A stretch of 64,000 nucleotides of DNA, taken from contig NZ_VUNS01000016.1 in the NCBI RefSeq assembly GCF_009695545.1, positions 1 to 64,000 on the forward strand, given 5' to 3'. Source of the DNA: Victivallis lenta (GTDB taxonomy: Bacteria; Verrucomicrobiota; Lentisphaeria; Victivallales; Victivallaceae). Positions 1 through 64,000 of this stretch are shown here, in pieces. The notes under the pieces were generated by a model, which saw nothing but the letters and a program-made list of their open reading frames with translations, was not told where the DNA came from and did no database searches. How positions within the stretch are numbered: the first letter of the stretch is position 1; each line of letters starts with the position of its first letter. The position numbers were made by a program, and so were the translations under genes.

Positions 1-599
1 GGCATGGCTCCGGCGAAGAACACCTCCTGCCGGGGGCGCCCTTCGTTCGCGCGCCGGATGAATTCGAGACCGATCGATTCAAACTCTTCCGGCGTCCACT
101 CCTCCGGCGGCGGCTCCATGCCGTATTTGCGGAACAGATCCGCGTTGCAGAGGAGGGCGGGGGCCGCGAGGTTGCAGGCGTAGGCGTACTGTCTGCCGCC
201 GTACATCAGCAGATCGCCCGCCGCGCCGTAGTTGCTGCCGGGGTCGAGGCCGTTTTCGCGGGCGAATTCCGTGATGTCCTCAAGCACGCCCATCGGCGCG
301 AACCGCTTTACGGGAACATGGTCGATCAGGTCGCCCGCCATGCCGGAGACCGCCTGGATCAGCGTGCTCTGGTTGTCGGCAGTCTCGAGCTTCACGGTGA
401 AGAGCGGTTCGCCGTTTTCGTCCACGCGCCCGGTTTTCTTCATCCACTCGTGAAACGCCGCGACCTGTTCGACCCGGTCCTGCGAAAGTCCCGCCGTCCA
501 GGAGATCGACGGCCGCGCCTCCCTCTCCCCCGGCGTCAGCGCGGTGTACGCCGACGCGAGCCCGAGCAGGAGCGCGATTATGGCGAACCGCTTCCTCAT
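1..599 (-). CDS. Family 1 extracellular (sugar) solute-binding protein, 3' part cut by window edge
   Basis: The reading frame stays open from an ATG at 599 to the window edge (about 199 residues). It begins with a short positively charged N-terminus (MRKRF), then a hydrophobic stretch (IIALLLGLASA), so it is an exported or membrane-anchored protein. Residues ~35-199 follow the pattern of ABC-transporter sugar-binding proteins: HEWMKKTG, ADNQSTLIQAVSG, MAGDLIDH, LMYGGRQYAYACNLAAPALLCNADLF and a W-x-PEEF segment. These match the lobe-1 hallmarks of the SBP_bac_1 family, which delivers oligosaccharides to inner-membrane permeases. The start overlaps the glycoside hydrolase stop as ATGA, so the two are translationally coupled. 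Permease genes would be expected just beyond the edge. The sugar specificity cannot be read from this. Confidence 0.8.
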   Translation of the reverse strand, partial: MRKRFAIIALLLGLASAYTALTPGEREARPSISWTAGLSQDRVEQVAAFHEWMKKTGRVDENGEPLFTVKLETADNQSTLIQAVSGMAGDLIDHVPVKRFAPMGVLEDITEFARENGLDPGSNYGAAGDLLMYGGRQYAYACNLAAPALLCNADLFRKYGMEPPPEEWTPEEFESIGLEFIRRANEGRPRQEVFFAGAM

Positions 600-2488
600 T
601 TGACTTCAATGATCCGCGCTTGTCCGGGGGAAAGCTCCAGCTTGAGTTCCCCGGTATTCGGATACGGCCTGTCGTTCAGTACATCGCGGAGCCGTTTTCC
701 GGCCGGAGGCGTGAAAGTCAGCGTCCCGCCCGTCTCCTTGTCTGCGGCGACGCCGCAGAAAATATAGCATGCGCCCTGATCCGCGAAAGCTTTGTATTCC
801 AGTTTCCCGGTGGTCTTCACGGTGTCGCTCCATTTCGGCAGCGGATCACCGGCGACGATGGATTGCGAGATTTCCCCGAAGCGGCGGGCCGTATCGAGGA
901 CGCGCGGTTTCAGTTCTGCGCATCGGGGATTGACTTTCCTGTCGCGCAAATTGGAATAAGTGAAATAGAAAATTCCCCGTGCGCCCCAGATCACCGGCAT
1001 GACGAAATTGGACTGGTTGTAGTCGAGCGATGTTGCGGATTGCGCCATGAAATCCTTCTGGCCGTAACAATGGATGACCGGTTTGTCGGGTCCGAGGTTC
1101 AGCATGCAGAGCTTGACCGCTTCGGGACCGGTGACTCCGTAAATGATCGCATCCATGCTGTCGCGCAGGTTCGGGTCAGGCCCTTCGTAGGAGAACCATT
1201 TATGGGCGGGATCATGGCGCCTGACCGCATCATAGGCCGCCTTGATGACCGGGTACGGCGTGTTCTTGATCGAACGGGTTTCGTCGACGTAATAACCGAA
1301 AAGCGCGGGATGGTCTTTGTAGACGTCGAGCCAGTGCGGCAGCCTGGCGGATTCTCCGGCTTTTTCCGTGTAGTCATGCGGAAGCTGAACCATGACGCGG
1401 GCGCCGAGTTTCCGGGCGTCGTCCAGCAGCTTCAGGTTTCTGGCGCGTCCCTCTTCATCGCCTTTGTCCACATCGCGGCGGTTGGTCGCATAGGTGTGGA
1501 TCACATTGAAACCGTTTTTGACCAGTTCCGCGGGCGAAAAATTCCAGCCGTTTCCGGCATAGATGCCGACCGGGAAGAATTTGCGTCCGTCCTCCAGCCT
1601 GACTTCGGCGGGGGTTGAAAAATCAACTCCGGCCGGCAGCTTCATGACACGCTGCAGCCTGACCTGCGCGGTAGCGATGAGCGCGTTGTCGGCTTTGCTG
1701 TAAAGCTTGCCGATCAAGGTCGATTCGCCGTCCGGAACAGCGGACATCGGAACGAAGATGTTCCGTCCCGCCACCCGGCAGCGGACCATGCGTTCCGGCG
1801 TCGGGTAATAGTCGGCTTCGATACGGAACTTTTTTAAATTTTCGTCCGAAAATCCATTGACGATGAAATCTGCGCTCTTCTTTTTCGTATCCGGCAGGAT
1901 GAAGACATCATCGCTTTCGACTGAGTGGACTTTGAATTCCGGAATCAGCTTCGGAATGTCCTCTTTCGCCAGCTCCGTCGGCTTGAGGATGATGTTGCGG
2001 TACCAGAGCTTGATCCGGGAGCGGTTCTGCAAAGTCAGGATCACGTTCCCGTCGACGTTGTCCGCCATTGCGAACAAACCGCGGACAGTGGTCCACTTCT
2101 CGCTCGGAACCTGCCACCAGGAACGCATGAATACGCCGGTTCCCCAGAAGGTTGCGTCCGCCTTCAGGCCGGCGTCGAGCCGTGAACGGTAATCATATTG
2201 GAATTCGTAGACTTTGCCCGGTTCGAGCTTCAGCGACTGTTTGATTCGAATCTGGTCGACATATTCGGGGCCCGTGAAATAGAGCAGGAAGCCTCCGCCG
2301 TCGAGCTTCGTCTCGGTCTCTCCGCCCTTTGGGTTCGGGCGCTGGACCTCCCATTCATGCGGGATGCCGGGGAGCCGGCACGGTTTGGAAAACGTGCCGT
2401 TCCTGATCAGGTTGCCGCCGCCGTCCGCCGCTGCCGCGCCTATGGCGGCTGCCAGTGACAGAATTTTCAGAAGATTGCGAAATTTCAT
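596..2488 (-). CDS. Exported glycoside hydrolase-like protein: N-terminal carbohydrate-binding-like domain plus TIM barrel
   Basis: 630 aa. A signal peptide (MKFRNLLKILSLAAAIGAAAA) is followed by a jelly-roll-like region (~20-175; NLIRNGTFSKP, W-E-V, GKVYEFQYDYRS) typical of carbohydrate-binding modules. A C-terminal region (~300-580) looks like a clan GH-A (beta/alpha)8 barrel: FFPVGIYAGNGWN, NGFNVIHTYAT, DDARKLGARVMVQLP, and HPALFGYYVDETRS, where Glu403 is a candidate acid/base. The exact GH family is not identified. A GTG 12 bp upstream is possible, but I prefer ATG 2488: AGGAG abuts that GTG too closely, and the ATG gives a clean signal peptide. The neighbours (pseudopilin, sugar-binding protein, hybrid regulator) point to extracellular polysaccharide or oligosaccharide breakdown. 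Confidence 0.75.
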   Translation of the reverse strand: MKFRNLLKILSLAAAIGAAAADGGGNLIRNGTFSKPCRLPGIPHEWEVQRPNPKGGETETKLDGGGFLLYFTGPEYVDQIRIKQSLKLEPGKVYEFQYDYRSRLDAGLKADATFWGTGVFMRSWWQVPSEKWTTVRGLFAMADNVDGNVILTLQNRSRIKLWYRNIILKPTELAKEDIPKLIPEFKVHSVESDDVFILPDTKKKSADFIVNGFSDENLKKFRIEADYYPTPERMVRCRVAGRNIFVPMSAVPDGESTLIGKLYSKADNALIATAQVRLQRVMKLPAGVDFSTPAEVRLEDGRKFFPVGIYAGNGWNFSPAELVKNGFNVIHTYATNRRDVDKGDEEGRARNLKLLDDARKLGARVMVQLPHDYTEKAGESARLPHWLDVYKDHPALFGYYVDETRSIKNTPYPVIKAAYDAVRRHDPAHKWFSYEGPDPNLRDSMDAIIYGVTGPEAVKLCMLNLGPDKPVIHCYGQKDFMAQSATSLDYNQSNFVMPVIWGARGIFYFTYSNLRDRKVNPRCAELKPRVLDTARRFGEISQSIVAGDPLPKWSDTVKTTGKLEYKAFADQGACYIFCGVAADKETGGTLTFTPPAGKRLRDVLNDRPYPNTGELKLELSPGQARIIEVK

Positions 2489-2523
2489 GATGGTTTCCAC
2501 GCTCCTGCAGTTGGATGTTCGGG

Positions 2524-3255
2524 TTAATCTCCGATCCGGGAAAATGCACCGCGTCCTCCGCCCTGGCTGACCCAGGCCGGGCGGCGGTAGCGGGCGATCG
2601 GAATCGAAGAGTTGATGCCCTCTTCGATTCCGGGGCGCGGATTCCGGATCGTCGTGACATGCCCGCCGAAAGCCAGCATATTGCAGACTCTGTTTCCGTT
2701 GTGGCGATAACGCATGTAGGAGCCCATGTCGGCGGCGCCGCCGAGTGCCGCGCGACTGTCATGCACCCAGAGGAGATCGGGGGAGCGTTCCCGAAAGCTT
2801 GCAATGGCGGTCCGCTTGATTCCCTGCCGGCAGAAGCCTCCCCAGTAATTCGTATCCTCGCTGCCGTTGCCGAACGTGTCGCCGTTGAGCCCGTAGCTGG
2901 TCTGCAGGTAGAATTCATCGGCGGTCGGAGAGGCCGGATCGGCCGGCGCCGCCGGTGCGGTATGGCTCGGGCAGAGGAAGAGCTTATAGGTGCCGACATA
3001 TTTTGCATCCCAGAGCATCCCGGCCCATACGTCGCCCGCCCAGCGCTGACGGTTTCGCATCGGGCAGACGAGGTCGTTGTAGTCGTTCGAATAGGAGTCC
3101 AATGCCAGTCCGAGCTGTTTGAGGTTATTTTTGCATGAGGTTGACCGCGCGCTCTCCCTTGCCTGCTGCAGGGCCGGCAGCAGCATCGCCGCCAGAATTG
3201 CGATGATCGCGATCACGACCAGCAATTCGATCAGTGTGAAACGCTTTGGATTCAT
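2524..3255 (-). CDS. Prepilin-like exported protein (type II pseudopilin / DUF1559-like)
   Basis: 243 aa. It starts at ATG 3255, with GGAGGG six bases upstream. The N-terminus [26 protein letters not shown] is a class III prepilin peptide: cleavage would follow the basic leader, the +5 Glu is present, and the hydrophobic helix continues through residue ~30. After it come [25 protein letters not shown] and SNDYND, the signature of the DUF1559 pseudopilin-like proteins expanded in Lentisphaerota and Planctomycetota. A late GGHVTTIRN segment fits the H-x9-DG tail. These proteins may be surface or fibre components rather than true pilins; the function is not established. It lies between the regulator and the hydrolase, 28 and 35 bp away, so it is probably co-transcribed with them. 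Confidence 0.85.
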
Positions 3256-3283
3256 GATTTCCCTCCGTTCGATGGTGAGTTGT

Positions 3284-4495
3284 TTATGGTAAGCGTTCGG
3301 GGAATGCGGAATGCTCTCCCTGCGGTTTGACCGATGACCGGAGGACAAGCGTCGACGGGATCTTTCTGAGCCGTGTTTCTTCGGCAGGCCCGTTGTAGAA
3401 GCGTTCGAGCGCCAGGTCGACCGAGGTGCGGCCGATCGCGTACATCGGCACTTTCAGCGTGGTCAGGGGAACCGGCATTTTTTCCGCAATGCCGGTATCG
3501 TCGGCGCCGACCAGGGAGAATTCGCCGGGAACCTTGCGTCCCAGCTCCCGCAATGCCGTGAACGTCCGTTCGGCGGTGGCGTCGTTGCTGCAGAAGAAGA
3601 CGCCCGGCAGCTCTTTTCCGCAGGCTTGAAGCATGTCCCTCAGCGGTTCCAGGGGGGAGGAGAGCTGCGGAATCCGCAGAATCCATTCATCGCGCAGTTC
3701 CATCCCGTTCCGGCGGAGGGCGTCGATGGAGCGGGCGGTGCGGCTGCGGTAAGTGTAGTTGAAATAAGGATTCGGCTCGAAACATTCGCCGATGACTCCG
3801 ATGCGGTGGTGGCCATTCTCCTTCAGGTATCCGGTCAGGGCGGCGAATGCGCCTTCAAGATCGCAGACCACCGAGGCGATCCGCACATCGTGCGAATAGC
3901 CGGAGATGAAGATCTGCGGCAGAAAATTCTCCGTCAGAGTCAGCTCGAGCGGACGGTCGGGTGTGAATCCGCGATCGCCGAGGTGGATCATCGCCGTCAG
4001 GCGCGACAGCATATTTTTCAGCCATTCGCGCACTTCGGCATCCGGTGTTTCCGGAGGGGGCAGCAGCAACGGCATCGGGGCGTATCCGAGTTCAGCCGCC
4101 CGGTCGAAAATTCCGCTCAGGTATTTCAGCGGTGTTGGGGTGTCTCCGCCCGCGAACACCGAGAATTGCCGGGGCAGAATGATGCCGATCGAGGGGAAAG
4201 GCGGAATGACCCGGGTAAGTGCATGCGGAGCGATGCAGATCGTTCTGCGCCCGTCCGGCAAATGCAGAATTCCATCGCTGATAAGCTGTTCATAGGCACG
4301 GTGAACCGTGTTGCGGTTCAGCATCAGCGATTCCGCCAGCTGCCGTTCCGAAACAAAAGGGCGTCCCGGCAGCGGGCGGCTTCGGAAAATGTCTTCGACG
4401 ATTCCGCGGCTCAGTTGCAGATGAAGCGGTTCCGCGCCGCCGCGGTTGAGTTTGATCGTCGGCATGTATCTTTTTTCGATCATCTGGCAAACCAT
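3284..4495 (-). CDS. GntR-family regulator with LacI/GalR-type sugar-sensing domain (AraR-like architecture)
   Basis: About 403 aa. Residues ~20-90 are a GntR winged helix-turn-helix: [45 protein letters not shown]. Residues ~95-395 resemble the periplasmic-binding-protein-like effector domain of LacI-family regulators ([78 protein letters not shown]). This architecture is known from arabinose-type repressors. Start choice is uncertain: ATGs at 4495, 4483 and 4465 are all in frame, with only weak ribosome-binding sites. It is the first gene of the operon containing the pseudopilin, hydrolase and sugar-binding protein. A palindrome overlaps its own promoter, so it is probably autoregulated and derepressed by a sugar. 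Confidence 0.88.
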
Positions 4496-4513
4496 TTATT
4501 TAATTGACGGCTG

Positions 4514-4539
4514 TTTCGGTATTAATTATTATACCGGAA
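4514..4539. promoter_or_regulatory. Inverted repeat overlapping the -10 box: probable operator of the GntR-type regulator
   Basis: TTTCGGTAT (4514-4522) and ATACCGGAA (4531-4539) form 9-bp arms with one mismatch and an 8-bp A/T-only spacer. The right arm covers the -10 box and the left arm covers the expected transcription start. Binding there would block RNA polymerase. The size and symmetry suit a GntR dimer. Similar GGTAT half-sites occur nearby (for example ATACCCCGAA near 4556). Confidence 0.6.
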
Positions 4540-4556
4540 TGCAAGGCGGATGTCAA
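4528..4556 (-). promoter_or_regulatory. Consensus sigma-70 promoter of the GntR/sugar operon
   Basis: Read on the minus strand, TTGACA (4556-4551) and TATAAT (4533-4528) are separated by exactly 17 bp. Both hexamers are perfect matches. The predicted transcript starts near 4520, about 25-40 bp before the regulator start codon. Confidence 0.85.
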
Positions 4557-4673
4557 TACCCCGAACATGCTATTTTATCGATATTATGGTATGCTTATGG
4601 GTAATAGTATATTGTGTCGCATCGACTTGAAAATCAATTTATTGCGTCGAAAAAAATACCAGAAGATGAAAGG

Positions 4674-4693
4674 CCGCGCCGTTTATGGCGCGG
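4674..4693 (-). terminator. Possible terminator downstream of murJ
   Basis: CCGCGCC and GGCGCGG form a perfect 7-bp stem with a 6-nt loop. On the minus strand a T7 run follows about 15-20 nt later. It lies 120 bp beyond the murJ stop. The distance between stem and T-run makes it an imperfect intrinsic terminator. The rest of the 4496-4813 gap holds only the promoter and operator above and A/T-rich sequence. Confidence 0.4.
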
Positions 4694-4813
4694 TATCGGG
4701 AGACGGCGGAAGGAAAAACTTCAATACGTTTTTCTCCGGGCGGAAACGCGGGATAACAGCAGGAGCCGCATTGTCGCCGCCGTTCCCGCCGGGGCGCGGA
4801 GCGGACACGCGGT

Positions 4814-6430
4814 CTATGCGGAATGCTTGCCGCGCCGCATGACGCTGAAGAGTTCCGGGAGCTCCGGCGCACGGCAGAGCAGGCTTCCGCCGAAGTAGAG
4901 GACGAGGAACAGCACGCCGAGCACCGCGAAGGCCGGAAACTCCCCGACGTGGCGGAAGGTCAACCGGATGCGGAGCAGCGGGTAGAGCCAGTAAAGCAGC
5001 GTCCCGGCGGCAAGCGCGACGCCGAGCGAGCGGGCGAAGGTCCGGATGATGCTGCGGCTGCCGAGCGGAATCCCCTCCTTCTGCAGGTGGCGCAGCAGGA
5101 GCGTGTTGTTCAGCATCGAGGCGAGCACGGTGGAGAGCGCGATGCCCCCCTGCTTCAGGTGCCACATCAGGATCAAATTCAGCACGATGTTGCAGCCGAT
5201 GGCGATCAGCGAATAACGCAGCGTGGTCATCATCATCTTGCGGGCGTTGAACGGTGCGAGAAGCACCTTGATCGAACAGAAGGCCGGAATTCCGGCGCCG
5301 TAGAAGATCGCGACCATGCGGGCGGCCATGAGGTCCTCTTCGGTATAGTTTCCGCCGAGGCAGAGGATGCGGATCATCGGTTCCCAGAAAAAGATGACTC
5401 CGACCGCCATGGGAACGCAGAGGAAATAGACGTGCCGCAAACTGAAGGTGAGGTCGTGCGAAATTTCGTCGAGATTGCCGCGCGCGGCGGCCCGCGACAT
5501 CGTCGCGGTCAGCACCGAGCCGAGCGCGATGGCGTAGATGCCGATCGGCAGGTCGATGATGCGGTCCACGTAGTTGAGCGCCGGAACCGCTTTAGGGCCG
5601 AGGCAGATCGCCAGCGCGCGGTCGACGAGGAAGCTGATCTGCAGCGCGGCTCCACCGATCATGCCGGGCAGCACAAGCCGCCAGAGCCGCCCGAGAATGC
5701 CGCTTTCGCGGAAGGCTTTGCGCGACATGGCCGGAAACCGTCCGGCTTTCCAGAGCAGCAGCAGCATGAGCGCAAGCTGAATTGCGCCGGAGATGAGGAC
5801 GAGGACCGAAAGGAACTCGAGGAAACCGACCAGCTCAGTTCCGGCCAGGCCGCGGCGGAAAGCCGCGTAGAGGCCGCCGATCAGGAAAAAATTCAGCAGC
5901 AGTGCGCCGAGCGCGGGCAGCACGAAGATCTTCCGCGTGTTCAGCACCGCGCCGATCGCGCCGACAAGGCAGATGAAGAACGCATACGGCATCAGCAGCG
6001 GCAGGATCATGAGCGCCAGTTGGACGCGTTCGCTGGCCAGTACCGGCAGGAACTCCTGCACGGAGCCGGTGAGGGCAAGGCGGCGCAGCCCGAGCGCTCC
6101 TCCGGCGACGACCGCCACCACGAGGGCGAGAATCAGCGAAAGCACCGAAAAGACGATGCCGAGCTCGCGGCGGACCTGCTCCGGCCCGGATTTTGCATCG
6201 GTTTCGGAGATGAGCGGAATCAGGGCGGTTCCGAGCGCCCCTTCGCCGAGCAGCCGGCGGAACGTGTTCGGAATCGCGAACGCAAGCCCCCAGGCGCTCG
6301 CAATCGCGTCGCCGCCGAGCACGCGCGCTTCAAGCATGACGCGCACGAGCCCGAGCACGCGCGACAGAAGCGTCGCGGCCGATACGCCGAGCGAGCTTTT
6401 GAGGATGCCGTGTCCGCCGCCTGTGTTCAT
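4814..6430 (-). CDS. murJ: Lipid II flippase MurJ (MviN)
   Basis: 538 aa, the usual MurJ length. The N-terminus carries the family pattern SLGVSAATLLSRVLGLVRVMLEARVLGG followed by AWGLAFAIPNTFRRLLGEGAL and LIPLISE. About 14 hydrophobic segments follow, as expected for a MOP-superfamily transporter. MurJ moves lipid-linked peptidoglycan precursor across the inner membrane. A QISFLVDRALA-type segment and ALNYVDRIIDLPIGIYAIALGSVLTATMSR are also diagnostic. It is the last gene of the ribH-nusB-ftsY-ribDE-pdxJ operon and starts one base after the pdxJ stop codon. Confidence 0.95.
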   Translation of the reverse strand: MNTGGGHGILKSSLGVSAATLLSRVLGLVRVMLEARVLGGDAIASAWGLAFAIPNTFRRLLGEGALGTALIPLISETDAKSGPEQVRRELGIVFSVLSLILALVVAVVAGGALGLRRLALTGSVQEFLPVLASERVQLALMILPLLMPYAFFICLVGAIGAVLNTRKIFVLPALGALLLNFFLIGGLYAAFRRGLAGTELVGFLEFLSVLVLISGAIQLALMLLLLWKAGRFPAMSRKAFRESGILGRLWRLVLPGMIGGAALQISFLVDRALAICLGPKAVPALNYVDRIIDLPIGIYAIALGSVLTATMSRAAARGNLDEISHDLTFSLRHVYFLCVPMAVGVIFFWEPMIRILCLGGNYTEEDLMAARMVAIFYGAGIPAFCSIKVLLAPFNARKMMMTTLRYSLIAIGCNIVLNLILMWHLKQGGIALSTVLASMLNNTLLLRHLQKEGIPLGSRSIIRTFARSLGVALAAGTLLYWLYPLLRIRLTFRHVGEFPAFAVLGVLFLVLYFGGSLLCRAPELPELFSVMRRGKHSA

Positions 6431-6431
6431 G

Positions 6432-7151
6432 TCACTTCGCGTAGGGTTTCATGGCGTCGAGCATTTCGCGGACGGCCTGCTCCATGCCGGTCATGATGGC
6501 GCGGCCGACGATCGAATGGCCGATGTTCAGCTCCGAAAGGTGCGGGATTTCGAGGATTCCGGCGATGTTTTCGTAGTCGATGCCGTGTCCGGCATTGACC
6601 GAGAGTCCGAGCTTGTGCGCATGTTCCGCGGCTGCGATCAGGCGGTCGAGCTCCTTTCGCCGCTCCGCGCCGGCGGCGTTCGAATAGGTGCCGGTATGAA
6701 GCTCGACATAGTCCGCGCCGGCTTTCGCGGCTGCATCAAGCTGGTCGAATTCCGGATCGATGAAAAGGCTGACGACAATGCCGGCCGCATGAAGCTTCTC
6801 CACCGCCGCCGCGACCTTTTCGAGCTGCCCGGCGACATCGAGGCCGCCTTCAGTGGTCAGCTCCTGGCGTTTCTCCGGCACGAGGCAGCTGCTGTGCGGC
6901 CTGACCTCGCAGGCGATGCGGACCATCTCGCCGGTGACCGCCATCTCCATATTCAGATTCTTCACATGGGCGGCGAGTTCGCGGATGTCGGCGTCCTGGA
7001 TATGGCGGCGGTCCTCGCGCAGGTGCGCGGTGATGCCCCAGGCTCCAGCCTTCTCCGCGAGGAGGGCGCCTTCGAGCGGCCGCGGGGCGGCGGCTTTGCG
7101 CGCCTGCCGCACGGTGGCGATATGGTCGATGTTCACTCCGAGCTTCAGCAT
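6432..7151 (-). CDS. pdxJ: Pyridoxine 5'-phosphate synthase
   Basis: 239 aa TIM-barrel enzyme that condenses 3-amino-2-oxopropyl phosphate with deoxyxylulose 5-phosphate to give pyridoxine 5'-phosphate (DXP-dependent vitamin B6 route). Family signatures: [17 protein letters not shown] at the N-terminus, [50 protein letters not shown], and C-terminal [14 protein letters not shown] and [13 protein letters not shown]. It overlaps the upstream unknown gene by 7 bp and is followed by murJ. No pdxA is in the window. Confidence 0.97.
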
Positions 7152-7918
7152 GATGATTCTCCTTCTATTTGCGCAGTTTCAGCTGCGGCCGGACGGTTGT
7201 ACCCCGCGGCGAGCGCCGCGGCGGACTGGATGTCGTCGGTCACGATCCCGATGCGGCGGGGGCGGGCCGCAAGGCCGCCCGCCGCTTCGACGAGGGTTCT
7301 GATATCGTCAGCGCTCCATCCGCTCCCGGTTTCGGGCTCGGGGTGAAGCGCGAAAAAGTCACTGTAAAAGCGGAGACGGTGAAGCGCCTCCCTGTCCGGT
7401 GCTCCCGGCGTACATTCGAGCGAAAGCGAGATGCCGGGATACAGCAGGTCGCGGAGCAGCCGCACATAAGAGTCCGCATTTCCCGGCAGCCGGACGCCGA
7501 GGCGCAGCTTCAGGCGGTATTCGTCGAGAATGCCGAAACTGCCGTGCAACAGCAGGACCAGGGCGTCGCGGTAGGCCGGCTCCCGGAACATGCGTTCCCA
7601 GTCGAAACGGAGCCCGACCTCGGAGCACCGCAGTTCGAGCGCACGCTTGCAGCGCGCCCGGAAAAAACGGGCGAATTCGATCCTGAGCGCCGTGTTCTGC
7701 TCCGGCAGCAGCGCGGCGATTTCGTAGGCGACGAGTTCGCGCGGAACGATCGCGACCTTGCCGGAAGCGATCCTGTGCAGCTTCATGCGCAGTTCGGCGC
7801 TGTCGAACGCACCGCCCGGCACGGCGAGGAAGGCGAGCCCTTTCGGGTACGGTTCCGGCATCCGGGCGAAGCCGTCCTCGCTGGAGAAGACCACGCCGAA
7901 TTCGACCGGCGGATTCAT
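7145..7918 (-). CDS. Conserved-context protein of unknown function between ribE and pdxJ
   Basis: 257 aa with no signal peptide or membrane segment, so probably cytoplasmic. I do not recognise the family. It starts with an ATGA overlap of the ribE stop and ends inside the pdxJ start, so it is translated as part of this operon. Codon usage matches the neighbours. The repeated pattern of hydrophobic strands and helices ([58 protein letters not shown]) could be a TIM-barrel or sugar-phosphate-isomerase-like fold, but this is only an impression. Position suggests a cofactor-related role (flavin or pyridoxal), unproven. Confidence 0.7.
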
Positions 7919-8565
7919 AGGAACCCCGCTTCCCGCAAAGTGTCCATCGTGATGTCGGACTTCGGCTCCGGCGCCCGGCCGGAACGCAGTTCGAACTGGC
8001 GGCGCACATATTTGCCGATGACATCCCCTTCGAGATTGACGAGGGAGCCCGGCGTCCGTTCGACGAGGGCCGTGTCGCTGCGGGTGACCGGGATCAGCCG
8101 CACCGTGAAGAAATCGCCGCCGACCTCGATCACGGTCAGCGACACGCCGTCGATTGCGATGCTCCCCTTTTCGACGAGTTCCGGCGCAAGCAGCTCCGGC
8201 AGCGCGACGCGGAGCTCAAAGTCGCCGTCCGGCATCTTCCGGTAATCCAGCACGGGGGCGGCGGCGTCGATGTGGCCGGAGACGATGTGCCCGCCGAGCC
8301 GGTCGCCGACGCGGAGCGCGCGTTCGATGTTCAGCAGCGATCCCGGCTTGAGCCTGCCGAGATTCGTCCGCCGCTGGGTTTCGGCCAGGGTGAAGAATTC
8401 GAGCGTGCCGCCCGGCAGCTCGCGCTCAAGCGTCAGGCAGCAGCCGTTGACCGCGACGCTCTCGCCGTACTGCGGATCCGCAAACGGTTTCGACGGGCGC
8501 AGCGTCAGGTGCTCCCCATGCAGATTGACCAGGACGCCGGTCATTTCCACCAGGCCGGTAAACAT
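7915..8565 (-). CDS. ribE: Riboflavin synthase alpha chain
   Basis: 216 aa. ATG 8565 is chosen because GGAGG lies 7-8 bases upstream and MFTGLVEMTG is the invariant N-terminus of the family. Two tandem lumazine-binding barrels are visible: residues ~1-95 (GESVAVNGCCLTLE, LGRLKPGSLLNIERAL) and ~96-200 (GGHIVSGHIDAAAPVL, IAIDGVSLTVIEVGGDFFTVRLIP). The enzyme dismutates 6,7-dimethyl-8-ribityllumazine to riboflavin. It follows ribD by 2 bp; its substrate-forming partner ribH is the first gene of the same operon. Confidence 0.96.
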   Translation of the reverse strand: MFTGLVEMTGVLVNLHGEHLTLRPSKPFADPQYGESVAVNGCCLTLERELPGGTLEFFTLAETQRRTNLGRLKPGSLLNIERALRVGDRLGGHIVSGHIDAAAPVLDYRKMPDGDFELRVALPELLAPELVEKGSIAIDGVSLTVIEVGGDFFTVRLIPVTRSDTALVERTPGSLVNLEGDVIGKYVRRQFELRSGRAPEPKSDITMDTLREAGFL

Positions 8566-8567
8566 CG

Positions 8568-9605
8568 TTATTCCTCCAGATCTCCGGATATGGCGATATC
8601 CTCGCCGTAATGAGTCACTTTTACATTGTGCAGCTTGCGCGCGAACTCCATCGACTCGGGGTTGTTCCCGCCGAGCACAGGGCGGCTGTCGCGGCCGCCC
8701 AGCAGCTTCGGCGCGATATGGAATTCGACCGTATCGACCACGCCCGCGTCGATCGCCGCCGCCGCGAGCTCGCCGCCGCCTTCGATCAGGAGGCAGGTGA
8801 TGTTGCGCGCGCCGAGGCGGACCATCAGGCTGTGCCACTCCTCGTTCGTCTCGAGTTCGACGCGTTCGGCATTGCCGTCCGGAAAAAAGAACGCGACCTC
8901 TTCGTCATCCATGCTGCGGCTTGCGATGATCCGGAGCGGCTGCCGCGGCCACGAATCCGGCTCGCGCACCGTCAGCTGCGGCCGGTCCTGCCGCACGGTT
9001 TCGCCGCCGACCATGATTGCGTCACTGAGGCGGCGCAGCGCCTGAACCCGCCGCCGCGCTTCCGGCCCCGTGATCCATTTCGATTCGCCGGAGGCGGTCG
9101 CGATCTTGCCGTCGAGCGTCATCGCCATTTTCAGAATTACGAACGGTTTTCCGGTTGCGATCCACTTGAAGAACGGCCGGTTCAGCTCGCTGCAGGCGCT
9201 CTGCTCGACGCCGACCGTGACTTCGATGCCGGCCGCCCGCAGAAGCTCGATGCCGCGCCCGGCGTGGTGCGGATTCGGGTCGGACGAACCGATGACGACC
9301 CGTTTGACGCCGCTGGCCAGAATCGCATCGGTACACGGCGGCGTCCGCCCGGTCGTACAGCATGGCTCGAGCGTCACATAGAGCGTCGCTCCCTTCGCGT
9401 CGAAGCCGTGGCGGGCCACGTCAGCGAACGCGTTGACCTCGGCATGGGCCTCCCCGGCCTTGAAATGGTAACCGCGGCCGATGATGACGCCGTCGCGCAC
9501 GACGACGGCGCCGACCATCGGATTCGGGCTGGTCAGCCCCCAGCCCATCCGGGCGAGGCCGAGCGCCTCCTGCATGAATAATCGATCGGTACTGTCTTCA
9601 CTCAT
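8568..9605 (-). CDS. ribD: Bifunctional riboflavin biosynthesis deaminase/reductase
   Basis: 345 aa. The N-terminal deaminase domain has zinc-binding HAE (54-56) and PCC (81-83) within TLEPCCTTGRTPPC. The C-terminal reductase domain (~150-345) begins PFVILKMAMTLDGKIAT and includes LIEGGGELAAAAID. It carries out two consecutive steps from the GTP cyclohydrolase II product to the ribitylamino-uracil phosphate. The GTP cyclohydrolase II / DHBP synthase gene (ribBA) is not in the window, so the pathway is completed elsewhere. Confidence 0.96.
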   Translation of the reverse strand: MSEDSTDRLFMQEALGLARMGWGLTSPNPMVGAVVVRDGVIIGRGYHFKAGEAHAEVNAFADVARHGFDAKGATLYVTLEPCCTTGRTPPCTDAILASGVKRVVIGSSDPNPHHAGRGIELLRAAGIEVTVGVEQSACSELNRPFFKWIATGKPFVILKMAMTLDGKIATASGESKWITGPEARRRVQALRRLSDAIMVGGETVRQDRPQLTVREPDSWPRQPLRIIASRSMDDEEVAFFFPDGNAERVELETNEEWHSLMVRLGARNITCLLIEGGGELAAAAIDAGVVDTVEFHIAPKLLGGRDSRPVLGGNNPESMEFARKLHNVKVTHYGEDIAISGDLEE

Positions 9606-9621
9606 CGCTTGCTTCTTCTCC

Positions 9622-10560
9622 TCACTCTTCGCGCGGGGCCTCTTCGCCGAACAGGGCGTCGGCGTAATATTCGGGACTGAACGGCTGCAGGTCCTCCGGC
9701 TGCTCGCCGAGCCCGATGAAAAACGTCGGCAGCTCGAACTCCTGGTGCAGCGCGACGACCATGCCGCCCTTGCCGGTTCCGTCCAGCTTGGTCAGCACGA
9801 GCCCGGTCACGCCGGTGGTTTTCGAAAATTCGCGCGCCTGGTTCAGCACATTGCCGCCGAGGCTCGCGTCGACGGTCAGCCAGACTTCGTGCGGCGCGCC
9901 CGGGTAAACCTTTTCGATCGAACGGCGGATCTTCGCGAGTTCGTCCATCAGCCCCTTCTGGTTGTGCTGGCGCCCGGCCGTGTCGATCAGCAGATAGTCC
10001 GCATTGCGGGCGAGAGCGGCCTGGGTCGCGTCATAGGCGACGCTGGCCGGATCGGCGCCGTGCTTGGCGGAAACGACCTGCGAATCGGTCCGCTCTCCCC
10101 AGAGCTGGAGCTGCTCGACCGCCGCGGCGCGGAACGTGTCGCAGGCCGCAAGGACCACGCGCCTGCCGTCGGCACGGAACCGTGCCGCAAGCTTGCCGAT
10201 GGTCGTGGTCTTGCCGCTGCCGTTCACGCCGACCATCAGGATCACGGTCGGTTTGCCGGGCTCCCCGGTATGGATCGCTCTTGCACGCTGGCGCAGGATG
10301 TCCTTGACGGTTTCGGAGGCGATCCGGGCGAGATCGGCGTTGGTCGCGATGGCGCCGCGTTCATACCGGTCCCGGATTTCGCCGACGATGCGGAGCGATG
10401 CGGGCACACCGAAATCCGCCGCGATCAGCAGCTCTTCGAGCTCGTCGAAGCTTTCGGCGCTGTGCGCCTTGACGCCGGTGAAGATCGAGCCGATCGTCCG
10501 GGCTACTTTGGTGGTGGTTTTTTCGAGTCCCCGTTTGAAGATCGAGAAGATCGATTTCAT
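9622..10560 (-). CDS. ftsY: Signal recognition particle receptor FtsY
   Basis: 312 aa SRP-family GTPase that docks ribosome-SRP complexes at the membrane. The N (helical) domain spans ~1-95. The G domain shows P-loop GVNGSGKT (111-118), DTFRAAA (141-147), DTAGR (193-197) and TKLDGT (257-262). The long acidic A domain of E. coli FtsY is absent, as in many bacteria. The start overlaps the nusB stop as ATGA. The Ffh partner gene is not in this window. Confidence 0.97.
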   Translation of the reverse strand: MKSIFSIFKRGLEKTTTKVARTIGSIFTGVKAHSAESFDELEELLIAADFGVPASLRIVGEIRDRYERGAIATNADLARIASETVKDILRQRARAIHTGEPGKPTVILMVGVNGSGKTTTIGKLAARFRADGRRVVLAACDTFRAAAVEQLQLWGERTDSQVVSAKHGADPASVAYDATQAALARNADYLLIDTAGRQHNQKGLMDELAKIRRSIEKVYPGAPHEVWLTVDASLGGNVLNQAREFSKTTGVTGLVLTKLDGTGKGGMVVALHQEFELPTFFIGLGEQPEDLQPFSPEYYADALFGEEAPREE

Positions 10561-11075
10561 TCCTGCCCGCCTTTCGGTTGCCTGTCGCCGCGCGGATTCC
10601 GCTTCAGGGTGTCCTTGACGCCGTTCAGGACGCCGTTGATGAAGTTGCCGGCCTCTTCCCCCGAATAGTCGCGCGCGATGCCGACCGCTTCGTCGATGCT
10701 GACCACCGGCGGGACATCCTCCATATAGAGCATTTCCGCGACCGCGATGCGCATGATATTGCGGTCGACGAGCGAAATCCGCTCGAGGTCCCAGTTCTCG
10801 GTGCGTTTCCGGATCGTCGCATCGATCTCTTCGCCGTTCAGCGCGACGGTGAGGTAGAGCTTTTCCGCATACTCCCTCGCCTTGCGGCCGAGCCGGTTCT
10901 CCTTCAGGTCGTGTTCCGCCCTGATCTGGTCGAAGAAAAGGCCGAAAGTCACGGCGTCCGGCAGTTCGTGCCGCATGTCGCAGCGGAACAGATACTGCAT
11001 GGCCAGCTCGCGGCCGATCCGCTTCGCGTGGGGAACCGGACCGGGTTTTTCACTGCAGTCGTCGTCGAACATCAC
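10557..11075 (-). CDS. nusB: Transcription antitermination factor NusB
   Basis: About 172 aa, all-helical RNA-binding protein that with NusE (S10) assembles on boxA of rRNA operons. Family features: RELAMQYLFRCDM near the N-terminus and the C-terminal DRNIMRIAVAEMLYMEDVPPVVSIDEAVGIARDYSGEEAGNFINGVLNGV. Start is GTG 11075 (AAGG seven bases upstream, overlapping the ribH stop) or ATG 11072. The ribH-nusB order is a common bacterial arrangement. Confidence 0.95.
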   Translation of the reverse strand: MMFDDDCSEKPGPVPHAKRIGRELAMQYLFRCDMRHELPDAVTFGLFFDQIRAEHDLKENRLGRKAREYAEKLYLTVALNGEEIDATIRKRTENWDLERISLVDRNIMRIAVAEMLYMEDVPPVVSIDEAVGIARDYSGEEAGNFINGVLNGVKDTLKRNPRGDRQPKGGQE

Positions 11076-11557
11076 CGGATCGCCTTGCTGAGGTTCGCCA
11101 TTTCAATCGCGGCAACAGCGGCATCGACGCCCTTGTTGCCGGCCTTGGTTCCGCTGCGCTCGATCGCCTGCTCGAGATTCTCGGCCGTGATCATGCCGTA
11201 GGTGACCGGCGTGCCGGATTCGAGCCCGAGCTGCGCGAGGCACTTGGCGACTTCGGAGTTGATGTAGCCCGCGTGCGGCGTTGCGCCCTGGATAACCACG
11301 CCGAGCGCGAGAACCGCATCGAATTTTCCGGTCTGAAGCAGCTTCTTCACCGCGAACGGGATCTCGTACGATCCCGGAACATAGGCCACGGCCACATCCG
11401 CCGCGTCTCCGCCGTGGCGGACGATCGCATCCATCGCGCCGTCCAGCAGCTTGCTTACAAAGAAATCGTTGAACCGGGCGCAGACGATCCCGAACTTGAG
11501 GCCCTTCGCGTCGAGATTCCCTTCAAAAACCGTTCCGGCACTTTTGCTGTTGCTCAT
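11072..11557 (-). CDS. ribH: 6,7-dimethyl-8-ribityllumazine synthase
   Basis: 161 aa, the usual length for the icosahedral enzyme. It joins 3,4-dihydroxy-2-butanone 4-phosphate to the ribitylaminouracil. Signatures: KFGIVCARFNDFFVSKLLDGA, YVPGSYEIPFAVKKLL, FDAVLALGVVIQGATPHAGYINSEVAK and TYGMITAENLEQAIERSGTKAGNKG. ATG 11557 is chosen because AAAGG lies about 8 bases upstream; a GTG three codons earlier falls on that Shine-Dalgarno sequence. It is the first gene of the 4.8-11.6 kb operon. No FMN riboswitch was recognised upstream. Confidence 0.96.
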   Translation of the reverse strand: MSNSKSAGTVFEGNLDAKGLKFGIVCARFNDFFVSKLLDGAMDAIVRHGGDAADVAVAYVPGSYEIPFAVKKLLQTGKFDAVLALGVVIQGATPHAGYINSEVAKCLAQLGLESGTPVTYGMITAENLEQAIERSGTKAGNKGVDAAVAAIEMANLSKAIR

Positions 11558-11620
11558 CCGTAACACCTTTCAGATTGCTGTTGTCGTTATCAATCAACCC
11601 GGCGCCGCCGCCGTGGCATT

Positions 11621-11651
11621 GCGCCGCCGCCGGTTTCTCCCGCGGCGGCGC
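11621..11651 (-). terminator. GC-rich hairpin directly after the pheT stop
   Basis: GCGCCGCCGC and GCGGCGGCGC form a perfect 10-bp stem around an 11-nt loop, starting 5 nt after the pheT stop codon. There is no U-tract. It may act as a Rho-assisted terminator or a 3'-end stabilising hairpin. Confidence 0.5.
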
Positions 11652-11656
11652 GACTG

Positions 11657-14038
11657 TTATCTCAATTCCACCTTGAGCTCGTTCTTCAGTTTTTCGCGCA
11701 GCTTTTCGAAGCGCGCGTTCACCTCCGCGTCAGTCAGCGTCCGTTCGCCGTTGCGGAAGGTCAGCTGGTAGGCCATGCTTTTCCGGCCGTCCTTTTCGAA
11801 GATGTCGAAGAGCCGGACCGATTCGAGGTCGGCCGGTTTCGCTCTGCGGATGAATTCCAGCACGTCCGCATGGGTCAGGCCGGCCGGAGCGACGAACGCC
11901 ACATCGCGGCTCGTCGCCGGGAACAGCGAGAACGGCACATAGTAGCCGGCGCCGTGATCGGCTCCGAGCAGCACCGCCGCGTCGAGCTGGGCGGCGAAGA
12001 CCGGATAGGTCGTCCGCCATCCCTTCGTGAGATTGCGCGAAAGCTCGCCGAACATGCCGGCCTTCTTCCCTTCGATCTGGACTTCGGCGGCATGTCCCTT
12101 CCGGAACCGCGCATCGTCGGCCGGCACAAACCGGTACCGCTTGATGTTCATGAGCTCGAAAATGGATTCGAGCGCGCCCTTGAGGTCGTAGAAATCATAC
12201 TGGAGCTTCTGTTCGTCCGAATAGCGCTCCGGATGCTTCAGCCCGGTCAGCGCCATGCAGAGCTCAAACCGCTCTTCCGGGAACAGTTCCGGATTCCGGC
12301 AGAACGCCTTGCCGATTTCGAACAGTTTCTGGGTCAGGTTTCGCCGCGAGATGTTCCGCTCGAGCGTGCCGAGCATTTCGCCGAGCAGGCTCGGGCGCAT
12401 GATGGCAAGCTCAAGGCTGATCGGGTTCGAGAGACGGATCAGGTCCGCTTCGCCGAACCGGCTGTCCGAAAGCGCCGATTCACGGTTCACGGTGCTGTAA
12501 TGCAGACACTCGCAGAAGCCGGTCGCGATGATTTTGTTCCGCATGGTTTCGAGCGGCAGGTAGGCGTCTTCGCGGATTGAGGCGCAGAGTTTGCCGGTGA
12601 CCGGAATCTCCGGAATTTTGTCGAGCCCGTCGATGCGGGCGACCTCTTCGATCAGGTCCGCCTCGCGTTCGAGATCGAGTCGGAAGAGCGGCGCCGTGAC
12701 GGTACAGCCGGTATCGGTCACCTCATCGACCTTCAGATGCAGCGCCCGGAAGATTTCGACGATGCGTTCGTTCGACACCTGTGTGCCGATCAGCGCGCGG
12801 ACCCGGTCGAACCGGCAAGGAATCACTTTCTCCTCCGGCCGCCCAGCATTCACGTCGACGAGTTCGCTGCCGAGCTCTCCGCCCGCGGTTTCGAGGATCA
12901 GCTGCGCCGCGCGGTTCGAGGCGAATTCCGCCATATCCCAGTCGACGCCGCGTTCATAACGGTAGCTCGAGTCGCTCGAGATGCCGAGCTCGCGGCTCGT
13001 TGCGCGGATGTTCGACGAGAAGAAAACCGCGCTCTCCAGCAGCACATCAGTCGTCGCCTCGGTCACGCCGGAGAACTCGCCGCCCATCACGCCGGCGAGC
13101 GCCATCGGCTTTTCGGCGTCGGCGATCACGAGGTGGCGCGGTTCGAGCGTCAGGGTCTTGCCGTCGAGCGTGGTGATCGTCTCCCCGGACTTTGCGCGGC
13201 GGGCGACGACGCGCCCCTCCCTGAGCTTTGAGCGGTCGAACGCATGCAGCGGCTGGCCGAGCTCCATCATGACGTAGTTCGTCACGTCGACCACATTGTT
13301 GATCGGGCGCAGCCCGACGCTCTCGAGCGCCTTCTGCAGCCACTCCGGAGACGGGCCGACCTTCACGTTGCGGATCAGCCGCCCGGTGTAGCGGCGGCAG
13401 AGGTCCGGCGCTTCGACCGTGACCAGGCCCGGAGCCGGAATCGTGCACGGCGGCACCTTCACCTCCGGCAGCTTCGCCTCGGTGCCGAGCAGGCAGGAGA
13501 CATCGCGCGCGACGCCCCACATCGAAAGCCAGTCGGGACGGTTCGGCGTGACTTCGATCTCAATCCGGGTGTCCCCCGGAAACAGCGTTTCGACCGGCAG
13601 CCCGAGCTCGGTATCGGCGGCAAGCAGCATGAGGCCGTCGTGATTGTCGGAGAGCCCGAGCTCCTTCTCGCTGCACATCATCCCCTGCGACTCGATGCCG
13701 CGGAGCTTCGACTTCTTGATTTTGAAATCGCCCTCCGGCGTATGGAAGACGGTTCCGATCGTGGCGACCGGAACGACATTGCCGGGGTCGCAGTTCGGCG
13801 CGCCGCAGACGATCTGCAGCGTGCTGCTGCCGGTATCGACCGTACAGACCGACATATGGTCCGAATCGGGGTGCGGCGCCCGGGTCAGGATTTTGCCGAC
13901 GACCACGCCGGCCGGAACGGTTCCGGCCGTTTCGACGGCTTCGACTTCGATTCCGGCCATCGTCAGCTTGTCGCAGAGAGTCGCGAGGTCGCAGTCGATC
14001 GTGACGTATTTGGCCAGCCAGTTGCGCGAAATATTCAT
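11657..14038 (-). CDS. pheT: Phenylalanyl-tRNA synthetase beta subunit
   Basis: 793 aa, the normal length. Domains in order: N-terminal helices with a tRNA-binding OB fold (~40-150; VVGKILTRAPHPDSDHMSVCTVD, SKLRGIESQGMMCSEKELGLS), the B3/B4 editing region (VVDVTNYVMMELGQPLHAFD), the B5 domain, the catalytic-like core (EEVARIDGLDKIPE), and a C-terminal anticodon-binding FDX-ACB domain (FPATSRDVAFVAPAGLTHADV to the end). It works as an alpha2-beta2 enzyme with PheS, encoded 23 bp upstream. Confidence 0.97.
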   Translation of the reverse strand: MNISRNWLAKYVTIDCDLATLCDKLTMAGIEVEAVETAGTVPAGVVVGKILTRAPHPDSDHMSVCTVDTGSSTLQIVCGAPNCDPGNVVPVATIGTVFHTPEGDFKIKKSKLRGIESQGMMCSEKELGLSDNHDGLMLLAADTELGLPVETLFPGDTRIEIEVTPNRPDWLSMWGVARDVSCLLGTEAKLPEVKVPPCTIPAPGLVTVEAPDLCRRYTGRLIRNVKVGPSPEWLQKALESVGLRPINNVVDVTNYVMMELGQPLHAFDRSKLREGRVVARRAKSGETITTLDGKTLTLEPRHLVIADAEKPMALAGVMGGEFSGVTEATTDVLLESAVFFSSNIRATSRELGISSDSSYRYERGVDWDMAEFASNRAAQLILETAGGELGSELVDVNAGRPEEKVIPCRFDRVRALIGTQVSNERIVEIFRALHLKVDEVTDTGCTVTAPLFRLDLEREADLIEEVARIDGLDKIPEIPVTGKLCASIREDAYLPLETMRNKIIATGFCECLHYSTVNRESALSDSRFGEADLIRLSNPISLELAIMRPSLLGEMLGTLERNISRRNLTQKLFEIGKAFCRNPELFPEERFELCMALTGLKHPERYSDEQKLQYDFYDLKGALESIFELMNIKRYRFVPADDARFRKGHAAEVQIEGKKAGMFGELSRNLTKGWRTTYPVFAAQLDAAVLLGADHGAGYYVPFSLFPATSRDVAFVAPAGLTHADVLEFIRRAKPADLESVRLFDIFEKDGRKSMAYQLTFRNGERTLTDAEVNARFEKLREKLKNELKVELR

Positions 14039-14061
14039 TTTGAGTGGGTCCTCATGTCGGT

Positions 14062-15081
14062 TCAGAATTGTTCGAGGAAACGGACGTCGTTTTCATACAG
14101 ATACCGCAGGTCCGGAATCCGGTAGCGCAGCATCGCGAGCCGTTCGATTCCGAGGCCGAACGCGTAGCCGCTCCAGATTTCGGGGTCGTAACCGACGTTC
14201 TTGAGCACGTTCGGATCGACCATGCCGGCTCCGGCGATTTCGATCCAGCCCGAGTTCTTGCAGACCGGGCAGCCCTTGCCGCCGCACATGATGCAGGAAA
14301 AATCATATTCGACCGATGGTTCGGTGAACGGGAAGAAGTGCGGCCGCAGCCGGATCTTCACCTTCGGCCCGTACATCTCGGTCGCAAAGGTGCGCAGCAC
14401 GCTCTTGAGGTCGGCCATCGAAACGTTCCGGTCGATGTAGAGCCCTTCGATCTGGTGGAAGTTCATGCCGTGGGTCGCGTCCGGCGTATCGCGGCGGAAC
14501 ACGCGCCCCGGCGCGACGATGCGGACCGGCGGCTCGTGCGACTCCATCGTGCGGATCTGCACCGGGCTGGTCTGCGTGCGCAGGATGCGGCCGTCGTCGA
14601 AATAGAACGTGTCCTGCGGATCGCGCGACGGGTGATCCATTGGCGTATTCAGCGCATCGAAGTTGTGGAAGATGTCCTCGATCTCGGGCCCCTCCGAAAC
14701 GATGAAGCCCATGCGGCGGAAAAGGTTCGCGCACTCGTCCGCGACGATTGTGACCGGGTGCTTGTGCCCGCAGCTCCAGCGCCGTCCGGGCAGGGAAAGG
14801 TCGATCGCATCCGCCGCCGTCTCCGGCGCGGCGGCGAGCCGGGCCGTCGCCTCGTCGATCATGGCCTGGATCTTGTTGCGGCCTTCGTTGAAGGCGCGAC
14901 CGGTCTCCTTGCGTTCTTCGGGCGCGACGCTCCCCATCTCCTTCGACAGGGCCGGGAACAGCCCGTTCCGTCCGAGATAGTCGATCCGGATCTGTTCGAC
15001 GGCGGCGGCGTCTCCCGCGGCGGCGGCCTGCGCCGACGCTTCGCTCAGCGCCCGGTTGATTTTTTCGATAATCGCATTCAT
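14062..15081 (-). CDS. pheS: Phenylalanyl-tRNA synthetase alpha subunit
   Basis: 339 aa class II synthetase subunit. ATG 15081 gives MNAIIEKINRALSEA, the expected coiled-coil N-terminus (AGGAAC is 11 bases upstream). Class II motifs: HPVTIVADECANLFRRMGF, GPEIEDIFHNFDALNTPMDHPSRD, RTMESHEPPVRIVAPGRVFR, HGMNFHQIEGLYID, and the C-terminal GYAFGLGIERLAMLRYRIPD. A 195-bp gap separates it from the rplT terminator, so pheST probably has its own promoter. I see no T-box in that gap, only GC-rich hairpins (15114-15128 and around 15178-15191). Confidence 0.97.
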   Translation of the reverse strand: MNAIIEKINRALSEASAQAAAAGDAAAVEQIRIDYLGRNGLFPALSKEMGSVAPEERKETGRAFNEGRNKIQAMIDEATARLAAAPETAADAIDLSLPGRRWSCGHKHPVTIVADECANLFRRMGFIVSEGPEIEDIFHNFDALNTPMDHPSRDPQDTFYFDDGRILRTQTSPVQIRTMESHEPPVRIVAPGRVFRRDTPDATHGMNFHQIEGLYIDRNVSMADLKSVLRTFATEMYGPKVKIRLRPHFFPFTEPSVEYDFSCIMCGGKGCPVCKNSGWIEIAGAGMVDPNVLKNVGYDPEIWSGYAFGLGIERLAMLRYRIPDLRYLYENDVRFLEQF

Positions 15082-15275
15082 AAGATTTTCTGTTCCTGAA
15101 GTATATCCATCATGCCGCCTGCGGCGGCTCAATTCCGAGTTCCGGCAAATCTTCCCGCCGCCGGATGACCCGAATTCGCCCCGGCGGGGCGCCCTCGGTG
15201 CATCAGGCGGCGGCAGCTAAATCGCTTTGTTCCGTACGGCATGTTCCCGTTCCCTGTTGAAATCGGCCCTGCATG

Positions 15276-15326
15276 AAAAGCAAAAACAGCTTGAAGCCGG
15301 TGAAAAAAGTCACCACCTTCAAGCTG
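15276..15326 (-). terminator. Intrinsic terminator of the infC-rpmI-rplT operon
   Basis: CAGCTTGAAG and CTTCAAGCTG (15287-15296 / 15317-15326) form a perfect 10-bp stem, extended inside by GGTGA/TCACC. On the minus strand it is followed by TTTTTGCTTTT. This is a canonical rho-independent terminator 21 bp after the rplT stop. Confidence 0.9.
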
Positions 15327-15347
15327 TATCAGCATGTATTACGAGCC

Positions 15348-15698
15348 TCAGGCCTGGGTGACTTTTTCCACCAGGGCCTTAAACTCCGCGGGTTCGTTGA
15401 CCGCGAGATCGGCCAGAACCTTGCGGTTCAGCTCGATGTTCGCCTTCTTGAGCCCGTTCATGAACTTGCTGTAGTTCACATCGAGCGCGCGGCAGGCCGC
15501 ATTGATGCGCACGATCCAGAGACCGCGGTACTGCTGCTTCTTCTGCTTGCGGCCCTTGTACGAGTGAACGCCCGCCTTGTCGACCGCATCGTAAACGGTG
15601 CGGATGTTCTTGCTCGCGTTCCCGTAGAAACCCTTGGCGCGTTCCAGCGTACGCTTGCGGCGCTTGCGCGACGGCACGGCATAAGTGACTCTCGACAT
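15348..15698 (-). CDS. rplT: Large ribosomal subunit protein bL20
   Basis: 116 aa, a very basic early-assembly protein of the 50S subunit. It matches the family from end to end: [63 protein letters not shown]. In many bacteria L20 represses its own operon at the rpmI leader; that is known biology, not visible here. It follows rpmI by 25 bp and ends at a strong terminator. Confidence 0.98.
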
Positions 15699-15723
15699 TT
15701 CTGAATTCCTCCGTCGTTGTTGA

Positions 15724-15924
15724 TTAGAGACCGTACGGGAGCGCGGCCTTGATCCGGCTCATTTCGGTCGACTTCACGGCTCCGTCCTGACGGAGACGAC
15801 GACGGCGCTTGGCGTTCTTCGACGACTTCAGATGTCGGGCGCCCGCCTTGTGGTGCCGGAACTTGCCGGTTCCGGTCTGCTTGAGCCGCTTGGCGGCACA
15901 TTTTCTGGTCTTCAGCTTCGGCAT
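15724..15924 (-). CDS. rpmI: Large ribosomal subunit protein bL35
   Basis: 66 aa, starting [20 protein letters not shown] and continuing [12 protein letters not shown], then [12 protein letters not shown] and a C-terminal IKAALPYG. This is the standard bL35 pattern. It sits between infC and rplT, as in the classical thrS-infC-rpmI-rplT-pheST order. Confidence 0.98.
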
Positions 15925-16008
15925 TGTTCGGTTCCTTCCTGATAATCAAGGATTGTTCTCCGCCGAGCCGGTCAATGCGCCACCGGCTGCGGCGGTTCGC
16001 TCCTCCCC

Positions 16009-16518
16009 TTATTTGGGAGCGAAATTCACGGAAATATTTCTCCCGAGCATCTTCGGTTTCCCGTCGGCGTCCGCATGCGGAGCCAGCTCGGCCATGACCT
16101 GATCCATCAGCTGGTAAGCCAGATCCTGATGGGCCATTTCGCGGCCGCGAAGTGCCAGAGTGACTTTTAATCTACACCCTTTTCCCAAAAAGTCAAGCGC
16201 ATGCTTGATCTTTGTCTCATAATCGTGACTGTCGATGTTGACGTGAAATTTGACTTCCTTCAGTTTCTGGGCAGCGGAATTCTTGCGCTGCGTCTTCAGA
16301 TTTTTCTTCTGCTCATACTGAAGCTTGCCGAAATTCATGATGCGGACCACCGGCGGCGTGGAACGGTCCGATACCAGAACCAGGTCCAGGCCGGCACCCT
16401 GCGCCAGCTCACGCGCCTTCGCCAGCGGCACCACATCCATCTGTTCGCCTTCCGGCCCGATCAGACGGACTTGATCCGCAGTGAATGTACGATCATTGGG
16501 TTTCAACAACTTAGCAAT
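16009..16518 (-). CDS. infC: Translation initiation factor IF-3, predicted ATT start codon
   Basis: 169 aa when read from ATT at 16518-16516. Then the N-terminus is (M)AKLLKPNDRTFTADQVRLIGPEGEQMD, which aligns with known IF-3 proteins. A strong AAGGAGGG lies 7 nt upstream of the ATT. Starting at the first conventional codon (TTG 16509) would leave the Shine-Dalgarno too far away and drop conserved residues. N-domain (~1-80), basic linker (QKKNLKTQRKNSAAQKLKEVKF) and C-domain (~85-169) are present. IF-3 rejects non-standard start codons, so a rare start in its own mRNA gives the known negative autoregulation. Confidence 0.95.
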   Translation of the reverse strand: MAKLLKPNDRTFTADQVRLIGPEGEQMDVVPLAKARELAQGAGLDLVLVSDRSTPPVVRIMNFGKLQYEQKKNLKTQRKNSAAQKLKEVKFHVNIDSHDYETKIKHALDFLGKGCRLKVTLALRGREMAHQDLAYQLMDQVMAELAPHADADGKPKMLGRNISVNFAPK

Positions 16519-16535
16519 AGCGATACCCTCCTTCC
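16516..16535 (-). promoter_or_regulatory. Ribosome-binding site and ATT start of infC
   Basis: Minus strand reads GGAAGGAGGG, a 7-nt spacer, then ATT GCT AAG. The near-perfect Shine-Dalgarno paired with the discriminated codon ATT is the classic set-up for IF-3 autoregulation. Confidence 0.85.
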
Positions 16536-16560
16536 AAACAGCTTGTCATCTGCTATGCTT

Positions 16561-16585
16561 CCGCGCCGGAATCACACCGGCGCGG
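16561..16585 (-). promoter_or_regulatory. Perfect 9-bp hairpin in the thrS-infC gap
   Basis: CCGCGCCGG and CCGGCGCGG flank a 7-nt loop, 24 bp after the thrS stop and 43 bp before the infC start. No U-tract follows. It may attenuate thrS read-through or shape the infC leader. Confidence 0.5.
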
Positions 16586-16608
16586 CTTGTCGTATTCAAT
16601 ACAATACT

Positions 16609-18339
16609 TTAAACAATCTTATTTTCAACCTCGAAACGCATTTTTTCCGCAAGTTGTTCGATCGAAAGCGTTCCGAGTTCCCCTTCGCGGCGGCTGCGGG
16701 CGGCAACCGCGCCCTCCTCCGCTTCGCGTTCGCCGACGACGAGCAGATACGGAATGCGCGCGTTGCGGGCATCCTTGATCTTCGCCCCGAGGCTCGAGGC
16801 CCGGACATCGGTTTCGACCCGGAACCCCTTCCGGCGCAGCTCAAGTTCGACCTGCTTCGCGTAGTCGAGCTGCTTCTCCGACACCGGCAGCAGCCGGGCC
16901 TGTTCCGGCGCAAGCCACATCGGGAACGCCCCCGCATACTGCTCGATCAGGATTCCGAAGAACCGCTCGAGCGAGCCCATCAGGGCGCGGTGCACCATGT
17001 ACGGCCGATGCTTCTTGCCGTCCTCGCCGATGTAGGTCATGTCGAACCGCTCCGGCAGATTGAAGTCGAACTGGATCGTCGCGGTCTGCCATTCGCGGCC
17101 GATCGCGTCTTTGACTTTCAGGTCGATCTTCGGGCCGTAGAAAGCGCCGCCGCCCTCGTCGACTTCGCAGTCGAGCCCGAGCTTGTCGACCGCTTTCTGC
17201 AGCGAGGTGATCGCTTTTTCCCAGCGCTCCGGTTCGCCGACCGCCTTGGCCGGGCGGGTCGAGAGATACGGCTTGATTTCGGTAAAACCGAAGCATTTCC
17301 AGATGTAGAGGCTGAAGCGCAGCACTTCGGCGATTTCATCCTCGATCTGCTCCGGAGTGCAGATGATGTGCGAGTCGTCCTGCGTGAAGCCGCGGACGCG
17401 CAGCAGCCCGTGCAGCGCGCCGGACTTCTCGTAACGGTAGACCGTGCCGAGCTCGGCCCAGCGCAACGGCAGCTCGCGGTAGGAGCGCAGCCGCGACTGG
17501 TAGACCTCGATGTGGAACGGACAGTTCATCGGCTTGACATAGTAATCCTTTTCATCGATCTGCATCGAGGAATACATGCCTTCACGGTAGAAATCGAGGT
17601 GTCCGCTCGTCTCCCACAGAATGCTCTGGCCGATGTGCGGCGTGTAGAGCAGCTGGTAGCCGTTCCTGTAATGCTCTTCCTTCCAGAACGTTTCGAAGGT
17701 GTGGCGGATGAACGCCCCCTTCGGATGCCAGAGCACGAGGCCCGGCCCGACGTTTTCCGAAAAGCTGAAGAGGTCGAGCTCCTGTCCGAGCTTGCGGTGG
17801 TCGCGCTTGGCCGCTTCCTCCTGCATGCGGATGTGCTCTTTGAGCTCCTCCTCGCTTGCGAAGGCGGTGCCGTAGATGCGCTGCAGCATTTTGTTTTTCT
17901 CGTCGCCGCGGAAGTAGCTTCCGGCGATCGACAGCAGCTTCACGGCGCCGATGTCGCCGCTGTTCGCGACGTGCGGGCCGCGGCAGAGGTCGACAAAGTC
18001 GCCGGTCTTGTAAAAACCGATCTTCTCGCCTTCCGGAATATCGGCGAGCCGCTCGAGCTTGTAGGGCTGTCCGGCCTCCTTCAGCATCTTTTCGGCTTCG
18101 GCGCGCGGGAGCTCGAAGTGCTCGAACGGCAGCTTGCGGCCGATCAGCTTCTTCATCTGCTTCTCGATCTCCTTCAGGTCCTCATTGACCAGGCGATGCT
18201 CCATGTCGAAGTCGTAGTAGAAGCCGTTTTCGGTCGCGGGGCCGATGTCGAACTTCGCATCCGGATAAAGTTTCTGGACCGCCGCGGCCATCACATGGGC
18301 CGCGCTGTGGCGGATCGTATCCAACGGGTAGTTGCTCAT
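16609..18339 (-). CDS. thrS: Threonyl-tRNA synthetase lacking the N-terminal TGS domain
   Basis: 576 aa, about 60 shorter than typical. The protein starts directly at the editing domain (HSAAH with His11/His15; Cys119 and His123 in DLCRGPH complete the editing site). The catalytic core has the zinc-ligand Cys273 in KPMNCPFH and the class II motifs GTVYRYEKSGALHGLLRVRGFTQDD and GGGAFYGPKIDLKVKDAIGREWQ. The C-terminal anticodon domain is intact (EKQLDYAKQVELELRRKGFRVETD, LVVGEREAE). An upstream in-frame extension with a TGS domain was not seen. TGS-less ThrRS is known in several bacteria. Confidence 0.96.
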   Translation of the reverse strand: MSNYPLDTIRHSAAHVMAAAVQKLYPDAKFDIGPATENGFYYDFDMEHRLVNEDLKEIEKQMKKLIGRKLPFEHFELPRAEAEKMLKEAGQPYKLERLADIPEGEKIGFYKTGDFVDLCRGPHVANSGDIGAVKLLSIAGSYFRGDEKNKMLQRIYGTAFASEEELKEHIRMQEEAAKRDHRKLGQELDLFSFSENVGPGLVLWHPKGAFIRHTFETFWKEEHYRNGYQLLYTPHIGQSILWETSGHLDFYREGMYSSMQIDEKDYYVKPMNCPFHIEVYQSRLRSYRELPLRWAELGTVYRYEKSGALHGLLRVRGFTQDDSHIICTPEQIEDEIAEVLRFSLYIWKCFGFTEIKPYLSTRPAKAVGEPERWEKAITSLQKAVDKLGLDCEVDEGGGAFYGPKIDLKVKDAIGREWQTATIQFDFNLPERFDMTYIGEDGKKHRPYMVHRALMGSLERFFGILIEQYAGAFPMWLAPEQARLLPVSEKQLDYAKQVELELRRKGFRVETDVRASSLGAKIKDARNARIPYLLVVGEREAEEGAVAARSRREGELGTLSIEQLAEKMRFEVENKIV

Positions 18340-18411
18340 TTTTAAAGTCCTTCAGTCAATCAATCGATCAGTACGGAATCAAACACGGTGCGATTTCCGC
18401 GCCCGGTCACG

Positions 18412-18430
18412 CCCGCGTCGGTGACGCGGG
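18412..18430 (-). terminator. Hairpin between ahcY and thrS
   Basis: CCCGCGTC and GACGCGGG form an 8-bp stem with a 3-nt loop, about 80 bp downstream of ahcY and 70 bp upstream of thrS. No clear U-tract follows. Confidence 0.35.
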
Positions 18431-18486
18431 GGAATCCTCTCTCGGTTGATTTCAACTTTCTGTTCATCATGACACCTTATCGTCAA

Positions 18487-18508
18487 CGTCCGCCGGTCCG
18501 GGCGGACG
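18487..18508 (-). terminator. GC-rich hairpin abutting the ahcY stop codon
   Basis: CGTCCGCC and GGCGGACG form a perfect 8-bp stem with a 6-nt loop, one base after the ahcY stop codon. There is no U-tract. Confidence 0.5.
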
Positions 18509-18509
18509 G

Positions 18510-19916
18510 TCAGTAACGGTAGCTCTCCGGCTTGTACGGTCCCTCGACCGGCACACCGATGTAGCCGGCCTGTTCCGGGGTGAGCTTCGTCAGCTTCGCA
18601 CCGAGTTTTTCGAGGTGGAGCCGGGCGACCTCTTCGTCGAGTTTCTTCTCGATCAGGTAGACGCCGACCTCGCGCCCGGCGTTGCGGGCGATGTCGATCT
18701 GCGCGAGCGTCTGGTTCGTGAAGCTGTTCGACATCACGAACGACGGGTGGCCGGTCGCGCAGCCGAGGTTCACGAGCCGCCCTTCGGCCAGCAGGTAGAT
18801 GCAGTGCCCGTCCGGGAAGGTGAAGCGGCTGACCGGGCATTCGCTGCCTTTGATGACGGTCTTCCTGATTCCCGGCCAGCTCTCGAGTTTCGCAACCTCG
18901 ATTTCGTCGTCGAAGTGGCCGATGTTGCAGACGATCGCCTGGTCTTTCATCTTCGACATGTGCTCGGCCGTGATGATCCGGCAGTTGCCGGTGGTCGTGA
19001 CGTAGAGATCCGCGTACGGCAGCACGTCTTCGACCGTGCAGACCTGGAATCCGGCCATGCACGCCTGCAGCGCGCAGATCGGGTCGATTTCGCTGACCAT
19101 CACGCGGGCGCGCTCGTTGCGCATCGCCTCGGAGCACCCCTTGCCGACGTCGCCGTAGCCGCAGACCATGACCGTCTTGCCGGAAAGCATGACGTCGAGC
19201 GCGCGCTTGATGCCGTCGGTCAGGCTGTGGCGGCAGCCGTAGATATTGTCGAATTTGCTTTTGGTGACCGAATCGTTCACGTTGATCGCCGGGAAAAGCA
19301 GCTCGCCCTTCGCCTGCATCTGGATCAGGCGATGGACTCCGGTGGTGGTCTCTTCCGAAACGCCCTTCACGTTCGCGGCGACCCGGTGCCAGTGGGTCGG
19401 GTCCTCCGCGAGAACCTTCTTCAGCAGCGCATTGATGATTTTCAGCTCGGCCACATCGGTCGGCGTGTCGAGGATCGATGCATCGTTTTCGGCCGCGAAG
19501 CCGCGATGGATCAACAGCGTCGCGTCGCCGCCGTCGTCGACGATCTGGTCCGGGCCGGAGCCGTCCGGCCAGGTCAGCGCCCGGTAGGTGCACTCCCAGT
19601 ACTCCTCAAGCGTCTCGCCCTTCCAGGCGAAGACCGGAACGCCGGCCGCCGCGATGGCCGCGGCAGCGTGGTCCTGCGTCGAAAAAATGTTGCAGCTCGC
19701 CCAGCGGACGTCCGCACCGAGCGCTTTCAGCGTCTCGATCAACACGGCGGTCTGAATGGTCATGTGGAGGCTGCCCATGATCTTGACCCCCTTCAGCGGC
19801 CGGCTGGGGCCGTATTTGGCCCGCGTGGCCATGAGGCCCGGCATCTCCTGCTCGGCGATTTCAATTTCCTTCCGGCCGAAATCGGCCAGGCCGATGTCTT
19901 TCACCTTGTAATCCAT
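18510..19916 (-). CDS. ahcY: Adenosylhomocysteinase (S-adenosylhomocysteine hydrolase)
   Basis: 468 aa NAD-dependent enzyme that splits S-adenosylhomocysteine into homocysteine and adenosine. Signatures: [69 protein letters not shown], the NAD-binding loop [17 protein letters not shown], and the C-terminal [25 protein letters not shown]. The insertion [14 protein letters not shown] is typical of the longer bacterial/plant form. It ends the metK-kinase-ahcY operon, 5 bp after the kinase. Confidence 0.97.
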
Positions 19917-19921
19917 ACTCT

Positions 19922-20941
19922 TCAGTTTCCTTCATTCATCCTGCGTTTGATTTCGCGCCAGCGCTCCTCCGGAATTTCGGAGCCGACCACCTTGACGACT
20001 TCGGAACTGACCAGCGCGCCGTAGAAGGCGGACTCGGCCAGATTTTTCCCCTCGTACAATCCGTACAGAAACCCGGTCGCCCAGAGGTCGCCCGCCGCCG
20101 TCGTGTCGGCCGGATCGGCAACCAGCTGCGCGGGAACCCGCGCCGTTTCGTTGCCGGACTTCACGACCGCGCCCTGTCTGCCGAGCTTGATCGCCGCGAC
20201 TTCGCACCACGAAGCGAGCGTGTCGAGCTGCTCCGCGACCGGGATGTCGCCGAGCAGCATGGCCGCTTCCTCTTCGTTCGCCATGATCACGTCGACGTAC
20301 TCCCGGAGGATCGACGGCAAACTCTCCCTGAAGTCGCGGACGACCTCGAAGCTTGCGAGGTCGACACCGATCCGGCAGCCCGCCTCCTTCGCCTTCCGGA
20401 GCACGGTCGGCATGATCGCCGAATAGAACATGTACCCCTCGATATAGACGAAATCGTACTTCGTGAAATCGACGGCTTCGGCTTCGTCGGTCCGCAGCAG
20501 CAGCGACGCGCCCAGGGCCGTGCGCATGGTCCTCTCCGCATCGGGCGTGATCATCGAGAGGCAGGTGCCGGTCGGCATCTCGGCTGTGGCGATGAACGCC
20601 TCGTCGGAGCCGCCGAGTTCGCGCAGCTTCCGGCGGTAGAACCGGCCGTGCTCGTCGTCGCCGAGCTTGCCGAGCATCGCGGCCGGCACGCCGAGGCGCG
20701 CCAGGCCGAACACGGTGTTGCCGGTCGAACCGCCCGGAACCAGCCGCGGTTCAACCGGCAGCCGGTCGAGCACCGACCGCTGGAACTCCGCATCGACCAT
20801 GACCATCCCGCCTTTTTCTCCGGGGATGGTGCCGAGAAACGCATCGTCCACCTGAACGAGAATGTCCAGAAGCGGCGAACCGACGCCGAGCAGTTGAAAT
20901 GCGCCTCCCTGTTCGGAGTTGCGCCCGTGCAGAATACTCAT
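19922..20941 (-). CDS. PfkB-family sugar/nucleoside kinase, probable adenosine kinase
   Basis: 339 aa ribokinase-like fold. Signatures: [51 protein letters not shown] and the catalytic/anion-hole motif [19 protein letters not shown] (the more usual GAGD is AAGD here). The family alone does not prove the substrate. Its position, 4 bp after metK and 5 bp before ahcY, strongly suggests it removes the adenosine released by AhcY, pulling that reversible reaction forward. Confidence 0.85.
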
Positions 20942-20945
20942 TTGA

Positions 20946-22142
20946 TTACTTCAGATATTCCGCCGCCGCGGCTTTGATCTCTTCGACCTTGTCGGTCTTC
21001 TCCCACGGGAACTGCGGACGGCCGAAATGGCCGTAGGCCGCCGTGTCCGCATAGCTCCACCCCTTGCCGGGGTTCTTGAGCCCGAGCGCCTTGACGATCG
21101 CGGCCGGCTTCAGGCTGAACACCTTGCGGATGACTTTCTCGAGATCCTGGTCGCTCTTGAGCTTGCCGGTGCCGTAGGTGTCGACGTTGATCGACAGCGG
21201 TTCGGCCACGCCGATCGCGTAGGCGACCTGAACCTCGCACTTGTCGGCCAGCCCCGCCGCGACGATGTTCTTCGCGATGTAGCGGCACATGTAGGCGGCC
21301 GACCGGTCGACCTTCGAGGGGTCCTTGCCGGAGAACGCGCCGCCGCCGTGGCTGCCGACGCCGCCGTAGGTGTCGACGATGATCTTGCGGCCGGTGAGGC
21401 CGGTATCGCCGTGCGGGCCGCCGATCTCAAAGCGGCCGGTCGGATTCACGTAATAGACGATGTCGTCGTTCAGCAGCTCGGCCGGAACGACCTTCCTGAC
21501 GACCTCTTTGACGAGAGCTTCGAGCCAGCTGTGCTCCATATCCGGCGTGTGCTGGTGCGAAACCACCACGGCGGTCACAGCGACCGGCTTGCCCTGGGAG
21601 TAGCGGATCGAAACCTGACTCTTCGAATCCGGACGCAGGTAACGGTACTTTTCAGGCTCGGTGTGGCGGAGGCGCGCTAGCTCTTCGACGATCTTGTGCG
21701 CGTAGTAGATCGGGGCCGGCATGAGGGCCGGAGTCTCGTTCGACGCATAACCGAACATCATGCCCTGGTCGCCGGCGCCCTGCTCGGTGAACATGCCCTG
21801 ACCTTCGGTCACCCCCTGGGAGATGTCCGGGGACTGCTTGTGGACACAGACCATGACCTTCGCCTCGTCGGCGCAGAAGCCGACGTTCGGGTCGTTGTAG
21901 CCGATTTTGCGGACCGCGTCGAGCGCGATCTCCTGCCAGTTGATCTTCGCCTTGGTGGTGATTTCACCGGAGATGACGACGAGGTTCGTGGTGGTCAGCG
22001 TCTCGCAGGCGACGCGGCTGTCCGGGTCCTGCATGAGACAGGCGTCGAGAATCGCATCGGAAATCTGGTCACAGACCTTGTCCGGATGTCCTTCGGAAAC
22101 GGACTCGGAGGTGAAGACGTGATCGGTATGGATCTTGCTCAT
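20946..22142 (-). CDS. metK: S-adenosylmethionine synthetase
   Basis: 398 aa. Makes SAM from methionine and ATP. Signatures: [36 protein letters not shown], the [20 protein letters not shown] loop, [20 protein letters not shown] and [11 protein letters not shown]. It is the first gene of the SAM-cycle operon. I looked for a SAM riboswitch in the 140 bp upstream and did not recognise one. Confidence 0.98.
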
Positions 22143-22200
22143 TCTAGATTAACTCCTGATATTGAGTGGTTTTTCATATTGTTTCGTGATAACGCAAAAC

Positions 22201-22236
22201 GCCCGGCCGGTCGGATGAACAACCGGACGAGCGGGC
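22201..22236 (-). terminator. Terminator downstream of pal
   Basis: GCCCG...CGGGC closes a hairpin with an inner CCGGTCG/CAACCGG stem. The single mismatch becomes a G-U pair only in a minus-strand transcript. GTTTTGC follows. It sits 49 bp after the pal stop and just before the metK leader. Confidence 0.6.
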
Positions 22237-22284
22237 TTCTGCGGGCTTAAAAGCTGCTGGAAAAACGCATCTTGCGGAGGCTGA

Positions 22285-22917
22285 TCAGCGCTGCGGCATC
22301 CGCATCGGGACCGGAACGCCGCGGCGGTTCTGGCCCCAGACGGCTTCGCCCGAGCCTTCGACGGCCGGCTTGTCCTTGCCGTAGCTGAGCGTCTTCATCC
22401 GGTGGTCGGCCAGCCCGCGGCCGGCCAGGTAGGCGCGGATCGCATTCGCGCGGCGTTCGCCGAGCGCGCGGTTGTACTCTTCGGTGCCGCGCTGGTCGCA
22501 GTGGCCTTCGATCAGGAGCCCGAGCGTCGGATTCTGCTTCAGGTAATCGGCGATGCGGTCGAGGTTGTTCTGTTCGGACGGCACGAGCACGTCCGAATCA
22601 TACGCGAAATAGATGATCGGCATATTGAGGCGGTTGCCGGTCGGGTCGGCTTCGGTCCAGCCGTCCGGATCGGTCTTGCCGGCGTTGATTCCGTCATTGG
22701 CTCCGTCGGACCATCCGGAGGCCGCTCCGGGTCCGAACGGATCACCCGGGGTGCCGCCGAGGCCGGTCTGGTTGAAGCCGCCGGCCGGATCATCGAACGC
22801 TTCTTCCACCATCGTGGTATTTTCTTCCGGCGTATCGTTGCTGAACAGACTGCAGCCGGCTCCGCCGAGGCCGAGCAGTGCGACGATGACGGCTGAACTC
22901 AAGAAATGCTTCATCAT
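22285..22917 (-). CDS. pal: Peptidoglycan-associated lipoprotein (Pal/OmpA-like)
   Basis: 210 aa from ATG 22917 (AGGAGGG nine bases upstream). The signal peptide ends in a lipobox GGAGC, so Cys22 would be lipidated. A low-complexity Gly/Pro/Asp linker (~30-95) precedes an OmpA_C domain: IIYFAYDSDVLVPSEQNNLDRIADYLKQNP, LLIEGHCDQRGTEEYNRALGERRANAIRAYL, and NRR. Pal tethers the outer membrane to peptidoglycan. The last ~12 residues after NRR (GVPVPMRMPQR) replace the usual NRRVE-type ending. No tol genes are adjacent. Confidence 0.93.
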   Translation of the reverse strand: MMKHFLSSAVIVALLGLGGAGCSLFSNDTPEENTTMVEEAFDDPAGGFNQTGLGGTPGDPFGPGAASGWSDGANDGINAGKTDPDGWTEADPTGNRLNMPIIYFAYDSDVLVPSEQNNLDRIADYLKQNPTLGLLIEGHCDQRGTEEYNRALGERRANAIRAYLAGRGLADHRMKTLSYGKDKPAVEGSGEAVWGQNRRGVPVPMRMPQR

Positions 22918-22976
22918 AATTCGTTTCCCTCCTGAAATGCAATCCTGTGGACTGTGGCAAATTCGTTTTGCCATTT

Positions 22977-23005
22977 AAAATAGACTTGAAATATGAAAAT
23001 TCCAA
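22977..23005 (-). promoter_or_regulatory. Candidate promoter of pal
   Basis: On the minus strand TTGGAA (23005-23000) and TATTTT (22982-22977) are 17 bp apart in an A/T-rich stretch. The predicted start is about 50 bp before the pal ATG. Confidence 0.45.
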
Positions 23006-23076
23006 TCTTTTTCCGACAATAAAGATGTTTTTTTTGCGATTCTTTCTCCCGCGCGGGTTTATGCATAAAAAAAATC

Positions 23077-23105
23077 TTGATATTACGCCTGAACTCTGCT
23101 ATATT
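23077..23105 (+). promoter_or_regulatory. Promoter of ilvE-panC-hisD
   Basis: TTGATA (23077-23082) and TATATT (23100-23105) are spaced 17 bp apart. The predicted start is near 23112, about 37 bp upstream of the ilvE ATG. This is a good sigma-70 match. Confidence 0.7.
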
Positions 23106-23148
23106 TTCCTCTGATACGTGAAACATGCAGTCTGGAGGGCATCTGATC

Positions 23149-24156
23149 ATGGACATCGACTGGGAAAATCTCGGATTCAAATTCATGCCGGCCCGGAGCA
23201 ACATCCGGTTCCATTACGCGGACGGGAAGTGGGATGACGGTACGCTTACCGGCTCCTATGACATCACCGTAAGCGTCGCGGCCAACGCATTCCATTACGG
23301 CCAGGCGATTTTCGAAGGCGGCAAGGCGTTCCGCTGCAAGGACGGCAAAGTCCGCATCTTCCGCCCGGAAGAGAACGGCAGGCGGCTGAACCGTTCCGCG
23401 AGCCACCTGCTGATGCCGGAGTTTCCGGTCGACAAATTCGTCGAGGCGGTGAAGACCGTCGTGCGCGACAATGCCGACTTCGTGCCGCCCTACGGCACCG
23501 GCGGCGCGCTCTACATCCGTCCGGTCATGTTCGGCACCACGCCGCAGATCGGCGTCGGCGCGAGCCTCGAATATGAGCTGATCATCATGGTCGTGCCGGT
23601 CGGCGCCTATTACAAGGGCGGCATCAAGCCGGTCGACGCGATGATTTCGCGCGACTACGACCGCGCCGCCCCGCACGGCACCGGGCATATCAAGGCGGCC
23701 GGCAACTATGCGGCCAGCCTGATCTCGAGCAAGCAGGCGAAGGAGCGCGGCTGCGCGGTCGCACTGTTCCTCGACCCGGCCACGCACACGTTCATCGACG
23801 AGTTCGGCACGAGCAACTTCCTCGCAATCACGAAGGACGGCAAATACGTCACGAGCGAATCGGATTCGATCCTCGCTTCGATCACGAACAACTCGCTCAT
23901 GACGCTGGCCGCCGACCTCGGCATGCCGGTCGAGCGGCGCAAGATCCGCGCGTCGGAGCTTGCCGATTTCGCGGAGGTCGCGGCCTGCGGCACCGCCGTG
24001 GTGCTGACTCCGGTGGGACGCATTTTCAACGGCGACGAGGTGATCGACTACCATTTCACCGAAATCGGACCGCAGCTGAAGAAACTGTATGACGAGATGA
24101 CCGGCGTTCAGGTCGGCGAACGTCCGGACCGGCACGGCTGGCTGACGGAGATCTGA
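23149..24156 (+). CDS. ilvE: Branched-chain amino acid aminotransferase
   Basis: 335 aa fold-type IV PLP enzyme for the last step of valine, leucine and isoleucine synthesis. ATG 23149 is preceded by GGAGGG; an in-frame ATG at 23125 falls upstream of that site. Signatures: NAFHYGQAIFEGGKAFR, RLNRSASHLLMP, ALYIRPVMFGT, HIKAAGNYAAS with the PLP lysine Lys182, FIDEFGTSNFLAI and VAACGTAVVLTPVGRI. The length and motifs match the class II BCAT subgroup. It is first in an operon with panC and hisD. ilvB is 10 kb downstream. Confidence 0.95.
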   Translation: MDIDWENLGFKFMPARSNIRFHYADGKWDDGTLTGSYDITVSVAANAFHYGQAIFEGGKAFRCKDGKVRIFRPEENGRRLNRSASHLLMPEFPVDKFVEAVKTVVRDNADFVPPYGTGGALYIRPVMFGTTPQIGVGASLEYELIIMVVPVGAYYKGGIKPVDAMISRDYDRAAPHGTGHIKAAGNYAASLISSKQAKERGCAVALFLDPATHTFIDEFGTSNFLAITKDGKYVTSESDSILASITNNSLMTLAADLGMPVERRKIRASELADFAEVAACGTAVVLTPVGRIFNGDEVIDYHFTEIGPQLKKLYDEMTGVQVGERPDRHGWLTEI

Positions 24157-24158
24157 TC

Positions 24159-25010
24159 ATGGAAATCTTCAGGACGCCGGCCGAGCTTCAGGCTTACGCG
24201 CTGTCGAACAAGCGCGCCGGCCGCACGATCGCGCTCGTGCCGACCATGGGGTATCTGCATGCCGGGCACTGTTCGCTGATCGACATCGCCCGGCAGAAGG
24301 CCGATCTCGTGATCGTCTCGATCTTCGTGAACCCGATTCAGTTCGGGCCGTCCGAGGATCTCGACAAGTATCCGCGCGATTTCGAGCATGATGCGAAGCT
24401 CTGCACCGAGCACGGCGCCGATGCGGTGTTCGCGCCGGAGCCGGGCGTGATGTATGCGCCCGACGCGTCGACCGTGGTCGAGGAGCAGAAGCTGTCGCGC
24501 CCGCTTTGCGGCGCCCGGCGCCCGGGCCACTTCCGCGGCGTGACGACGGTGGTTGCGAAGCTTTTCAATCTGGCGCTGCCGGATTACGCGGTGTTCGGCA
24601 TGAAGGACGCCCAGCAGCTGCTGGTCATCAGGCGGATGGTGCGTGATCTGAATTTTCCGGTTGAAATCGTGGCGGCTCCGCTGATCCGCGAGCACAGCGG
24701 GCTGGCGCTTTCGTCGCGCAATGCCTATCTGACGGCCGATGAGAAGGAGCGCGCGGTGATTCTGTCGCGCGTGCTCGATGCGGCGCGCCCGGCGCTGATC
24801 GCCGGCGGGGTCGAGGCGATTCCGGCCGTGCTTGAGGTCATGAAACATGAAATTGAAAAAGCCGGCGGGCGGATTGATTATGTCGAAGCGCTCGACGCAT
24901 CGACGCTTGAGACGCCGAATGCGAAGACGGCGGACCTTCTGGTCGCGCTCGCCGTCTATTTCGGCAACACGCGCCTGATCGACAATACACTGGTCTGGGT
25001 GAAGCAATGA
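24159..25010 (+). CDS. panC: Pantothenate synthetase
   Basis: 283 aa. Condenses pantoate and beta-alanine with ATP. Signatures: LVPTMGYLHAGHCSLI with His34 and His37 of the HIGH-type motif, SIFVNPIQFGPSEDLDKYPR, LCGARRPGHFRGVTTVVAKLF, and ALSSRNAYL. The usual GEKDxQQ loop reads GMKDAQQ here, a Glu-to-Met change next to the active site. It lies 2 bp after ilvE and overlaps hisD as ATGA. panB and panD are not in the window. Confidence 0.96.
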   Translation: MEIFRTPAELQAYALSNKRAGRTIALVPTMGYLHAGHCSLIDIARQKADLVIVSIFVNPIQFGPSEDLDKYPRDFEHDAKLCTEHGADAVFAPEPGVMYAPDASTVVEEQKLSRPLCGARRPGHFRGVTTVVAKLFNLALPDYAVFGMKDAQQLLVIRRMVRDLNFPVEIVAAPLIREHSGLALSSRNAYLTADEKERAVILSRVLDAARPALIAGGVEAIPAVLEVMKHEIEKAGGRIDYVEALDASTLETPNAKTADLLVALAVYFGNTRLIDNTLVWVKQ

Positions 25011-26296
25011 AGAAACTCTATTACGACTCTCCCGGCTTTGAAAACGAGCTCCGCGCTCTGGCGGACCGGCCCGGCTATCCGCCGGAGATCGAGCCGCAGG
25101 TTGCGGCGATCATCGATGACGTCCGCCGCGAGGGGAATGCGGCTCTTGTGAAGTATGCCGCGAAGTTTGACCGGGTCGAACTCGATCCGGCCCGGTTCCG
25201 GGTGACGGACGAGGAGATCGACGCCGCTGCGGCCCTGCTTTCGGAGCGCGAGAAAAAAGCGATCGACACGGCTTTGTCGCAGGTGCGCGATTTTGCGCTG
25301 GCGACGGTGCCGCGCGCCTGGTCCGCATCCCCGCGTGCCGGGGTCATGCTCGGGGAGAAATTCACTCCGATGGACCGGGTCGGCGTCTATATCCCGGGCG
25401 GCACGGCTCCGCTGGTTTCGACCGTGCTGCATACGGCCGGGATTGCCGGTGCGGCGGGAGTCCGCGAAATCGTCGCGGCGACTCCGGCCAACCGGGAGGG
25501 GAAGGTTCATCCGGCCGTGCTCTATGCGATGCGCAAGGCGGGCGTGACTGAAATCTACCGGCTCGGCGGCGTATATGGTGTCGCGGCGCTTGCGCTCGGC
25601 ACGGAGTCGATCCGCAAGGTTGAGAAGCTGGTCGGCCCCGGCAACGCATATGTGACGGCGGCCAAGAAACTGCTTTACGGCAAGGTCGCGATCGATATGG
25701 TGGCGGGGCCGTCGGAAATCCTCGTCATCGCGGATGCGGAAGCGAATCCTGAATTCATCGCGGCCGACCTGCTGAGCCAGGCCGAACACGGCTCCGGACT
25801 TGAGCAGGCGGTGCTGGTCACGACCGACCGCGCGATGATCGACCGGGTGGAGGCCGCGTTCCAGCGCCAGAAGGCGACGCTGCCGAAGCTCGCCACGGTC
25901 GAACGGGTCGAAGCCCGCGGCATTTTCCTGATCCACGTCGCGGACCTCGAACAGGCCGCCCGCGTGGCGAGCGCCTACGCGCCGGAGCACCTCGAAATCC
26001 AGACGGCGAATCCGGAGGCGGTCGCGGCGAAGATCACGGCGGCCGGCGCAATCTTTCTCGGGGCCTGGACGCCGGAGGCGATCGGCGATTTCTGCGCCGG
26101 TCCGTCGCATGTTCTGCCGACCGCATCGAGCGCGCACTACTTCAACGGGCTGGAGACGGTCAGCTTTTTCCGCCGGACAAGCCTCGTGAAGTACGACGAG
26201 GCGGCGCTGCGGCGCGAAGCGGGCATCGTCGAATGCTTCGGCGAGATGGAGAGCCTGGCCGCGCACGGCCGCGCCGGAACCATCCGGGTGAAGTAA
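25007..26296 (+). CDS. hisD: Histidinol dehydrogenase
   Basis: 429 aa zinc enzyme for the last two steps of histidine synthesis. Signatures: VGVYIPGGTAPLVSTVLHTAGIAGAAGVREIVAATP, YRLGGVYGVAALALGTESIRKVEKLVGPGNAYVTAAKK, DMVAGPSEILVIAD, LLSQAEHGSGLEQAVLVT, PEHLEIQT, and GPSHVLPTASSAHYFNGL. No other his genes are nearby, so hisD is detached from the rest of the pathway. The start overlaps panC by 4 bp. Confidence 0.97.
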   Translation: MKKLYYDSPGFENELRALADRPGYPPEIEPQVAAIIDDVRREGNAALVKYAAKFDRVELDPARFRVTDEEIDAAAALLSEREKKAIDTALSQVRDFALATVPRAWSASPRAGVMLGEKFTPMDRVGVYIPGGTAPLVSTVLHTAGIAGAAGVREIVAATPANREGKVHPAVLYAMRKAGVTEIYRLGGVYGVAALALGTESIRKVEKLVGPGNAYVTAAKKLLYGKVAIDMVAGPSEILVIADAEANPEFIAADLLSQAEHGSGLEQAVLVTTDRAMIDRVEAAFQRQKATLPKLATVERVEARGIFLIHVADLEQAARVASAYAPEHLEIQTANPEAVAAKITAAGAIFLGAWTPEAIGDFCAGPSHVLPTASSAHYFNGLETVSFFRRTSLVKYDEAALRREAGIVECFGEMESLAAHGRAGTIRVK

Positions 26297-26315
26297 GGGA
26301 AAGTTCTTTGAGTGG

Positions 26316-26356
26316 GCGGGAACGGCGTTGAGGCCGTTTCCGCTCTTTGTGTTTTC
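26316..26356 (+). terminator. Intrinsic terminator of ilvE-panC-hisD
   Basis: GCGGGAACGGC and GCCGTTTCCGC (26316-26326 / 26333-26343) form an 11-bp stem with one G-U pair, followed by TCTTTGTGTTTTC. It is in the gap between convergent hisD and the EamA gene. Confidence 0.8.
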
Positions 26357-26357
26357 A

Positions 26358-27260
26358 TCAGGAGCCGACGGCGACGACGACCAGTCCGGTGATGACCAGC
26401 GCAATCCCGGCCAGCCGCGGGCGGCCGGGCTTTTCATGCAGCAGGAAGATTCCGGCCAGGACGCCGATCGGGAGGCTCATCTGGCGGAACGCCTGAATGT
26501 AGCTGACGTTCGTGACGTGGGTCATGGCGATCAGGATCAGGATATAGGCGGTCGACGAGAAGATTCCGGAGATCACCGGGGTTTTCGTCTTCAGGAACAG
26601 TTTCCGGAACTCCTGCCGCTCGGATATGCTGCACGAAACCGCAAAGAGCAGCATGAGGGCGAGCCCGGCTTCGATCAGAAACAGGTAGGCCATCGAGCTG
26701 AGGAGTCCCGTCTGTTCCACACTGGCGCGGACGAGGCGGATCGCCATGCTGTCGAAGATCGTGTAGCCGGTCGTGCCGGCCGCCGCGATCACGATGAACT
26801 TCAGGGCGCCGGAACGGTAGCTGGCCGGCCGGAACTGATTCCAGCGCATGAGCGGCATCAGCAAGCAGCCCGAGCTTAAAATCACCATGCCCGCCAGCGT
26901 CACCGGTCCGGGCGGCGCGCCGATTCCGGCCAGCAGCGTGACGGCGGCGGTCAGCAGCACCGGCAGCGCCCGCGTCAGCGGGTAAACCAGACAGATGTCG
27001 TCCTTCCGGTAGGCGTTGGCGAGGCCGTAGATATAGATGAATTCGCTGACCAGACTCCCGGCCAGAATCGGCCAGAACATGGCCGGCAGGTTTCCGAGCC
27101 GCAGATCCGACAGCAGAAAGCACGGCAGCCACAGCAGCGCCGCGGTGGTACTCGTCAGGCTGTAAAAGCTGAGCGACGGAATCTGCTTTTTACTCAGGAA
27201 ATTCCAGCCGGCATGCAGGAATACCGAAACGAGAACGAGCAGGAACGCAACGAGAGTCAT
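26358..27260 (-). CDS. EamA/DMT-superfamily transporter
   Basis: 300 aa from ATG 27260. About ten hydrophobic segments in two halves form the EamA drug/metabolite transporter pattern: MTLVAFLLVLVSVFLHAGWNFLSKK at the start, LYPLTRALPVLL-like segments (LVYPLTRALPVLLTAAVTLL), and MSLPIGVLAGIFLLHEKPGRPRLAGIALVITGLVVV at the end. The substrate cannot be inferred. It begins 4 bp after the PHP gene stop, so the two are co-transcribed and probably handle related metabolites. Confidence 0.9.
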   Translation of the reverse strand: MTLVAFLLVLVSVFLHAGWNFLSKKQIPSLSFYSLTSTTAALLWLPCFLLSDLRLGNLPAMFWPILAGSLVSEFIYIYGLANAYRKDDICLVYPLTRALPVLLTAAVTLLAGIGAPPGPVTLAGMVILSSGCLLMPLMRWNQFRPASYRSGALKFIVIAAAGTTGYTIFDSMAIRLVRASVEQTGLLSSMAYLFLIEAGLALMLLFAVSCSISERQEFRKLFLKTKTPVISGIFSSTAYILILIAMTHVTNVSYIQAFRQMSLPIGVLAGIFLLHEKPGRPRLAGIALVITGLVVVAVGS

Positions 27261-27264
27261 GGCG

Positions 27265-28596
27265 TTATTTCCCTTCCGCTCCGCCGAGAACGCGTTCGCG
27301 GAAAGCAGCCGGACGCTTCGCAAGCAGTTCGAGCACCGGGCTCAGGCCGGGTTCCCCGCCGAGAATGGCGAGCATGAGTTCGCCTTCGGTCCGGCAGAGC
27401 GCTTCGTGGCGCGGAAAATATTCGCGCAGCAGGAAGTGCATATAACGCGAAAGGCGGCAGCTGCCGTGGCAGTGCGGACGCTCGTTCTCCGGCGCGTCGA
27501 CGGCGGCGGAGTTCCCGGCCCGGATGCCGGCGGCGAGATCGTCGAACGATGCCGAGCGGGCCAGAACGACCGTATAGTACCAGCCGAACAGGCCGCCGAC
27601 GTCGGTGCCGTGCGAGTCGCTGAGCCCGACGACCGGATAATCCGCCCCGGCCGCGCGCTCCTCCATCCAGCGGGCGACCTGCAGCGCGTTCGACTCGGAC
27701 TGGTGCTTCCAGAAGCCGCCGATGAGTTCGAGCGCATCGAATTTTCGGCGTTTGAACACTTCATCGACCAGCGCTCCGGAGAGCACGTTGCGGCGGCGGA
27801 CGTCCCAGTACGGGTGGCAGAAGACGGCGAGCCCTCCGGCTTCGCGCACCTTGTCGAACACCCATTCCGTTGCGGCGACGGCGAACGGATTCACGCCCGG
27901 CGCCACCGGCCCGAGCGACGGGATGCGTGCTTCGACTTCGCGCCGGAACTTCGCTTCATCTTCGCGGAAAAGCGCATTGACGCTGAAGCGGCCGCCGAAA
28001 TTCAGCATGTGGACCGGGCACTCCGGCGGATGGACCTCTTCGCCCGGAAGAAGCGCCAGGCCGGTCGGATGCCGCCTCCAGTAATCAATCGCCTCGAGCG
28101 ACGGTTCGTAGCGGTGGTGGTCGCTGATTGCAAGGAAATCGAAACCGGCTTCGCGGTAACGCGCCGCGACATAGGCGGGCGACTCTTTTCCGTCCGAGCG
28201 GAGGGTGTGGACATGAAAATCCCCTTTGAACGGGAGCAGGCCGTACCAGTCCGGCAGCAGCGAGTAGACGCTGAATTCCCGGAGGAGATTGCCGTCCGTG
28301 TCTTCCACGATGATGATGTGCTCCTGTTCCCCTGCAAAACGGGCGCGCACGAACAGCGAACCGTCTTCGTGCAGTTTCCAATCGACGAGTTCGAACGGAT
28401 CGGAGGTCTTCTCCCAGGAGAAATCGAGCTGTCGTCCGTCCGGCATTGCGCCGAGTCCCGGAACCACGGCGACCCGGACTCTTTCGGCTGGCGGGAAAGC
28501 CGCCTGTTCATAGCGCGGGCGGATACGGACCTCCGAAATTTCATCGGCCCGGACGGTGAGGGGAGACACATCGAAGTACTGGACGCTCTGGTTCAT
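27265..28596 (-). CDS. PHP-domain metal-dependent hydrolase
   Basis: 443 aa from ATG 28596 (GAGGA seven bases upstream). Residues ~1-120 look like an immunoglobulin-like beta domain. Then comes a PHP phosphoesterase domain: GDFHVHTLRSDGKESP (metal-binding His128 and His130), FLAISDHHRYEPSLEAID, LLPGEEVH, GGLAVFCHPYW, and VVGLSDSHGTDV. These His/Asp/Glu clusters form the trinuclear metal site of the family. The real substrate is unknown. It is transcribed divergently from the TrmB-type regulator, with overlapping promoters, and is probably its target. Confidence 0.88.
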   Translation of the reverse strand: MNQSVQYFDVSPLTVRADEISEVRIRPRYEQAAFPPAERVRVAVVPGLGAMPDGRQLDFSWEKTSDPFELVDWKLHEDGSLFVRARFAGEQEHIIIVEDTDGNLLREFSVYSLLPDWYGLLPFKGDFHVHTLRSDGKESPAYVAARYREAGFDFLAISDHHRYEPSLEAIDYWRRHPTGLALLPGEEVHPPECPVHMLNFGGRFSVNALFREDEAKFRREVEARIPSLGPVAPGVNPFAVAATEWVFDKVREAGGLAVFCHPYWDVRRRNVLSGALVDEVFKRRKFDALELIGGFWKHQSESNALQVARWMEERAAGADYPVVGLSDSHGTDVGGLFGWYYTVVLARSASFDDLAAGIRAGNSAAVDAPENERPHCHGSCRLSRYMHFLLREYFPRHEALCRTEGELMLAILGGEPGLSPVLELLAKRPAAFRERVLGGAEGK

Positions 28597-28640
28597 TTTA
28601 CTTTCCTCTGCCAAGAACGGATGTTTGATTCTGATGTCGG

Positions 28641-28669
28641 TTGTAATCGAACATTGCGGATATTATATT
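28641..28669 (+). promoter_or_regulatory. Promoter of the TrmB-type regulator
   Basis: TTGTAA (28641-28646) and TATATT (28664-28669) are 17 bp apart. It shares bases 28664-28667 with the minus-strand -10 box, so the two promoters exclude each other. Confidence 0.65.
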
Positions 28670-28690
28670 ATTCCGTAATGCTTATTTCAA
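28662..28690 (-). promoter_or_regulatory. Promoter of the PHP-EamA operon
   Basis: On the minus strand TTGAAA (28690-28685) and TATAAT (28667-28662) are 17 bp apart. The -10 box overlaps the -10 of the divergent TrmB promoter. Confidence 0.75.
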
Positions 28691-28711
28691 CCCGGATTCG
28701 ACAAATAAAAG

Positions 28712-28731
28712 ATGTCGATTTTTTACGACAT
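28712..28731. promoter_or_regulatory. Palindrome upstream of the TrmB-type gene, possible operator
   Basis: ATGTCG and CGACAT are separated by an 8-bp A/T tract. The site lies between the divergent promoters and the TrmB ribosome-binding site, well placed for autorepression. Another CGACA sits at 28699-28703. Confidence 0.45.
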
Positions 28732-28748
28732 ATCGGGAGGACACGGCA

Positions 28749-29513
28749 ATGAACATCATCGATCAGCTCGAAAAGCTCGGTCTGAACGGCCGTCAGGCCA
28801 AAGTTTATCTTGCGCTTCTGCAGCTGGGCACGGGAACCGCCATTGACATTGCGAAGGCGACCCGCTTCAAACATCCGACGGTATACGATGTGCTTGACGT
28901 GCTGAAGGAACGGGCGCTGGTCACGGAGACTTTTGAAGGCGGCCGCAAGCTTTTTTCCGCCGAGGACCCGAACCGGCTGCGGCTGGCCGAAGACGAACGG
29001 CGCCGGACGCTGGAGGGGCTGCTGCCGGATCTGCAGGCGCTGTACCGCGGCGGCAGCCGCCGCCCCAGGGTGCGTGTTTATGTCGGACCGGAAGGGATGG
29101 AGGCGGTTGACGAGGAGCTGCTGGCGGTCAAGAGCGGGGAGTACTTTTATTTCGGCGGGGTGCGGGAGATGATCCAGAATTCGAGTGAGGAGCATTTGAG
29201 CGATTATTACCGCAAGCGGCTCGAGCGCGGCATCTGGTCGAATGCGATCCGGATCCGGGGGGAAGAGGACGATCTGGATTATATGCAGAACGGGGAACAG
29301 CACCTGCGGCGTGTGCGCTACCTGCCGAAGCCGATTCTTGAGAATTCGGCCGGGCTGTATCTGTATGATGACCGGGTTGCGGTCATTTCGGCGCTGAAGG
29401 AGAACTACGCAATGATTATCGAGAGCAGTGAATTGTCGCTTTTGGTCAGGACGATCTGGAACTGCATCTGGGAGGTTGCGGAGGAGCCGAAAAGCAGTCA
29501 CGAGCATGCCTGA
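28749..29513 (+). CDS. TrmB-family transcriptional regulator
   Basis: 254 aa. Residues ~1-75 form a winged helix-turn-helix: QLEKLGLNGRQAKVYLALLQLGTGTAIDIAKATRFKHPTVYDVLDVLKERALV. After a helical linker (EDERRRTLEGLLPDLQALY) residues ~105-245 resemble the sugar-binding TrmB C-terminal domain (VRVYVGPEGMEAVDEELL, YYRKRLERGIWSNAIRI, LYLYDDRVAVISALKENYAMIIES). Such regulators usually respond to sugars or their phosphates. GGGAGG lies upstream of ATG 28749. It borders the repeat array directly. Confidence 0.88.
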   Translation: MNIIDQLEKLGLNGRQAKVYLALLQLGTGTAIDIAKATRFKHPTVYDVLDVLKERALVTETFEGGRKLFSAEDPNRLRLAEDERRRTLEGLLPDLQALYRGGSRRPRVRVYVGPEGMEAVDEELLAVKSGEYFYFGGVREMIQNSSEEHLSDYYRKRLERGIWSNAIRIRGEEDDLDYMQNGEQHLRRVRYLPKPILENSAGLYLYDDRVAVISALKENYAMIIESSELSLLVRTIWNCIWEVAEEPKSSHEHA

Positions 29514-29522
29514 CAACCGTAA

Positions 29523-29804
29523 GGGGAGCGAAGCGACCGGGTTCAGGGCCATTCGGCCCTGACGCGGATTCTTAAGGACGCGTAGTCCTTAAGTGGAGTT
29601 TGAGGCAACGCCTCAAGCAGACCCGTGCGAAGCCCCAGCTTAGAAGACCGCAATGAAATTGCGGTGCTTCGCCCGGTGTGAGCGACGCGGCGAATGCCGC
29701 GGAGCGGTCAAAGGGTCTGCCGCGTTGCAATTCCGGTCAACCATGATTGACCGGAGCCGCGAACATTGTTTGAATGCGCGTCCCTGATGTCACAACACGC
29801 CTGT
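29523..29804 (+). repeat. Repeat unit A1
   Basis: 282 bp. Hairpins in order: CAGGGCC/GGCCCTG-type, CTTAAGGAC/GTCCTTAAG, TTGAGGC/GCCTCAA, CCGCAAT/ATTGCGG, CGCGGC/GCCGCG and the shared TCCGGTCAA/TTGACCGGA (29732-29755). GGGG at the start and GAAGCCCC after the third hairpin could close a three-armed junction. Confidence 0.85.
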
Positions 29805-30085
29805 GGGGAGCGAAGCGACCGGGTTCAGGGCCTTTCGGCCCTGGCGGGGTACCAAGGGGCGCGGAGCCCCTTGGCGGAGTCTGAGGCGGCGCCTCAGGCT
29901 GACCCGGCGAAGCCCCAGTGCAAAAATCCGCAACAAAGTTGCGGTGCTTTGCCCGGTGTGAGCGACGCGGCGAATGCCGCGGAGCGGTCAAAGGGTCTGC
30001 CGCGTTGCGATTCCGGTCAACCATGATTGACCGGAGCCGCGAACCTTGTTTGAATGCGCTCCCTCTGATGTTACAACACGCCTGT
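29805..30085 (+). repeat. Repeat unit A2
   Basis: 281 bp. Same layout as A1, but the second hairpin is CCAAGGGGC/GCCCCTTGG, the third CTGAGGC/GCCTCAG and the fourth CCGCAAC/GTTGCGG. The shared hairpin is at 30012-30035. Confidence 0.85.
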
Positions 30086-30367
30086 GGGGAGCGAAGCGAC
30101 CGGGTTCAGGGCCTTTCGGCCCTGGCGGGGTACCAAGGGGCGCGGAGCCCCTTGGCGGAGTCTGAGGCGGCGCCTCAGGCTGACCCGGGCAAAGCCCCAG
30201 CGCAAAAATCCGCAACGGAGTTGCGGTGCTTCGCCCGGTGTGAGCGACGCGGCGAATGCCGCGGAGCGGTCAAAGGGTCTGCCGCGTTGCGATTCCGGTC
30301 AACCATGATTGACCGGAGCCGCGAACCTTGTTTGAATGCGCTCCCCCTGATGTTACAACACGCCTGT
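30086..30367 (+). repeat. Repeat unit A3
   Basis: 282 bp, nearly identical to A2. The fourth hairpin loop is GGA instead of AAA. The shared hairpin is at 30294-30317. Confidence 0.85.
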
Positions 30368-30644
30368 GGGGAGCGAAGCGACCGGGTTCAGGGCCTTTCG
30401 GCCCTGGCGCGGATTCTTAAGGACGTGCAGTCCTTAAGTGGAGTTTGAGGCAACGCCTCAAGCAGACCCGTGCGAAGCCCCAGCTTAGAAGACCGTAATG
30501 AAATTGCGGTGCTTCGCCCGGTGTGAGCGACGCGGCGAATGCCGCGGAGCGGTCAAAGGGGTTATCGCGTTGCAATCCCGACTAACAATGATTGACCGGA
30601 GCCGCGAACATTGTTAAAATGCGAACCGTCAATGTAGCAGACAG
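30368..30644 (+). repeat. Repeat unit A4
   Basis: 277 bp. The middle hairpins resemble A1, not A2/A3; one stem pair has become T-G (CCGTAAT/ATTGCGG). The left arm of the shared terminal hairpin is degenerate (TCCCGACTAA). Its 3' linker already has the B-type sequence TTGTTAAAATGCG. Confidence 0.8.
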
Positions 30645-30912
30645 GGGGAAGCGCGCCCCTTTCGGGGCGCGGTCTTTCTGCGCGTTCGCGCAGCAGACCG
30701 TGCGTGCTCCCCGTCCGAATCTTCGATTCGGTTTGTGAGCTGGTCGTTCCGCCCGCAGGTAGCCTCCGGCGGCCGGGGCGCTTCGCCCCCGGACCCCAGA
30801 CCGGCAGGGTGCCGGTGCCGACGGCGGCTCTGCCGCCTTGCAGTTCCGGTCAACAACGATTGACCGGAGCTGCAAACCTTGTTAAAATGCGAGCTGTCAA
30901 TGTAGCAGACAG
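30645..30912 (+). repeat. Repeat unit B1
   Basis: 268 bp. Hairpins: CGCGCCCC/GGGGCGCG, GGTCT-CTGCGC/GCGCAG-AGACC, CCGAATC/GATTCGG, GGGGCG/CGCCCC, GGCGGC/GCCGCC, and the shared hairpin at 30841-30873, here a 14-bp stem (GCAG plus TCCGGTCAA) with a single T-G pair. Confidence 0.8.
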
Positions 30913-31107
30913 GGGGAAGCGCGCCCCTTCCGGGGCGCGGTCTTACTGCGCATTCGCGCAACAGACCGTGCGTGCTCCCCGTCCGAATCTCCGATTCGGT
31001 TTGTGAGCTGGTCGTTCCGCCCGCAGGTAGCCTCCGGCGGCCGGGGCGCTTCGCCCCCGGACCCCAGACCGGCAGGGTGCCGGTGCCGACGGCGGCTCCG
31101 CCGCCTT
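30913..31107 (+). repeat. Repeat unit B2, 3'-truncated
   Basis: 195 bp, nearly identical to the first part of B1 but ending after GGCGGC/GCCGCC. That last hairpin is followed by a T-rich stretch (TTGACTTTGATTTCATT), so it could end a plus-strand transcript. The shared terminal hairpin is missing. Confidence 0.75.
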
Positions 31108-31146
31108 GACTTTGATTTCATTATCTCCCGGCAGCGTTTTTTCGCA

Positions 31147-31623
31147 CTATTCCGCGGAAAATTCGATCAGCATGGCGGTCTCGTCGCAGCAATCGTTCTT
31201 CGGGCATTTTGCGCAGTCGCTCCAGATCTTTTCCGGAAACAAGCTGCGGTCCACCACCTGAAAACCCAGCGCCTTGAAGAATTCGACCTGATAGGTCAGG
31301 GCAAACAACCGGAATTGCTTGCGTTTCACGCGGAGACCCGCGATCAGCGCCTCGATCATCGCCCGGCCGATTCCCTTGCCCTGAAACTCCGGTTCAACCA
31401 CCATCGAACGCACTTCGAGCAGGCCGTTCCCGAAATCGCGCGCTGCCGCGCAGCCGCGAACCGTTCCGCCGACCTCTGCCACCAGAAAGTTGCCGAGGTA
31501 GAAACGGATATCCTCCTCGCTGCGGGCCAGCACAATCGCTTTTTTCGAATAGATGACCAGCAGTTCATGGATCTTTTTTACATCGGCTTCCGTCGCTTCA
31601 CGGACCGTCAGAAGGTTTTTCAC
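31147..31623 (-). CDS. GNAT acetyltransferase, short ArgA-like (N-acetylglutamate synthase candidate)
   Basis: 158 aa, GTG start overlapping the accA stop. GNAT fold with acetyl-CoA loop QGKGIG (81-86) inside VRSMVVEPEFQGKGIGRAMI. Other family features: KKAIVLARSEEDIRFYLGNFLVAE, LFALTYQVEFFKALGFQVVD, and a C-terminal cysteine cluster (Cys137, 140, 145, 146; DCAKCPKNDCCDE). This matches the short ArgA-type N-acetylglutamate synthases known from bacteria lacking the long kinase-fused form. Arginine genes are not adjacent, so the substrate is inferred from similarity only. Confidence 0.8.
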   Translation of the reverse strand: MKNLLTVREATEADVKKIHELLVIYSKKAIVLARSEEDIRFYLGNFLVAEVGGTVRGCAAARDFGNGLLEVRSMVVEPEFQGKGIGRAMIEALIAGLRVKRKQFRLFALTYQVEFFKALGFQVVDRSLFPEKIWSDCAKCPKNDCCDETAMLIEFSAE

Positions 31624-32657
31624 TCGACCGCCTCTTTCGCGGCGTCTCCTTCCGGCGCAGCCGCTTCCGGGGATTCCTGCTCTCCCGGAGCCGGAAGCGC
31701 TCCTTCGATGAATCTGCCCATGGACCGGAATTTCTCGTATCGTTGTTCGCGCAGTTTGCTGCCCGAAAGCTTGCGCAGCTCCGAAAGCTGCTTCGCAAGA
31801 ACCTCGCCGAGCAGCTTCGCTGCCTGTTCATGGTCGCGCTGGGCTCCCCCGAACGGCTCCGGGATGATGGCGTCCGCAATGCCGAGCTCAAGAAGCTTCT
31901 CGGCGGTCAGCTGCAGCGCATCGGCTGCCTGCGGCGCAAATTTGCGGTCCTTCCAGAGAATCGCCGCGCATCCTTCCGGCGTGATGACCGAATAATAGGC
32001 GTTCTCCATGATGAGGACCCGATTGCCGACGCCGATGCCGATTGCGCCGCCGGAACCGCCCTCGCCGATGATGACCGAAATGACCGGCACCCGCAGCGCG
32101 AACATGTCGCGCAGATTGACCGCGATCGCTTCGGCGATGTGCCGCTCCTCGCTGGAGATGCCCGGGAAGGCTCCCGGAGTGTCGATCAGCGTGATGATCG
32201 GCACATCGGCCTTGTCGGCCAGCTGCATCAGGCGCATCGCCTTGCGGTAGCCCTCGGGGCTCGGCCAGCCGAAGTTGCGGTAGACGTTCGATTTCATGTC
32301 GCGCCCCTTCTGGGTGCCGATGACCATGACCGGTTTGCCCTGGAACTTCGCGAAACCGCCGACGATCGCTTTGTCGTCGCGGAAACGGCGGTCGCCGGAG
32401 AGCTCGATGAAATTCGTGAAGAGATGGTCGATGTAGTCGAGCGTGTACGGGCGTTCCGGGTGGCGGGCGAGCTGAACCCGCTGCCACGGCGTCAGCTTGC
32501 TGTAAATCTCCTTCATGGTCTGATTCATGCGCTCGGTCAGCGAATTGATCTCGTTGGAAAGGTCGAGCTGGTTGTTTTCGGAGAGCTCCTGCAATTCCTG
32601 CAGCTTTTTGCGCAGCTCTACGATCGGTTTCTCGAATTCCAGATGGGTTTCCGGCAT
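31620..32657 (-). CDS. accA: Acetyl-CoA carboxylase carboxyltransferase subunit alpha
   Basis: 345 aa from ATG 32657 (AAGGGAG nine bases upstream). An N-terminal helical region (LEFEKPIVELRKKLQELQEL, NSLTERMNQTMKEIYSKLTPWQRVQLARHPERPYTLDYI) precedes the crotonase-like carboxyltransferase core: IGTQKGRDMKSNVYRNFGWPSPEGYRKAMRLM, DTPGAFPGISSEERHIAEAIA, IGEGGSGGAIGIGVGNRVLIMENAYYSVITPEGCAAILW. It transfers carboxyl from biotin to acetyl-CoA with AccD, which is not in the window. An Ala/Glu-rich tail extends beyond the core. Confidence 0.97.
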   Translation of the reverse strand: MPETHLEFEKPIVELRKKLQELQELSENNQLDLSNEINSLTERMNQTMKEIYSKLTPWQRVQLARHPERPYTLDYIDHLFTNFIELSGDRRFRDDKAIVGGFAKFQGKPVMVIGTQKGRDMKSNVYRNFGWPSPEGYRKAMRLMQLADKADVPIITLIDTPGAFPGISSEERHIAEAIAVNLRDMFALRVPVISVIIGEGGSGGAIGIGVGNRVLIMENAYYSVITPEGCAAILWKDRKFAPQAADALQLTAEKLLELGIADAIIPEPFGGAQRDHEQAAKLLGEVLAKQLSELRKLSGSKLREQRYEKFRSMGRFIEGALPAPGEQESPEAAAPEGDAAKEAVE

Positions 32658-32686
32658 AATTGTTAACTCCCTTGAAGTGGTAATGC

Positions 32687-33928
32687 CTATTCGACGATTT
32701 CGACCGGAGTTCTGCCCGGTACGATGGTGTAAAGCGTCTCCACATCGGCGTTGCGCATGCGGATGCATCCGTTGCTGAGGGAGCGCGTGATATCCGAATC
32801 ATCCTGCGTGCCGTGGATTCCGTAACCGAGCAGCGGCCGGTCCGGCGAGCCGGTGGGGGCGAGTTTCAGGAAATAGTTGCCGAGCGGATTCTCCGGGTCT
32901 CCGTACTTGATTACGCCGCCCTCCGGCGAGTACCAGTCCGGATTCCGGAGTTTGCTCGAAATGACGAAACTCGCGGCCGGCGTTTTGCCGAGCCGCCCGA
33001 GGCCGACGTCGAAAACGGCGTAGAGCCGGTCGGAACTCTGTCCGGCCTGCCGGCTGCAGTTGTAAAGTTCGAGCAGCCGCGGTCCTTTGCGGACCACGAT
33101 TCTCCACGGCCCCGGATAAATCAGCAGCCGCCGGCCGAGCCGCAGCACGTTATTGTCGGCGGGAATCCCGTTCAGGCGTTTGATCGCTTCGATGGTCGTC
33201 CCGTACTTTGCGGCGAGGGCGCTGTAACTTTCGCCCGGTTTCACCGGATGGACCAGCATGTATTTTTCAATGTTCTCACGGGCGTCGAACGAGGCCAGAT
33301 TCGCTTCGGTGAGCAGCGCGGCCGCCTGCCGCCATTCCGTGGAGAACGGAATCACGGAAGGGCTGGAGAGGATGTTTCCGGCAGCGGCGGCGGCATCGGG
33401 GTAATTCTTCTCCGCAAGGCTCTTTTCGGCACGGTTGAAATCAGCGTCCAGCGACGGTCTCACGTCAGCCGGAATTTCGGTCTGCGGCACATCCGGGCGG
33501 TCGATGATCGGGTCTCCGACCCACGGCTTTCCCTTTTCCGGGGTCTGCGTGGCATCGGCGGGAACCGGCAGCGGCTCCTCCACTTTCGGCTCCTCCTCCG
33601 CCGTGCCGGTGTTTTCGATCGGAGTTTCGGCCTCTGCTTCGCCGGGCAGCTGCGTTTCTCCGCTCCCGTCCGGCGGCCGATTGCCGGGCGCCGGCGTTTC
33701 CCCGGCTTCACTCGGCGGTTCCGTTTCCCCCCCGGCGGAGGGGAGTTGCGTTTCGTGCGCCGCCGGGTCGGAGACGGCAGAGCCGTCATCCGATTTCGGA
33801 ATCAGGTAATAGATCAGCCCGGCGGTCAGTCCGGCGACCACGAGGAAGATGACGATGAGACGAACGTAAATACCTGTCCGGCTCTTTCCCTCCCCTGCAT
33901 GATCGAATTCGTAATCGATCCTGGCCAT
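32687..33928 (-). CDS. Membrane-anchored L,D-transpeptidase with LysM domain (YkuD family)
   Basis: 413 aa. A cytoplasmic N-terminus is followed by one membrane helix (~22-43, IYVRLIVIFLVVAGLTAGLIYYLI). A long Pro/Glu/Thr-rich linker (~45-150) probably spans the periplasm. A LysM peptidoglycan-binding domain (~225-275; VKPGESYSALAAKYGTTIEAIKRLNGI) precedes the YkuD catalytic domain, with GIHGTQ and SLSNGCIRM (nucleophile Cys388). It would make 3-3 crosslinks or attach proteins to peptidoglycan. It is first in an operon with accA and the acetyltransferase. Confidence 0.93.
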   Translation of the reverse strand: MARIDYEFDHAGEGKSRTGIYVRLIVIFLVVAGLTAGLIYYLIPKSDDGSAVSDPAAHETQLPSAGGETEPPSEAGETPAPGNRPPDGSGETQLPGEAEAETPIENTGTAEEEPKVEEPLPVPADATQTPEKGKPWVGDPIIDRPDVPQTEIPADVRPSLDADFNRAEKSLAEKNYPDAAAAAGNILSSPSVIPFSTEWRQAAALLTEANLASFDARENIEKYMLVHPVKPGESYSALAAKYGTTIEAIKRLNGIPADNNVLRLGRRLLIYPGPWRIVVRKGPRLLELYNCSRQAGQSSDRLYAVFDVGLGRLGKTPAASFVISSKLRNPDWYSPEGGVIKYGDPENPLGNYFLKLAPTGSPDRPLLGYGIHGTQDDSDITRSLSNGCIRMRNADVETLYTIVPGRTPVEIVE

Positions 33929-33978
33929 ACCTGATTTTCACCCTTCCGGTTGATTAACATGACAGCGAAACAGGAATT

Positions 33979-34006
33979 AATATAGTGCAACATCCCTGTT
34001 TTTCAA
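33979..34006 (-). promoter_or_regulatory. Promoter of the L,D-transpeptidase-accA operon
   Basis: On the minus strand TTGAAA (34006-34001) and TATATT (33984-33979) are 16 bp apart. The start would be about 45 bp upstream of the gene. The remaining 34007-34148 is the ilvB leader; the only plus-strand candidate there is TTGACT near 34052 with a poor -10. Confidence 0.6.
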
Positions 34007-34148
34007 TGAGATAATTTGATTTTTACCGGAAAGAGCGGTATATTTATCGCTTGACTGAATCCGGACCGGAATTGAAAATGACCCCGGCCTGCGCTTCCTC
34101 ATTCGCAGAAAACCGGGAAAATCTTTACAGTTTAAGGAAATAAAAACC

Positions 34149-35912
34149 ATGGATACACAGACGACCAACCTCATGAAAGGCAGCGAAATCACCATCAAAT
34201 GCTTGGAGCTCCTTGGGGTTGAAGTCGTATTTGCGTATCCGGGCGGGCAGGCGATTGAGCTGCATCAGGCGCTCTCGAAGTCGAAAATGCGCGTGGTTCT
34301 GCCGCGGCATGAGCAGGGCGGCGCGTTCGCGGCAGGCGGCTATGCCCGGATTTCCGGGAAGGTCGGAGTCTGCATGGCGACCAGCGGACCCGGCGCGACG
34401 AACCTCGTCTCCGGCATCGCCGACGCATATATGGATTCGATTCCGACCGTTTTCATCACCGGGCAGGTGCCGAGCTCGATGATCGGTAAAAACGTCTTTC
34501 AGGAGACCGACATCATCGGCGTGACCCGGCCGATCGTCAAGCACAGCTTTCTCGTGCTCGACGCGAAAGATATTCCGCAGGTCATGAAAGAGGCGTTCTA
34601 CCTCGCGGCCTCCGGCCGGCCCGGTCCGGTCGTGGTCGATATCCCGAAGAATATCCAGCAGCAGCGCGTCGAATTCAACTTCGACGTGCCGATGTCGCTG
34701 AATTATTATCACCCGGACCCGGTGTTCGATCCGGCGGACGCGGACCGCATTCGCGCGATGATCGCGGCTTCGAAGCGTCCCTGCATCTATGCGGGCGGCG
34801 GCATCATTTCGGCCGGAGCTTCCGCCGAACTGGTGAAGTTCGCCGAAAGCTACAATATTCCGGTCGTGACCACGCTGATGGGAATCGGCGCGATTCCGGA
34901 GAAACATCCGCTTTCGCTGCGCTGGCTCGGCATGCACGGTTCGGTCTACGGCAATTACGCCGCGAACGAATGCGACCTCCTGCTCGCCTTCGGCGCCCGG
35001 TTTGACGACCGGGTGACAGGCAATCCGCAGAAATTCGCGACCCGGGCGAAGATCGTTCATGTCGATGTCGACGATTCCGAAATCAACAAGAACAAACCGG
35101 CCGACCTCGGCATTGTCGCGAATATCAAGGATGTGCTGACCGCTCTCAATGAGAAGCCGATGCGCCGGGAGTACGCCGACTGGTTCGCCCGCATTGCGGA
35201 GTGGAAAGCGAAATATCCGTACAACAGTTACAAGACCAAGCTGAACCACGTGCAGCCGCAGTTCGTCATACAGACGCTGTCGCGCCTGACCGGCGGCAAC
35301 GCGGTCATCGTGCCGGGCGTCGGGCAGCATCAGATGTGGGCGGCGCAGTACTACGATTACAGTTTCCCGCGCCAGCTGCTGACTTCGGGCGGACTCGGCG
35401 CGATGGGGTTCGGGCTCCCGGCGGCGATGGGGGCTAAGGTCGCCTGTCCCGATAAAACCGTCATCAACATCGACGGCGACGGCAGCTTCCAGATGAACAT
35501 CCAGGAGCTCGGCACGCTCTTCGTCGAGGAGATCGATGTCAAGATGATCATCCTCAACAACCAGCATTTAGGCATGGTTGCTCAGTGGGAGGACCGGTTC
35601 TACAACTACAATCGCGGCAACACCGTGCTCGGCCGCTGCAAGGGGGCCAACGGCAAGGGAGCGGGCAAGCATTGCGACGGCTGTGACGGCACGATCTGCA
35701 CCGGCCTCCCGTACCCGGACTTCGTTACGATCGCTTCGGGGTACGGGATTCCGGGGCGGCGGGTGTTCACCCGCGAGGAGCTCGAGCCGGCCATCGAAGA
35801 GATGCTGGCCTGCGACGGCCCGTTCCTGCTGGACGTCTACACCGGCTATGACGAACACGTGCTGCCGATGATTCCGCCGGGCGGCGATTACACTTCGATC
35901 ATCATGGAGTGA
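34149..35912 (+). CDS. ilvB: Acetolactate synthase large subunit with a cysteine-rich insertion
   Basis: 587 aa ThDP enzyme of branched-chain amino acid synthesis. Signatures: LLGVEVVFAYPGGQAIELHQAL with the catalytic Glu in LPRHEQGGAFAAGGYAR, TSGPGATNLVSGIADAYMDSIP, and the ThDP/Mg motif NIDGDGSFQMNIQEL...ILNNQHLGMV. Oddity: between YNYNRGNTVL and YPDFVTIASGYG, where most homologues have a short loop, is an insertion with Cys497, His508, Cys509, Cys512 and Cys517, spaced like a metal or Fe-S site. No ilvN regulatory subunit follows; aroA starts 7 bp later. Confidence 0.93.
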   Translation: MDTQTTNLMKGSEITIKCLELLGVEVVFAYPGGQAIELHQALSKSKMRVVLPRHEQGGAFAAGGYARISGKVGVCMATSGPGATNLVSGIADAYMDSIPTVFITGQVPSSMIGKNVFQETDIIGVTRPIVKHSFLVLDAKDIPQVMKEAFYLAASGRPGPVVVDIPKNIQQQRVEFNFDVPMSLNYYHPDPVFDPADADRIRAMIAASKRPCIYAGGGIISAGASAELVKFAESYNIPVVTTLMGIGAIPEKHPLSLRWLGMHGSVYGNYAANECDLLLAFGARFDDRVTGNPQKFATRAKIVHVDVDDSEINKNKPADLGIVANIKDVLTALNEKPMRREYADWFARIAEWKAKYPYNSYKTKLNHVQPQFVIQTLSRLTGGNAVIVPGVGQHQMWAAQYYDYSFPRQLLTSGGLGAMGFGLPAAMGAKVACPDKTVINIDGDGSFQMNIQELGTLFVEEIDVKMIILNNQHLGMVAQWEDRFYNYNRGNTVLGRCKGANGKGAGKHCDGCDGTICTGLPYPDFVTIASGYGIPGRRVFTREELEPAIEEMLACDGPFLLDVYTGYDEHVLPMIPPGGDYTSIIME

Positions 35913-35919
35913 GGGGAAG

Positions 35920-37191
35920 ATGAAGCTTCTGGTCAGGCCCTCTCGCCTCCGCGGCGAAATCGCGGTGACCGGCTCTAAGTCCCACACGATCCGCGGCATT
36001 GCGGCGGCGCTGGCCGCGAACGGCACAAGCGTGCTCGTCGCGCCGCTCGAGTCGGCCGACACGCGCTCGACCCTCGAGGCCGCCAGGCTGCTTGGCGCGA
36101 AGGTCCGCGAACACGACGATGTCTGGGAGATCACCGGAACCGGCGGCGTCTTTACCGATCCGGGGCGGACGCTCGACCTCGGCAACTCCGGCACCGGCAT
36201 GCGGATGCTGACCGGGCTTTGCGCGAAGCAGAGCTTTCCGATCCGCTTCGATGGCGACGAGAGCTTGCGGACCCGGCTGATGGCCGGACTTTTCGATGCG
36301 CTCGCTCCGCTCGGATGCCGGATTGAATCGGCCGACGGCAAATGTCCGTTCACGGTCGAAGGGCCGCTCTCCGGCGGGGCGACCCGGGTGGACGGCACGA
36401 CGTCGCAGTTTCTGACTTCGCTGCTTTTTCTGCTGCCGACGCTGGCGGAGGATTCGACGGTTGACCTCGATTTCCTGAATGAAAAGCCGTATATCGGCAT
36501 TACGCTCGCGTGGCTTGATTCGTTCGGCATCCGCTATGAGAAGAGTGACGACATGCTGCACTGGCGGATTCCGGGCGGGCAGTCGATTCCGGCGTTCCGC
36601 AAGGTCATTCCTGCCGATTTTTCGACGGCGGCGTTTCCGCTTCTCGCGGCGGCGCTGGCGGGCGACGGCGTCGTGATCCGCAATCTCGACTTCACGGATG
36701 CCCAGGGGGATAAAAAGGTATTCTCCTATTTCGAGCAGATGGGCGCGAAGATCGGGCACGGCGCGGAACTGACGGTCGGTCCGACCGGCGGCCGGCTCCG
36801 GGGATGCTCGATCGACATGAACGAAACGCCGGATGCGCTCCCGGCCATGGCGGTTGCGGCGGCGCTGGCCGAAGGGGAAACCCGGCTGCTGAATGTGCCG
36901 CAGGCGCGGGTCAAGGAGACCGACCGGATCGCAGTCATGGCCTCGGAGCTCGGAAAAATGGGGGCCGATATCGAGGAGCTGCCGGACGGTATGATCATCC
37001 GGGGCGGCCGGCTTCATGGCGCTGAGGTGTCGAGCTTTGCCGACCATCGCATCGCGATGGCACTGGCGGTCGCCGGGCTGGCGGCCGACGGAGAAACCGT
37101 GATTGACGGGGCGGAGGCCGCGTCCGTCACTTATCCGGACTTTATCCGTGATTTTCAGAATATCGGTGCGGATTTCACTGTCATACAATAA
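35920..37191 (+). CDS. aroA: 3-phosphoshikimate 1-carboxyvinyltransferase (EPSP synthase)
   Basis: 423 aa. Sixth step of the shikimate pathway. Signatures: AVTGSKSHTIRGIAAALAANG, DLGNSGTGMRMLTGL (PEP-binding loop, reading SGTGMR), VDGTTSQFLTSLLF, IPADFSTAAFPLLAAAL, IDMNETPDALPAMAVAAALAEGETRL, and VKETDRIAVMASELGKMGA. Both globular domains are complete. The close spacing to ilvB suggests joint expression of aromatic and branched-chain biosynthesis genes. Confidence 0.96.
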   Translation: MKLLVRPSRLRGEIAVTGSKSHTIRGIAAALAANGTSVLVAPLESADTRSTLEAARLLGAKVREHDDVWEITGTGGVFTDPGRTLDLGNSGTGMRMLTGLCAKQSFPIRFDGDESLRTRLMAGLFDALAPLGCRIESADGKCPFTVEGPLSGGATRVDGTTSQFLTSLLFLLPTLAEDSTVDLDFLNEKPYIGITLAWLDSFGIRYEKSDDMLHWRIPGGQSIPAFRKVIPADFSTAAFPLLAAALAGDGVVIRNLDFTDAQGDKKVFSYFEQMGAKIGHGAELTVGPTGGRLRGCSIDMNETPDALPAMAVAAALAEGETRLLNVPQARVKETDRIAVMASELGKMGADIEELPDGMIIRGGRLHGAEVSSFADHRIAMALAVAGLAADGETVIDGAEAASVTYPDFIRDFQNIGADFTVIQ

Positions 37192-37202
37192 GTTGCTGTA
37201 TC

Positions 37203-37880
37203 ATGAAAAACTGGCGGATCATCTTTATTCTCCTGATGTTTCCGCCGTTTTTATGGGGTGCCGCCAAAACGCCGCCGACGCGGAATGAAATTCTCGCGAA
37301 GCTCTATGCCGCCACACACCGTCGGGAGGCGAAGCCGGTTGAATCGGTCCGCATTGTGCTGTCGGGGAAACTGAAGATCGAATATCTGCGCAAGGGAAAC
37401 CGGAGTCTGCTGCGTGAGGACGGCAAAGTTACGATTCTTTACGACGGCCGCCGCTGCTGGAGCAACGGCACGATCGGCGGCAACGACGCGACCTGGATTT
37501 TTCAGTTCCTGTTTGCGCTACGCCCGGTTCCGGAGCTGTTCGGAAATTTGAAACTGTTCCCGGAGCCGGATGGAGACACCTGTACGCTGCTCGGGCGGCG
37601 CGATCGTTACCTGACCACGGCGCTGATCGCGGTAAACCGGGAGACGGGACTTTGGGAGTCGCTATCGGTTTTGCATGACGGTTCTACCCGGCGGATTTCG
37701 CCGACCGGCTTTTTCGTTTCGGAAGGGCGCAATATTCCAGAAGGACTTCTGATCGACGGTGAGCCGTTCAAAGTCGAGAAGGTCGAATGGAATCCGCCGC
37801 TTGCGGATGAATTGTTCCGGATCGGTTCGGGGCAATCAGACGCGAACAGGCGCGAACTCGAACCGCGCCGGCAGCCGTAA
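37203..37880 (+). CDS. Exported protein of unknown function
   Basis: 225 aa. A signal peptide (MKNWRIIFILLMFPPFLWGAA) is followed by a mostly beta-patterned region (VRIVLSGKLKIEYLRKGNRSLLREDGKVTILYDGRRCW, LLGRRDRYLTTALIAVNRETGLWESLSVLHDGSTRRISPTGFF). The alternating short strands and size resemble LolA-like periplasmic carrier proteins, but I cannot confirm this. It follows aroA by 11 bp. No lipobox was seen. Confidence 0.7.
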   Translation: MKNWRIIFILLMFPPFLWGAAKTPPTRNEILAKLYAATHRREAKPVESVRIVLSGKLKIEYLRKGNRSLLREDGKVTILYDGRRCWSNGTIGGNDATWIFQFLFALRPVPELFGNLKLFPEPDGDTCTLLGRRDRYLTTALIAVNRETGLWESLSVLHDGSTRRISPTGFFVSEGRNIPEGLLIDGEPFKVEKVEWNPPLADELFRIGSGQSDANRRELEPRRQP

Positions 37881-37901
37881 AGCGGGCGCCGGCCTCCCGC
37901 T
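37881..37901 (+). terminator. Hairpin starting at the base after the stop codon
   Basis: AGCGGG and CCCGCT form a 6-bp stem with a 9-nt loop, directly after the exported-protein stop; a second small palindrome (AGGGAC/GTCCCT) follows at 37910-37922. No U-tract. The rest of the 203-bp convergent gap to rlmN shows no gene. Confidence 0.35.
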
Positions 37902-38083
37902 CCTCCTGAAGGGACGGTCCCTGAATTCCGCAAGGGCTGCATTGTGCTTCATTGACCTGCTTGAACTTTTGACGCCGCGTACAAGTATCCCCGGCGGGAT
38001 TTATTGGGAAAACTCCGCTTTCGGCGCGAGTGCGCGAGTCAGCCTTGAGGGCGGCTCCTCCGTTGCCGCTCTGTGCAAAGTGA

Positions 38084-39145
38084 TCAATTTTTCTCCGCAC
38101 GGTGTTTGCCGTGCCGCGCCCGCAGCTGGCCGCAGGCCGCGGCATTCTCGCTGCCCCGCTCCGTCCGCACCGTTACATGCGCGCCCGCATCGGAAATCAT
38201 CTTTTCGAATTCCGCGATCGCTTTCGGCGAAGGACGCCGGAATTTCGAGTCGGTTGCATTATACGGAATCAGATTGATCTTCGCATGGTGTTCGCGCGCC
38301 AGCCGGGCCATCTTCTGCGCCGCTGCGGGCGAATCGTTGATGCCGTCGAGGAGCGTGTATTCGAGCGTCACCATGCGGCCGGCTTTTTCGAGGTAGCGGT
38401 CCGCCGCCGCCATGATTTCGGAGATCGGGTAGCGCACCTTTCCCGGAATGATTTTCGCGCGTGTTTCGTCATCCGGAGCGTGCAGCGAAATTGCAAGCGT
38501 ATACTCCTTCCCGAGCTCCGCGAACTTCAGCATCCCGGGAACGTAGCCGCTGGTCGAGACGGTGATCCGCCGCGGCGACATGCCGAAATACTCCGGCGCG
38601 CTCAGGATATGAAGCGTCTTCTGGAGCTCGTCGAAATTCAACAGTCCTTCGCCGATCCCCATGAACACGATATTGTCGGGCCGCCGGCCGGCCCGGCGGG
38701 AGCCGAGCAGAAACTCTTCGACCATCTCTCCCGCAGAGAGATTGCGGACCAGTCCGCCCCGGCCGCTTGCACAGAACAGGCACTGCACCGGGCAGCCGAC
38801 CTGCGTCGAGAGGCAGAAGGTCAGCCGCTCCTCGCGCCCCGGAATCAGCACCATCTCGATGGTTTCCCCATCGAACAGCTCCAGGAGAAGCTTCTCTGTG
38901 CCTCCCGGCGTTCCGGCCGTCTCGGTGACGCGGCTGCCTGGCGCGTAAAACCGGGAATCGAGCATTCCGCGCAGCGGCAGCGGCAGGTTTTTCATTTCCG
39001 CCGGGTCGATTACGCCGTGTTTGTAGAGCCACTCCGCGATCTGGTTGGCCCGGAATTTCGCCATGCACTCCTTCACGCACCAGGCGGCAAGCTCTTCGCG
39101 CAGCGAACCGGCCAGAAACGGCTTCTTCGGAACTTCGACACTCAA
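38084..39145 (-). CDS. rlmN: 23S rRNA (adenine-2503-C2)-methyltransferase, TTG start
   Basis: 353 aa from TTG 39145, chosen because GGAG sits six bases upstream, within the stop region of the TPR gene. Radical-SAM motif CPVQCLFC (Cys118, 122, 125) in TQVGCPVQCLFCASGRGGLVRNL. Other family features: IAEWLYKHGV, VFMGIGEGLLNFDELQKTLHIL, RRITVSTSGYVPGM, LAISLHAPDDETRAKIIP, VTLEYTLLDGINDS, NLIPYN, and the C-terminal catalytic Cys in AACGQLRA. It methylates A2503 of 23S rRNA and may also act on tRNA. Confidence 0.95.
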   Translation of the reverse strand: MSVEVPKKPFLAGSLREELAAWCVKECMAKFRANQIAEWLYKHGVIDPAEMKNLPLPLRGMLDSRFYAPGSRVTETAGTPGGTEKLLLELFDGETIEMVLIPGREERLTFCLSTQVGCPVQCLFCASGRGGLVRNLSAGEMVEEFLLGSRRAGRRPDNIVFMGIGEGLLNFDELQKTLHILSAPEYFGMSPRRITVSTSGYVPGMLKFAELGKEYTLAISLHAPDDETRAKIIPGKVRYPISEIMAAADRYLEKAGRMVTLEYTLLDGINDSPAAAQKMARLAREHHAKINLIPYNATDSKFRRPSPKAIAEFEKMISDAGAHVTVRTERGSENAAACGQLRARHGKHRAEKN

Positions 39146-39149
39146 AGGG

Positions 39150-40781
39150 CTACTCCAGTTTTTTGCATTTCGCTTCGACCCGGGCCGGATCGAAATCGTC
39201 GTCCGCCGCATAGTCGAGCGCTTCGCGGTAAGCGGCGAGCGCTTCGGCCTTCTTGCCGCGGGCCAGCAGGATGTCGCCGAGATGTTCGTAAATGACGCCG
39301 CGGGCCAGCTCCTGCTCGGAGGCGCGCAGGGCGAGATCAATGTACTTCTGAGCCTCGTCGTATCTGCCCTGGCGGTAAAGGACCCACGCCATGCTGTCGA
39401 GGTAGGCGTAGTTGTCCGGCTCGCCCTTGACTGCCTCTTCGATCAGCTTCGCGGCTTCGTCGAGGCGCACATTGAGTTCAGCCGCCACATAACCGACCGA
39501 ATTTGCCGCGTCGGGAGATTCGATCTGCTTCGTGTCGGCCAGCAGCTTCCAGACCCGGTTCAGGAGTTCGACGTCCCGGAGCTTTTCGGCGACGATCAGC
39601 TGGCGGAGCGCATTCGCAAGATCGACGTCGACTCCGGGGGAGAGACGCTTCTCCATCGCATTGAGCTCGTCCCGCATCGCCTTGTAGTCCTTCTTCGCTT
39701 CGAGGACTTTCAGCGTGAACTCGTCCCGTGCGATCGGCACTTTGAGCTGTCCGATCTCCTTCTGCGCCTCGTCGTATTTGCCCTGCGCGATCAGGCTGTT
39801 GATGCTGATCAGCTGCGACACGCCCTTCCAGCCGTCGATCTTGCTGAGCTTTTCGACGATCGGCGGAATTTTGTCGAACTGTTTCGCTTCGATGGCGACG
39901 TAAGCGTAGCGGGTTTCGTTCGAAGGCTGCTGCGACGCTTTCACGAGCCGTTCCGCCGCCCGGAGCGCCGCTTCGGGCTTGCCGACCGACAAATAGAAAT
40001 CGATGTTGCGCTCAAGCTCCTCCGGGGAAGCGTCCTTTTCAAGCGATTCCAGCTCGGTGAACAGTTGTTCGAACCGTTTTTCCGCCGCCCGGCGGTCGCT
40101 GTCGGCAAGGCCGAACCAGCGGGAGTCGCGCTTGCCGTAACGGGAAAAGAAGTGCTCGAAATCCACGGCGAAACGGAGCAGCATCGAACGGTACGCCGAA
40201 GCCTCGCGGTCGAGTTCCGATTCGAAATAATGCGTGCCGGTCCGGTAATCGCGGACCTGCTTCAAAGCCGAGGAGTAGGCGCCGATGATGTTGTAATACT
40301 CGTTTTTCTCATCATCCGGAAGCTTGTCCGGTTCGGAGACGCCGTCGAGGATGCCGCGGATATCGTCCAGATATTCCGCCGGCGGCAGATTGGCCGCGTA
40401 ACACATCTGGCCGGCCAGCGCCGCCAGCCCGGGCACGTTCGGATTGGCGCGCGAGATTTCGAGCAGGGGCCGGGCGATTTTGCGGGCGTCGGCCCGGGTG
40501 TCGACCATGCCGCGGATGTAGTTGCGCGGCGGGATTGCCGCCGGATCGTCGCGCAGCACTTCGAGGAAGAGCGAGAACCGCTCGTCACGGTTGCGGCTCT
40601 TGGTCGCCGTCATGAAATTCTCGAGCGCGCGGACCCGTGCTTCGGCGGCGGCGGAAAACTTCGGTGCCGCGGCCGGCGCGGCCGGCGTTTCCGCGAGGTT
40701 GTCTGCGGTGATTTCGGCGCCTGAAAGGGAGATGCTCCCGACCAGGGCGCAAAGAAGCGTAAGCTTGGCTGAAATTTTCAT
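39150..40781 (-). CDS. Exported TPR-repeat protein
   Basis: 543 aa from ATG 40781. Signal peptide MKISAKLTLLCALVGSISLSGA, an Ala/Pro-rich linker, then mostly alpha-helical sequence with several tetratricopeptide-like repeats. The clearest are at the C-terminus (YAYLDSMAWVLYRQGRYDEAQKYIDLALRASEQELARGVIYEHLGDILLARGKKAEALAAYREAL). It is probably a periplasmic scaffold for protein-protein contacts. rlmN begins 5 bp downstream. Confidence 0.85.
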   Translation of the reverse strand: MKISAKLTLLCALVGSISLSGAEITADNLAETPAAPAAAPKFSAAAEARVRALENFMTATKSRNRDERFSLFLEVLRDDPAAIPPRNYIRGMVDTRADARKIARPLLEISRANPNVPGLAALAGQMCYAANLPPAEYLDDIRGILDGVSEPDKLPDDEKNEYYNIIGAYSSALKQVRDYRTGTHYFESELDREASAYRSMLLRFAVDFEHFFSRYGKRDSRWFGLADSDRRAAEKRFEQLFTELESLEKDASPEELERNIDFYLSVGKPEAALRAAERLVKASQQPSNETRYAYVAIEAKQFDKIPPIVEKLSKIDGWKGVSQLISINSLIAQGKYDEAQKEIGQLKVPIARDEFTLKVLEAKKDYKAMRDELNAMEKRLSPGVDVDLANALRQLIVAEKLRDVELLNRVWKLLADTKQIESPDAANSVGYVAAELNVRLDEAAKLIEEAVKGEPDNYAYLDSMAWVLYRQGRYDEAQKYIDLALRASEQELARGVIYEHLGDILLARGKKAEALAAYREALDYAADDDFDPARVEAKCKKLE

Positions 40782-40916
40782 GGCGTGTCTATGCTTTCGG
40801 ATTGACCCCCGGACGGGGAGTGAAAAACTCTGTTCCCGGAAAAAACACACGCCCAACTCCAGTCGATCGCAGGACGAAGACAACCGGAATCGGGCGCAGC
40901 TGGCATACCGAAGAGA

Positions 40917-41006
40917 TTATTTCTTCTTGTGCCGCAGCAGTTTCAGCTGCTTCTTCCGCTTGTGCTTGGCGATCTTCTTACGCCGTTTCTTTTTCAGGTT
41001 GCCCAT
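40917..41006 (-). CDS. Very small basic protein, probable ribosomal protein of the AURKAIP1/COX24 (bS22-like) family
   Basis: 29 aa, starting MGNLKKKRRKKIAKHKRKK and ending LLRHKKK; 17 of 29 residues are Lys or Arg. This matches the pattern of the tiny bS22 proteins of mycobacteria (MGSxIKKRRKRM then KKKHRKLLRR), related to mitochondrial mS38. A purine-rich AGAGAGA lies 4-5 bases upstream of the ATG. It is read in the same direction as the TPR and rlmN genes. The gene is easily missed because of its size. The assignment rests on the sequence pattern. Confidence 0.75.
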   Translation of the reverse strand: MGNLKKKRRKKIAKHKRKKQLKLLRHKKK

Positions 41007-41023
41007 GATTCTCTCTCATTTGT

Positions 41024-41051
41024 TTGAGTTTGTACGTTTCCTGTACATAAT
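41024..41051 (+). promoter_or_regulatory. Candidate promoter for the GspE-like operon
   Basis: TTGAGT (41024-41029) and CATAAT (41046-41051) are 16 bp apart. The leader to the gene start would be about 230 nt and contains A/T tracts, including an AAAAAAA-TTTTTTT hairpin near 41096-41118. No gene is visible in 41007-41286. Confidence 0.35.
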
Positions 41052-41286
41052 CACTGTAATTTAACCCGCTTTTGAAAAATTGCTCACTCCGAAACGAAAA
41101 AAATGCGATTTTTTTGCTGTTTTTGCCGTTTTTTTACGGAAATACCGGGTCCGCGGCGGCAGATTACGGGTTATTCACGGGAAATTTGGTCCCGCGCGGT
41201 TGAAAAAAAGAGCGCAACGCGGTATTTTTCTAGAAAACAGGCCAGGCGCGGCCGGAAAGACGAAACGCGCCGGAAAGGAATGCGTC

Positions 41287-42654
41287 GTGCTTTACAATCT
41301 GTTTGCGGTGTTGATTCTGCTGGGCTGGATTTTTTCCGGCGTTTACGCCCTCGATTCTATCAGCGGGAAGATCGGCGAGAATGCCCGGGGAAGGAAGTGG
41401 CTGAATCTGGCCGCCGTCTTCTTCGGGCCGTTCGTCCTGCTCGGCGTCTGGGCGTCATCCGCTTTCAGGAAGGAGGAGAGCGGCGAGGAGGGGGCGTCCG
41501 TTCCGGTCGTCGTGCGCGGCAAGGGGAAGCGCGGCGCTCCGGTCGCGCTGCTGACCGACCGCGCCGGGAATCCGGTGACGCCGCTCGACAACCGCCCGCC
41601 CGCCGTCGAGGCGATGGAGACGGTCTATCAACTTATGCAGGAGGCGGTCGAACGCAAAGCCACCCGGGTCATCGTGCAGCCCGACCTGGAAGGGGAATAT
41701 CATGTCCGGTTCCGGATCGACGGCGCGGAGGAGAACATCTCCTCTCTCGGTGCGTTGCAGGGCGGCAGTCTGGTCTCCGCCTTCAAGCACGCGGCCGGAA
41801 TGTCGACGAGCGAGCGGCGCAGCAGCCAGTCCGGCGGCTTCTTCCTGCAGACCGGCAAGGCGCCGCTCAACTGCCCGGCCCAGAGTTCGCGCTCCGGCGG
41901 CGGCGAGCAGATCGTGGTCCGGCTCGGAACGATCGAAGCGGTTCCGCCGCTGGAGGGGCTCGGCATTCCGGCCGGCGGCCTGGCCGAGCTGCGTGAGCTG
42001 CTCGGCGGCGGCAGCGGGCTGGTTCTGCTGCTCGGCCGTCCCGGCAGCGGCCTCACGACGACGATGTATTCAATCCTGCAGTCGCCGGAGCTGGCGGAGC
42101 GCCGGATCGCCTCTTTTGAAAGCCCGGTCGAATTCAAGCTCGACAATGTCATGCAGAACGAAGTCGATCCGCATCGCGGCAATACGCTGCTGAAACTGCT
42201 CGGCAATGCGATCAACGACGGCGCCGATACGCTGGCGGTCGGGAATCTGAACGATGCGGAGAGTGCGCGGCTCACCGTGAATTTCGCCCGGAACGGCAAG
42301 TTATCCGTCGCCGTGCTCGACTGCGCGACGCCGCTGGAGGCGTTCGCCCGGTTCGAGAAATGGGAGATCACGCCGCGCATGCTCGGCGGCATGCCGCTGT
42401 GCCTTCTGAGCCAGGCGCTGGCCCGGAAGACGGGGGGCGGTTATGCGGCCGTGTTCGACCTGCCTGACCGCAGCGCGCTCGACAGCGCGCTCGAAACCAA
42501 AGGCGTGACCATCGACATGGTCCGTCAGGCCATCGGCAAGGGCGGCGACGGCACCGGGCTGATGGAAGAACTCGATATCCTCGTCAACGACGGCACGATT
42601 ACACGGGATGAGGCCGCGCGGGTGGTGAAGACGATTGCGAGAAAGGGAGAATAG
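41287..42654 (+). CDS. Membrane-anchored GspE/PilB-like protein with degenerate ATPase motifs
   Basis: 455 aa from GTG 41287 (AAAGGA upstream). Two N-terminal hydrophobic helices (LYNLFAVLILLGWIFSGVYAL and LAAVFFGPFVLLGVWA) are followed by a secretion-ATPase fold: N-terminal cradle (AVERKATRVIVQPDLEGEYHVRFRIDGAEE) and RecA-like core. The Walker A reads GRPGSGLTTT (250-259): Leu256 replaces the essential Lys. The Walker B region has GNLND where active enzymes have GEIRD, and the His-box LHTN is LDCAT. Soluble T2SS/pilus ATPases lack such membrane helices. It is probably a non-hydrolysing relative with a structural or regulatory role. Confidence 0.82.
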   Translation: MLYNLFAVLILLGWIFSGVYALDSISGKIGENARGRKWLNLAAVFFGPFVLLGVWASSAFRKEESGEEGASVPVVVRGKGKRGAPVALLTDRAGNPVTPLDNRPPAVEAMETVYQLMQEAVERKATRVIVQPDLEGEYHVRFRIDGAEENISSLGALQGGSLVSAFKHAAGMSTSERRSSQSGGFFLQTGKAPLNCPAQSSRSGGGEQIVVRLGTIEAVPPLEGLGIPAGGLAELRELLGGGSGLVLLLGRPGSGLTTTMYSILQSPELAERRIASFESPVEFKLDNVMQNEVDPHRGNTLLKLLGNAINDGADTLAVGNLNDAESARLTVNFARNGKLSVAVLDCATPLEAFARFEKWEITPRMLGGMPLCLLSQALARKTGGGYAAVFDLPDRSALDSALETKGVTIDMVRQAIGKGGDGTGLMEELDILVNDGTITRDEAARVVKTIARKGE

Positions 42655-42656
42655 AA

Positions 42657-43349
42657 ATGGAACTGCTGATTTTCTGGGGAATCCCGGTCATTTGCGCGCT
42701 CATCGGCTTTCAGCGGATGTTTTACCGCATGTTCACGAAATTCATCTGTTTCACCTTCGCTGTTTATCTCGGCATGTGGAGCGAAAAGCTCGTATCGCCG
42801 ATTTTCGGCTTCCTGCCCTCCGGCGCGGAGTCGATGCAGCCGGTGGTCGCGATCTATGCGGTGGCGATTGTGGTCTGGGTTGTGCTGCTGATCGTGTTCA
42901 ACTCCCTGAATCCGCAGAATAACCACTATGCGTTTCCGCCGGCGGTCGACCGCGCGGGCGGTGCGCTGTTCGGCTTCCTGACCGGTGTCGCCGTGGTCAG
43001 CTTTCTCGGCATCGCCGCCTGCCTTACTCCGCTCAAGACGGAGCTGCCGTTCGGGCTCAGGACCGAATCGGTCGAGGCCGCTTCGGTCCGGGGCGTCATG
43101 GCGGTGACCCGCGGCGTCAATTTCTTCTCGGGGCAGTCCGGCCGCAATACGGCCTGCCGGGAACGGCTCGGGGAGCTGCTCGCCTCCGCCGACGCGGCGG
43201 CTGTGGAGCTGAAGGCGAAGCGCGCGCAGTACGAGGCGATGAAGAACGGCGAACCGCTGCCCCCGCCTCCCCCGGCGGAGGAGAAGCCCGGCATGCTCCA
43301 GAATGTGAAGGAGCAGAAGGAGCAGCGGGATCAGGAAATGAACAAGTGA
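42657..43349 (+). CDS. CvpA-like membrane protein
   Basis: 230 aa, starting 2 bp after the GspE-like gene. Four hydrophobic segments (~5-25, 30-50, 60-85, 100-122) resemble the CvpA/colicin V production family: ELLIFWGIPVICALIGFQRMF, VYLGMWSEKLVSPIFGFL, and DRAGGALFGFLTGVAVVSFLGIAACL. The C-terminal third is soluble, with a Pro-rich stretch and a charged end (KEQKEQRDQEMNK). CvpA proteins affect envelope integrity and secretion; the role here is unknown. Confidence 0.7.
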   Translation: MELLIFWGIPVICALIGFQRMFYRMFTKFICFTFAVYLGMWSEKLVSPIFGFLPSGAESMQPVVAIYAVAIVVWVVLLIVFNSLNPQNNHYAFPPAVDRAGGALFGFLTGVAVVSFLGIAACLTPLKTELPFGLRTESVEAASVRGVMAVTRGVNFFSGQSGRNTACRERLGELLASADAAAVELKAKRAQYEAMKNGEPLPPPPPAEEKPGMLQNVKEQKEQRDQEMNK

Positions 43350-44902
43350 TCCGGAAAATCACGGGTTTCCGGGTCGATTCGACGAAGGCTCCGGCCGACA
43401 TTGACGACCGGATCGGCGGCATGGCTGCGCGGGCGGAAGGCATTCCTGTCGTGCAGCTGCGGGATTTCCGCATCACAGGCAAGAGCATCGACGCCCGGCG
43501 CGGTGTTCCGGTGCTGCTCTACAACCTTGAGCTCGATGTGGACGAACAGGATTCTCCGGCTGAGTTCCATCTGCCGCTCCGCCTCGACCTGCCGGAACGG
43601 ACGGCGCTTCTGCATCCGGTCGTGGTCGGCACCGGCCCCGCCGGTATTTTCGCCGCGCTGGCGCTGGCGCTGGCCGGGGCGAAGCCGCTGATCCTCGACC
43701 GCGGGCGCCGGGTCGAGGAGCGTTATGCCGACTACCGGCGCTTTCTCGAAAGCCGCGAACTCGACGAATCGAGCAACCTGCTGCTCGGGGAAGGCGGGGC
43801 CGGTACATTTTCGGACGGCAAGCTCTATACCGGCACCCGCGACATCCGCGCCGCTTTCGTGCTGGATACGCTGGCCCGGGCGGGTGCGCCGCCGGAAATC
43901 CGCTATCTGAAGCGTCCGCACATCGGTTCGGACAAGCTGCGCGCCGTTGCCGCGAACCTGCGGAAGCGCATCATCGGGCTCGGCGGCGAATTCCGGTTCG
44001 GGACCGAGGTCACCGGCCTCCTGCTGAAAAACGGCCGCTGCATCGGCGTCGAAACCGCCGCCGGTGACCGGATCGAAGCTCCGGCGGTAATCATGGCGCC
44101 GGGTCTCGGGGGGCGGGAACTCGTGCAGCGCATGGCCCGGCAGGGAGCGGGCGCGCTCCTGAAACCGTTCCAGATCGGCTGCCGCATCGAGCATCCGCAG
44201 AGCTTCATCGACCGTGCGATGTATCATCTCGACAGCCGCCCGGCGGCGCTCGGCGCGGCCGAATACCATCTGGTTTCCCGTCCCGGGAACGGAGTGCCGG
44301 GCGTCAGCTCGTTCTGCATGTGTCCGGGCGGGGAGATCCTGAATGCGACGGCGTGGCGCGGCCACTCCGTGTCGAACGGCATGAGCGATTATGCGCGGAA
44401 CGGCGAATTTGCGAACGGCTGCCTGATTGCCACGCTGCCGGCGGAGAAATTCGGCAGTTCGGCGGAGGCGTACGAATTCCTGGCCGGATTCGAGCGCCGC
44501 ATCTTTGAATCGGGCGGGGGCGATTACGCGTTTCCTGCGCAGGATGCCGCCGCCTTTCTGTCCGGGCGGAACGGGCTTTCCCTGGCCCGGACCGGCTGTG
44601 CGACCGGCATCGTGCCGGGGCGGCTCGACCGGCTGATCCCGCCGGAGCTGGCGACGGCGCTGCGGGCCGCGCTGCGGCACTTCGACCGGGGAAATCCGGG
44701 GTTTATCCGTTACGGCAAATTCGTGGGGCTTGAGACCTGCGTGTCGAGTCCGCTGCGCTTCCACCGGGAACCGGACTCTTTGATGTCGAATCTGTCCGGA
44801 CTGTATCCGTGCGGCGAGGGAGTCGGCTGCGCCGGCGGCATCATGTCCGCCGCGGTTGACGGCCTGAAAGTGGCCGAGGCCCTGCTCCGGCAGGAGACCT
44901 GA
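43346..44902 (+). CDS. FAD/NAD(P)-dependent oxidoreductase of the COG2509 type
   Basis: 518 aa, GTG start overlapping the CvpA-like stop. An N-terminal ~90-residue domain is followed by a dinucleotide-binding motif VVVGTGPAGIFAALALALAGAKPLILDRG and GEGGAGTFSDGKLYTGTRD. The FAD domain ends with GLYPCGEGVGCAGGIMSAAVDGLKVAEAL. This is the family of uncharacterised flavoproteins often annotated as NAD(FAD)-utilising dehydrogenase. The physiological substrate is unknown. Confidence 0.9.
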   Translation: MIRKITGFRVDSTKAPADIDDRIGGMAARAEGIPVVQLRDFRITGKSIDARRGVPVLLYNLELDVDEQDSPAEFHLPLRLDLPERTALLHPVVVGTGPAGIFAALALALAGAKPLILDRGRRVEERYADYRRFLESRELDESSNLLLGEGGAGTFSDGKLYTGTRDIRAAFVLDTLARAGAPPEIRYLKRPHIGSDKLRAVAANLRKRIIGLGGEFRFGTEVTGLLLKNGRCIGVETAAGDRIEAPAVIMAPGLGGRELVQRMARQGAGALLKPFQIGCRIEHPQSFIDRAMYHLDSRPAALGAAEYHLVSRPGNGVPGVSSFCMCPGGEILNATAWRGHSVSNGMSDYARNGEFANGCLIATLPAEKFGSSAEAYEFLAGFERRIFESGGGDYAFPAQDAAAFLSGRNGLSLARTGCATGIVPGRLDRLIPPELATALRAALRHFDRGNPGFIRYGKFVGLETCVSSPLRFHREPDSLMSNLSGLYPCGEGVGCAGGIMSAAVDGLKVAEALLRQET

Positions 44903-44982
44903 CGGATCAATGGCAGCAGTTCGGCGGGATTGGAAAATCCGTGCTGTGCCGCCATAACGGGCGGTTTGCCCTCCGCGATCTT

Positions 44983-45031
44983 GAAGCTCCCCGGGCGGGA
45001 AGCCGCCCGCGCGCGCCGGAGGCGGGGCTTC
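44983..45031. terminator. Nested hairpin in a convergent gap
   Basis: GAAGC-CCCCG pairs with CGGGGCTTC (one bulge), enclosing CGGGCGG/CCGCCCG. It lies between the converging flavoprotein and membrane-TPR genes and could terminate both. No U-tract is evident. Confidence 0.45.
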
Positions 45032-45042
45032 TCCATTGAACT

Positions 45043-45702
45043 TCACTCAAGATGCATGCGGCGTAAATCGTTTTTTTTCAGCGCCTCGAGCATGTTGGCC
45101 AGCAGGGCGCGTTCTGCCCGGGAGCAGCGGGTGCCGCGGCGGCGCAGCTCGGCCGTGAGAAACCGGATCGCTTCGTTCTGCCGCCCGAGTTCGCGGGCCA
45201 GCTCCGCGTAGCGCAGCGCGAGCTTCGCATTGTCGTCGGAACGGAGCCGGTCGGGGCGGACGAAATAGCGTTCCGCCGTCCGCATCGCTTCCTCCGGAGA
45301 GTGGAGCGGGCCGCGCAGCAGATCGAAACGCATGAGCCACAGAAGAGGCACGTCCGGGTCTGCTTCGAGCATGGCTTCGAGCCGTTCCCGCGCGGCCTCG
45401 AACCGTTCTTCACGAATCATGACTTCGACCGGCGTGATCAGGGGCGCGGGCCGTTCCCGGAACCGGCGCGGGGCCAGCAGCGTATCGATCATATCCTCCG
45501 CGATGCCGCGCAGATAGAGCAGAACGAACGTCACGCCGGCCGCGGCGGCCCAGAGCAGCGCGGCCAGCAGGGCGAGGACGGCCCCGAGCCGGTCGTTGCG
45601 CTGCATGGCGGCCGCCGTCATCCCGAAGGAGCGGAATGTCATGACGGCGAGGAAAACCAGGCAGCCGAGTCCGAGATATTGTTTCAGGCGGTCAAGCCAC
45701 AT
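45043..45702 (-). CDS. Membrane protein with TPR-like tail, tandem paralogue 2
   Basis: 219 aa from ATG 45702 (GGAGGAG upstream). Two membrane helices (~8-30 and 40-65) precede a cytoplasmic or periplasmic helical domain: APLITPVEVMIREERFEAARERLEAMLEADPDVPLLWLMRFDLLRGPL and NAKLALRYAELARELGRQNEAIRFLTAELRRRGT. The whole layout matches the upstream neighbour, so the pair arose by duplication. The function is unknown. It overlaps the upstream gene by 11 bp. Confidence 0.8.
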   Translation of the reverse strand: MWLDRLKQYLGLGCLVFLAVMTFRSFGMTAAAMQRNDRLGAVLALLAALLWAAAAGVTFVLLYLRGIAEDMIDTLLAPRRFRERPAPLITPVEVMIREERFEAARERLEAMLEADPDVPLLWLMRFDLLRGPLHSPEEAMRTAERYFVRPDRLRSDDNAKLALRYAELARELGRQNEAIRFLTAELRRRGTRCSRAERALLANMLEALKKNDLRRMHLE

Positions 45703-46351
45703 CGGCTCCTCCGCGCGTTTCCGGCCGCCCTGTTCTGCTTTCGTCGCGCAGGTGGGCGAGCATGCTGCCGAGGTACCGGCGCTCGGTCTTCGAGTATCCG
45801 GTGCCGAGCCGGTGCAGTTCAGCGGTGAGGAGCCGGATTGCTTCATCCTGCCTGCCGAGCTCTCCGGCCAGCTCCGCATAACGCAGCGCGAGCTTCGCAT
45901 TCCCTTCGGAGCGGAGCCGTTTCGGGCGGATGAAATACTTTTCCACGCTTTTCAGGGCCTCCTCCTGCTGCCCGAGCGGGCCGCGCAGCAGGTCGAAACG
46001 CATGATCCACGCGGTGGGAAATTCCGGGCCGGCCTCGATCAGCAGGTTGAGACGCTCCAGCGCCTCGCCGTAGCGCGTCTGCCTGATCAGCACCTCGACC
46101 GGAGAGAGCAGCGGAGCGGGCCTGCTCCGTGTCGGGCGCATGAGGAACAGGCTGTCGATGAGGCCGGGCAGATAGAGCCACGCGAACATGCAGCAGGCGA
46201 TCGCGCCGCAGGAGACGACCGTCAGCAGATTGAAAATCGCTCCGGCAACACCGGTCGAACGGCCCCATAGCAGCAGGGCGTAAACCGCGTTTGCCAGGAA
46301 AAACAGCATGATGAGAGTCGAGATGATTTTTACGACACGATTCCGGCGCAT
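45692..46351 (-). CDS. Membrane protein with TPR-like tail, tandem paralogue 1
   Basis: 219 aa, the same length as its downstream copy. Two membrane helices (~8-30 and 35-62), then APLLSPVEVLIRQTRYGEALERLNLLIEAGPEFPTAWIMRFDLLRGPL and NAKLALRYAELAGELGRQDEAIRLLTAELHRLGTGYSKTERRYLGSML. Conserved between the copies are the P-V-E-V-x-I-R motif, the MRFDLLRGPL segment and NAKLALRYAEL. It is transcribed divergently from aspS. Confidence 0.8.
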   Translation of the reverse strand: MRRNRVVKIISTLIMLFFLANAVYALLLWGRSTGVAGAIFNLLTVVSCGAIACCMFAWLYLPGLIDSLFLMRPTRSRPAPLLSPVEVLIRQTRYGEALERLNLLIEAGPEFPTAWIMRFDLLRGPLGQQEEALKSVEKYFIRPKRLRSEGNAKLALRYAELAGELGRQDEAIRLLTAELHRLGTGYSKTERRYLGSMLAHLRDESRTGRPETRGGADVA

Positions 46352-46388
46352 GATCGGAAACCCCGCTTTTAAATTGATAAAACCGTGC

Positions 46389-46436
46389 TATATTAGTCTT
46401 CATCAGAGAGTATACACCAAAATTCAAACGATTCAA
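46389..46436. promoter_or_regulatory. Divergent promoter region between the duplicated membrane genes and aspS
   Basis: On the minus strand TTGAAT (46436-46431) and TATACT (46414-46409) are 16 bp apart. On the plus strand TATATT (46389-46394), with a weak TTTTAA 16 bp upstream, would serve aspS. Confidence 0.5.
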
Positions 46437-46450
46437 GGAACTGAAAAGAG

Positions 46451-48256
46451 ATGAGCATCTATCGCACCCACACCTGCGGGGAGCTTCGCAAGACTGAGGT
46501 CGGCAAAGAGGTCCGGATCTCGGGGTGGATTCACAGCGTCCGCGACCATGGCGGCGTCATTTTCATCGACCTGCGCGACCACTACGGCATCACGCAGGTC
46601 GTCATCGATCCGGAGTGCGCGTTCTATCAGGCTCTGGACCGCTGGCGGGTCGAAACCGTCGTCCGTTTCGACGGCAGGGTCGTCGCCCGCTCGGCCGAGA
46701 CGGTCAATCCGAAACTGGCCACCGGTGAAATCGAGGTCCGGGCGACCGATATGGAGATTCTCGGCGAAGCCGACGTGATTCCGTTCCAGGTCGCCAAGGA
46801 CGACCAGGCGCCGGAGGCGATGCGGCTCAAATACCGTTTCCTCGACCTCCGCCGCGACGACCTGCATAAAAACATCATCCTGCGCAGTCAGGTCATCGCC
46901 GAGATTCGCCGCTATATGACCGAGCACGGCTTCAACGAGTTCCAGACTCCGATCCTGACCGCGAGCAGTCCGGAGGGCGCGCGCGACTATCTGGTGCCGT
47001 CGCGGCTGCATCCCGGCAAGTTCTACGCGCTGCCGCAGGCGCCGCAGCAGTTCAAGCAGCTGCTGATGGTGGCCGGGTTCGACCGTTACTTCCAGATCGC
47101 GCCGTGTTTCCGCGACGAGGACGCCCGTGCCGACCGCAGCCCCGGGGAGTTCTACCAGCTCGACGTCGAAATGAGCTTTGTCGAGCAGGACGACATCTTC
47201 GCCGTAATCGAGGGGCTGCTTGACGATGTGTTCGGCAAGTTCAGCGCGAACGAGTTCTCGAAGCCGCCGTTCGTGCGTCTGCCGTACCGCGAGGCGATGG
47301 ACCGGTTCGGTTCGGACAAGCCGGATCTGCGCAACCCGCTCGAGATGATCGACGTGACCGAACACTTCCGCGGCTGCGGCTTCCAGGCGTTCGCCGGAAC
47401 CGTCGAAAAGGGCGGCGTGGTCCGCGCGATCAAGGCCCCGAAGGTGGCCGGCAAGCCGCGCAAGTTCTTCGACGATCTCATCAAGTTCGCGCAGGAGAAC
47501 GGCGCAAAGGGCATGGCCTACATCATCTGGACCGAGGAGGGCGAGAAGAGCCCGATCGTGAAGTTCCTGACGCCGGAGATCGTTGCGGCGCTGAAGCAGG
47601 CCGGCAAGGTCGAGTCCGGCGACGCGCTTTTCTTCCTGGCCGATACGAAGAAGACGGTGCAGAAGATCGGCGGGGCGGTCATCCCGGAGCTCGGGCGGCA
47701 GCTCGGGCTCATCGATCCGAATGTGTTCAAATTCTGCTGGATCGTCGACTTCCCGATGTTCGAGGAGGACGAGGAGACCGGGCAGATCATCTTCTCGCAC
47801 AACCCGTTCTCGATGCCGCAGGGCGGCATGGATGCGCTGTTGAACAGGAATCCGCTCGATATCCTCGCCTACCAGTACGACATCGTCTGCAACGGCATCG
47901 AGCTGTCGTCCGGCGCGATCCGGAACCACCGTCCGGACATCATGTACAAGGCGTTCGAGATCGCCGGCTACGACCGCAGCGTGGTCGATGAGAAATTCGG
48001 CGGCATGATCAACGCCTTCAAGCTCGGGGCGCCCCCGCACGGCGGCATCGCCCCGGGCGTGGACCGCATGGTCATGCTGCTGACCGGTTCGCCGAACATC
48101 CGCGAGGTCATTGCGTTCCCGTTCAACCAGCAGGCGCAGGACCTCATGATGAATGCTCCGGCCGAAGTGTCGGTCAAGCAGCTCCGCGAGCTCCATATCG
48201 AAGTCAAACTTCCGAAGCGGCAGGAAAAGGCCGCCGGAGAAACGCCGCAGGGGTGA
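46451..48256 (+). CDS. aspS: Aspartyl-tRNA synthetase
   Basis: 601 aa class IIb enzyme of the bacterial type. Domains: anticodon-binding OB fold (~1-105; [43 protein letters not shown]), the catalytic core ([32 protein letters not shown]), the bacterial GAD insertion (~290-420), and motif 3 [29 protein letters not shown]. Whether it also charges tRNA-Asn cannot be decided from this window. It heads a long run of co-directional genes. Confidence 0.98.
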
Positions 48257-48259
48257 CCG

Positions 48260-49252
48260 ATGCATACAGTTCGATTCCGGTTCGGATTGCTTCTTCTCGC
48301 ATTTGCGGCAGTAACCGCGGCGGCGGGAGACGCGCTGCTGAAATACATTCCGGCCGGAACCGAATATGCGGTTTCCGTCGATGCGGATGCGCTGCGGAAG
48401 CTGTCGTTTTTCAAGGAGCTCAGCACGAATTCCGACGCGAAGACGTTTCTGGAGGATTTCGAGCGGGATTACAACATCCGGCTCGAGGACTGTTCGGAGC
48501 TGCTTTTTGTCGGCGGCGGCAGGCGCCTGCGCGGCATGCTGGCCGAAACGCGGCTTTCGGAGCAGGCCCTCGCAAGCCGTCTGCGGAAGTTCGGGGACCG
48601 TTTCTTGATCTCCGGCGAGGGGGGGCGGAAGCTTTACTGTCTGCTCTCCGCCGATTCGATCGTCTCCAGCCGGATCACGATCGCGCTGACCTATCTTGAG
48701 CCGCAGGTCGTGCTTGCCACGGAACGGGAGTATATCGCCCCGTTTTTCACCGGCCTCGCCGCCCCGGCGGAGGCGCGGCGCGCGCTGGTCACGGCGCCGA
48801 AAGGGAGACCGCTGGCCTGGAGCTTCCTCCGTGTCGAGGCGCTGACGGGAGGAAAGAAGAAAAAGAACGATCTGTCCTTGATGTTTCTCAAAGGGATGCG
48901 GACCGCTTATCTCGAACTGAATGTCGCCGGCGACGGCTCAGGGTGGCGGCTGGACGGCAGTGCGCTCTGCGCGAACGCCGCGAGCGCCCAGCAGATTGCG
49001 ATGCTCCTGCCCACTTACCTGCAGCTTGGCGCGGGGCTGCTTTTTGCGGACGATCCGGCGCTCGGGCGTGAATTTCTGCAGCAGGTGAAAATCATTCCGG
49101 ACAATGACCGGGTGATTCTCGAATTGAATGTCCCGAAATCTCTGGCGGACCGTCTCGGCGGTTTTCTGGAGTCCCAGGCGAAAAAGCGGATCGCTCCGCC
49201 GGACCCGGTTCCGCCGGGTGTCGGGCCGGCAGTCGGGCCGGGCGGGAAGTGA
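48260..49252 (+). CDS. Exported protein of unknown function
   Basis: 330 aa with a signal peptide (MHTVRFRFGLLLLAFAAVTAAAG). The mature part begins DALLKYIPAGTEYAVSVDADALRKLSFFKEL, resembling the opening of DUF3352-like or other periplasmic proteins that measure two internally similar halves, but I do not recognise the family. The C-terminus is Pro/Gly-rich. It starts 3 bp after aspS and overlaps the lytic transglycosylase by one base. Confidence 0.75.
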   Translation: MHTVRFRFGLLLLAFAAVTAAAGDALLKYIPAGTEYAVSVDADALRKLSFFKELSTNSDAKTFLEDFERDYNIRLEDCSELLFVGGGRRLRGMLAETRLSEQALASRLRKFGDRFLISGEGGRKLYCLLSADSIVSSRITIALTYLEPQVVLATEREYIAPFFTGLAAPAEARRALVTAPKGRPLAWSFLRVEALTGGKKKKNDLSLMFLKGMRTAYLELNVAGDGSGWRLDGSALCANAASAQQIAMLLPTYLQLGAGLLFADDPALGREFLQQVKIIPDNDRVILELNVPKSLADRLGGFLESQAKKRIAPPDPVPPGVGPAVGPGGK

Positions 49253-49839
49253 TGCGCTTGAAGCGGCGCGGAACGATTCTGCTTCTCCGCTGGACCGGTA
49301 TCGTGCTGCTGGCTTTGGTGCTGGCGGCGTTCTGGTTCCGCGAGGAGCTGCGGGATTGCGTCGTCGACGATACGCGGTTTGCGCCGGAGATCGCGGCGGC
49401 GGCGCGGCGGAACGGGCTCGACCCGCTTCTGGTCCGCTCGGTGATTTTTCAGGAGAGCCGCTTCGATCCGTTTGCGCGGGGCCGGGCCGGAGAGGTGGGG
49501 CTTATGCAGGTGCTGCCCTCCGGGGCCGCGGCCGAATGGGCCCGGGTCAACGGGAAACCGGCGCCGGACGTCACGGAACTTCTGAATCCGGAGACGAACC
49601 TGAAGATCGGCTGCTGGTACCTGGCCCGCGGAATGCGGCGGTACGCGAAGTACCGGCAGGGCGCCGAGCTGGCGCTGGCCCGTTATAACGCCGGGGAGAG
49701 CCGGGCGGATAAATGGAAGCCGGCGAAGTTCGACGGCGACGTGATCGACCGGATTCGGATTGCGAGCACGAAGCGTTATGTGACGAAGATCATGGAACGT
49801 TACCGGAACTATCTGGAAGAGGAGCGCCGGCAGCAGTAG
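49252..49839 (+). CDS. Membrane-anchored lytic transglycosylase (SLT domain)
   Basis: 195 aa from ATG 49252 (TGATG overlap; a GTG one codon earlier is possible). An N-terminal membrane helix (~10-27) is followed by an SLT lysozyme-like domain: NGLDPLLVRSVIFQESRFDPFARGRAGEVGLMQVLP, with catalytic Glu in QESRF and the GLMQ motif, then NPETNLKIGCWYLARGMRRY and ALARYNAGESRADKW. It would cleave the glycan strands of peptidoglycan with formation of 1,6-anhydro-MurNAc. Confidence 0.93.
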   Translation: MRLKRRGTILLLRWTGIVLLALVLAAFWFREELRDCVVDDTRFAPEIAAAARRNGLDPLLVRSVIFQESRFDPFARGRAGEVGLMQVLPSGAAAEWARVNGKPAPDVTELLNPETNLKIGCWYLARGMRRYAKYRQGAELALARYNAGESRADKWKPAKFDGDVIDRIRIASTKRYVTKIMERYRNYLEEERRQQ

Positions 49840-49880
49840 ACGGAACGTCTGCCGCGCGGCTTTTCAAGGAGGAAAGAGAG

Positions 49881-50636
49881 ATGAAACGCGTTGTTTTCGG
49901 GTTCGTGCTGGCCGCAGCCGCGGCAGTGCTGCCCGCGGCGGAGACGGCTCCGGCCGCCGGCGCCGGAATCAAAGCTGTTGCGGAAGAGCAGAAGCCGTCG
50001 CCGGATGCGTCGTGGCGCAACGACTTTGACGATCCGGTCACCCTGAAGAGGGATTGGAAGTTCGACGGCAGCCGTTTTCTGGTGCCGCGGACCAAATTTT
50101 ATATCGGCTCCGAGCCGACCGCGTCGCAGGGCAAGGTCATGGTGGTGGAGGCGAACAAGTCGACCGGCGTCATGCTGGCGGCTCCATCGAAGGTGGACCT
50201 TGAGAAAACCCCGGTCATGCGCTGGCGCTGGCGAGTCCTGAAGCCGATCGTGATCAAGCCCGGGGAGACCGAGCCGGACGACCAGGCGGTCGTCCTTTAC
50301 TTCGGCGACGGCACGCTGCTGAAACAGCGCTGCGTCGGTTACCGCTGGGAAGTCGATACGCCGCTTGAGTCCAGCGGACTTCGGAAATATGCCGCCGGCA
50401 TGATGACCGTCAGCCACCGGACGGTCCGCAACGGGACGACCCCCGCGGGCGAGTGGGTGGTCGAAGAGCGCAACGTGGTTGAGGATTACCGCAAGGCGTA
50501 CGGCAAGATGCCGGATTCGTATTTCATCATCAGCGTCGGCGCCAACAGCCAGTATTCCGGCTCGAACAGCCGGGCGGAAGTCGATTTCATCGAGTTCATC
50601 CCGGTGCGGGAGAAGAAGGAGCCGGGGAAAAAATGA
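49881..50636 (+). CDS. Exported DUF3047-like protein
   Basis: 251 aa from ATG 49881, with a strong AAGGAGG upstream. Signal peptide MKRVVFGFVLAAAAAVLPAA. The core has the DUF3047 pattern: VMRWRWRVLKPIVIKPGETEPDDQAVVLYF, LKQRCVGYRWEVDTPLESSG, VEERNVVEDYRKAYG and a final YFIISVGANSQYSGSNSRAEVDFIEFIP. The function of this family is unknown. A sugar-binding-like beta-sandwich is plausible. Confidence 0.8.
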   Translation: MKRVVFGFVLAAAAAVLPAAETAPAAGAGIKAVAEEQKPSPDASWRNDFDDPVTLKRDWKFDGSRFLVPRTKFYIGSEPTASQGKVMVVEANKSTGVMLAAPSKVDLEKTPVMRWRWRVLKPIVIKPGETEPDDQAVVLYFGDGTLLKQRCVGYRWEVDTPLESSGLRKYAAGMMTVSHRTVRNGTTPAGEWVVEERNVVEDYRKAYGKMPDSYFIISVGANSQYSGSNSRAEVDFIEFIPVREKKEPGKK

Positions 50637-51352
50637 TGCGCCGCATAGCAGTCACCGGCGCAGGCGGTTTCATCGGCGGTGCGCTGGCGCTGCGGATCGA
50701 CCGTGAAGCCGGATTTGGTGCGGTGCGGATCGTCCGCGACGATTTCAGCCGCGGTCTCCTGCCGGAAAAGCTGGCCGGCTGCGAAGCGGTCGTCCACCTG
50801 GCGGGAGAGAGCCGGAGCACCGATCCGGAGGCGTTGTTCCGGACCAACCTGGCCCTGACGGAGCAGGTCGCGGCGGCTGTTCGGAAAACGCCCGGAATCC
50901 GGCGCGTGCTCTTCGGCTCCACCACGCATGAGGCGAAGGAGAGTCCGTATCATGCATCGAAGCGGGAAGGGCGGGCGCGGTTCGACGCGCTCGCCGCGGA
51001 GCTCGGCATCGAGTCGGTCGGGGTTCTGATGCCGAATGCGTTCGGGCCCGGCGGCCGCCCCTTTTACAATTCTGTGGTCTCGACCTTCTGCAAGCTGCGG
51101 GCCGAGGGGCGTCCGCTTGAGGTGCATCCGGGCGCGGGCAGCGTGAAGCTGATTGCCGTCGATACCCTGGCCGAGGCGTTGTTCCGGCTCGCCGTGGAAC
51201 CGGCACCGGAAAATCCGGCCGTGATTCCGCACGAATATGAAATGGAGGTTGCCGGGATCGCCCGGCTGCTCGAATCGTTCGATCCGGAAATTCGCCCGGA
51301 AGGGAAGTTCGAGTTCGATTTGTGGAAGTGTTTCAGAAGCTATATACGGTAA
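50633..51352 (+). CDS. NAD-dependent epimerase/dehydratase (extended SDR)
   Basis: 239 aa, start ATG 50633 or 50636 overlapping the previous stop. Rossmann motif GAGGFIGG near the N-terminus, VVHLAGES, catalytic YHASK and VLMPNAFGPGGRPFYNSVVSTFC. This resembles the epimerase half of CapF/WbjC-type nucleotide-sugar enzymes, but the protein is shorter than most extended SDRs (~310 aa). The substrate is probably a nucleotide sugar. Confidence 0.87.
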   Translation: MMRRIAVTGAGGFIGGALALRIDREAGFGAVRIVRDDFSRGLLPEKLAGCEAVVHLAGESRSTDPEALFRTNLALTEQVAAAVRKTPGIRRVLFGSTTHEAKESPYHASKREGRARFDALAAELGIESVGVLMPNAFGPGGRPFYNSVVSTFCKLRAEGRPLEVHPGAGSVKLIAVDTLAEALFRLAVEPAPENPAVIPHEYEMEVAGIARLLESFDPEIRPEGKFEFDLWKCFRSYIR

Positions 51353-51364
51353 AGGAGACTGGAC

Positions 51365-51598
51365 ATGAGCATGGGCTGGACGGAACTGATTGTGATTTTC
51401 TGCGTGGTGCTGCTCTTTTTCGGCTCGAAACGGATTCCGGAAGTTGCACGTGCGCTCGGCAGGGCTTCACGCGAGTTCAAGAACGCGCGCGATTCGGTCG
51501 TGGATGAAGTGAAAGAGAGCATCGCCGAGCCGGAGAAACAGGACGGACGGACCGTTTCGGAGCGGCAGTTGCCGGACTCCGGTCAGAAAGAAAAATGA
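51365..51598 (+). CDS. tatA: Sec-independent translocase subunit TatA
   Basis: 77 aa. One N-terminal membrane helix (WTELIVIFCVVLLFFGSKRIPEVARALG) with the FGxKRIPE hinge, then an amphipathic helix (GRASREFKNARDSVVDEVKE) and a charged tail. TatA oligomers form the conducting part of the twin-arginine translocase. The stop overlaps tatC. A separate TatB is not seen, so TatA may serve both roles, as in minimal Tat systems. Confidence 0.95.
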   Translation: MSMGWTELIVIFCVVLLFFGSKRIPEVARALGRASREFKNARDSVVDEVKESIAEPEKQDGRTVSERQLPDSGQKEK

Positions 51599-52506
51599 AC
51601 GCTTCCGATGCAGGCTTCCTGACCCATCTCGAGGCGCTCCGGCAGGTGCTCTGGCGGAGCGTCGCGGCGGTCGGCGTGCTCCTGGTTCCGGGCTTCTTCG
51701 CGGCGCCGGAGGTGCTCGGCTTTCTCGTCAGGTTCACCTGTCCGCCGGATTTCAAGCTCAACTATTTCACCCCGATGGAGCCGCTGATCGTGCAGCTCAA
51801 GCTCGGACTGTTTCTGGCGGTCGTCGCGGCGATGCCGGTGATCCTCCGGCAGGCGGCCCGCTTTGTGGCGCCTGCGCTGTACGAGCACGAGCGCCGCGCG
51901 GCCGGAAGGGCGGTCGCTGCGGCGACCTTGCTGTTTCTCGCCGGCGCTGCGGTCGGATTGTTCCTTGTGGTGCCTCTGATGATGAAATTCTCCGCGGCCT
52001 ACGCTTCGGAGTCGCTGGCTCCCGTGATCGGAATCGGCAGCTTCGTGAATCTGGTCGGACTGCTCGCCCTGAGTTTCGGCGTCATGTTTCAGCTGCCGGT
52101 CGTCATGGTTCTGCTGGTCCGGTGCGGCGTGGTTGAAGTCGGCACGCTCAAAAGAAGCCGGCCGCTGGCGGTCACCGTCATTTTTATTCTTGCAGCCCTC
52201 CTGACGCCGCCGGACGTCGTAAGCCAGCTTCTGCTCGGTGTGCCGACCTGGCTGCTGTTCGAGGCGGCGCTGCTCGTCGCCGCCCGGTGCAGTCCGCGGA
52301 ATCCGCCGCCGGAAGAACCGCCGCCTGCCCGCTCTGCCGTGCCGGAGAGAACGGCTGCGGCGGTGGCGGAAGAGAGCCCCGAAAACGATGCGGAAACTGC
52401 GTTGGATGCCGTTTACCGTGAATCCTACCGGAAAAAACGGCGCAAAAATCGGAGATTCGGCATGATAAACGGCCATTATCGCACAAAAAGAGGTGGTAAA
52501 AAGTGA
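51595..52506 (+). CDS. tatC: Sec-independent translocase subunit TatC
   Basis: 303 aa. Six membrane helices in the TatC pattern: FLTHLEALRQVLWRSVAAVGVLL, PLIVQLKLGLFLAVVAAMPVILRQAARFVAPALYEHERR, FLAGAAVGLFLVVPLMMKF, and LTPPDVVSQLLLGVPTWLLFEAALL. TatC recognises the twin-arginine signal peptide of folded substrates. The C-terminal ~60 residues are a soluble, charged extension beyond the usual TatC end. It overlaps tatA and the next gene by 4 bp each. Confidence 0.95.
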   Translation: MNASDAGFLTHLEALRQVLWRSVAAVGVLLVPGFFAAPEVLGFLVRFTCPPDFKLNYFTPMEPLIVQLKLGLFLAVVAAMPVILRQAARFVAPALYEHERRAAGRAVAAATLLFLAGAAVGLFLVVPLMMKFSAAYASESLAPVIGIGSFVNLVGLLALSFGVMFQLPVVMVLLVRCGVVEVGTLKRSRPLAVTVIFILAALLTPPDVVSQLLLGVPTWLLFEAALLVAARCSPRNPPPEEPPPARSAVPERTAAAVAEESPENDAETALDAVYRESYRKKRRKNRRFGMINGHYRTKRGGKK

Positions 52507-53387
52507 AAAAAATGAGAAAATATCGCTTTTTTAACGATTTACGCTTGCGAAAATGCACTTTCGGGTTTATTTTAAGCATTCTCGTGGTGTGTAGTGCTGA
52601 GAATGCCTGCGCGGACGGGACGGTCTCCGGCGGCGGCGCTGCCGGCGCGGTGGTTACGATCCGGTCGAACGATGCTGAACGGCTGGGGGAGCTGAACCGG
52701 CTGCGTGAACAGGCGCTGCGGGACGCGGAGAGGATTAAGAGGCTGGAGCTGGAGCTGGAGACGTCGAAACGGACGGCCGGCCGGCTCGAGGCCGAGCTGA
52801 TTGAACAGAAAACAAAATTTCAGACAGAAAGCGAAAGGTTTCGCCAGCAGCAGCTGTGGCTCGCCGGTGTCCGGGCAGAGGGGACAGTGCGAAAAGACGG
52901 TGAGCGGGAAGAGCAGATGCTGCAGGCGATCGGGAAGCTTTCGGAAAACGGAGTCGGGCTCGCCCTCGACACCGTTGCTTTCTGCAACCAGGTGCAGCTT
53001 CTGCTGCGGGAACTGCCGATCGGGAAGGTTCGGCAGGCGGAAGTCCAGCTTCAGCTGGATGATCTCGTGCGGAAGTCGCGCCGGTTGATTGCGATGGCGG
53101 AGATTTCCGCTGATCCGGCGAAAGGGGTCGAGGCGCTGCGAACGTGTCGAATCCTCGCTGTGGACCGGGAGCTGCGCGTCGCGATACTGTCCGTAGGGTC
53201 GATCAAAGGCGCATTCGCCGGAATGATCTACCATGTCGGCAAAGACCGGCAGGAGCAGTTGAAACTGGTCAGTGTACGACCATCCGTCGCGGCGGCTGTT
53301 CTTGTGCGGGGCAGTATCGAAAACCTGTCTCCGGGCATGGAGGCTGCGGCGGGAGAAGAGAGAGGGCCGGACGAATCGGGAAGGTGA
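52503..53387 (+). CDS. Exported coiled-coil protein of unknown function
   Basis: 294 aa from GTG 52503 (GAGGTGG six bases upstream); ATG 52512 is the alternative. A membrane segment (~18-37) acts as a signal or anchor. Residues ~55-130 are a strongly charged coiled coil (ERLGELNRLREQALRDAERIKRLELELETSKRTAGRLEAELIEQKTKF). The C-terminal part (~210-290) looks beta-rich (ILAVDRELRVAILSVGSIKGAFAGMIYHVG), perhaps a small OB- or SH3-like domain. Its position between tatC and rplV is unusual. Confidence 0.75.
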   Translation: MKKMRKYRFFNDLRLRKCTFGFILSILVVCSAENACADGTVSGGGAAGAVVTIRSNDAERLGELNRLREQALRDAERIKRLELELETSKRTAGRLEAELIEQKTKFQTESERFRQQQLWLAGVRAEGTVRKDGEREEQMLQAIGKLSENGVGLALDTVAFCNQVQLLLRELPIGKVRQAEVQLQLDDLVRKSRRLIAMAEISADPAKGVEALRTCRILAVDRELRVAILSVGSIKGAFAGMIYHVGKDRQEQLKLVSVRPSVAAAVLVRGSIENLSPGMEAAAGEERGPDESGR

Positions 53388-53471
53388 GTTCCGGCCGCTC
53401 GCAGAAAACTAATGACAATAAGGGACGAAGCGGCGCAAGCCGTCCGTTCCGGAAAACTCGAGAACCAGATT

Positions 53472-53804
53472 ATGGAAGTAAGAGCTTTGACAAGGAATGT
53501 GCGGATCAGTCCGGAAAAGGCGCGGCACGTGTCCCGCCTGATCCAGGGAAAGTCCGCAGTTGAGGCGCTCGCGATCGTCGAACTGAGCCCGCGCAAAGCG
53601 GCCGGTCTGCTCGGCGACACCCTGCGCTCCGCCGTGGCCAATGCTGAGAACAACCTGGATGTGAACCGGAAGGAGCTGACCGTCAAGGCGGCGCTGGTCT
53701 CCCCCGGTCCGATCATCAAGCGTTTCCGTGCGAAGGCGCGCGGCTCGGCGGGCCGGATCCGCAAGCGGACCAGCCATCTGGAAATTATTTTGACGGATAA
53801 CTAG
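53472..53804 (+). CDS. rplV: Large ribosomal subunit protein uL22
   Basis: 110 aa from ATG 53472: MEVRALTRNVRISPEKARHVSRLIQGKSAVEALAIVELSPRKAA is the normal uL22 N-terminus, and the C-terminal arm GPIIKRFRAKARGSAGRIRKRTSHLEIIL is complete. An in-frame ATG at 53412 would add 20 residues (TIRDEAAQAVRSGKLENQ) with no family counterpart; neither start has a good Shine-Dalgarno. It is the first ribosomal gene here; the preceding S10-operon genes are absent. Confidence 0.95.
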   Translation: MEVRALTRNVRISPEKARHVSRLIQGKSAVEALAIVELSPRKAAGLLGDTLRSAVANAENNLDVNRKELTVKAALVSPGPIIKRFRAKARGSAGRIRKRTSHLEIILTDN

Positions 53805-53822
53805 AGTATAGGGGATTGAATC

Positions 53823-54530
53823 GTGGGACAAAAAGTTAATCCTATCGGATTGAGAACAGCCCTCACCAAAAATTGGGAATCCCGTTGGTTTCCGAGCAAG
53901 GCGTTCGGCGGCAAGAATCTGTTTGGCGAGTGGCTCCATGAGGACCTTGCGATCCGCAAGTTCATCAAGGAGAAGTTCGCCGCCGCGGCGATTGCGAGAA
54001 TCCAGATCGAGCGGTTCGCGAACCGGGTGCGGGTCATTATCTCCTCGGCGCGTCCGGGGCTTCTGATCGGCAAGAAGGGCGCCGAGCTCGACGCGCTCCG
54101 TGCGGAGATCTCCAAGCTCGTTGCGGGCAAGGAAGTCTTCACCGAGATCGTCGAAATCCGCCGCGCGGAAACGAACGCGCAGCTGGTCGCCGAAAGCATC
54201 GCGCAGCAGCTGGAACGTCGGATCGGTTTCCGCCGCGCGATGAAGCGCTCCATCCAGACTGCGATGGAGATGGGCGTCGATGGAATCAAGATCAACTGCG
54301 CCGGCCGTCTGGGCGGTGCCGAGTTGGCGCGTGAAGAGCAGTACAAAGAGGGCCGTGTCCCGCTGCACACGCTGAAGGCCAACATCGACTACGGTTTCAC
54401 CGAAGCGAATACCACGGCCGGAAAGATCGGCGTCAAGGTTTGGATTTGTCACAAAGACTCGATTGAGGAGCAAGATTATGCCGTTAATGCCAAAAAGAGT
54501 AAAGTACAGAAAGGTTCAGCGCGGAAGTAA
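53823..54530 (+). CDS. rpsC: Small ribosomal subunit protein uS3
   Basis: 235 aa, GTG start (MGQKVNPIGLRTALTKNWESRW). KH domain with RPGLLIGKKGAELDALRAEISKL, then the C-terminal domain GRLGGAELAREEQYKEGRVPLHTLKANIDYGF and IGVKVWICHKD. Its last 17 codons overlap the start of rplP by 53 bp in another frame, so the tail is encoded by sequence shared with uL16. Confidence 0.97.
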   Translation: MGQKVNPIGLRTALTKNWESRWFPSKAFGGKNLFGEWLHEDLAIRKFIKEKFAAAAIARIQIERFANRVRVIISSARPGLLIGKKGAELDALRAEISKLVAGKEVFTEIVEIRRAETNAQLVAESIAQQLERRIGFRRAMKRSIQTAMEMGVDGIKINCAGRLGGAELAREEQYKEGRVPLHTLKANIDYGFTEANTTAGKIGVKVWICHKDSIEEQDYAVNAKKSKVQKGSARK

Positions 54531-54891
54531 CGCCGGACTCGCCACGACCAACAACAAGTTGGACTTCGGCGATTTCGCGCTGCAGGCGCTGACCCGCGGG
54601 TACGTTACCAATAATCAGATTGAAGCCGCGCGTGTTGCGATCAACCGTCATTTGAAGCGCCGCGGCAAAGTGTGGATCCGTCTGTTCCCGTTCCGCTCCT
54701 TCACGAAGAAGCCGCTGGAAGTCCGTATGGGCAAGGGAAAAGGCGCGGTCGAAGGCTGGGTCGCTCCGGTGCTTCCGGGCCGGGTGCTTTTCGAAGTGTC
54801 CGGCTGCAGCGAGTCCGTGGCGAAGGAAGCGATGAGCCGTGCGGCGAACAAGCTCTGCTTGCGCTGCAAGTTCCTGGCTCGGGAAGATTAA
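54478..54891 (+). CDS. rplP: Large ribosomal subunit protein uL16
   Basis: 137 aa from ATG 54478 (GAGGAG seven bases upstream). MPLMPKRVKYRKVQRGSNAG is the expected N-terminus, followed by GDFALQALTRGYVTNNQIEAARVAINRHLKRRGKVWIRLFPFRSFTKKPLEVRMGKGKGAVEGWVAPVLPGRVLFEV. It binds near the peptidyl-transferase centre. It begins 53 bp before the rpsC stop. Confidence 0.97.
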   Translation: MPLMPKRVKYRKVQRGSNAGLATTNNKLDFGDFALQALTRGYVTNNQIEAARVAINRHLKRRGKVWIRLFPFRSFTKKPLEVRMGKGKGAVEGWVAPVLPGRVLFEVSGCSESVAKEAMSRAANKLCLRCKFLARED

Positions 54892-54904
54892 TGAGGTCAG
54901 ACAG

Positions 54905-55102
54905 ATGAAAACCAAAGAAATCCGTGAGCTTTCGGATGCGGAGCTGGTGAGCAAGATCGCCGACCTGCAGCGGGAGAAGTTGAACCTCAAGATCCAGTCC
55001 CGTACCGGTCAGTTGGAGAAGACCGCCCGTGTCCGGCAGATCCGCCGCGACATCGCGCGCATTTACACCGAACAGACCGCCCGTGCGGCGAAAGTCCAGT
55101 GA
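54905..55102 (+). CDS. rpmC: Large ribosomal subunit protein uL29
   Basis: 65 aa, two helices: [57 protein letters not shown] 54905 has GAGG eight bases upstream. It lies near the polypeptide exit and contacts SRP and trigger factor. Confidence 0.96.
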
Positions 55103-55110
55103 GGGATAAA

Positions 55111-55389
55111 ATGAGTGAAGCTGTAGTTGAAGTCCGGGGCAACCGGAAAGAGCGCGTCGGCGTGGTCGTCAGCGATGTTCAGGATAAGACCATCGTCGTG
55201 AAGGTTGACCGCCGCACGCCGCATCCGCTGTATCAGAAGATCGTGAAGGTCAGCAAGAAATTCACGGCCCATGACGAGAAGAACGAGGCGAAGAAGGGCG
55301 ATACCGTGCGTATCGTCGAGACCCGCCCGATGAGCAAGAACAAGTGCTGGCGCCTGGCGGCTGTCATCAGCCGTCCGGAACAGGAATAA
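55111..55389 (+). CDS. rpsQ: Small ribosomal subunit protein uS17
   Basis: 92 aa from ATG 55111 (GAGGG five bases upstream). OB fold with the family pattern [65 protein letters not shown]. It binds 16S rRNA helix 11 in early 30S assembly. Confidence 0.97.
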
Positions 55390-55407
55390 CCTTCAGGAGA
55401 TCATGCA

Positions 55408-55773
55408 ATGATTCAGATGCAGTCAGTTCTGGAGGTCGCCGACAATTCCGGCGCGAAGTCGATTCTGACCATGTCGGTTCTGGGCCAGGCCCGGACGATC
55501 GCCGGAGTCGGCGATATCATTACCGGCGCGGTGCAGGAGGCGCTTCCGGACGGTTCGGTGAAGAAGGGGCAGGTGGTGAAGGCGGTCGTCGTCCGCACTG
55601 CGGCGAAGATTCGCCGTCCGGACGGTTCGTACCTGAAGTTCGACAAGAACGCCGCCGTGCTCATCGACAAGGACAAAAACCCCGTCGGAACCCGTATTTT
55701 CGGGCCGGTGGCGCGTGAATTGCGGGAAAAGGATTTCATGAAGATCATCTCGCTCGCGCCGGAGGTGCTTTAA
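55408..55773 (+). CDS. rplN: Large ribosomal subunit protein uL14
   Basis: 121 aa, starting [26 protein letters not shown] and including [49 protein letters not shown]. It forms an inter-subunit bridge. Its stop overlaps the rplX start (TAATG). Confidence 0.98.
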
Positions 55774-56030
55774 TGAAAAAATATCACGTCAAGAAGGGCG
55801 ACAAAGTTGTGGTGAACTCCGGCAACTTCAAGGGCGAGGAAGCGACGATTGCCGCGATTCTCACCGCGAAGGACCGTGTTGTTCTCTCGTTTACGTCCAA
55901 CAAGGATCGCGCGATCGGCAAGAAGACGATCAAGAAGAGCAAGCTCAATCCGAACGGCGGCATGGTCGAGCGTTCGGTTTCGGTGCACGTCTCGAATGTC
56001 AATCCCGTTGCCGCGGACAAGACGGAGTAG
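55773..56030 (+). CDS. rplX: Large ribosomal subunit protein uL24
   Basis: 85 aa, slightly short. KOW motif KKGDKVVVNSGNFKGEEATIAAIL at the N-terminus, then LNPNGGMVERSVSVHVSNVNPVAA. It initiates 50S assembly. Confidence 0.96.
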   Translation: MKKYHVKKGDKVVVNSGNFKGEEATIAAILTAKDRVVLSFTSNKDRAIGKKTIKKSKLNPNGGMVERSVSVHVSNVNPVAADKTE

Positions 56031-56036
56031 TGTAAA

Positions 56037-56573
56037 ATGCCTGATATGAAGAAAAAATACAACGAGGAAGTCCGCAGCGCTCTCCAGGCCAAACTCGGCC
56101 TCAAGAACGTGATGCAGATTCCGAAGCTCGAGAAGATCGTGATCTCGACCGGCATCGGTTCGGATGCCGAGCGCGACGCCTTCACCGAAGCGAAGAAACA
56201 CCTCGCGGCGATGACCGGCCAGCAGCCGGTGATCACGAAGGCGCGCAAGAACGTGTCGAACTTCAAGCTGCGCGTCGGCATGCCGGTCGGTGTGATGGTG
56301 ACGCTGCGCGGAAACCGCATGTACGAGTTTCTCGACCGTTTCGTTCACAACGCGATGCCGCGCGTGCGCGACTTCCGCGGGATTCCGAAGACCGGTTTCG
56401 ACGGCGTCGGCAACTACAACCTCGGTGTGAGCGACGTGTCGGTCTTCACCGAAGTCGATGCCGACAAGCTGAAATATCCGCTCGGTGTGAACCTGACGTT
56501 CGTCACGACTGCGAAAAACGACGATGCGGCGCGTGAACTTCTGAAAATGATGGAAGTTCCGTTCGAGGAATAA
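56037..56573 (+). CDS. rplE: Large ribosomal subunit protein uL5
   Basis: 178 aa. Signatures: YNEEVRSALQAKLGLKNVMQIPKLEKIVISTGIG, TGQQPVITKARKNVSNFKLRVGMPVGVMVTLRGNRMYEFLDR, and GNYNLGVSD. It binds 5S rRNA with uL18. Confidence 0.98.
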   Translation: MPDMKKKYNEEVRSALQAKLGLKNVMQIPKLEKIVISTGIGSDAERDAFTEAKKHLAAMTGQQPVITKARKNVSNFKLRVGMPVGVMVTLRGNRMYEFLDRFVHNAMPRVRDFRGIPKTGFDGVGNYNLGVSDVSVFTEVDADKLKYPLGVNLTFVTTAKNDDAARELLKMMEVPFEE

Positions 56574-56588
56574 AGGAAGGATTGCATC

Positions 56589-56774
56589 ATGGCGAAACTT
56601 AGTTTGATGGTGAAAGCCGAACGCGGGAGCAAGTTCCCGGTGCGGAATTACACGCGCTGCAAGGCGTGCGGCCGCCCCCGCGCTTATATCGGCAAATTCC
56701 AGCTCTGCCGTATCTGTTTCCGCGAACTGGCCTCGAAGGGCCAGATTCCGGGCGTGACCAAGGCCAGCTGGTAA
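56589..56774 (+). CDS. rpsZ: Small ribosomal subunit protein uS14, zinc type
   Basis: 61 aa, the short zinc-binding form: Cys24, Cys27, Cys40 and Cys43 (CKAC and CRIC) are all present. [32 protein letters not shown] is standard. This is the C+ paralogue, not the longer zinc-free form. Confidence 0.97.
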
Positions 56775-56790
56775 GGGAGGAACCTACATA

Positions 56791-57186
56791 ATGAGCATGC
56801 AAGATCCCATTGCTGATATGCTGACCCGGCTCCGCAACGCGGGTGCCGCCGGTCTGAAGAAGGTCGAGATGCCGAGCTCGAAAGAGAAGGCGGCGATCGC
56901 GAAAGTGCTGAAGAGCGAAGGGTACATCAAGGACTTTGCAGTCAGCGAAGACGGTGTGAAGCGCCAGCTCTCCATCGAGCTCAAATACGCGAACGGCAAG
57001 TCCGTGATCGAAGGGCTCGAGCGCGTGAGCAAGCCGTCCTGCCGCGTTCATTGCGGCAGCCGGGAGATTCCGCGCGTCCGCAACGGTCTCGGCACGGTGA
57101 TCCTGACCACGCCCGAAGGTGTGCTGTCGGGTCGCGAAGCGGCCAAGGCGAACGTCGGCGGCGAAATTCTCTGCTACGTCTGGTAA
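56791..57186 (+). CDS. rpsH: Small ribosomal subunit protein uS8
   Basis: 131 aa: QDPIADMLTRLRNAGAAGLKKVEMPSSKEKAAIAKVLKSEGYI at the N-terminus and RVRNGLGTVILTTPEGVLSGREAAKANVGGEILCYVW at the C-terminus. In E. coli S8 represses the spc operon by binding its mRNA near rplE. Confidence 0.98.
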   Translation: MSMQDPIADMLTRLRNAGAAGLKKVEMPSSKEKAAIAKVLKSEGYIKDFAVSEDGVKRQLSIELKYANGKSVIEGLERVSKPSCRVHCGSREIPRVRNGLGTVILTTPEGVLSGREAAKANVGGEILCYVW

Positions 57187-57209
57187 TTTTAGAAACAGGA
57201 ATTTACAAT

Positions 57210-57740
57210 ATGTCTCGAATTGGCAATAAAGCGATCGCGATCCCTTCCGGCGTGAAGGTCGCTGTTGACGCTGCCGGAGTGACGGTCGAAGGCAAGACAA
57301 AGCTTTCGATGCCGCTCCCGCCGCTGGTCGCGGTCGAGGTCAAGGACGGCAATGTCCATGTCTCGATGGCTTCCGACGACCGCAAGGCGAGCGCGATGCA
57401 GGGGCTGACCCGCAGTTTGATCAACAACATGGTCATCGGCGTGACGACCGGCTTCAAGAAGGAGCTGCAGATAGTCGGCGTCGGTTACAAGGCGCAGCTC
57501 ACCGGCAAGAAGCTGGTGCTGAACCTCGGTTTCTCGCACACGATCGAATTCAACGTCCCGGAAGGCGTCAAAGTGACGGTTGACGGTGCGAAGATCACGG
57601 TCGAGGGCGCGGACAAGCAGGCTGTCGGCGAAGCCGCCGCCGAAATCCGCCGTTTCCGGCCGCCCGAACCCTATAAGGGCAAAGGCATTCGTTACGCCGA
57701 CGAGCGGATCATCCTCAAAGAAGGGAAATCCGTGGGTTGA
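57210..57740 (+). CDS. rplF: Large ribosomal subunit protein uL6
   Basis: 176 aa from ATG 57210 (AGGA nine bases upstream): MSRIGNKAIAIPSGVKVAVDAAGVTVEGKTK. Two repeats of the uL6 fold and the ending RPPEPYKGKGIRYADERIILKEGKS are standard. Confidence 0.97.
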   Translation: MSRIGNKAIAIPSGVKVAVDAAGVTVEGKTKLSMPLPPLVAVEVKDGNVHVSMASDDRKASAMQGLTRSLINNMVIGVTTGFKKELQIVGVGYKAQLTGKKLVLNLGFSHTIEFNVPEGVKVTVDGAKITVEGADKQAVGEAAAEIRRFRPPEPYKGKGIRYADERIILKEGKSVG

Positions 57741-57764
57741 TCCCGGGATTAAGGAGCTGATAAA

Positions 57765-58127
57765 ATGGCTGTTAAGAATAGAAATACGATGCGCGCGCGC
57801 CGCCATCTCCGGATTCGTAAAAAGGTTTCCGGGACCACGGAGCGCCCGAGATTCTGTGTCAGCATCACCGCCAACCACATCTACTGTCAGTTCATCGACG
57901 ATGTGAAGGGCGTTACGCTGGCGTGTACTTCGAGTCTCGACCCGAAGTTCAAGGCCGAGAACGCGAAGCCGAACATGGCCGGCGCGGTTCTGCTCGGGAA
58001 ACTCGCGGCGGAGGCGGCCAAGGCCGCGAACGTCACGGAAGTCGTTTTTGACCGTTCCGGATACAACTATCACGGACGGATGAAGGCGATCGCCGAGACT
58101 GCCCGCGAAAACGGACTCAAGTTCTAG
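57765..58127 (+). CDS. rplR: Large ribosomal subunit protein uL18
   Basis: 120 aa: [48 protein letters not shown] and [28 protein letters not shown]. It carries 5S rRNA into the 50S subunit with uL5. Confidence 0.98.
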
Positions 58128-58137
58128 GAGAACTCTC

Positions 58138-58677
58138 ATGGCGAAACGTGATAATTTCAATGAAGCGGCTCAGAGCGAATTTGACGAGAGCGTCATTTCG
58201 ATCAACCGCAGTGCGAAAGTCGTCAAGGGCGGCAAGAACTTCAGCTTCGGCGCTCTCGTTGTGGTCGGCGATCACAACGGCCGGGTCGGTTACGGCTACG
58301 GCAAGGCGAACGAAGTCTCCGACGCGATCCGCAAGGGCGGCGAAGCTGCCCGGCGCAATCTGGTGACCGTTCCGATGAACGGCCAGACCCTGCCGCATGA
58401 GATCGAAGTCAAATTCGGCGGCGCGCGGGTTCTGCTGCGTCCGGCTTCGTCGGGCACCGGCCTCATCGCCGGCGGCGCGGTCCGCGCGATTCTCGAGCTG
58501 GCCGGAGTGAAGGACGTTCTGGCGAAGTCGCTCGGCGCGGCCAATGCGGCCAACGTGGCGAAGGCGACGTTCAAGGCGATCTCGCAGCTTTCGAGCCGCG
58601 AGGAGGTCTACGCGCGCCGCGGCATTCCGATGCCGCAGGCTGCTCAGGTCGCCGCGCCGGTCGCGGAAAACAACTAA
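58138..58677 (+). CDS. rpsE: Small ribosomal subunit protein uS5
   Basis: 179 aa. N-terminal dsRNA-binding fold with [57 protein letters not shown], then [38 protein letters not shown]. rpmD (uL30), normally next, is absent: rplO follows directly after 25 bp. Confidence 0.98.
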
Positions 58678-58702
58678 ATTCTGAAATAGGAATACTAGGA
58701 TT

Positions 58703-59149
58703 ATGAAACTGCATGAACTCAGCCCCAACGCCGGTTCCAGGAAGCGGCGCAAGCGGGTCGGGCGCGGCGACAGCTCCGGCCTCGGCAAGACCGCGGGCCG
58801 CGGCGAGAAGGGTCAGAAGTCCCGCACCGGTTCGTCGATCCGTCCGTTCTTCGAAGGCGGCCAGATTCCGTTGTTCCGCCGTCTGCCGAAGCGCGGCTTC
58901 AACAGCCCGGACCATATCGAGTACCAGCTGGTCAACCTGAACATCCTCGAAGAGAATTTCAACGCGGGTGACGTGGTCGATCAGGAGTCGCTCCGGGCGA
59001 AGAATCTTCTGGGCAAAAAGCTCCAGATGATCAAGATCCTCGCCAACGGAGAGATCACCAAGGCGCTGACGGTCAAGGCGGAGAAGTTCTCCGCGCAGGC
59101 CCAGGCCAAGATCGAAGCCGCCGGCGGCAAAGTCGAAGTGGTGGAATAA
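58703..59149 (+). CDS. rplO: Large ribosomal subunit protein uL15
   Basis: 148 aa: MKLHELSPNAGSRKRRKRVGRGDSSGLGKTAGRGEKGQKSRTG, then FEGGQIPLFRRLPKRGFNSP and the C-terminal alpha/beta domain. Complete and typical in length. Confidence 0.98.
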   Translation: MKLHELSPNAGSRKRRKRVGRGDSSGLGKTAGRGEKGQKSRTGSSIRPFFEGGQIPLFRRLPKRGFNSPDHIEYQLVNLNILEENFNAGDVVDQESLRAKNLLGKKLQMIKILANGEITKALTVKAEKFSAQAQAKIEAAGGKVEVVE

Positions 59150-59172
59150 AAAACCGGGAAAGACGGTAATCT

Positions 59173-60558
59173 ATGTTGCAGGCATTTATCAATACATTGA
59201 AAGTGAAAGATCTGCGTAATCGCCTGATGTTCACGGCACTTATTATTGTGATCGTGCGTTTTGCGAGCAGCATCCCGTGTCCCGGGGTCGACCCGGCGGC
59301 TCTGGAAAGTTTTATGGCTGAACTGAGTGCCAGCAGCAAGGACGGCGGCGGAGTTTTGGCATTTATCGACCTCTTCTCGGGCGGTGCGTTGACGCACTTC
59401 GCGCTTGGAGCGCTCGGTATCATGCCGTACATCACCGCGTCCATTATCGTCCAACTTCTGGTGCCGGTGATTCCCACGCTGGAGAAGATGCAGCGGGAGG
59501 GGGAGAACGGGCGCCAGAAGCTTTCCCAGTATACGCGTTACCTGACGCTCATCGTCTGTGTGGTTCAGGGCATGATGGTCGCGCTGGCGATGATCAACCC
59601 GGCCAAGATCGGCCTGCCCCAGCCGAACCAGCCGCTCTTTCTCGGCAATGAGCAGGTTTTCATTCTGATGACGATTCTCGTGCTGACCACGACCACGATG
59701 GTCTTCACCTGGCTCGGTGAGCAGATCACCGAGCGCGGCATCGGCAACGGCGTGTCGCTCATCATCACGATCGGCATCGTTTCGCGCCTGCCGCAGTCGG
59801 TGATCGAACTCGTGCAGATGGCCTGGAACGGCCAGACTCCGGACGGAACGAGCTTCAAGCCGGTGCAGCTGCTGCTGTTGCTGGTGGTCTTCTGCGTGGT
59901 GACGGCCGCGACGATCATGCTGTCGCAGGGCTATCGCCGGGTTCCGATCCAGATGATCCGCAAGACGGTCGGCAAGCAGATGACCGGCGGCGCGACCTAC
60001 ATGCCGCTCAAGGTCAACTTTGCGAACGTCATGCCGATCATTTTCGCCGGCGCGATTCTGATGCTGCCGGAGTATATGTTCCGTTATTTTGCGAGCCAGC
60101 CGGACGCGAGCACGATCTGGAATTCGCTGGCGCTGTCGTTCCAGAACGGCGGGACCGGCTATATGATCGCCTATGCACTGCTGATTCTCGCCTTCAGCTT
60201 CTTCTGGGTGGCGAACCAGTTCAACCCGATCCAGATCGCGGACAACCTCAAGAAAGAGGGCGCGTTCATCCCGGGCATCAGCCCCGGGCAGCCGACCGCG
60301 GATTTTCTGGATACGGCGATGACGCGGGTTACGGCGGGAGGCGCGGTTTTCCTGATGGCGCTGGCGCTTTTCCCGATGTTCCTTTACAGCAGCTTTAAAA
60401 TTCCGTTCATGGTCGCCCAGTTCTTCGGAGGCACGTCGCTTCTCATCATGGTCGGCGTGGTCCTCGATACGATGAGCCAGCTGGAGTCTCATCTGACCAT
60501 GCGGCATTACGAGGGATTCCTCAAGAGCGGCAGACTGCGGAGCCGCAGCGGGAACTGA
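59173..60558 (+). CDS. secY: Protein translocase channel subunit SecY
   Basis: 461 aa with ten membrane helices. Signatures: LRNRLMFTALIIVIVRFASSIPCPGVD, the plug region FIDLFSGGALTHFALGALGIMPYITASIIVQLL, EKMQREGENGRQKLSQYTRYLT, and RVPIQMIRKTVGKQMTGGATYMPLKVNFANVMPIIFAGAIL. It ends with the usual short basic tail. It is the last gene of the ribosomal cluster here; adk, map and infA do not follow. Confidence 0.98.
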   Translation: MLQAFINTLKVKDLRNRLMFTALIIVIVRFASSIPCPGVDPAALESFMAELSASSKDGGGVLAFIDLFSGGALTHFALGALGIMPYITASIIVQLLVPVIPTLEKMQREGENGRQKLSQYTRYLTLIVCVVQGMMVALAMINPAKIGLPQPNQPLFLGNEQVFILMTILVLTTTTMVFTWLGEQITERGIGNGVSLIITIGIVSRLPQSVIELVQMAWNGQTPDGTSFKPVQLLLLLVVFCVVTAATIMLSQGYRRVPIQMIRKTVGKQMTGGATYMPLKVNFANVMPIIFAGAILMLPEYMFRYFASQPDASTIWNSLALSFQNGGTGYMIAYALLILAFSFFWVANQFNPIQIADNLKKEGAFIPGISPGQPTADFLDTAMTRVTAGGAVFLMALALFPMFLYSSFKIPFMVAQFFGGTSLLIMVGVVLDTMSQLESHLTMRHYEGFLKSGRLRSRSGN

Positions 60559-60587
60559 TTCCGCGGCGGACGGCGCAGAGTGATATT

Positions 60588-60603
60588 GTCGGACTGGTCC
60601 GAC
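60588..60603 (+). terminator. Short palindrome between secY and cmk
   Basis: GTCGGAC and GTCCGAC are separated by 2 bp, 30 bp after the secY stop. No U-tract follows. It could end the ribosomal transcript or be an operator for cmk. Confidence 0.3.
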
Positions 60604-60649
60604 CGGTTGCGGCTGGTCGAATCAGTCCTTTTCATTTTGGATGAAACAT

Positions 60650-61321
60650 ATGAGCAACTGTATTGCAATCGACGGACCGGCCGCGTCCGGCAAGAGCACC
60701 ATCGCGAAGCGGATCGCGGAAAAACTGAATATCGCTTATATCAACACCGGCAGCCTCTACCGGGCCGTGGCGCTCGCTGCGCTGCGGGCGGGACGTGATC
60801 TCGCTTCGATCGACCGGGGTTTTCTCGATACACTGCAGCTCGAATATGCGAAGGATGCGGCGGGCGGCTATGAACTGAAGCTGAACGGGGCTTTTCCGGG
60901 TCCGGCGCTCCGGACGCCGGAGGTTGCGGCCGGGGCGAGCCTTGTGGCGACCCGGCCGATCGTGCGCGACTATCTGCTGGATGTCCAGCGCGGCTTTGCG
61001 GGGGAACGGATGGTCGTCATGGAGGGCCGCGACATCGGAACCGTCATCTTTCCGGATGCGGCCTTCAAGTTTTTCGTGACGGCCACCCCGGAAGAGCGGG
61101 CGCGCCGTCGGCTTGCCCAGGACGGCGAAGCGGCGGACGGCGCCACGCTGGCCGAGGTCGCCCGGGAGATTGCCGCGCGGGACAAACAGGACTCGGAGCG
61201 TTCGGTCGCCCCGTTGAAACCGGCGGCGGATGCCGCCGTGATCGATACGACCGGTCTTTCGATCGACGAAGCGGTCGACACCATCATCGGGCGGATGACC
61301 CGGCAGCAGGAGGAGAAGTGA
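60650..61321 (+). CDS. cmk: Cytidylate kinase
   Basis: 223 aa from ATG 60650; ATG 60641 is also possible. P-loop IDGPAASGKST (7-17) at the N-terminus, INTGSLYRAVALAALRAG, VVMEGRDIGTVIFPDAAFKFFVTATPEERARRR and the DSERSVAPLKPAADA lid segment. It phosphorylates CMP and dCMP. It overlaps the thioesterase start by 4 bp. In many bacteria cmk is followed by rpsA, which is not the case here. Confidence 0.96.
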   Translation: MSNCIAIDGPAASGKSTIAKRIAEKLNIAYINTGSLYRAVALAALRAGRDLASIDRGFLDTLQLEYAKDAAGGYELKLNGAFPGPALRTPEVAAGASLVATRPIVRDYLLDVQRGFAGERMVVMEGRDIGTVIFPDAAFKFFVTATPEERARRRLAQDGEAADGATLAEVAREIAARDKQDSERSVAPLKPAADAAVIDTTGLSIDEAVDTIIGRMTRQQEEK

Positions 61322-61740
61322 GGATGTTCCACGAAATCGAGTACCGTGTTCCGTATGCCGACACCGACCAGATGGGGGTCGTCTATTATGCGAATTATCT
61401 GGAATATTTCGAGCGCAGCCGGACCGAGATGCTGCGTTCGGCCGGGCTGCCGTACAGCGAGCTTGAGAAACGCGGCGTGTTTCTGCCGGTTTCGGAGGCG
61501 TACTGCAAATACCATGCGCCGGCCCGTTACGACGATCTCCTGACCTTCCGTTCATACGTGAGGGAGATCAAGGGGGTCCGCATGGTGATCGCGTCCGAAG
61601 TGCGCAGAGGCGGAGAGCTTCTGGTTTCCGGCCATGTCACGCTGGTCAGCGTCAACGCCGACCGGAAGGTCTGCCGCATGACGAATGATCTGATGGAATC
61701 CTGCAAACAATTTTTCTTCGAACCGGAGAGCGAGCAATGA
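61318..61740 (+). CDS. YbgC-type acyl-CoA thioesterase (hotdog fold)
   Basis: 140 aa, GTG start overlapping cmk. Signature VPYADTDQMGVVYYANYLEYFERSRTEMLR contains the catalytic Asp of the 4-hydroxybenzoyl-CoA thioesterase family, followed by YHAPARYDDLLTFRSYVREI. YbgC proteins hydrolyse short or medium acyl-CoA and are usually linked to the tol-pal cluster; here pal is 39 kb away and the neighbours are cmk and manA. Confidence 0.92.
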   Translation: MRMFHEIEYRVPYADTDQMGVVYYANYLEYFERSRTEMLRSAGLPYSELEKRGVFLPVSEAYCKYHAPARYDDLLTFRSYVREIKGVRMVIASEVRRGGELLVSGHVTLVSVNADRKVCRMTNDLMESCKQFFFEPESEQ

Positions 61741-62759
61741 GCGATTTTCTTTCCACCAATTCACTTTATCCATTGAAATTCACGCCGATCTATCAGGCCA
61801 GAATCTGGGGCGGCACCCAGTTGAGCGACGTTCTGCACCGCGAGGTTCCGGCTTCGGAGGACCCGATCGGCGAATCGTGGGAGCTGGTCGACCGCGAGGA
61901 GGTGAACAGCGTCCTCGCCAACGGGCCGATGGCCGGCCGGACGCTGAATGAGCTGCTCCGGCATTACGGCCGCGAGCTGGTCGGGCGGCGGGCCAAGTCG
62001 ATCAGCCGCTTTCCGCTGCTGGTGAAGCTGATCGACGCCGGCGACCGCCTGAGTCTGCAGGTGCATCCGGATGAGGCGGCCTGCGCGCGCATCGGCGGCG
62101 GCGCGGAACCGAAGACCGAGATGTGGTATATCGTGGCCGCCCGCAAGGGGGCGCAGATTCTGGCCGGGCTCCAGGGCCGGGCGACGCGGCAGCAGCTGGT
62201 CAGCATGCTGGATTCGCCGGAGGTCGAGAACCTGCTGCAGGTCTATCCGTCGCTGCCCGGCGACGCTTATTTCATCACCTCCGGAACGCTGCATGCGATC
62301 GGCGGCGGGAACCTGATCCTCGAGATTCAGCAGAACAGCGACACGACCTACCGGGTCAGCGACTGGGGACGGGTCGATGCGCACGGCAATCCGCGCGAGC
62401 TCCATGTCGAGAAGGGGATTCAGTCGATCAACTTCATGAACCGCACCTCGCCGCGCGTGGTCGGCGTCACGGACCAGGTTTCTCATAACCGCAAATTCGA
62501 CGTGGTCAGCAACTGCCCGTTTTTCACGGTGACCGACCTGCGGCTGACCGAGCTTTGGACTGACGACACCGGCTCCTTCGGCAGCTTCCATATGATCAGC
62601 GCCGTGAACGGTCCGGTGACGGTCGGCAAGGTGGAGAACCCGGACCGTTCGGCCCGGCTTGCGGCGGGAGAGACCGCGTTGATTCCTGCCTGCTTCGGCA
62701 GTTACGTCATCGTGCCGGAACAGGCCGGCGAAACGACCGTAATCAAGACGACGCTGTAA
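61737..62759 (+). CDS. manA: Mannose-6-phosphate isomerase, class I
   Basis: 340 aa cupin enzyme interconverting mannose 6-phosphate and fructose 6-phosphate. Zinc-site motifs: LSLQVHPDEAAC (Gln and His), PKTEMWYIVAA (Glu), and SGTLHAIGGGNLILEIQQNSDTTYRVSDWGR (His). The N-terminus YQARIWGGTQL is typical. The length matches the short bacterial subgroup. It overlaps the thioesterase by 4 bp and precedes argS by 15 bp. Confidence 0.95.
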   Translation: MSDFLSTNSLYPLKFTPIYQARIWGGTQLSDVLHREVPASEDPIGESWELVDREEVNSVLANGPMAGRTLNELLRHYGRELVGRRAKSISRFPLLVKLIDAGDRLSLQVHPDEAACARIGGGAEPKTEMWYIVAARKGAQILAGLQGRATRQQLVSMLDSPEVENLLQVYPSLPGDAYFITSGTLHAIGGGNLILEIQQNSDTTYRVSDWGRVDAHGNPRELHVEKGIQSINFMNRTSPRVVGVTDQVSHNRKFDVVSNCPFFTVTDLRLTELWTDDTGSFGSFHMISAVNGPVTVGKVENPDRSARLAAGETALIPACFGSYVIVPEQAGETTVIKTTL

Positions 62760-62774
62760 AAAGGAACCGGAGAG

Positions 62775-64000
62775 ATGGCATATCAGTTTGTTGCGGACCT
62801 CGAGAATTTTCTGCGGGGAAAATATGAGAAATTTCCGGCCGGAACGGTCATCGTGCCGGAGGCGTGTCCGCCGGGCATGACCGGAGATCTGACCGTCAAC
62901 TGCTTCCGCTTTGCGAAAAGCTGCGGGAATCCGATGGCGGTTGCGGCCGAGACGGCGGCGTTCCTGAAGCAGCATGCCGATGTCGAGCAGGCGGAGGCGG
63001 TCAAGGCATTTGTGAACGTCACACTGAAACCGGGGGCGCTGCACCGCGATTCGGTTGCGGATGTGCAGAGGCTGCTGGAGGCCGGGAGGCTGCCGGAGAG
63101 CGAACGCCGGCGGATTCTCATCGAATTTTCCGCGCCGAACACGAACAAGCCGCAGCATCTCGGCCATGTGCGGAACAATACGCTCGGCATGTCGCTGGGG
63201 TCGCTGCTGAAGCGGGTCGGCCATGATGTCGTTGAGATCAACCTCGTCAACGACCGCGGCATTCATATCTGCAAGTCGATGATCGCCTATGAACGGTTCG
63301 GCAACGGCTGCACGCCGGAATCGACCGGCATGAAGGGGGATCACCTGGTCGGCAAGTTTTATGTCGACTACAACAAGGCGCTCTCGGAGGAGATCAAAGC
63401 GCTGAAGGCCGCGCGGCCGGAGCTGGCGGAGCGGGAGAGCGAGGAACTCTTCCTCGAAACCGAGCTTGGCGCGGCGACCCAGAAGATGCTCCAGGATTGG
63501 GAGGCCGGGGACCCGCAGGTGCGTGCGCTCTGGCGCAAGATGAACGACTGGGTCTTCGCCGGATTCGCGGAGACGTATGAGCGCATGGGAATTCATTTCG
63601 ATCACACCTACCTCGAGAGCGAAACCTATCTGCTCGGCAAGGACATCATCGCGGCCGGGCTCGAAAAGGGCGTTTTCACGAAGCGCGAGGACGGCGCGGT
63701 GATCTGCGACCTCGGCAAGCTCGGGAAGAAGGTCGTGCTCCGCAGCGACGGCACCAGCGTTTACATTACGCAGGATATCGGCACCACGCTGCGGAAGTAT
63801 GAGGATTACCGCCCTGAATCGATGGTCTGGGTGGTCGGCGACGAGCAGAACCTCCATTTCCAGATGCTGTTTTCGATCATGGAGAGGCTCGGGTACGACT
63901 GGGCGAAGAATCTTTTTCACCTGTCGTACGGCATGGTCAATCTGCCGACCGGCAAGATGAAGAGCCGCGAAGGGACCGTTGTCGATGCGGACGACCTGTT
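62775..64000 (+). CDS. argS: Arginyl-tRNA synthetase, 3' end beyond the window
   Basis: Open from ATG 62775 to the window edge, 408 complete codons. The N-terminal Add1-like domain (~1-110) is followed by the class I HIGH motif in FSAPNTNKPQHLGHVRNNTLG, then NLVNDRGIHICKSM, ITQDIGTTLRK, VVGDEQNLHFQMLFSIM and SYGMVNLPTGKMKSREGTVVDADDL, which contains the KMSK-like motif KMKSREG. The C-terminal anticodon-binding domain is outside. AAGGAACCGGAGAG precedes the start. Confidence 0.96.
   Translation, partial: MAYQFVADLENFLRGKYEKFPAGTVIVPEACPPGMTGDLTVNCFRFAKSCGNPMAVAAETAAFLKQHADVEQAEAVKAFVNVTLKPGALHRDSVADVQRLLEAGRLPESERRRILIEFSAPNTNKPQHLGHVRNNTLGMSLGSLLKRVGHDVVEINLVNDRGIHICKSMIAYERFGNGCTPESTGMKGDHLVGKFYVDYNKALSEEIKALKAARPELAERESEELFLETELGAATQKMLQDWEAGDPQVRALWRKMNDWVFAGFAETYERMGIHFDHTYLESETYLLGKDIIAAGLEKGVFTKREDGAVICDLGKLGKKVVLRSDGTSVYITQDIGTTLRKYEDYRPESMVWVVGDEQNLHFQMLFSIMERLGYDWAKNLFHLSYGMVNLPTGKMKSREGTVVDADDL

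Follow-up and report, generated by a model that had tools for sequence, protein, structure and literature searches.

Motors of secretion systems and pili are usually treated as engines. PilB K327A of Myxococcus xanthus is ATPase-dead yet signaling-active, so that a PilB with a dead Walker A motif still works as a regulator (PMC5544727), and inactivated PilT variants retain PilU-dependent function (PMC6762196). A gene of Victivallis lenta, located in a 64,000-nucleotide stretch of contig NZ_VUNS01000016.1 (hereafter, the window), encodes a PilB/GspE relative that recalls the M. xanthus variant. PilB K327A, however, was made in the laboratory from a functional pilus motor, whereas the dead state of the window protein is natural and fixed, and the protein is predicted to be membrane-anchored. 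The open-licence papers that we searched held nothing direct on natural pseudo-ATPases of this family, on Victivallis secretion or on kinase-PilB-FHA links.

The window gene encodes a PilB/GspE-like protein with a broken ATPase site

The features of the locus are as follows.

41287..42654 (+): gene for the PilB/GspE-like pseudo-ATPase with a predicted membrane anchor; GTG start, TAG stop included
41290..41475 (+): N-terminal membrane hairpin, the family signature (conserved W14, G18 and G47-P48), from hydropathy, alignment, hairpin profile search and model
41614..41925 (+): N2 domain (approximate boundaries), present even in the motor-less version of genome G006, from alignments and model
42034..42063 (+): broken Walker A, GRPGSGLTTT; Leu256 codon CTC at 42052-42054
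42241..42255 (+): broken GEIRD motif, GNLND (residues 319-323), catalytic Glu gone
42657..43349 (+): CvpA-like multi-TM membrane protein, the constant downstream neighbor (Pfam Colicin_V, 1.1e-8)
43346..44902 (+): FAD-dependent oxidoreductase, the next gene in synteny (G001, G002, G003, G005 and G007)

The open reading frame comprises 455 codons plus the stop, and its GTG start is common to most relatives. Residues 253-259 of the protein read GSGLTTT, with Leu256 in place of the P-loop Lys; the GEIRD motif has lost its Arg along with its catalytic Glu, and DCAT occupies the position of the His box. The window protein thus lacks all three features by which we recognized an active ATPase (Walker A Lys, GEIRD catalytic Glu and His box), and each of these losses had been correctly read in the initial annotation. 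No Rfam matches were found within the window.

The proposed GspE/PilB fold was supported by several searches, which speak against a fortuitous similarity. Pfam PF00437 (T2SSE) matched the window protein at E=8.9e-29 (100.7 bits, cut-off 24.9) and phmmer matched it to the sequence of the solved PilF at 3e-28, while its scores fell far under the NCBIfam equivalog cut-offs for GspE, PilB and ComGA. An AlphaFold model built from five sequences (pLDDT 76, pTM 0.58) had PilB, PilF and GspE as its best PDB matches, with Geobacter PilB at Z 30.5 (rmsd 4.2 over 336 residues); these matches leave the N-terminal 100 residues uncovered. The window protein is thus predicted to share the N2 plus RecA-like fold of the PilB/PilF/GspE ATPases. 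Unlike them, it lacks the catalytic Lys, Glu and His and the tetracysteine zinc module, its N-terminus is a membrane hairpin rather than the usual N-terminal domain, and its gene is adjoined by a CvpA-like partner rather than by secretion or pilus genes.

The membrane hairpin defines a family restricted to Victivallales

Hydropathy places hydrophobic segments at about residues 1-19 and 39-57, and the model has helices at 3-28 and 36-63, consistent with the membrane anchoring that had been proposed and that we likewise predict. These helices had also been described as foreign to secretion ATPases. They are indeed absent from canonical PilB/GspE, but they are present throughout a family of Victivallales proteins whose ATPase sites are mostly intact. 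We defined this hairpin-PilB family in the present analysis with a profile that includes the hairpin, and found 37 members in 36 of the 137 genomes of the order (mostly metagenome bins, as are the compared genomes generally), spread over two Victivallales families. A clear gap in profile score separates them from canonical PilB/GspE, the tree sets them apart from canonical ATPases with full support, and no member outside Victivallales was found among 388 genomes of the phylum. The window protein has the arrangement of the family, namely the hairpin with its conserved Trp, Gly and Gly-Pro, then N2, then a CvpA-like gene.

Catalytic motifs are intact in 26 of the 36 aligned members, including most of those outside the window genus. 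Dead members within that genus are the window clade (the window protein and its orthologues in G002, G003 and G008) and the proteins of G007, G005 and G001. The member in G074, of genus g15, is also dead and represents a separate loss; the motifs are partly altered in G020 and G083. The window genome (G000) has an intact paralogue on contig C2, while only dead copies occur in G002, G003, G005, G007 and G008. With G001 and the motor-less G006, seven of the nine genomes of the genus have dead versions only.

Catalytic losses are shared by orthologues under purifying selection

The three orthologues are 46-58% identical to the window protein. Their Walker A motifs read GSGRTST, GSGRTST and GGGRTTT, so that no close orthologue with an intact GSGKT, which would have counted against the initial annotation, was found among them. 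The Lys is lost in all three, but the replacement is Arg and not the Leu for which a search had been suggested. Because the CTC codon of Leu256 is one base from the CGC codon for Arg in G008, residue 256 likely passed from Lys through Arg to Leu. None of the four clade members has a P-loop Lys, a GEIRD Glu, a His box or tetracysteines, the zinc module being deleted in this clade and retained in other family members. The remainder of the P-loop (G253, G255, T257 and T259) and the Asp-box Glu278 are retained in all four, and residual nucleotide binding is possible on this basis.

In the nearest pair, G002 and G003, dN/dS was 0.11, compared with 0.08-0.15 for four neighboring genes, and the hairpin was the part of the protein with the lowest dN. 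The shared losses and this ratio together rule out a sequencing error or recent decay, and they indicate that the window gene is a pseudo-ATPase gene under purifying selection rather than a decaying one, as had been proposed.

A CvpA-like membrane protein is the constant partner

The gene downstream encodes a protein with several membrane helices that resembles CvpA, the colicin V production protein (PF02674, 35.6 bits, above the cut-off of 29.3). The partners of most relatives score under this cut-off and, unlike the CvpA family, are encoded beside a PilB-like protein. The predicted model of the window partner is poor (pLDDT 45). Its gene begins 2 nt past the stop of the window gene and in turn shares 4 nt with the third gene; the window gene, intact as had been noted, is not itself part of this overlap. 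The FAD-dependent oxidoreductase is probably merely co-transcribed.

The gene following the ATPase gene was CvpA-like at 30 of the 31 loci scored. A CvpA-like profile searched down to E 1e-3 matched 36 of 137 genomes, exactly those that hold the ATPase family, each match adjoining a family member, although the profile was built from family neighbors and its matches are biased towards them; in G134, the family member beside the CvpA-like gene is cut by a contig end. These partner counts are lower bounds because the partner in G006 escaped this search.

The initial annotation had suggested a possible place for the protein in the pseudopilin-rich secretion systems of the lineage, which our results do not support. 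No secretion or pilus gene (GspC-M, GspF, secretin or pilin) was conserved within five genes of the window gene or its relatives. The only conserved partner is the CvpA-like protein, joined in some relatives by a kinase fusion or a tandem-PilT gene.

Natural variants lack the motor domain or carry a kinase

In G006, from the same genus, the protein is 229 aa long and consists of the hairpin and N2, after which it ends; the whole RecA-like ATPase domain is absent. Its stop overlaps the start of the CvpA-like gene by 4 nt, and hhalign gave 2.3e-20 and 1.2e-11, the latter for the CvpA-like partner. This genome is a single metagenome bin with 6% contamination. G001 has two dead copies. The one at C8 lacks both the hairpin and the CvpA-like neighbor and is the sole hairpin-less copy; the second, at C80, has the hairpin and a CvpA-like gene directly downstream. 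This second copy is fused to ankyrin repeats (L134:7156-10344): a Cys-rich, zinc-rich N-terminus, an Ala/Pro-rich stretch, a TM segment, the repeats and the hairpin accompany a very degenerate PilB domain (GEPGNGRRT).

In four genomes (G065, G069, G074 and G076), the hairpin-ATPase makes up the C-terminal half of a longer protein, preceded by a Pkinase domain (E 3e-39 to 4e-46). These fusions were found only in genus g15; they start with cysteine pairs (zinc-ribbon-like), have an intact Ser/Thr kinase HRD motif and resemble PknB-type Ser/Thr kinases, whereas the window protein has no kinase. Kinase and ATPase are both expected in the cytosol, but the stretch between them has three hydrophobic segments. 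One of those in the hairpin is therefore likely re-entrant, and the second, which contains the Gly-Pro kink, is the probable one. A K/R-rich loop is consistent with this arrangement.

Several g15 genomes have extra tandem-PilT paralogues after the hairpin-ATPase/CvpA-like pair. We rejected tandem PilT as a dedicated partner. Several g15 genomes do have it next to the family, but full-length or partial matches occur in 135 of the 137 Victivallales genomes searched, so the link is limited to the extra g15 paralogues. The tandem PilT-PilT protein of the window genome (736 aa, L128:6474-8684, G000:C5:141476-143683) has both P-loops intact. In the extra g15 paralogues (L081:4586-6775 and L083:2843-5068), the first PilT is degenerate (GEMNDLET and GELPDADA) and the second intact; judged by these motifs, they are another half-dead motor beside the hairpin-ATPase.

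The window protein as a probable membrane scaffold or regulator

The losses could reflect slow decay, in which a second, redundant membrane-anchored ATPase is gradually losing function. Such decay would fit the long branch at the stem of the dead clade (2.39 changes per column) and the intact paralogue on C2; however, reading frames are open in all orthologues, dN/dS is similar to that of neighboring genes, the partner gene is retained, and G002, G003 and G008 have the dead version only, hence no redundancy within the family. We regard decay as quite improbable. Unusual nucleotide use, in which the protein would bind ATP or a different ligand despite the missing P-loop Lys and so sense nucleotide, is very improbable in our assessment: although the rest of the P-loop and Glu278 persist throughout the clade, the Lys has been lost together with the Glu and Arg of GEIRD and the His of the His box, and G006 lacks the site entirely.

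The 14 T2SSE matches in the window genome raise the possibility of mixed rings, in which the dead subunit would assemble with the active PilB/GspE/PilT-type ATPase from a canonical T2SS or type IV pilus and govern how active that ATPase is or where in the membrane it sits. Retention of the PilB fold, as predicted, is in keeping with this, and PilT and PilU provide a precedent in which an active motor helps a dead one (PMC6762196). Mixed rings nevertheless seem unlikely, as no secretion or pilus genes are conserved alongside, the motor-less G006 version lacks the ring-completing domain, and the dead clade has lost 58 of the 124 positions that are invariant in the active family.

We favor, as reasonably probable, a dead, membrane-anchored PilB/GspE relative that works with the downstream CvpA-like protein, having dispensed with its motor and survived as a scaffold or regulator. 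The hairpin would anchor the protein in the inner membrane and contact the CvpA-like protein, a contact suggested by co-occurrence and gene neighborhood. The cytoplasmic N2 and dead motor domain would form a scaffold or regulatory adaptor in a nucleotide-free state, its target perhaps being the active PilB/PilT-type motors of the cell. Since it persists intact next to that CvpA-like protein despite the loss of its ATP-using residues, and in one species of the entire motor domain, the protein probably serves as a membrane scaffold or regulator and not as an engine. The Ser/Thr kinase fusion in a related genus suggests that the ancestor, its motor still active, was probably a signal-responsive ATPase; the PilB-like/CvpA membrane module is possibly signal-responsive.

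A broader proposal, which we offer tentatively as quite possible, is that hairpin-PilB and CvpA-like proteins form an undescribed inner-membrane complex of Victivallales that is neither pilus nor secretion system. In most Victivallis species point losses, and in one the disappearance of the motor domain, would have made it independent of ATP, with kinase-linked ATPase versions in relatives. The lineage holds a graded series of active, point-dead and motor-less versions of one protein, all with one membrane partner, so that what N2 and the anchor do is set apart from ATP hydrolysis. It also provides a consistent and directly testable candidate partner for CvpA, a widespread protein.

Other loci

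At L131:5678-8236 and L083:349-2819, an FHA-domain CpaF-like ATPase forms a pair with a CpaB/RcpC protein. The genes for this pair adjoin the hairpin-ATPase module in G081 and form a separate locus in the window genome. A tiny divergent ORF lies in the window at 40917-41006 (-), with the sequence MGNLKKKRRKKIAKHKRKKQLKLLRHKKK, a candidate for an AURKAIP1/COX24-type small ribosomal protein by its appearance.
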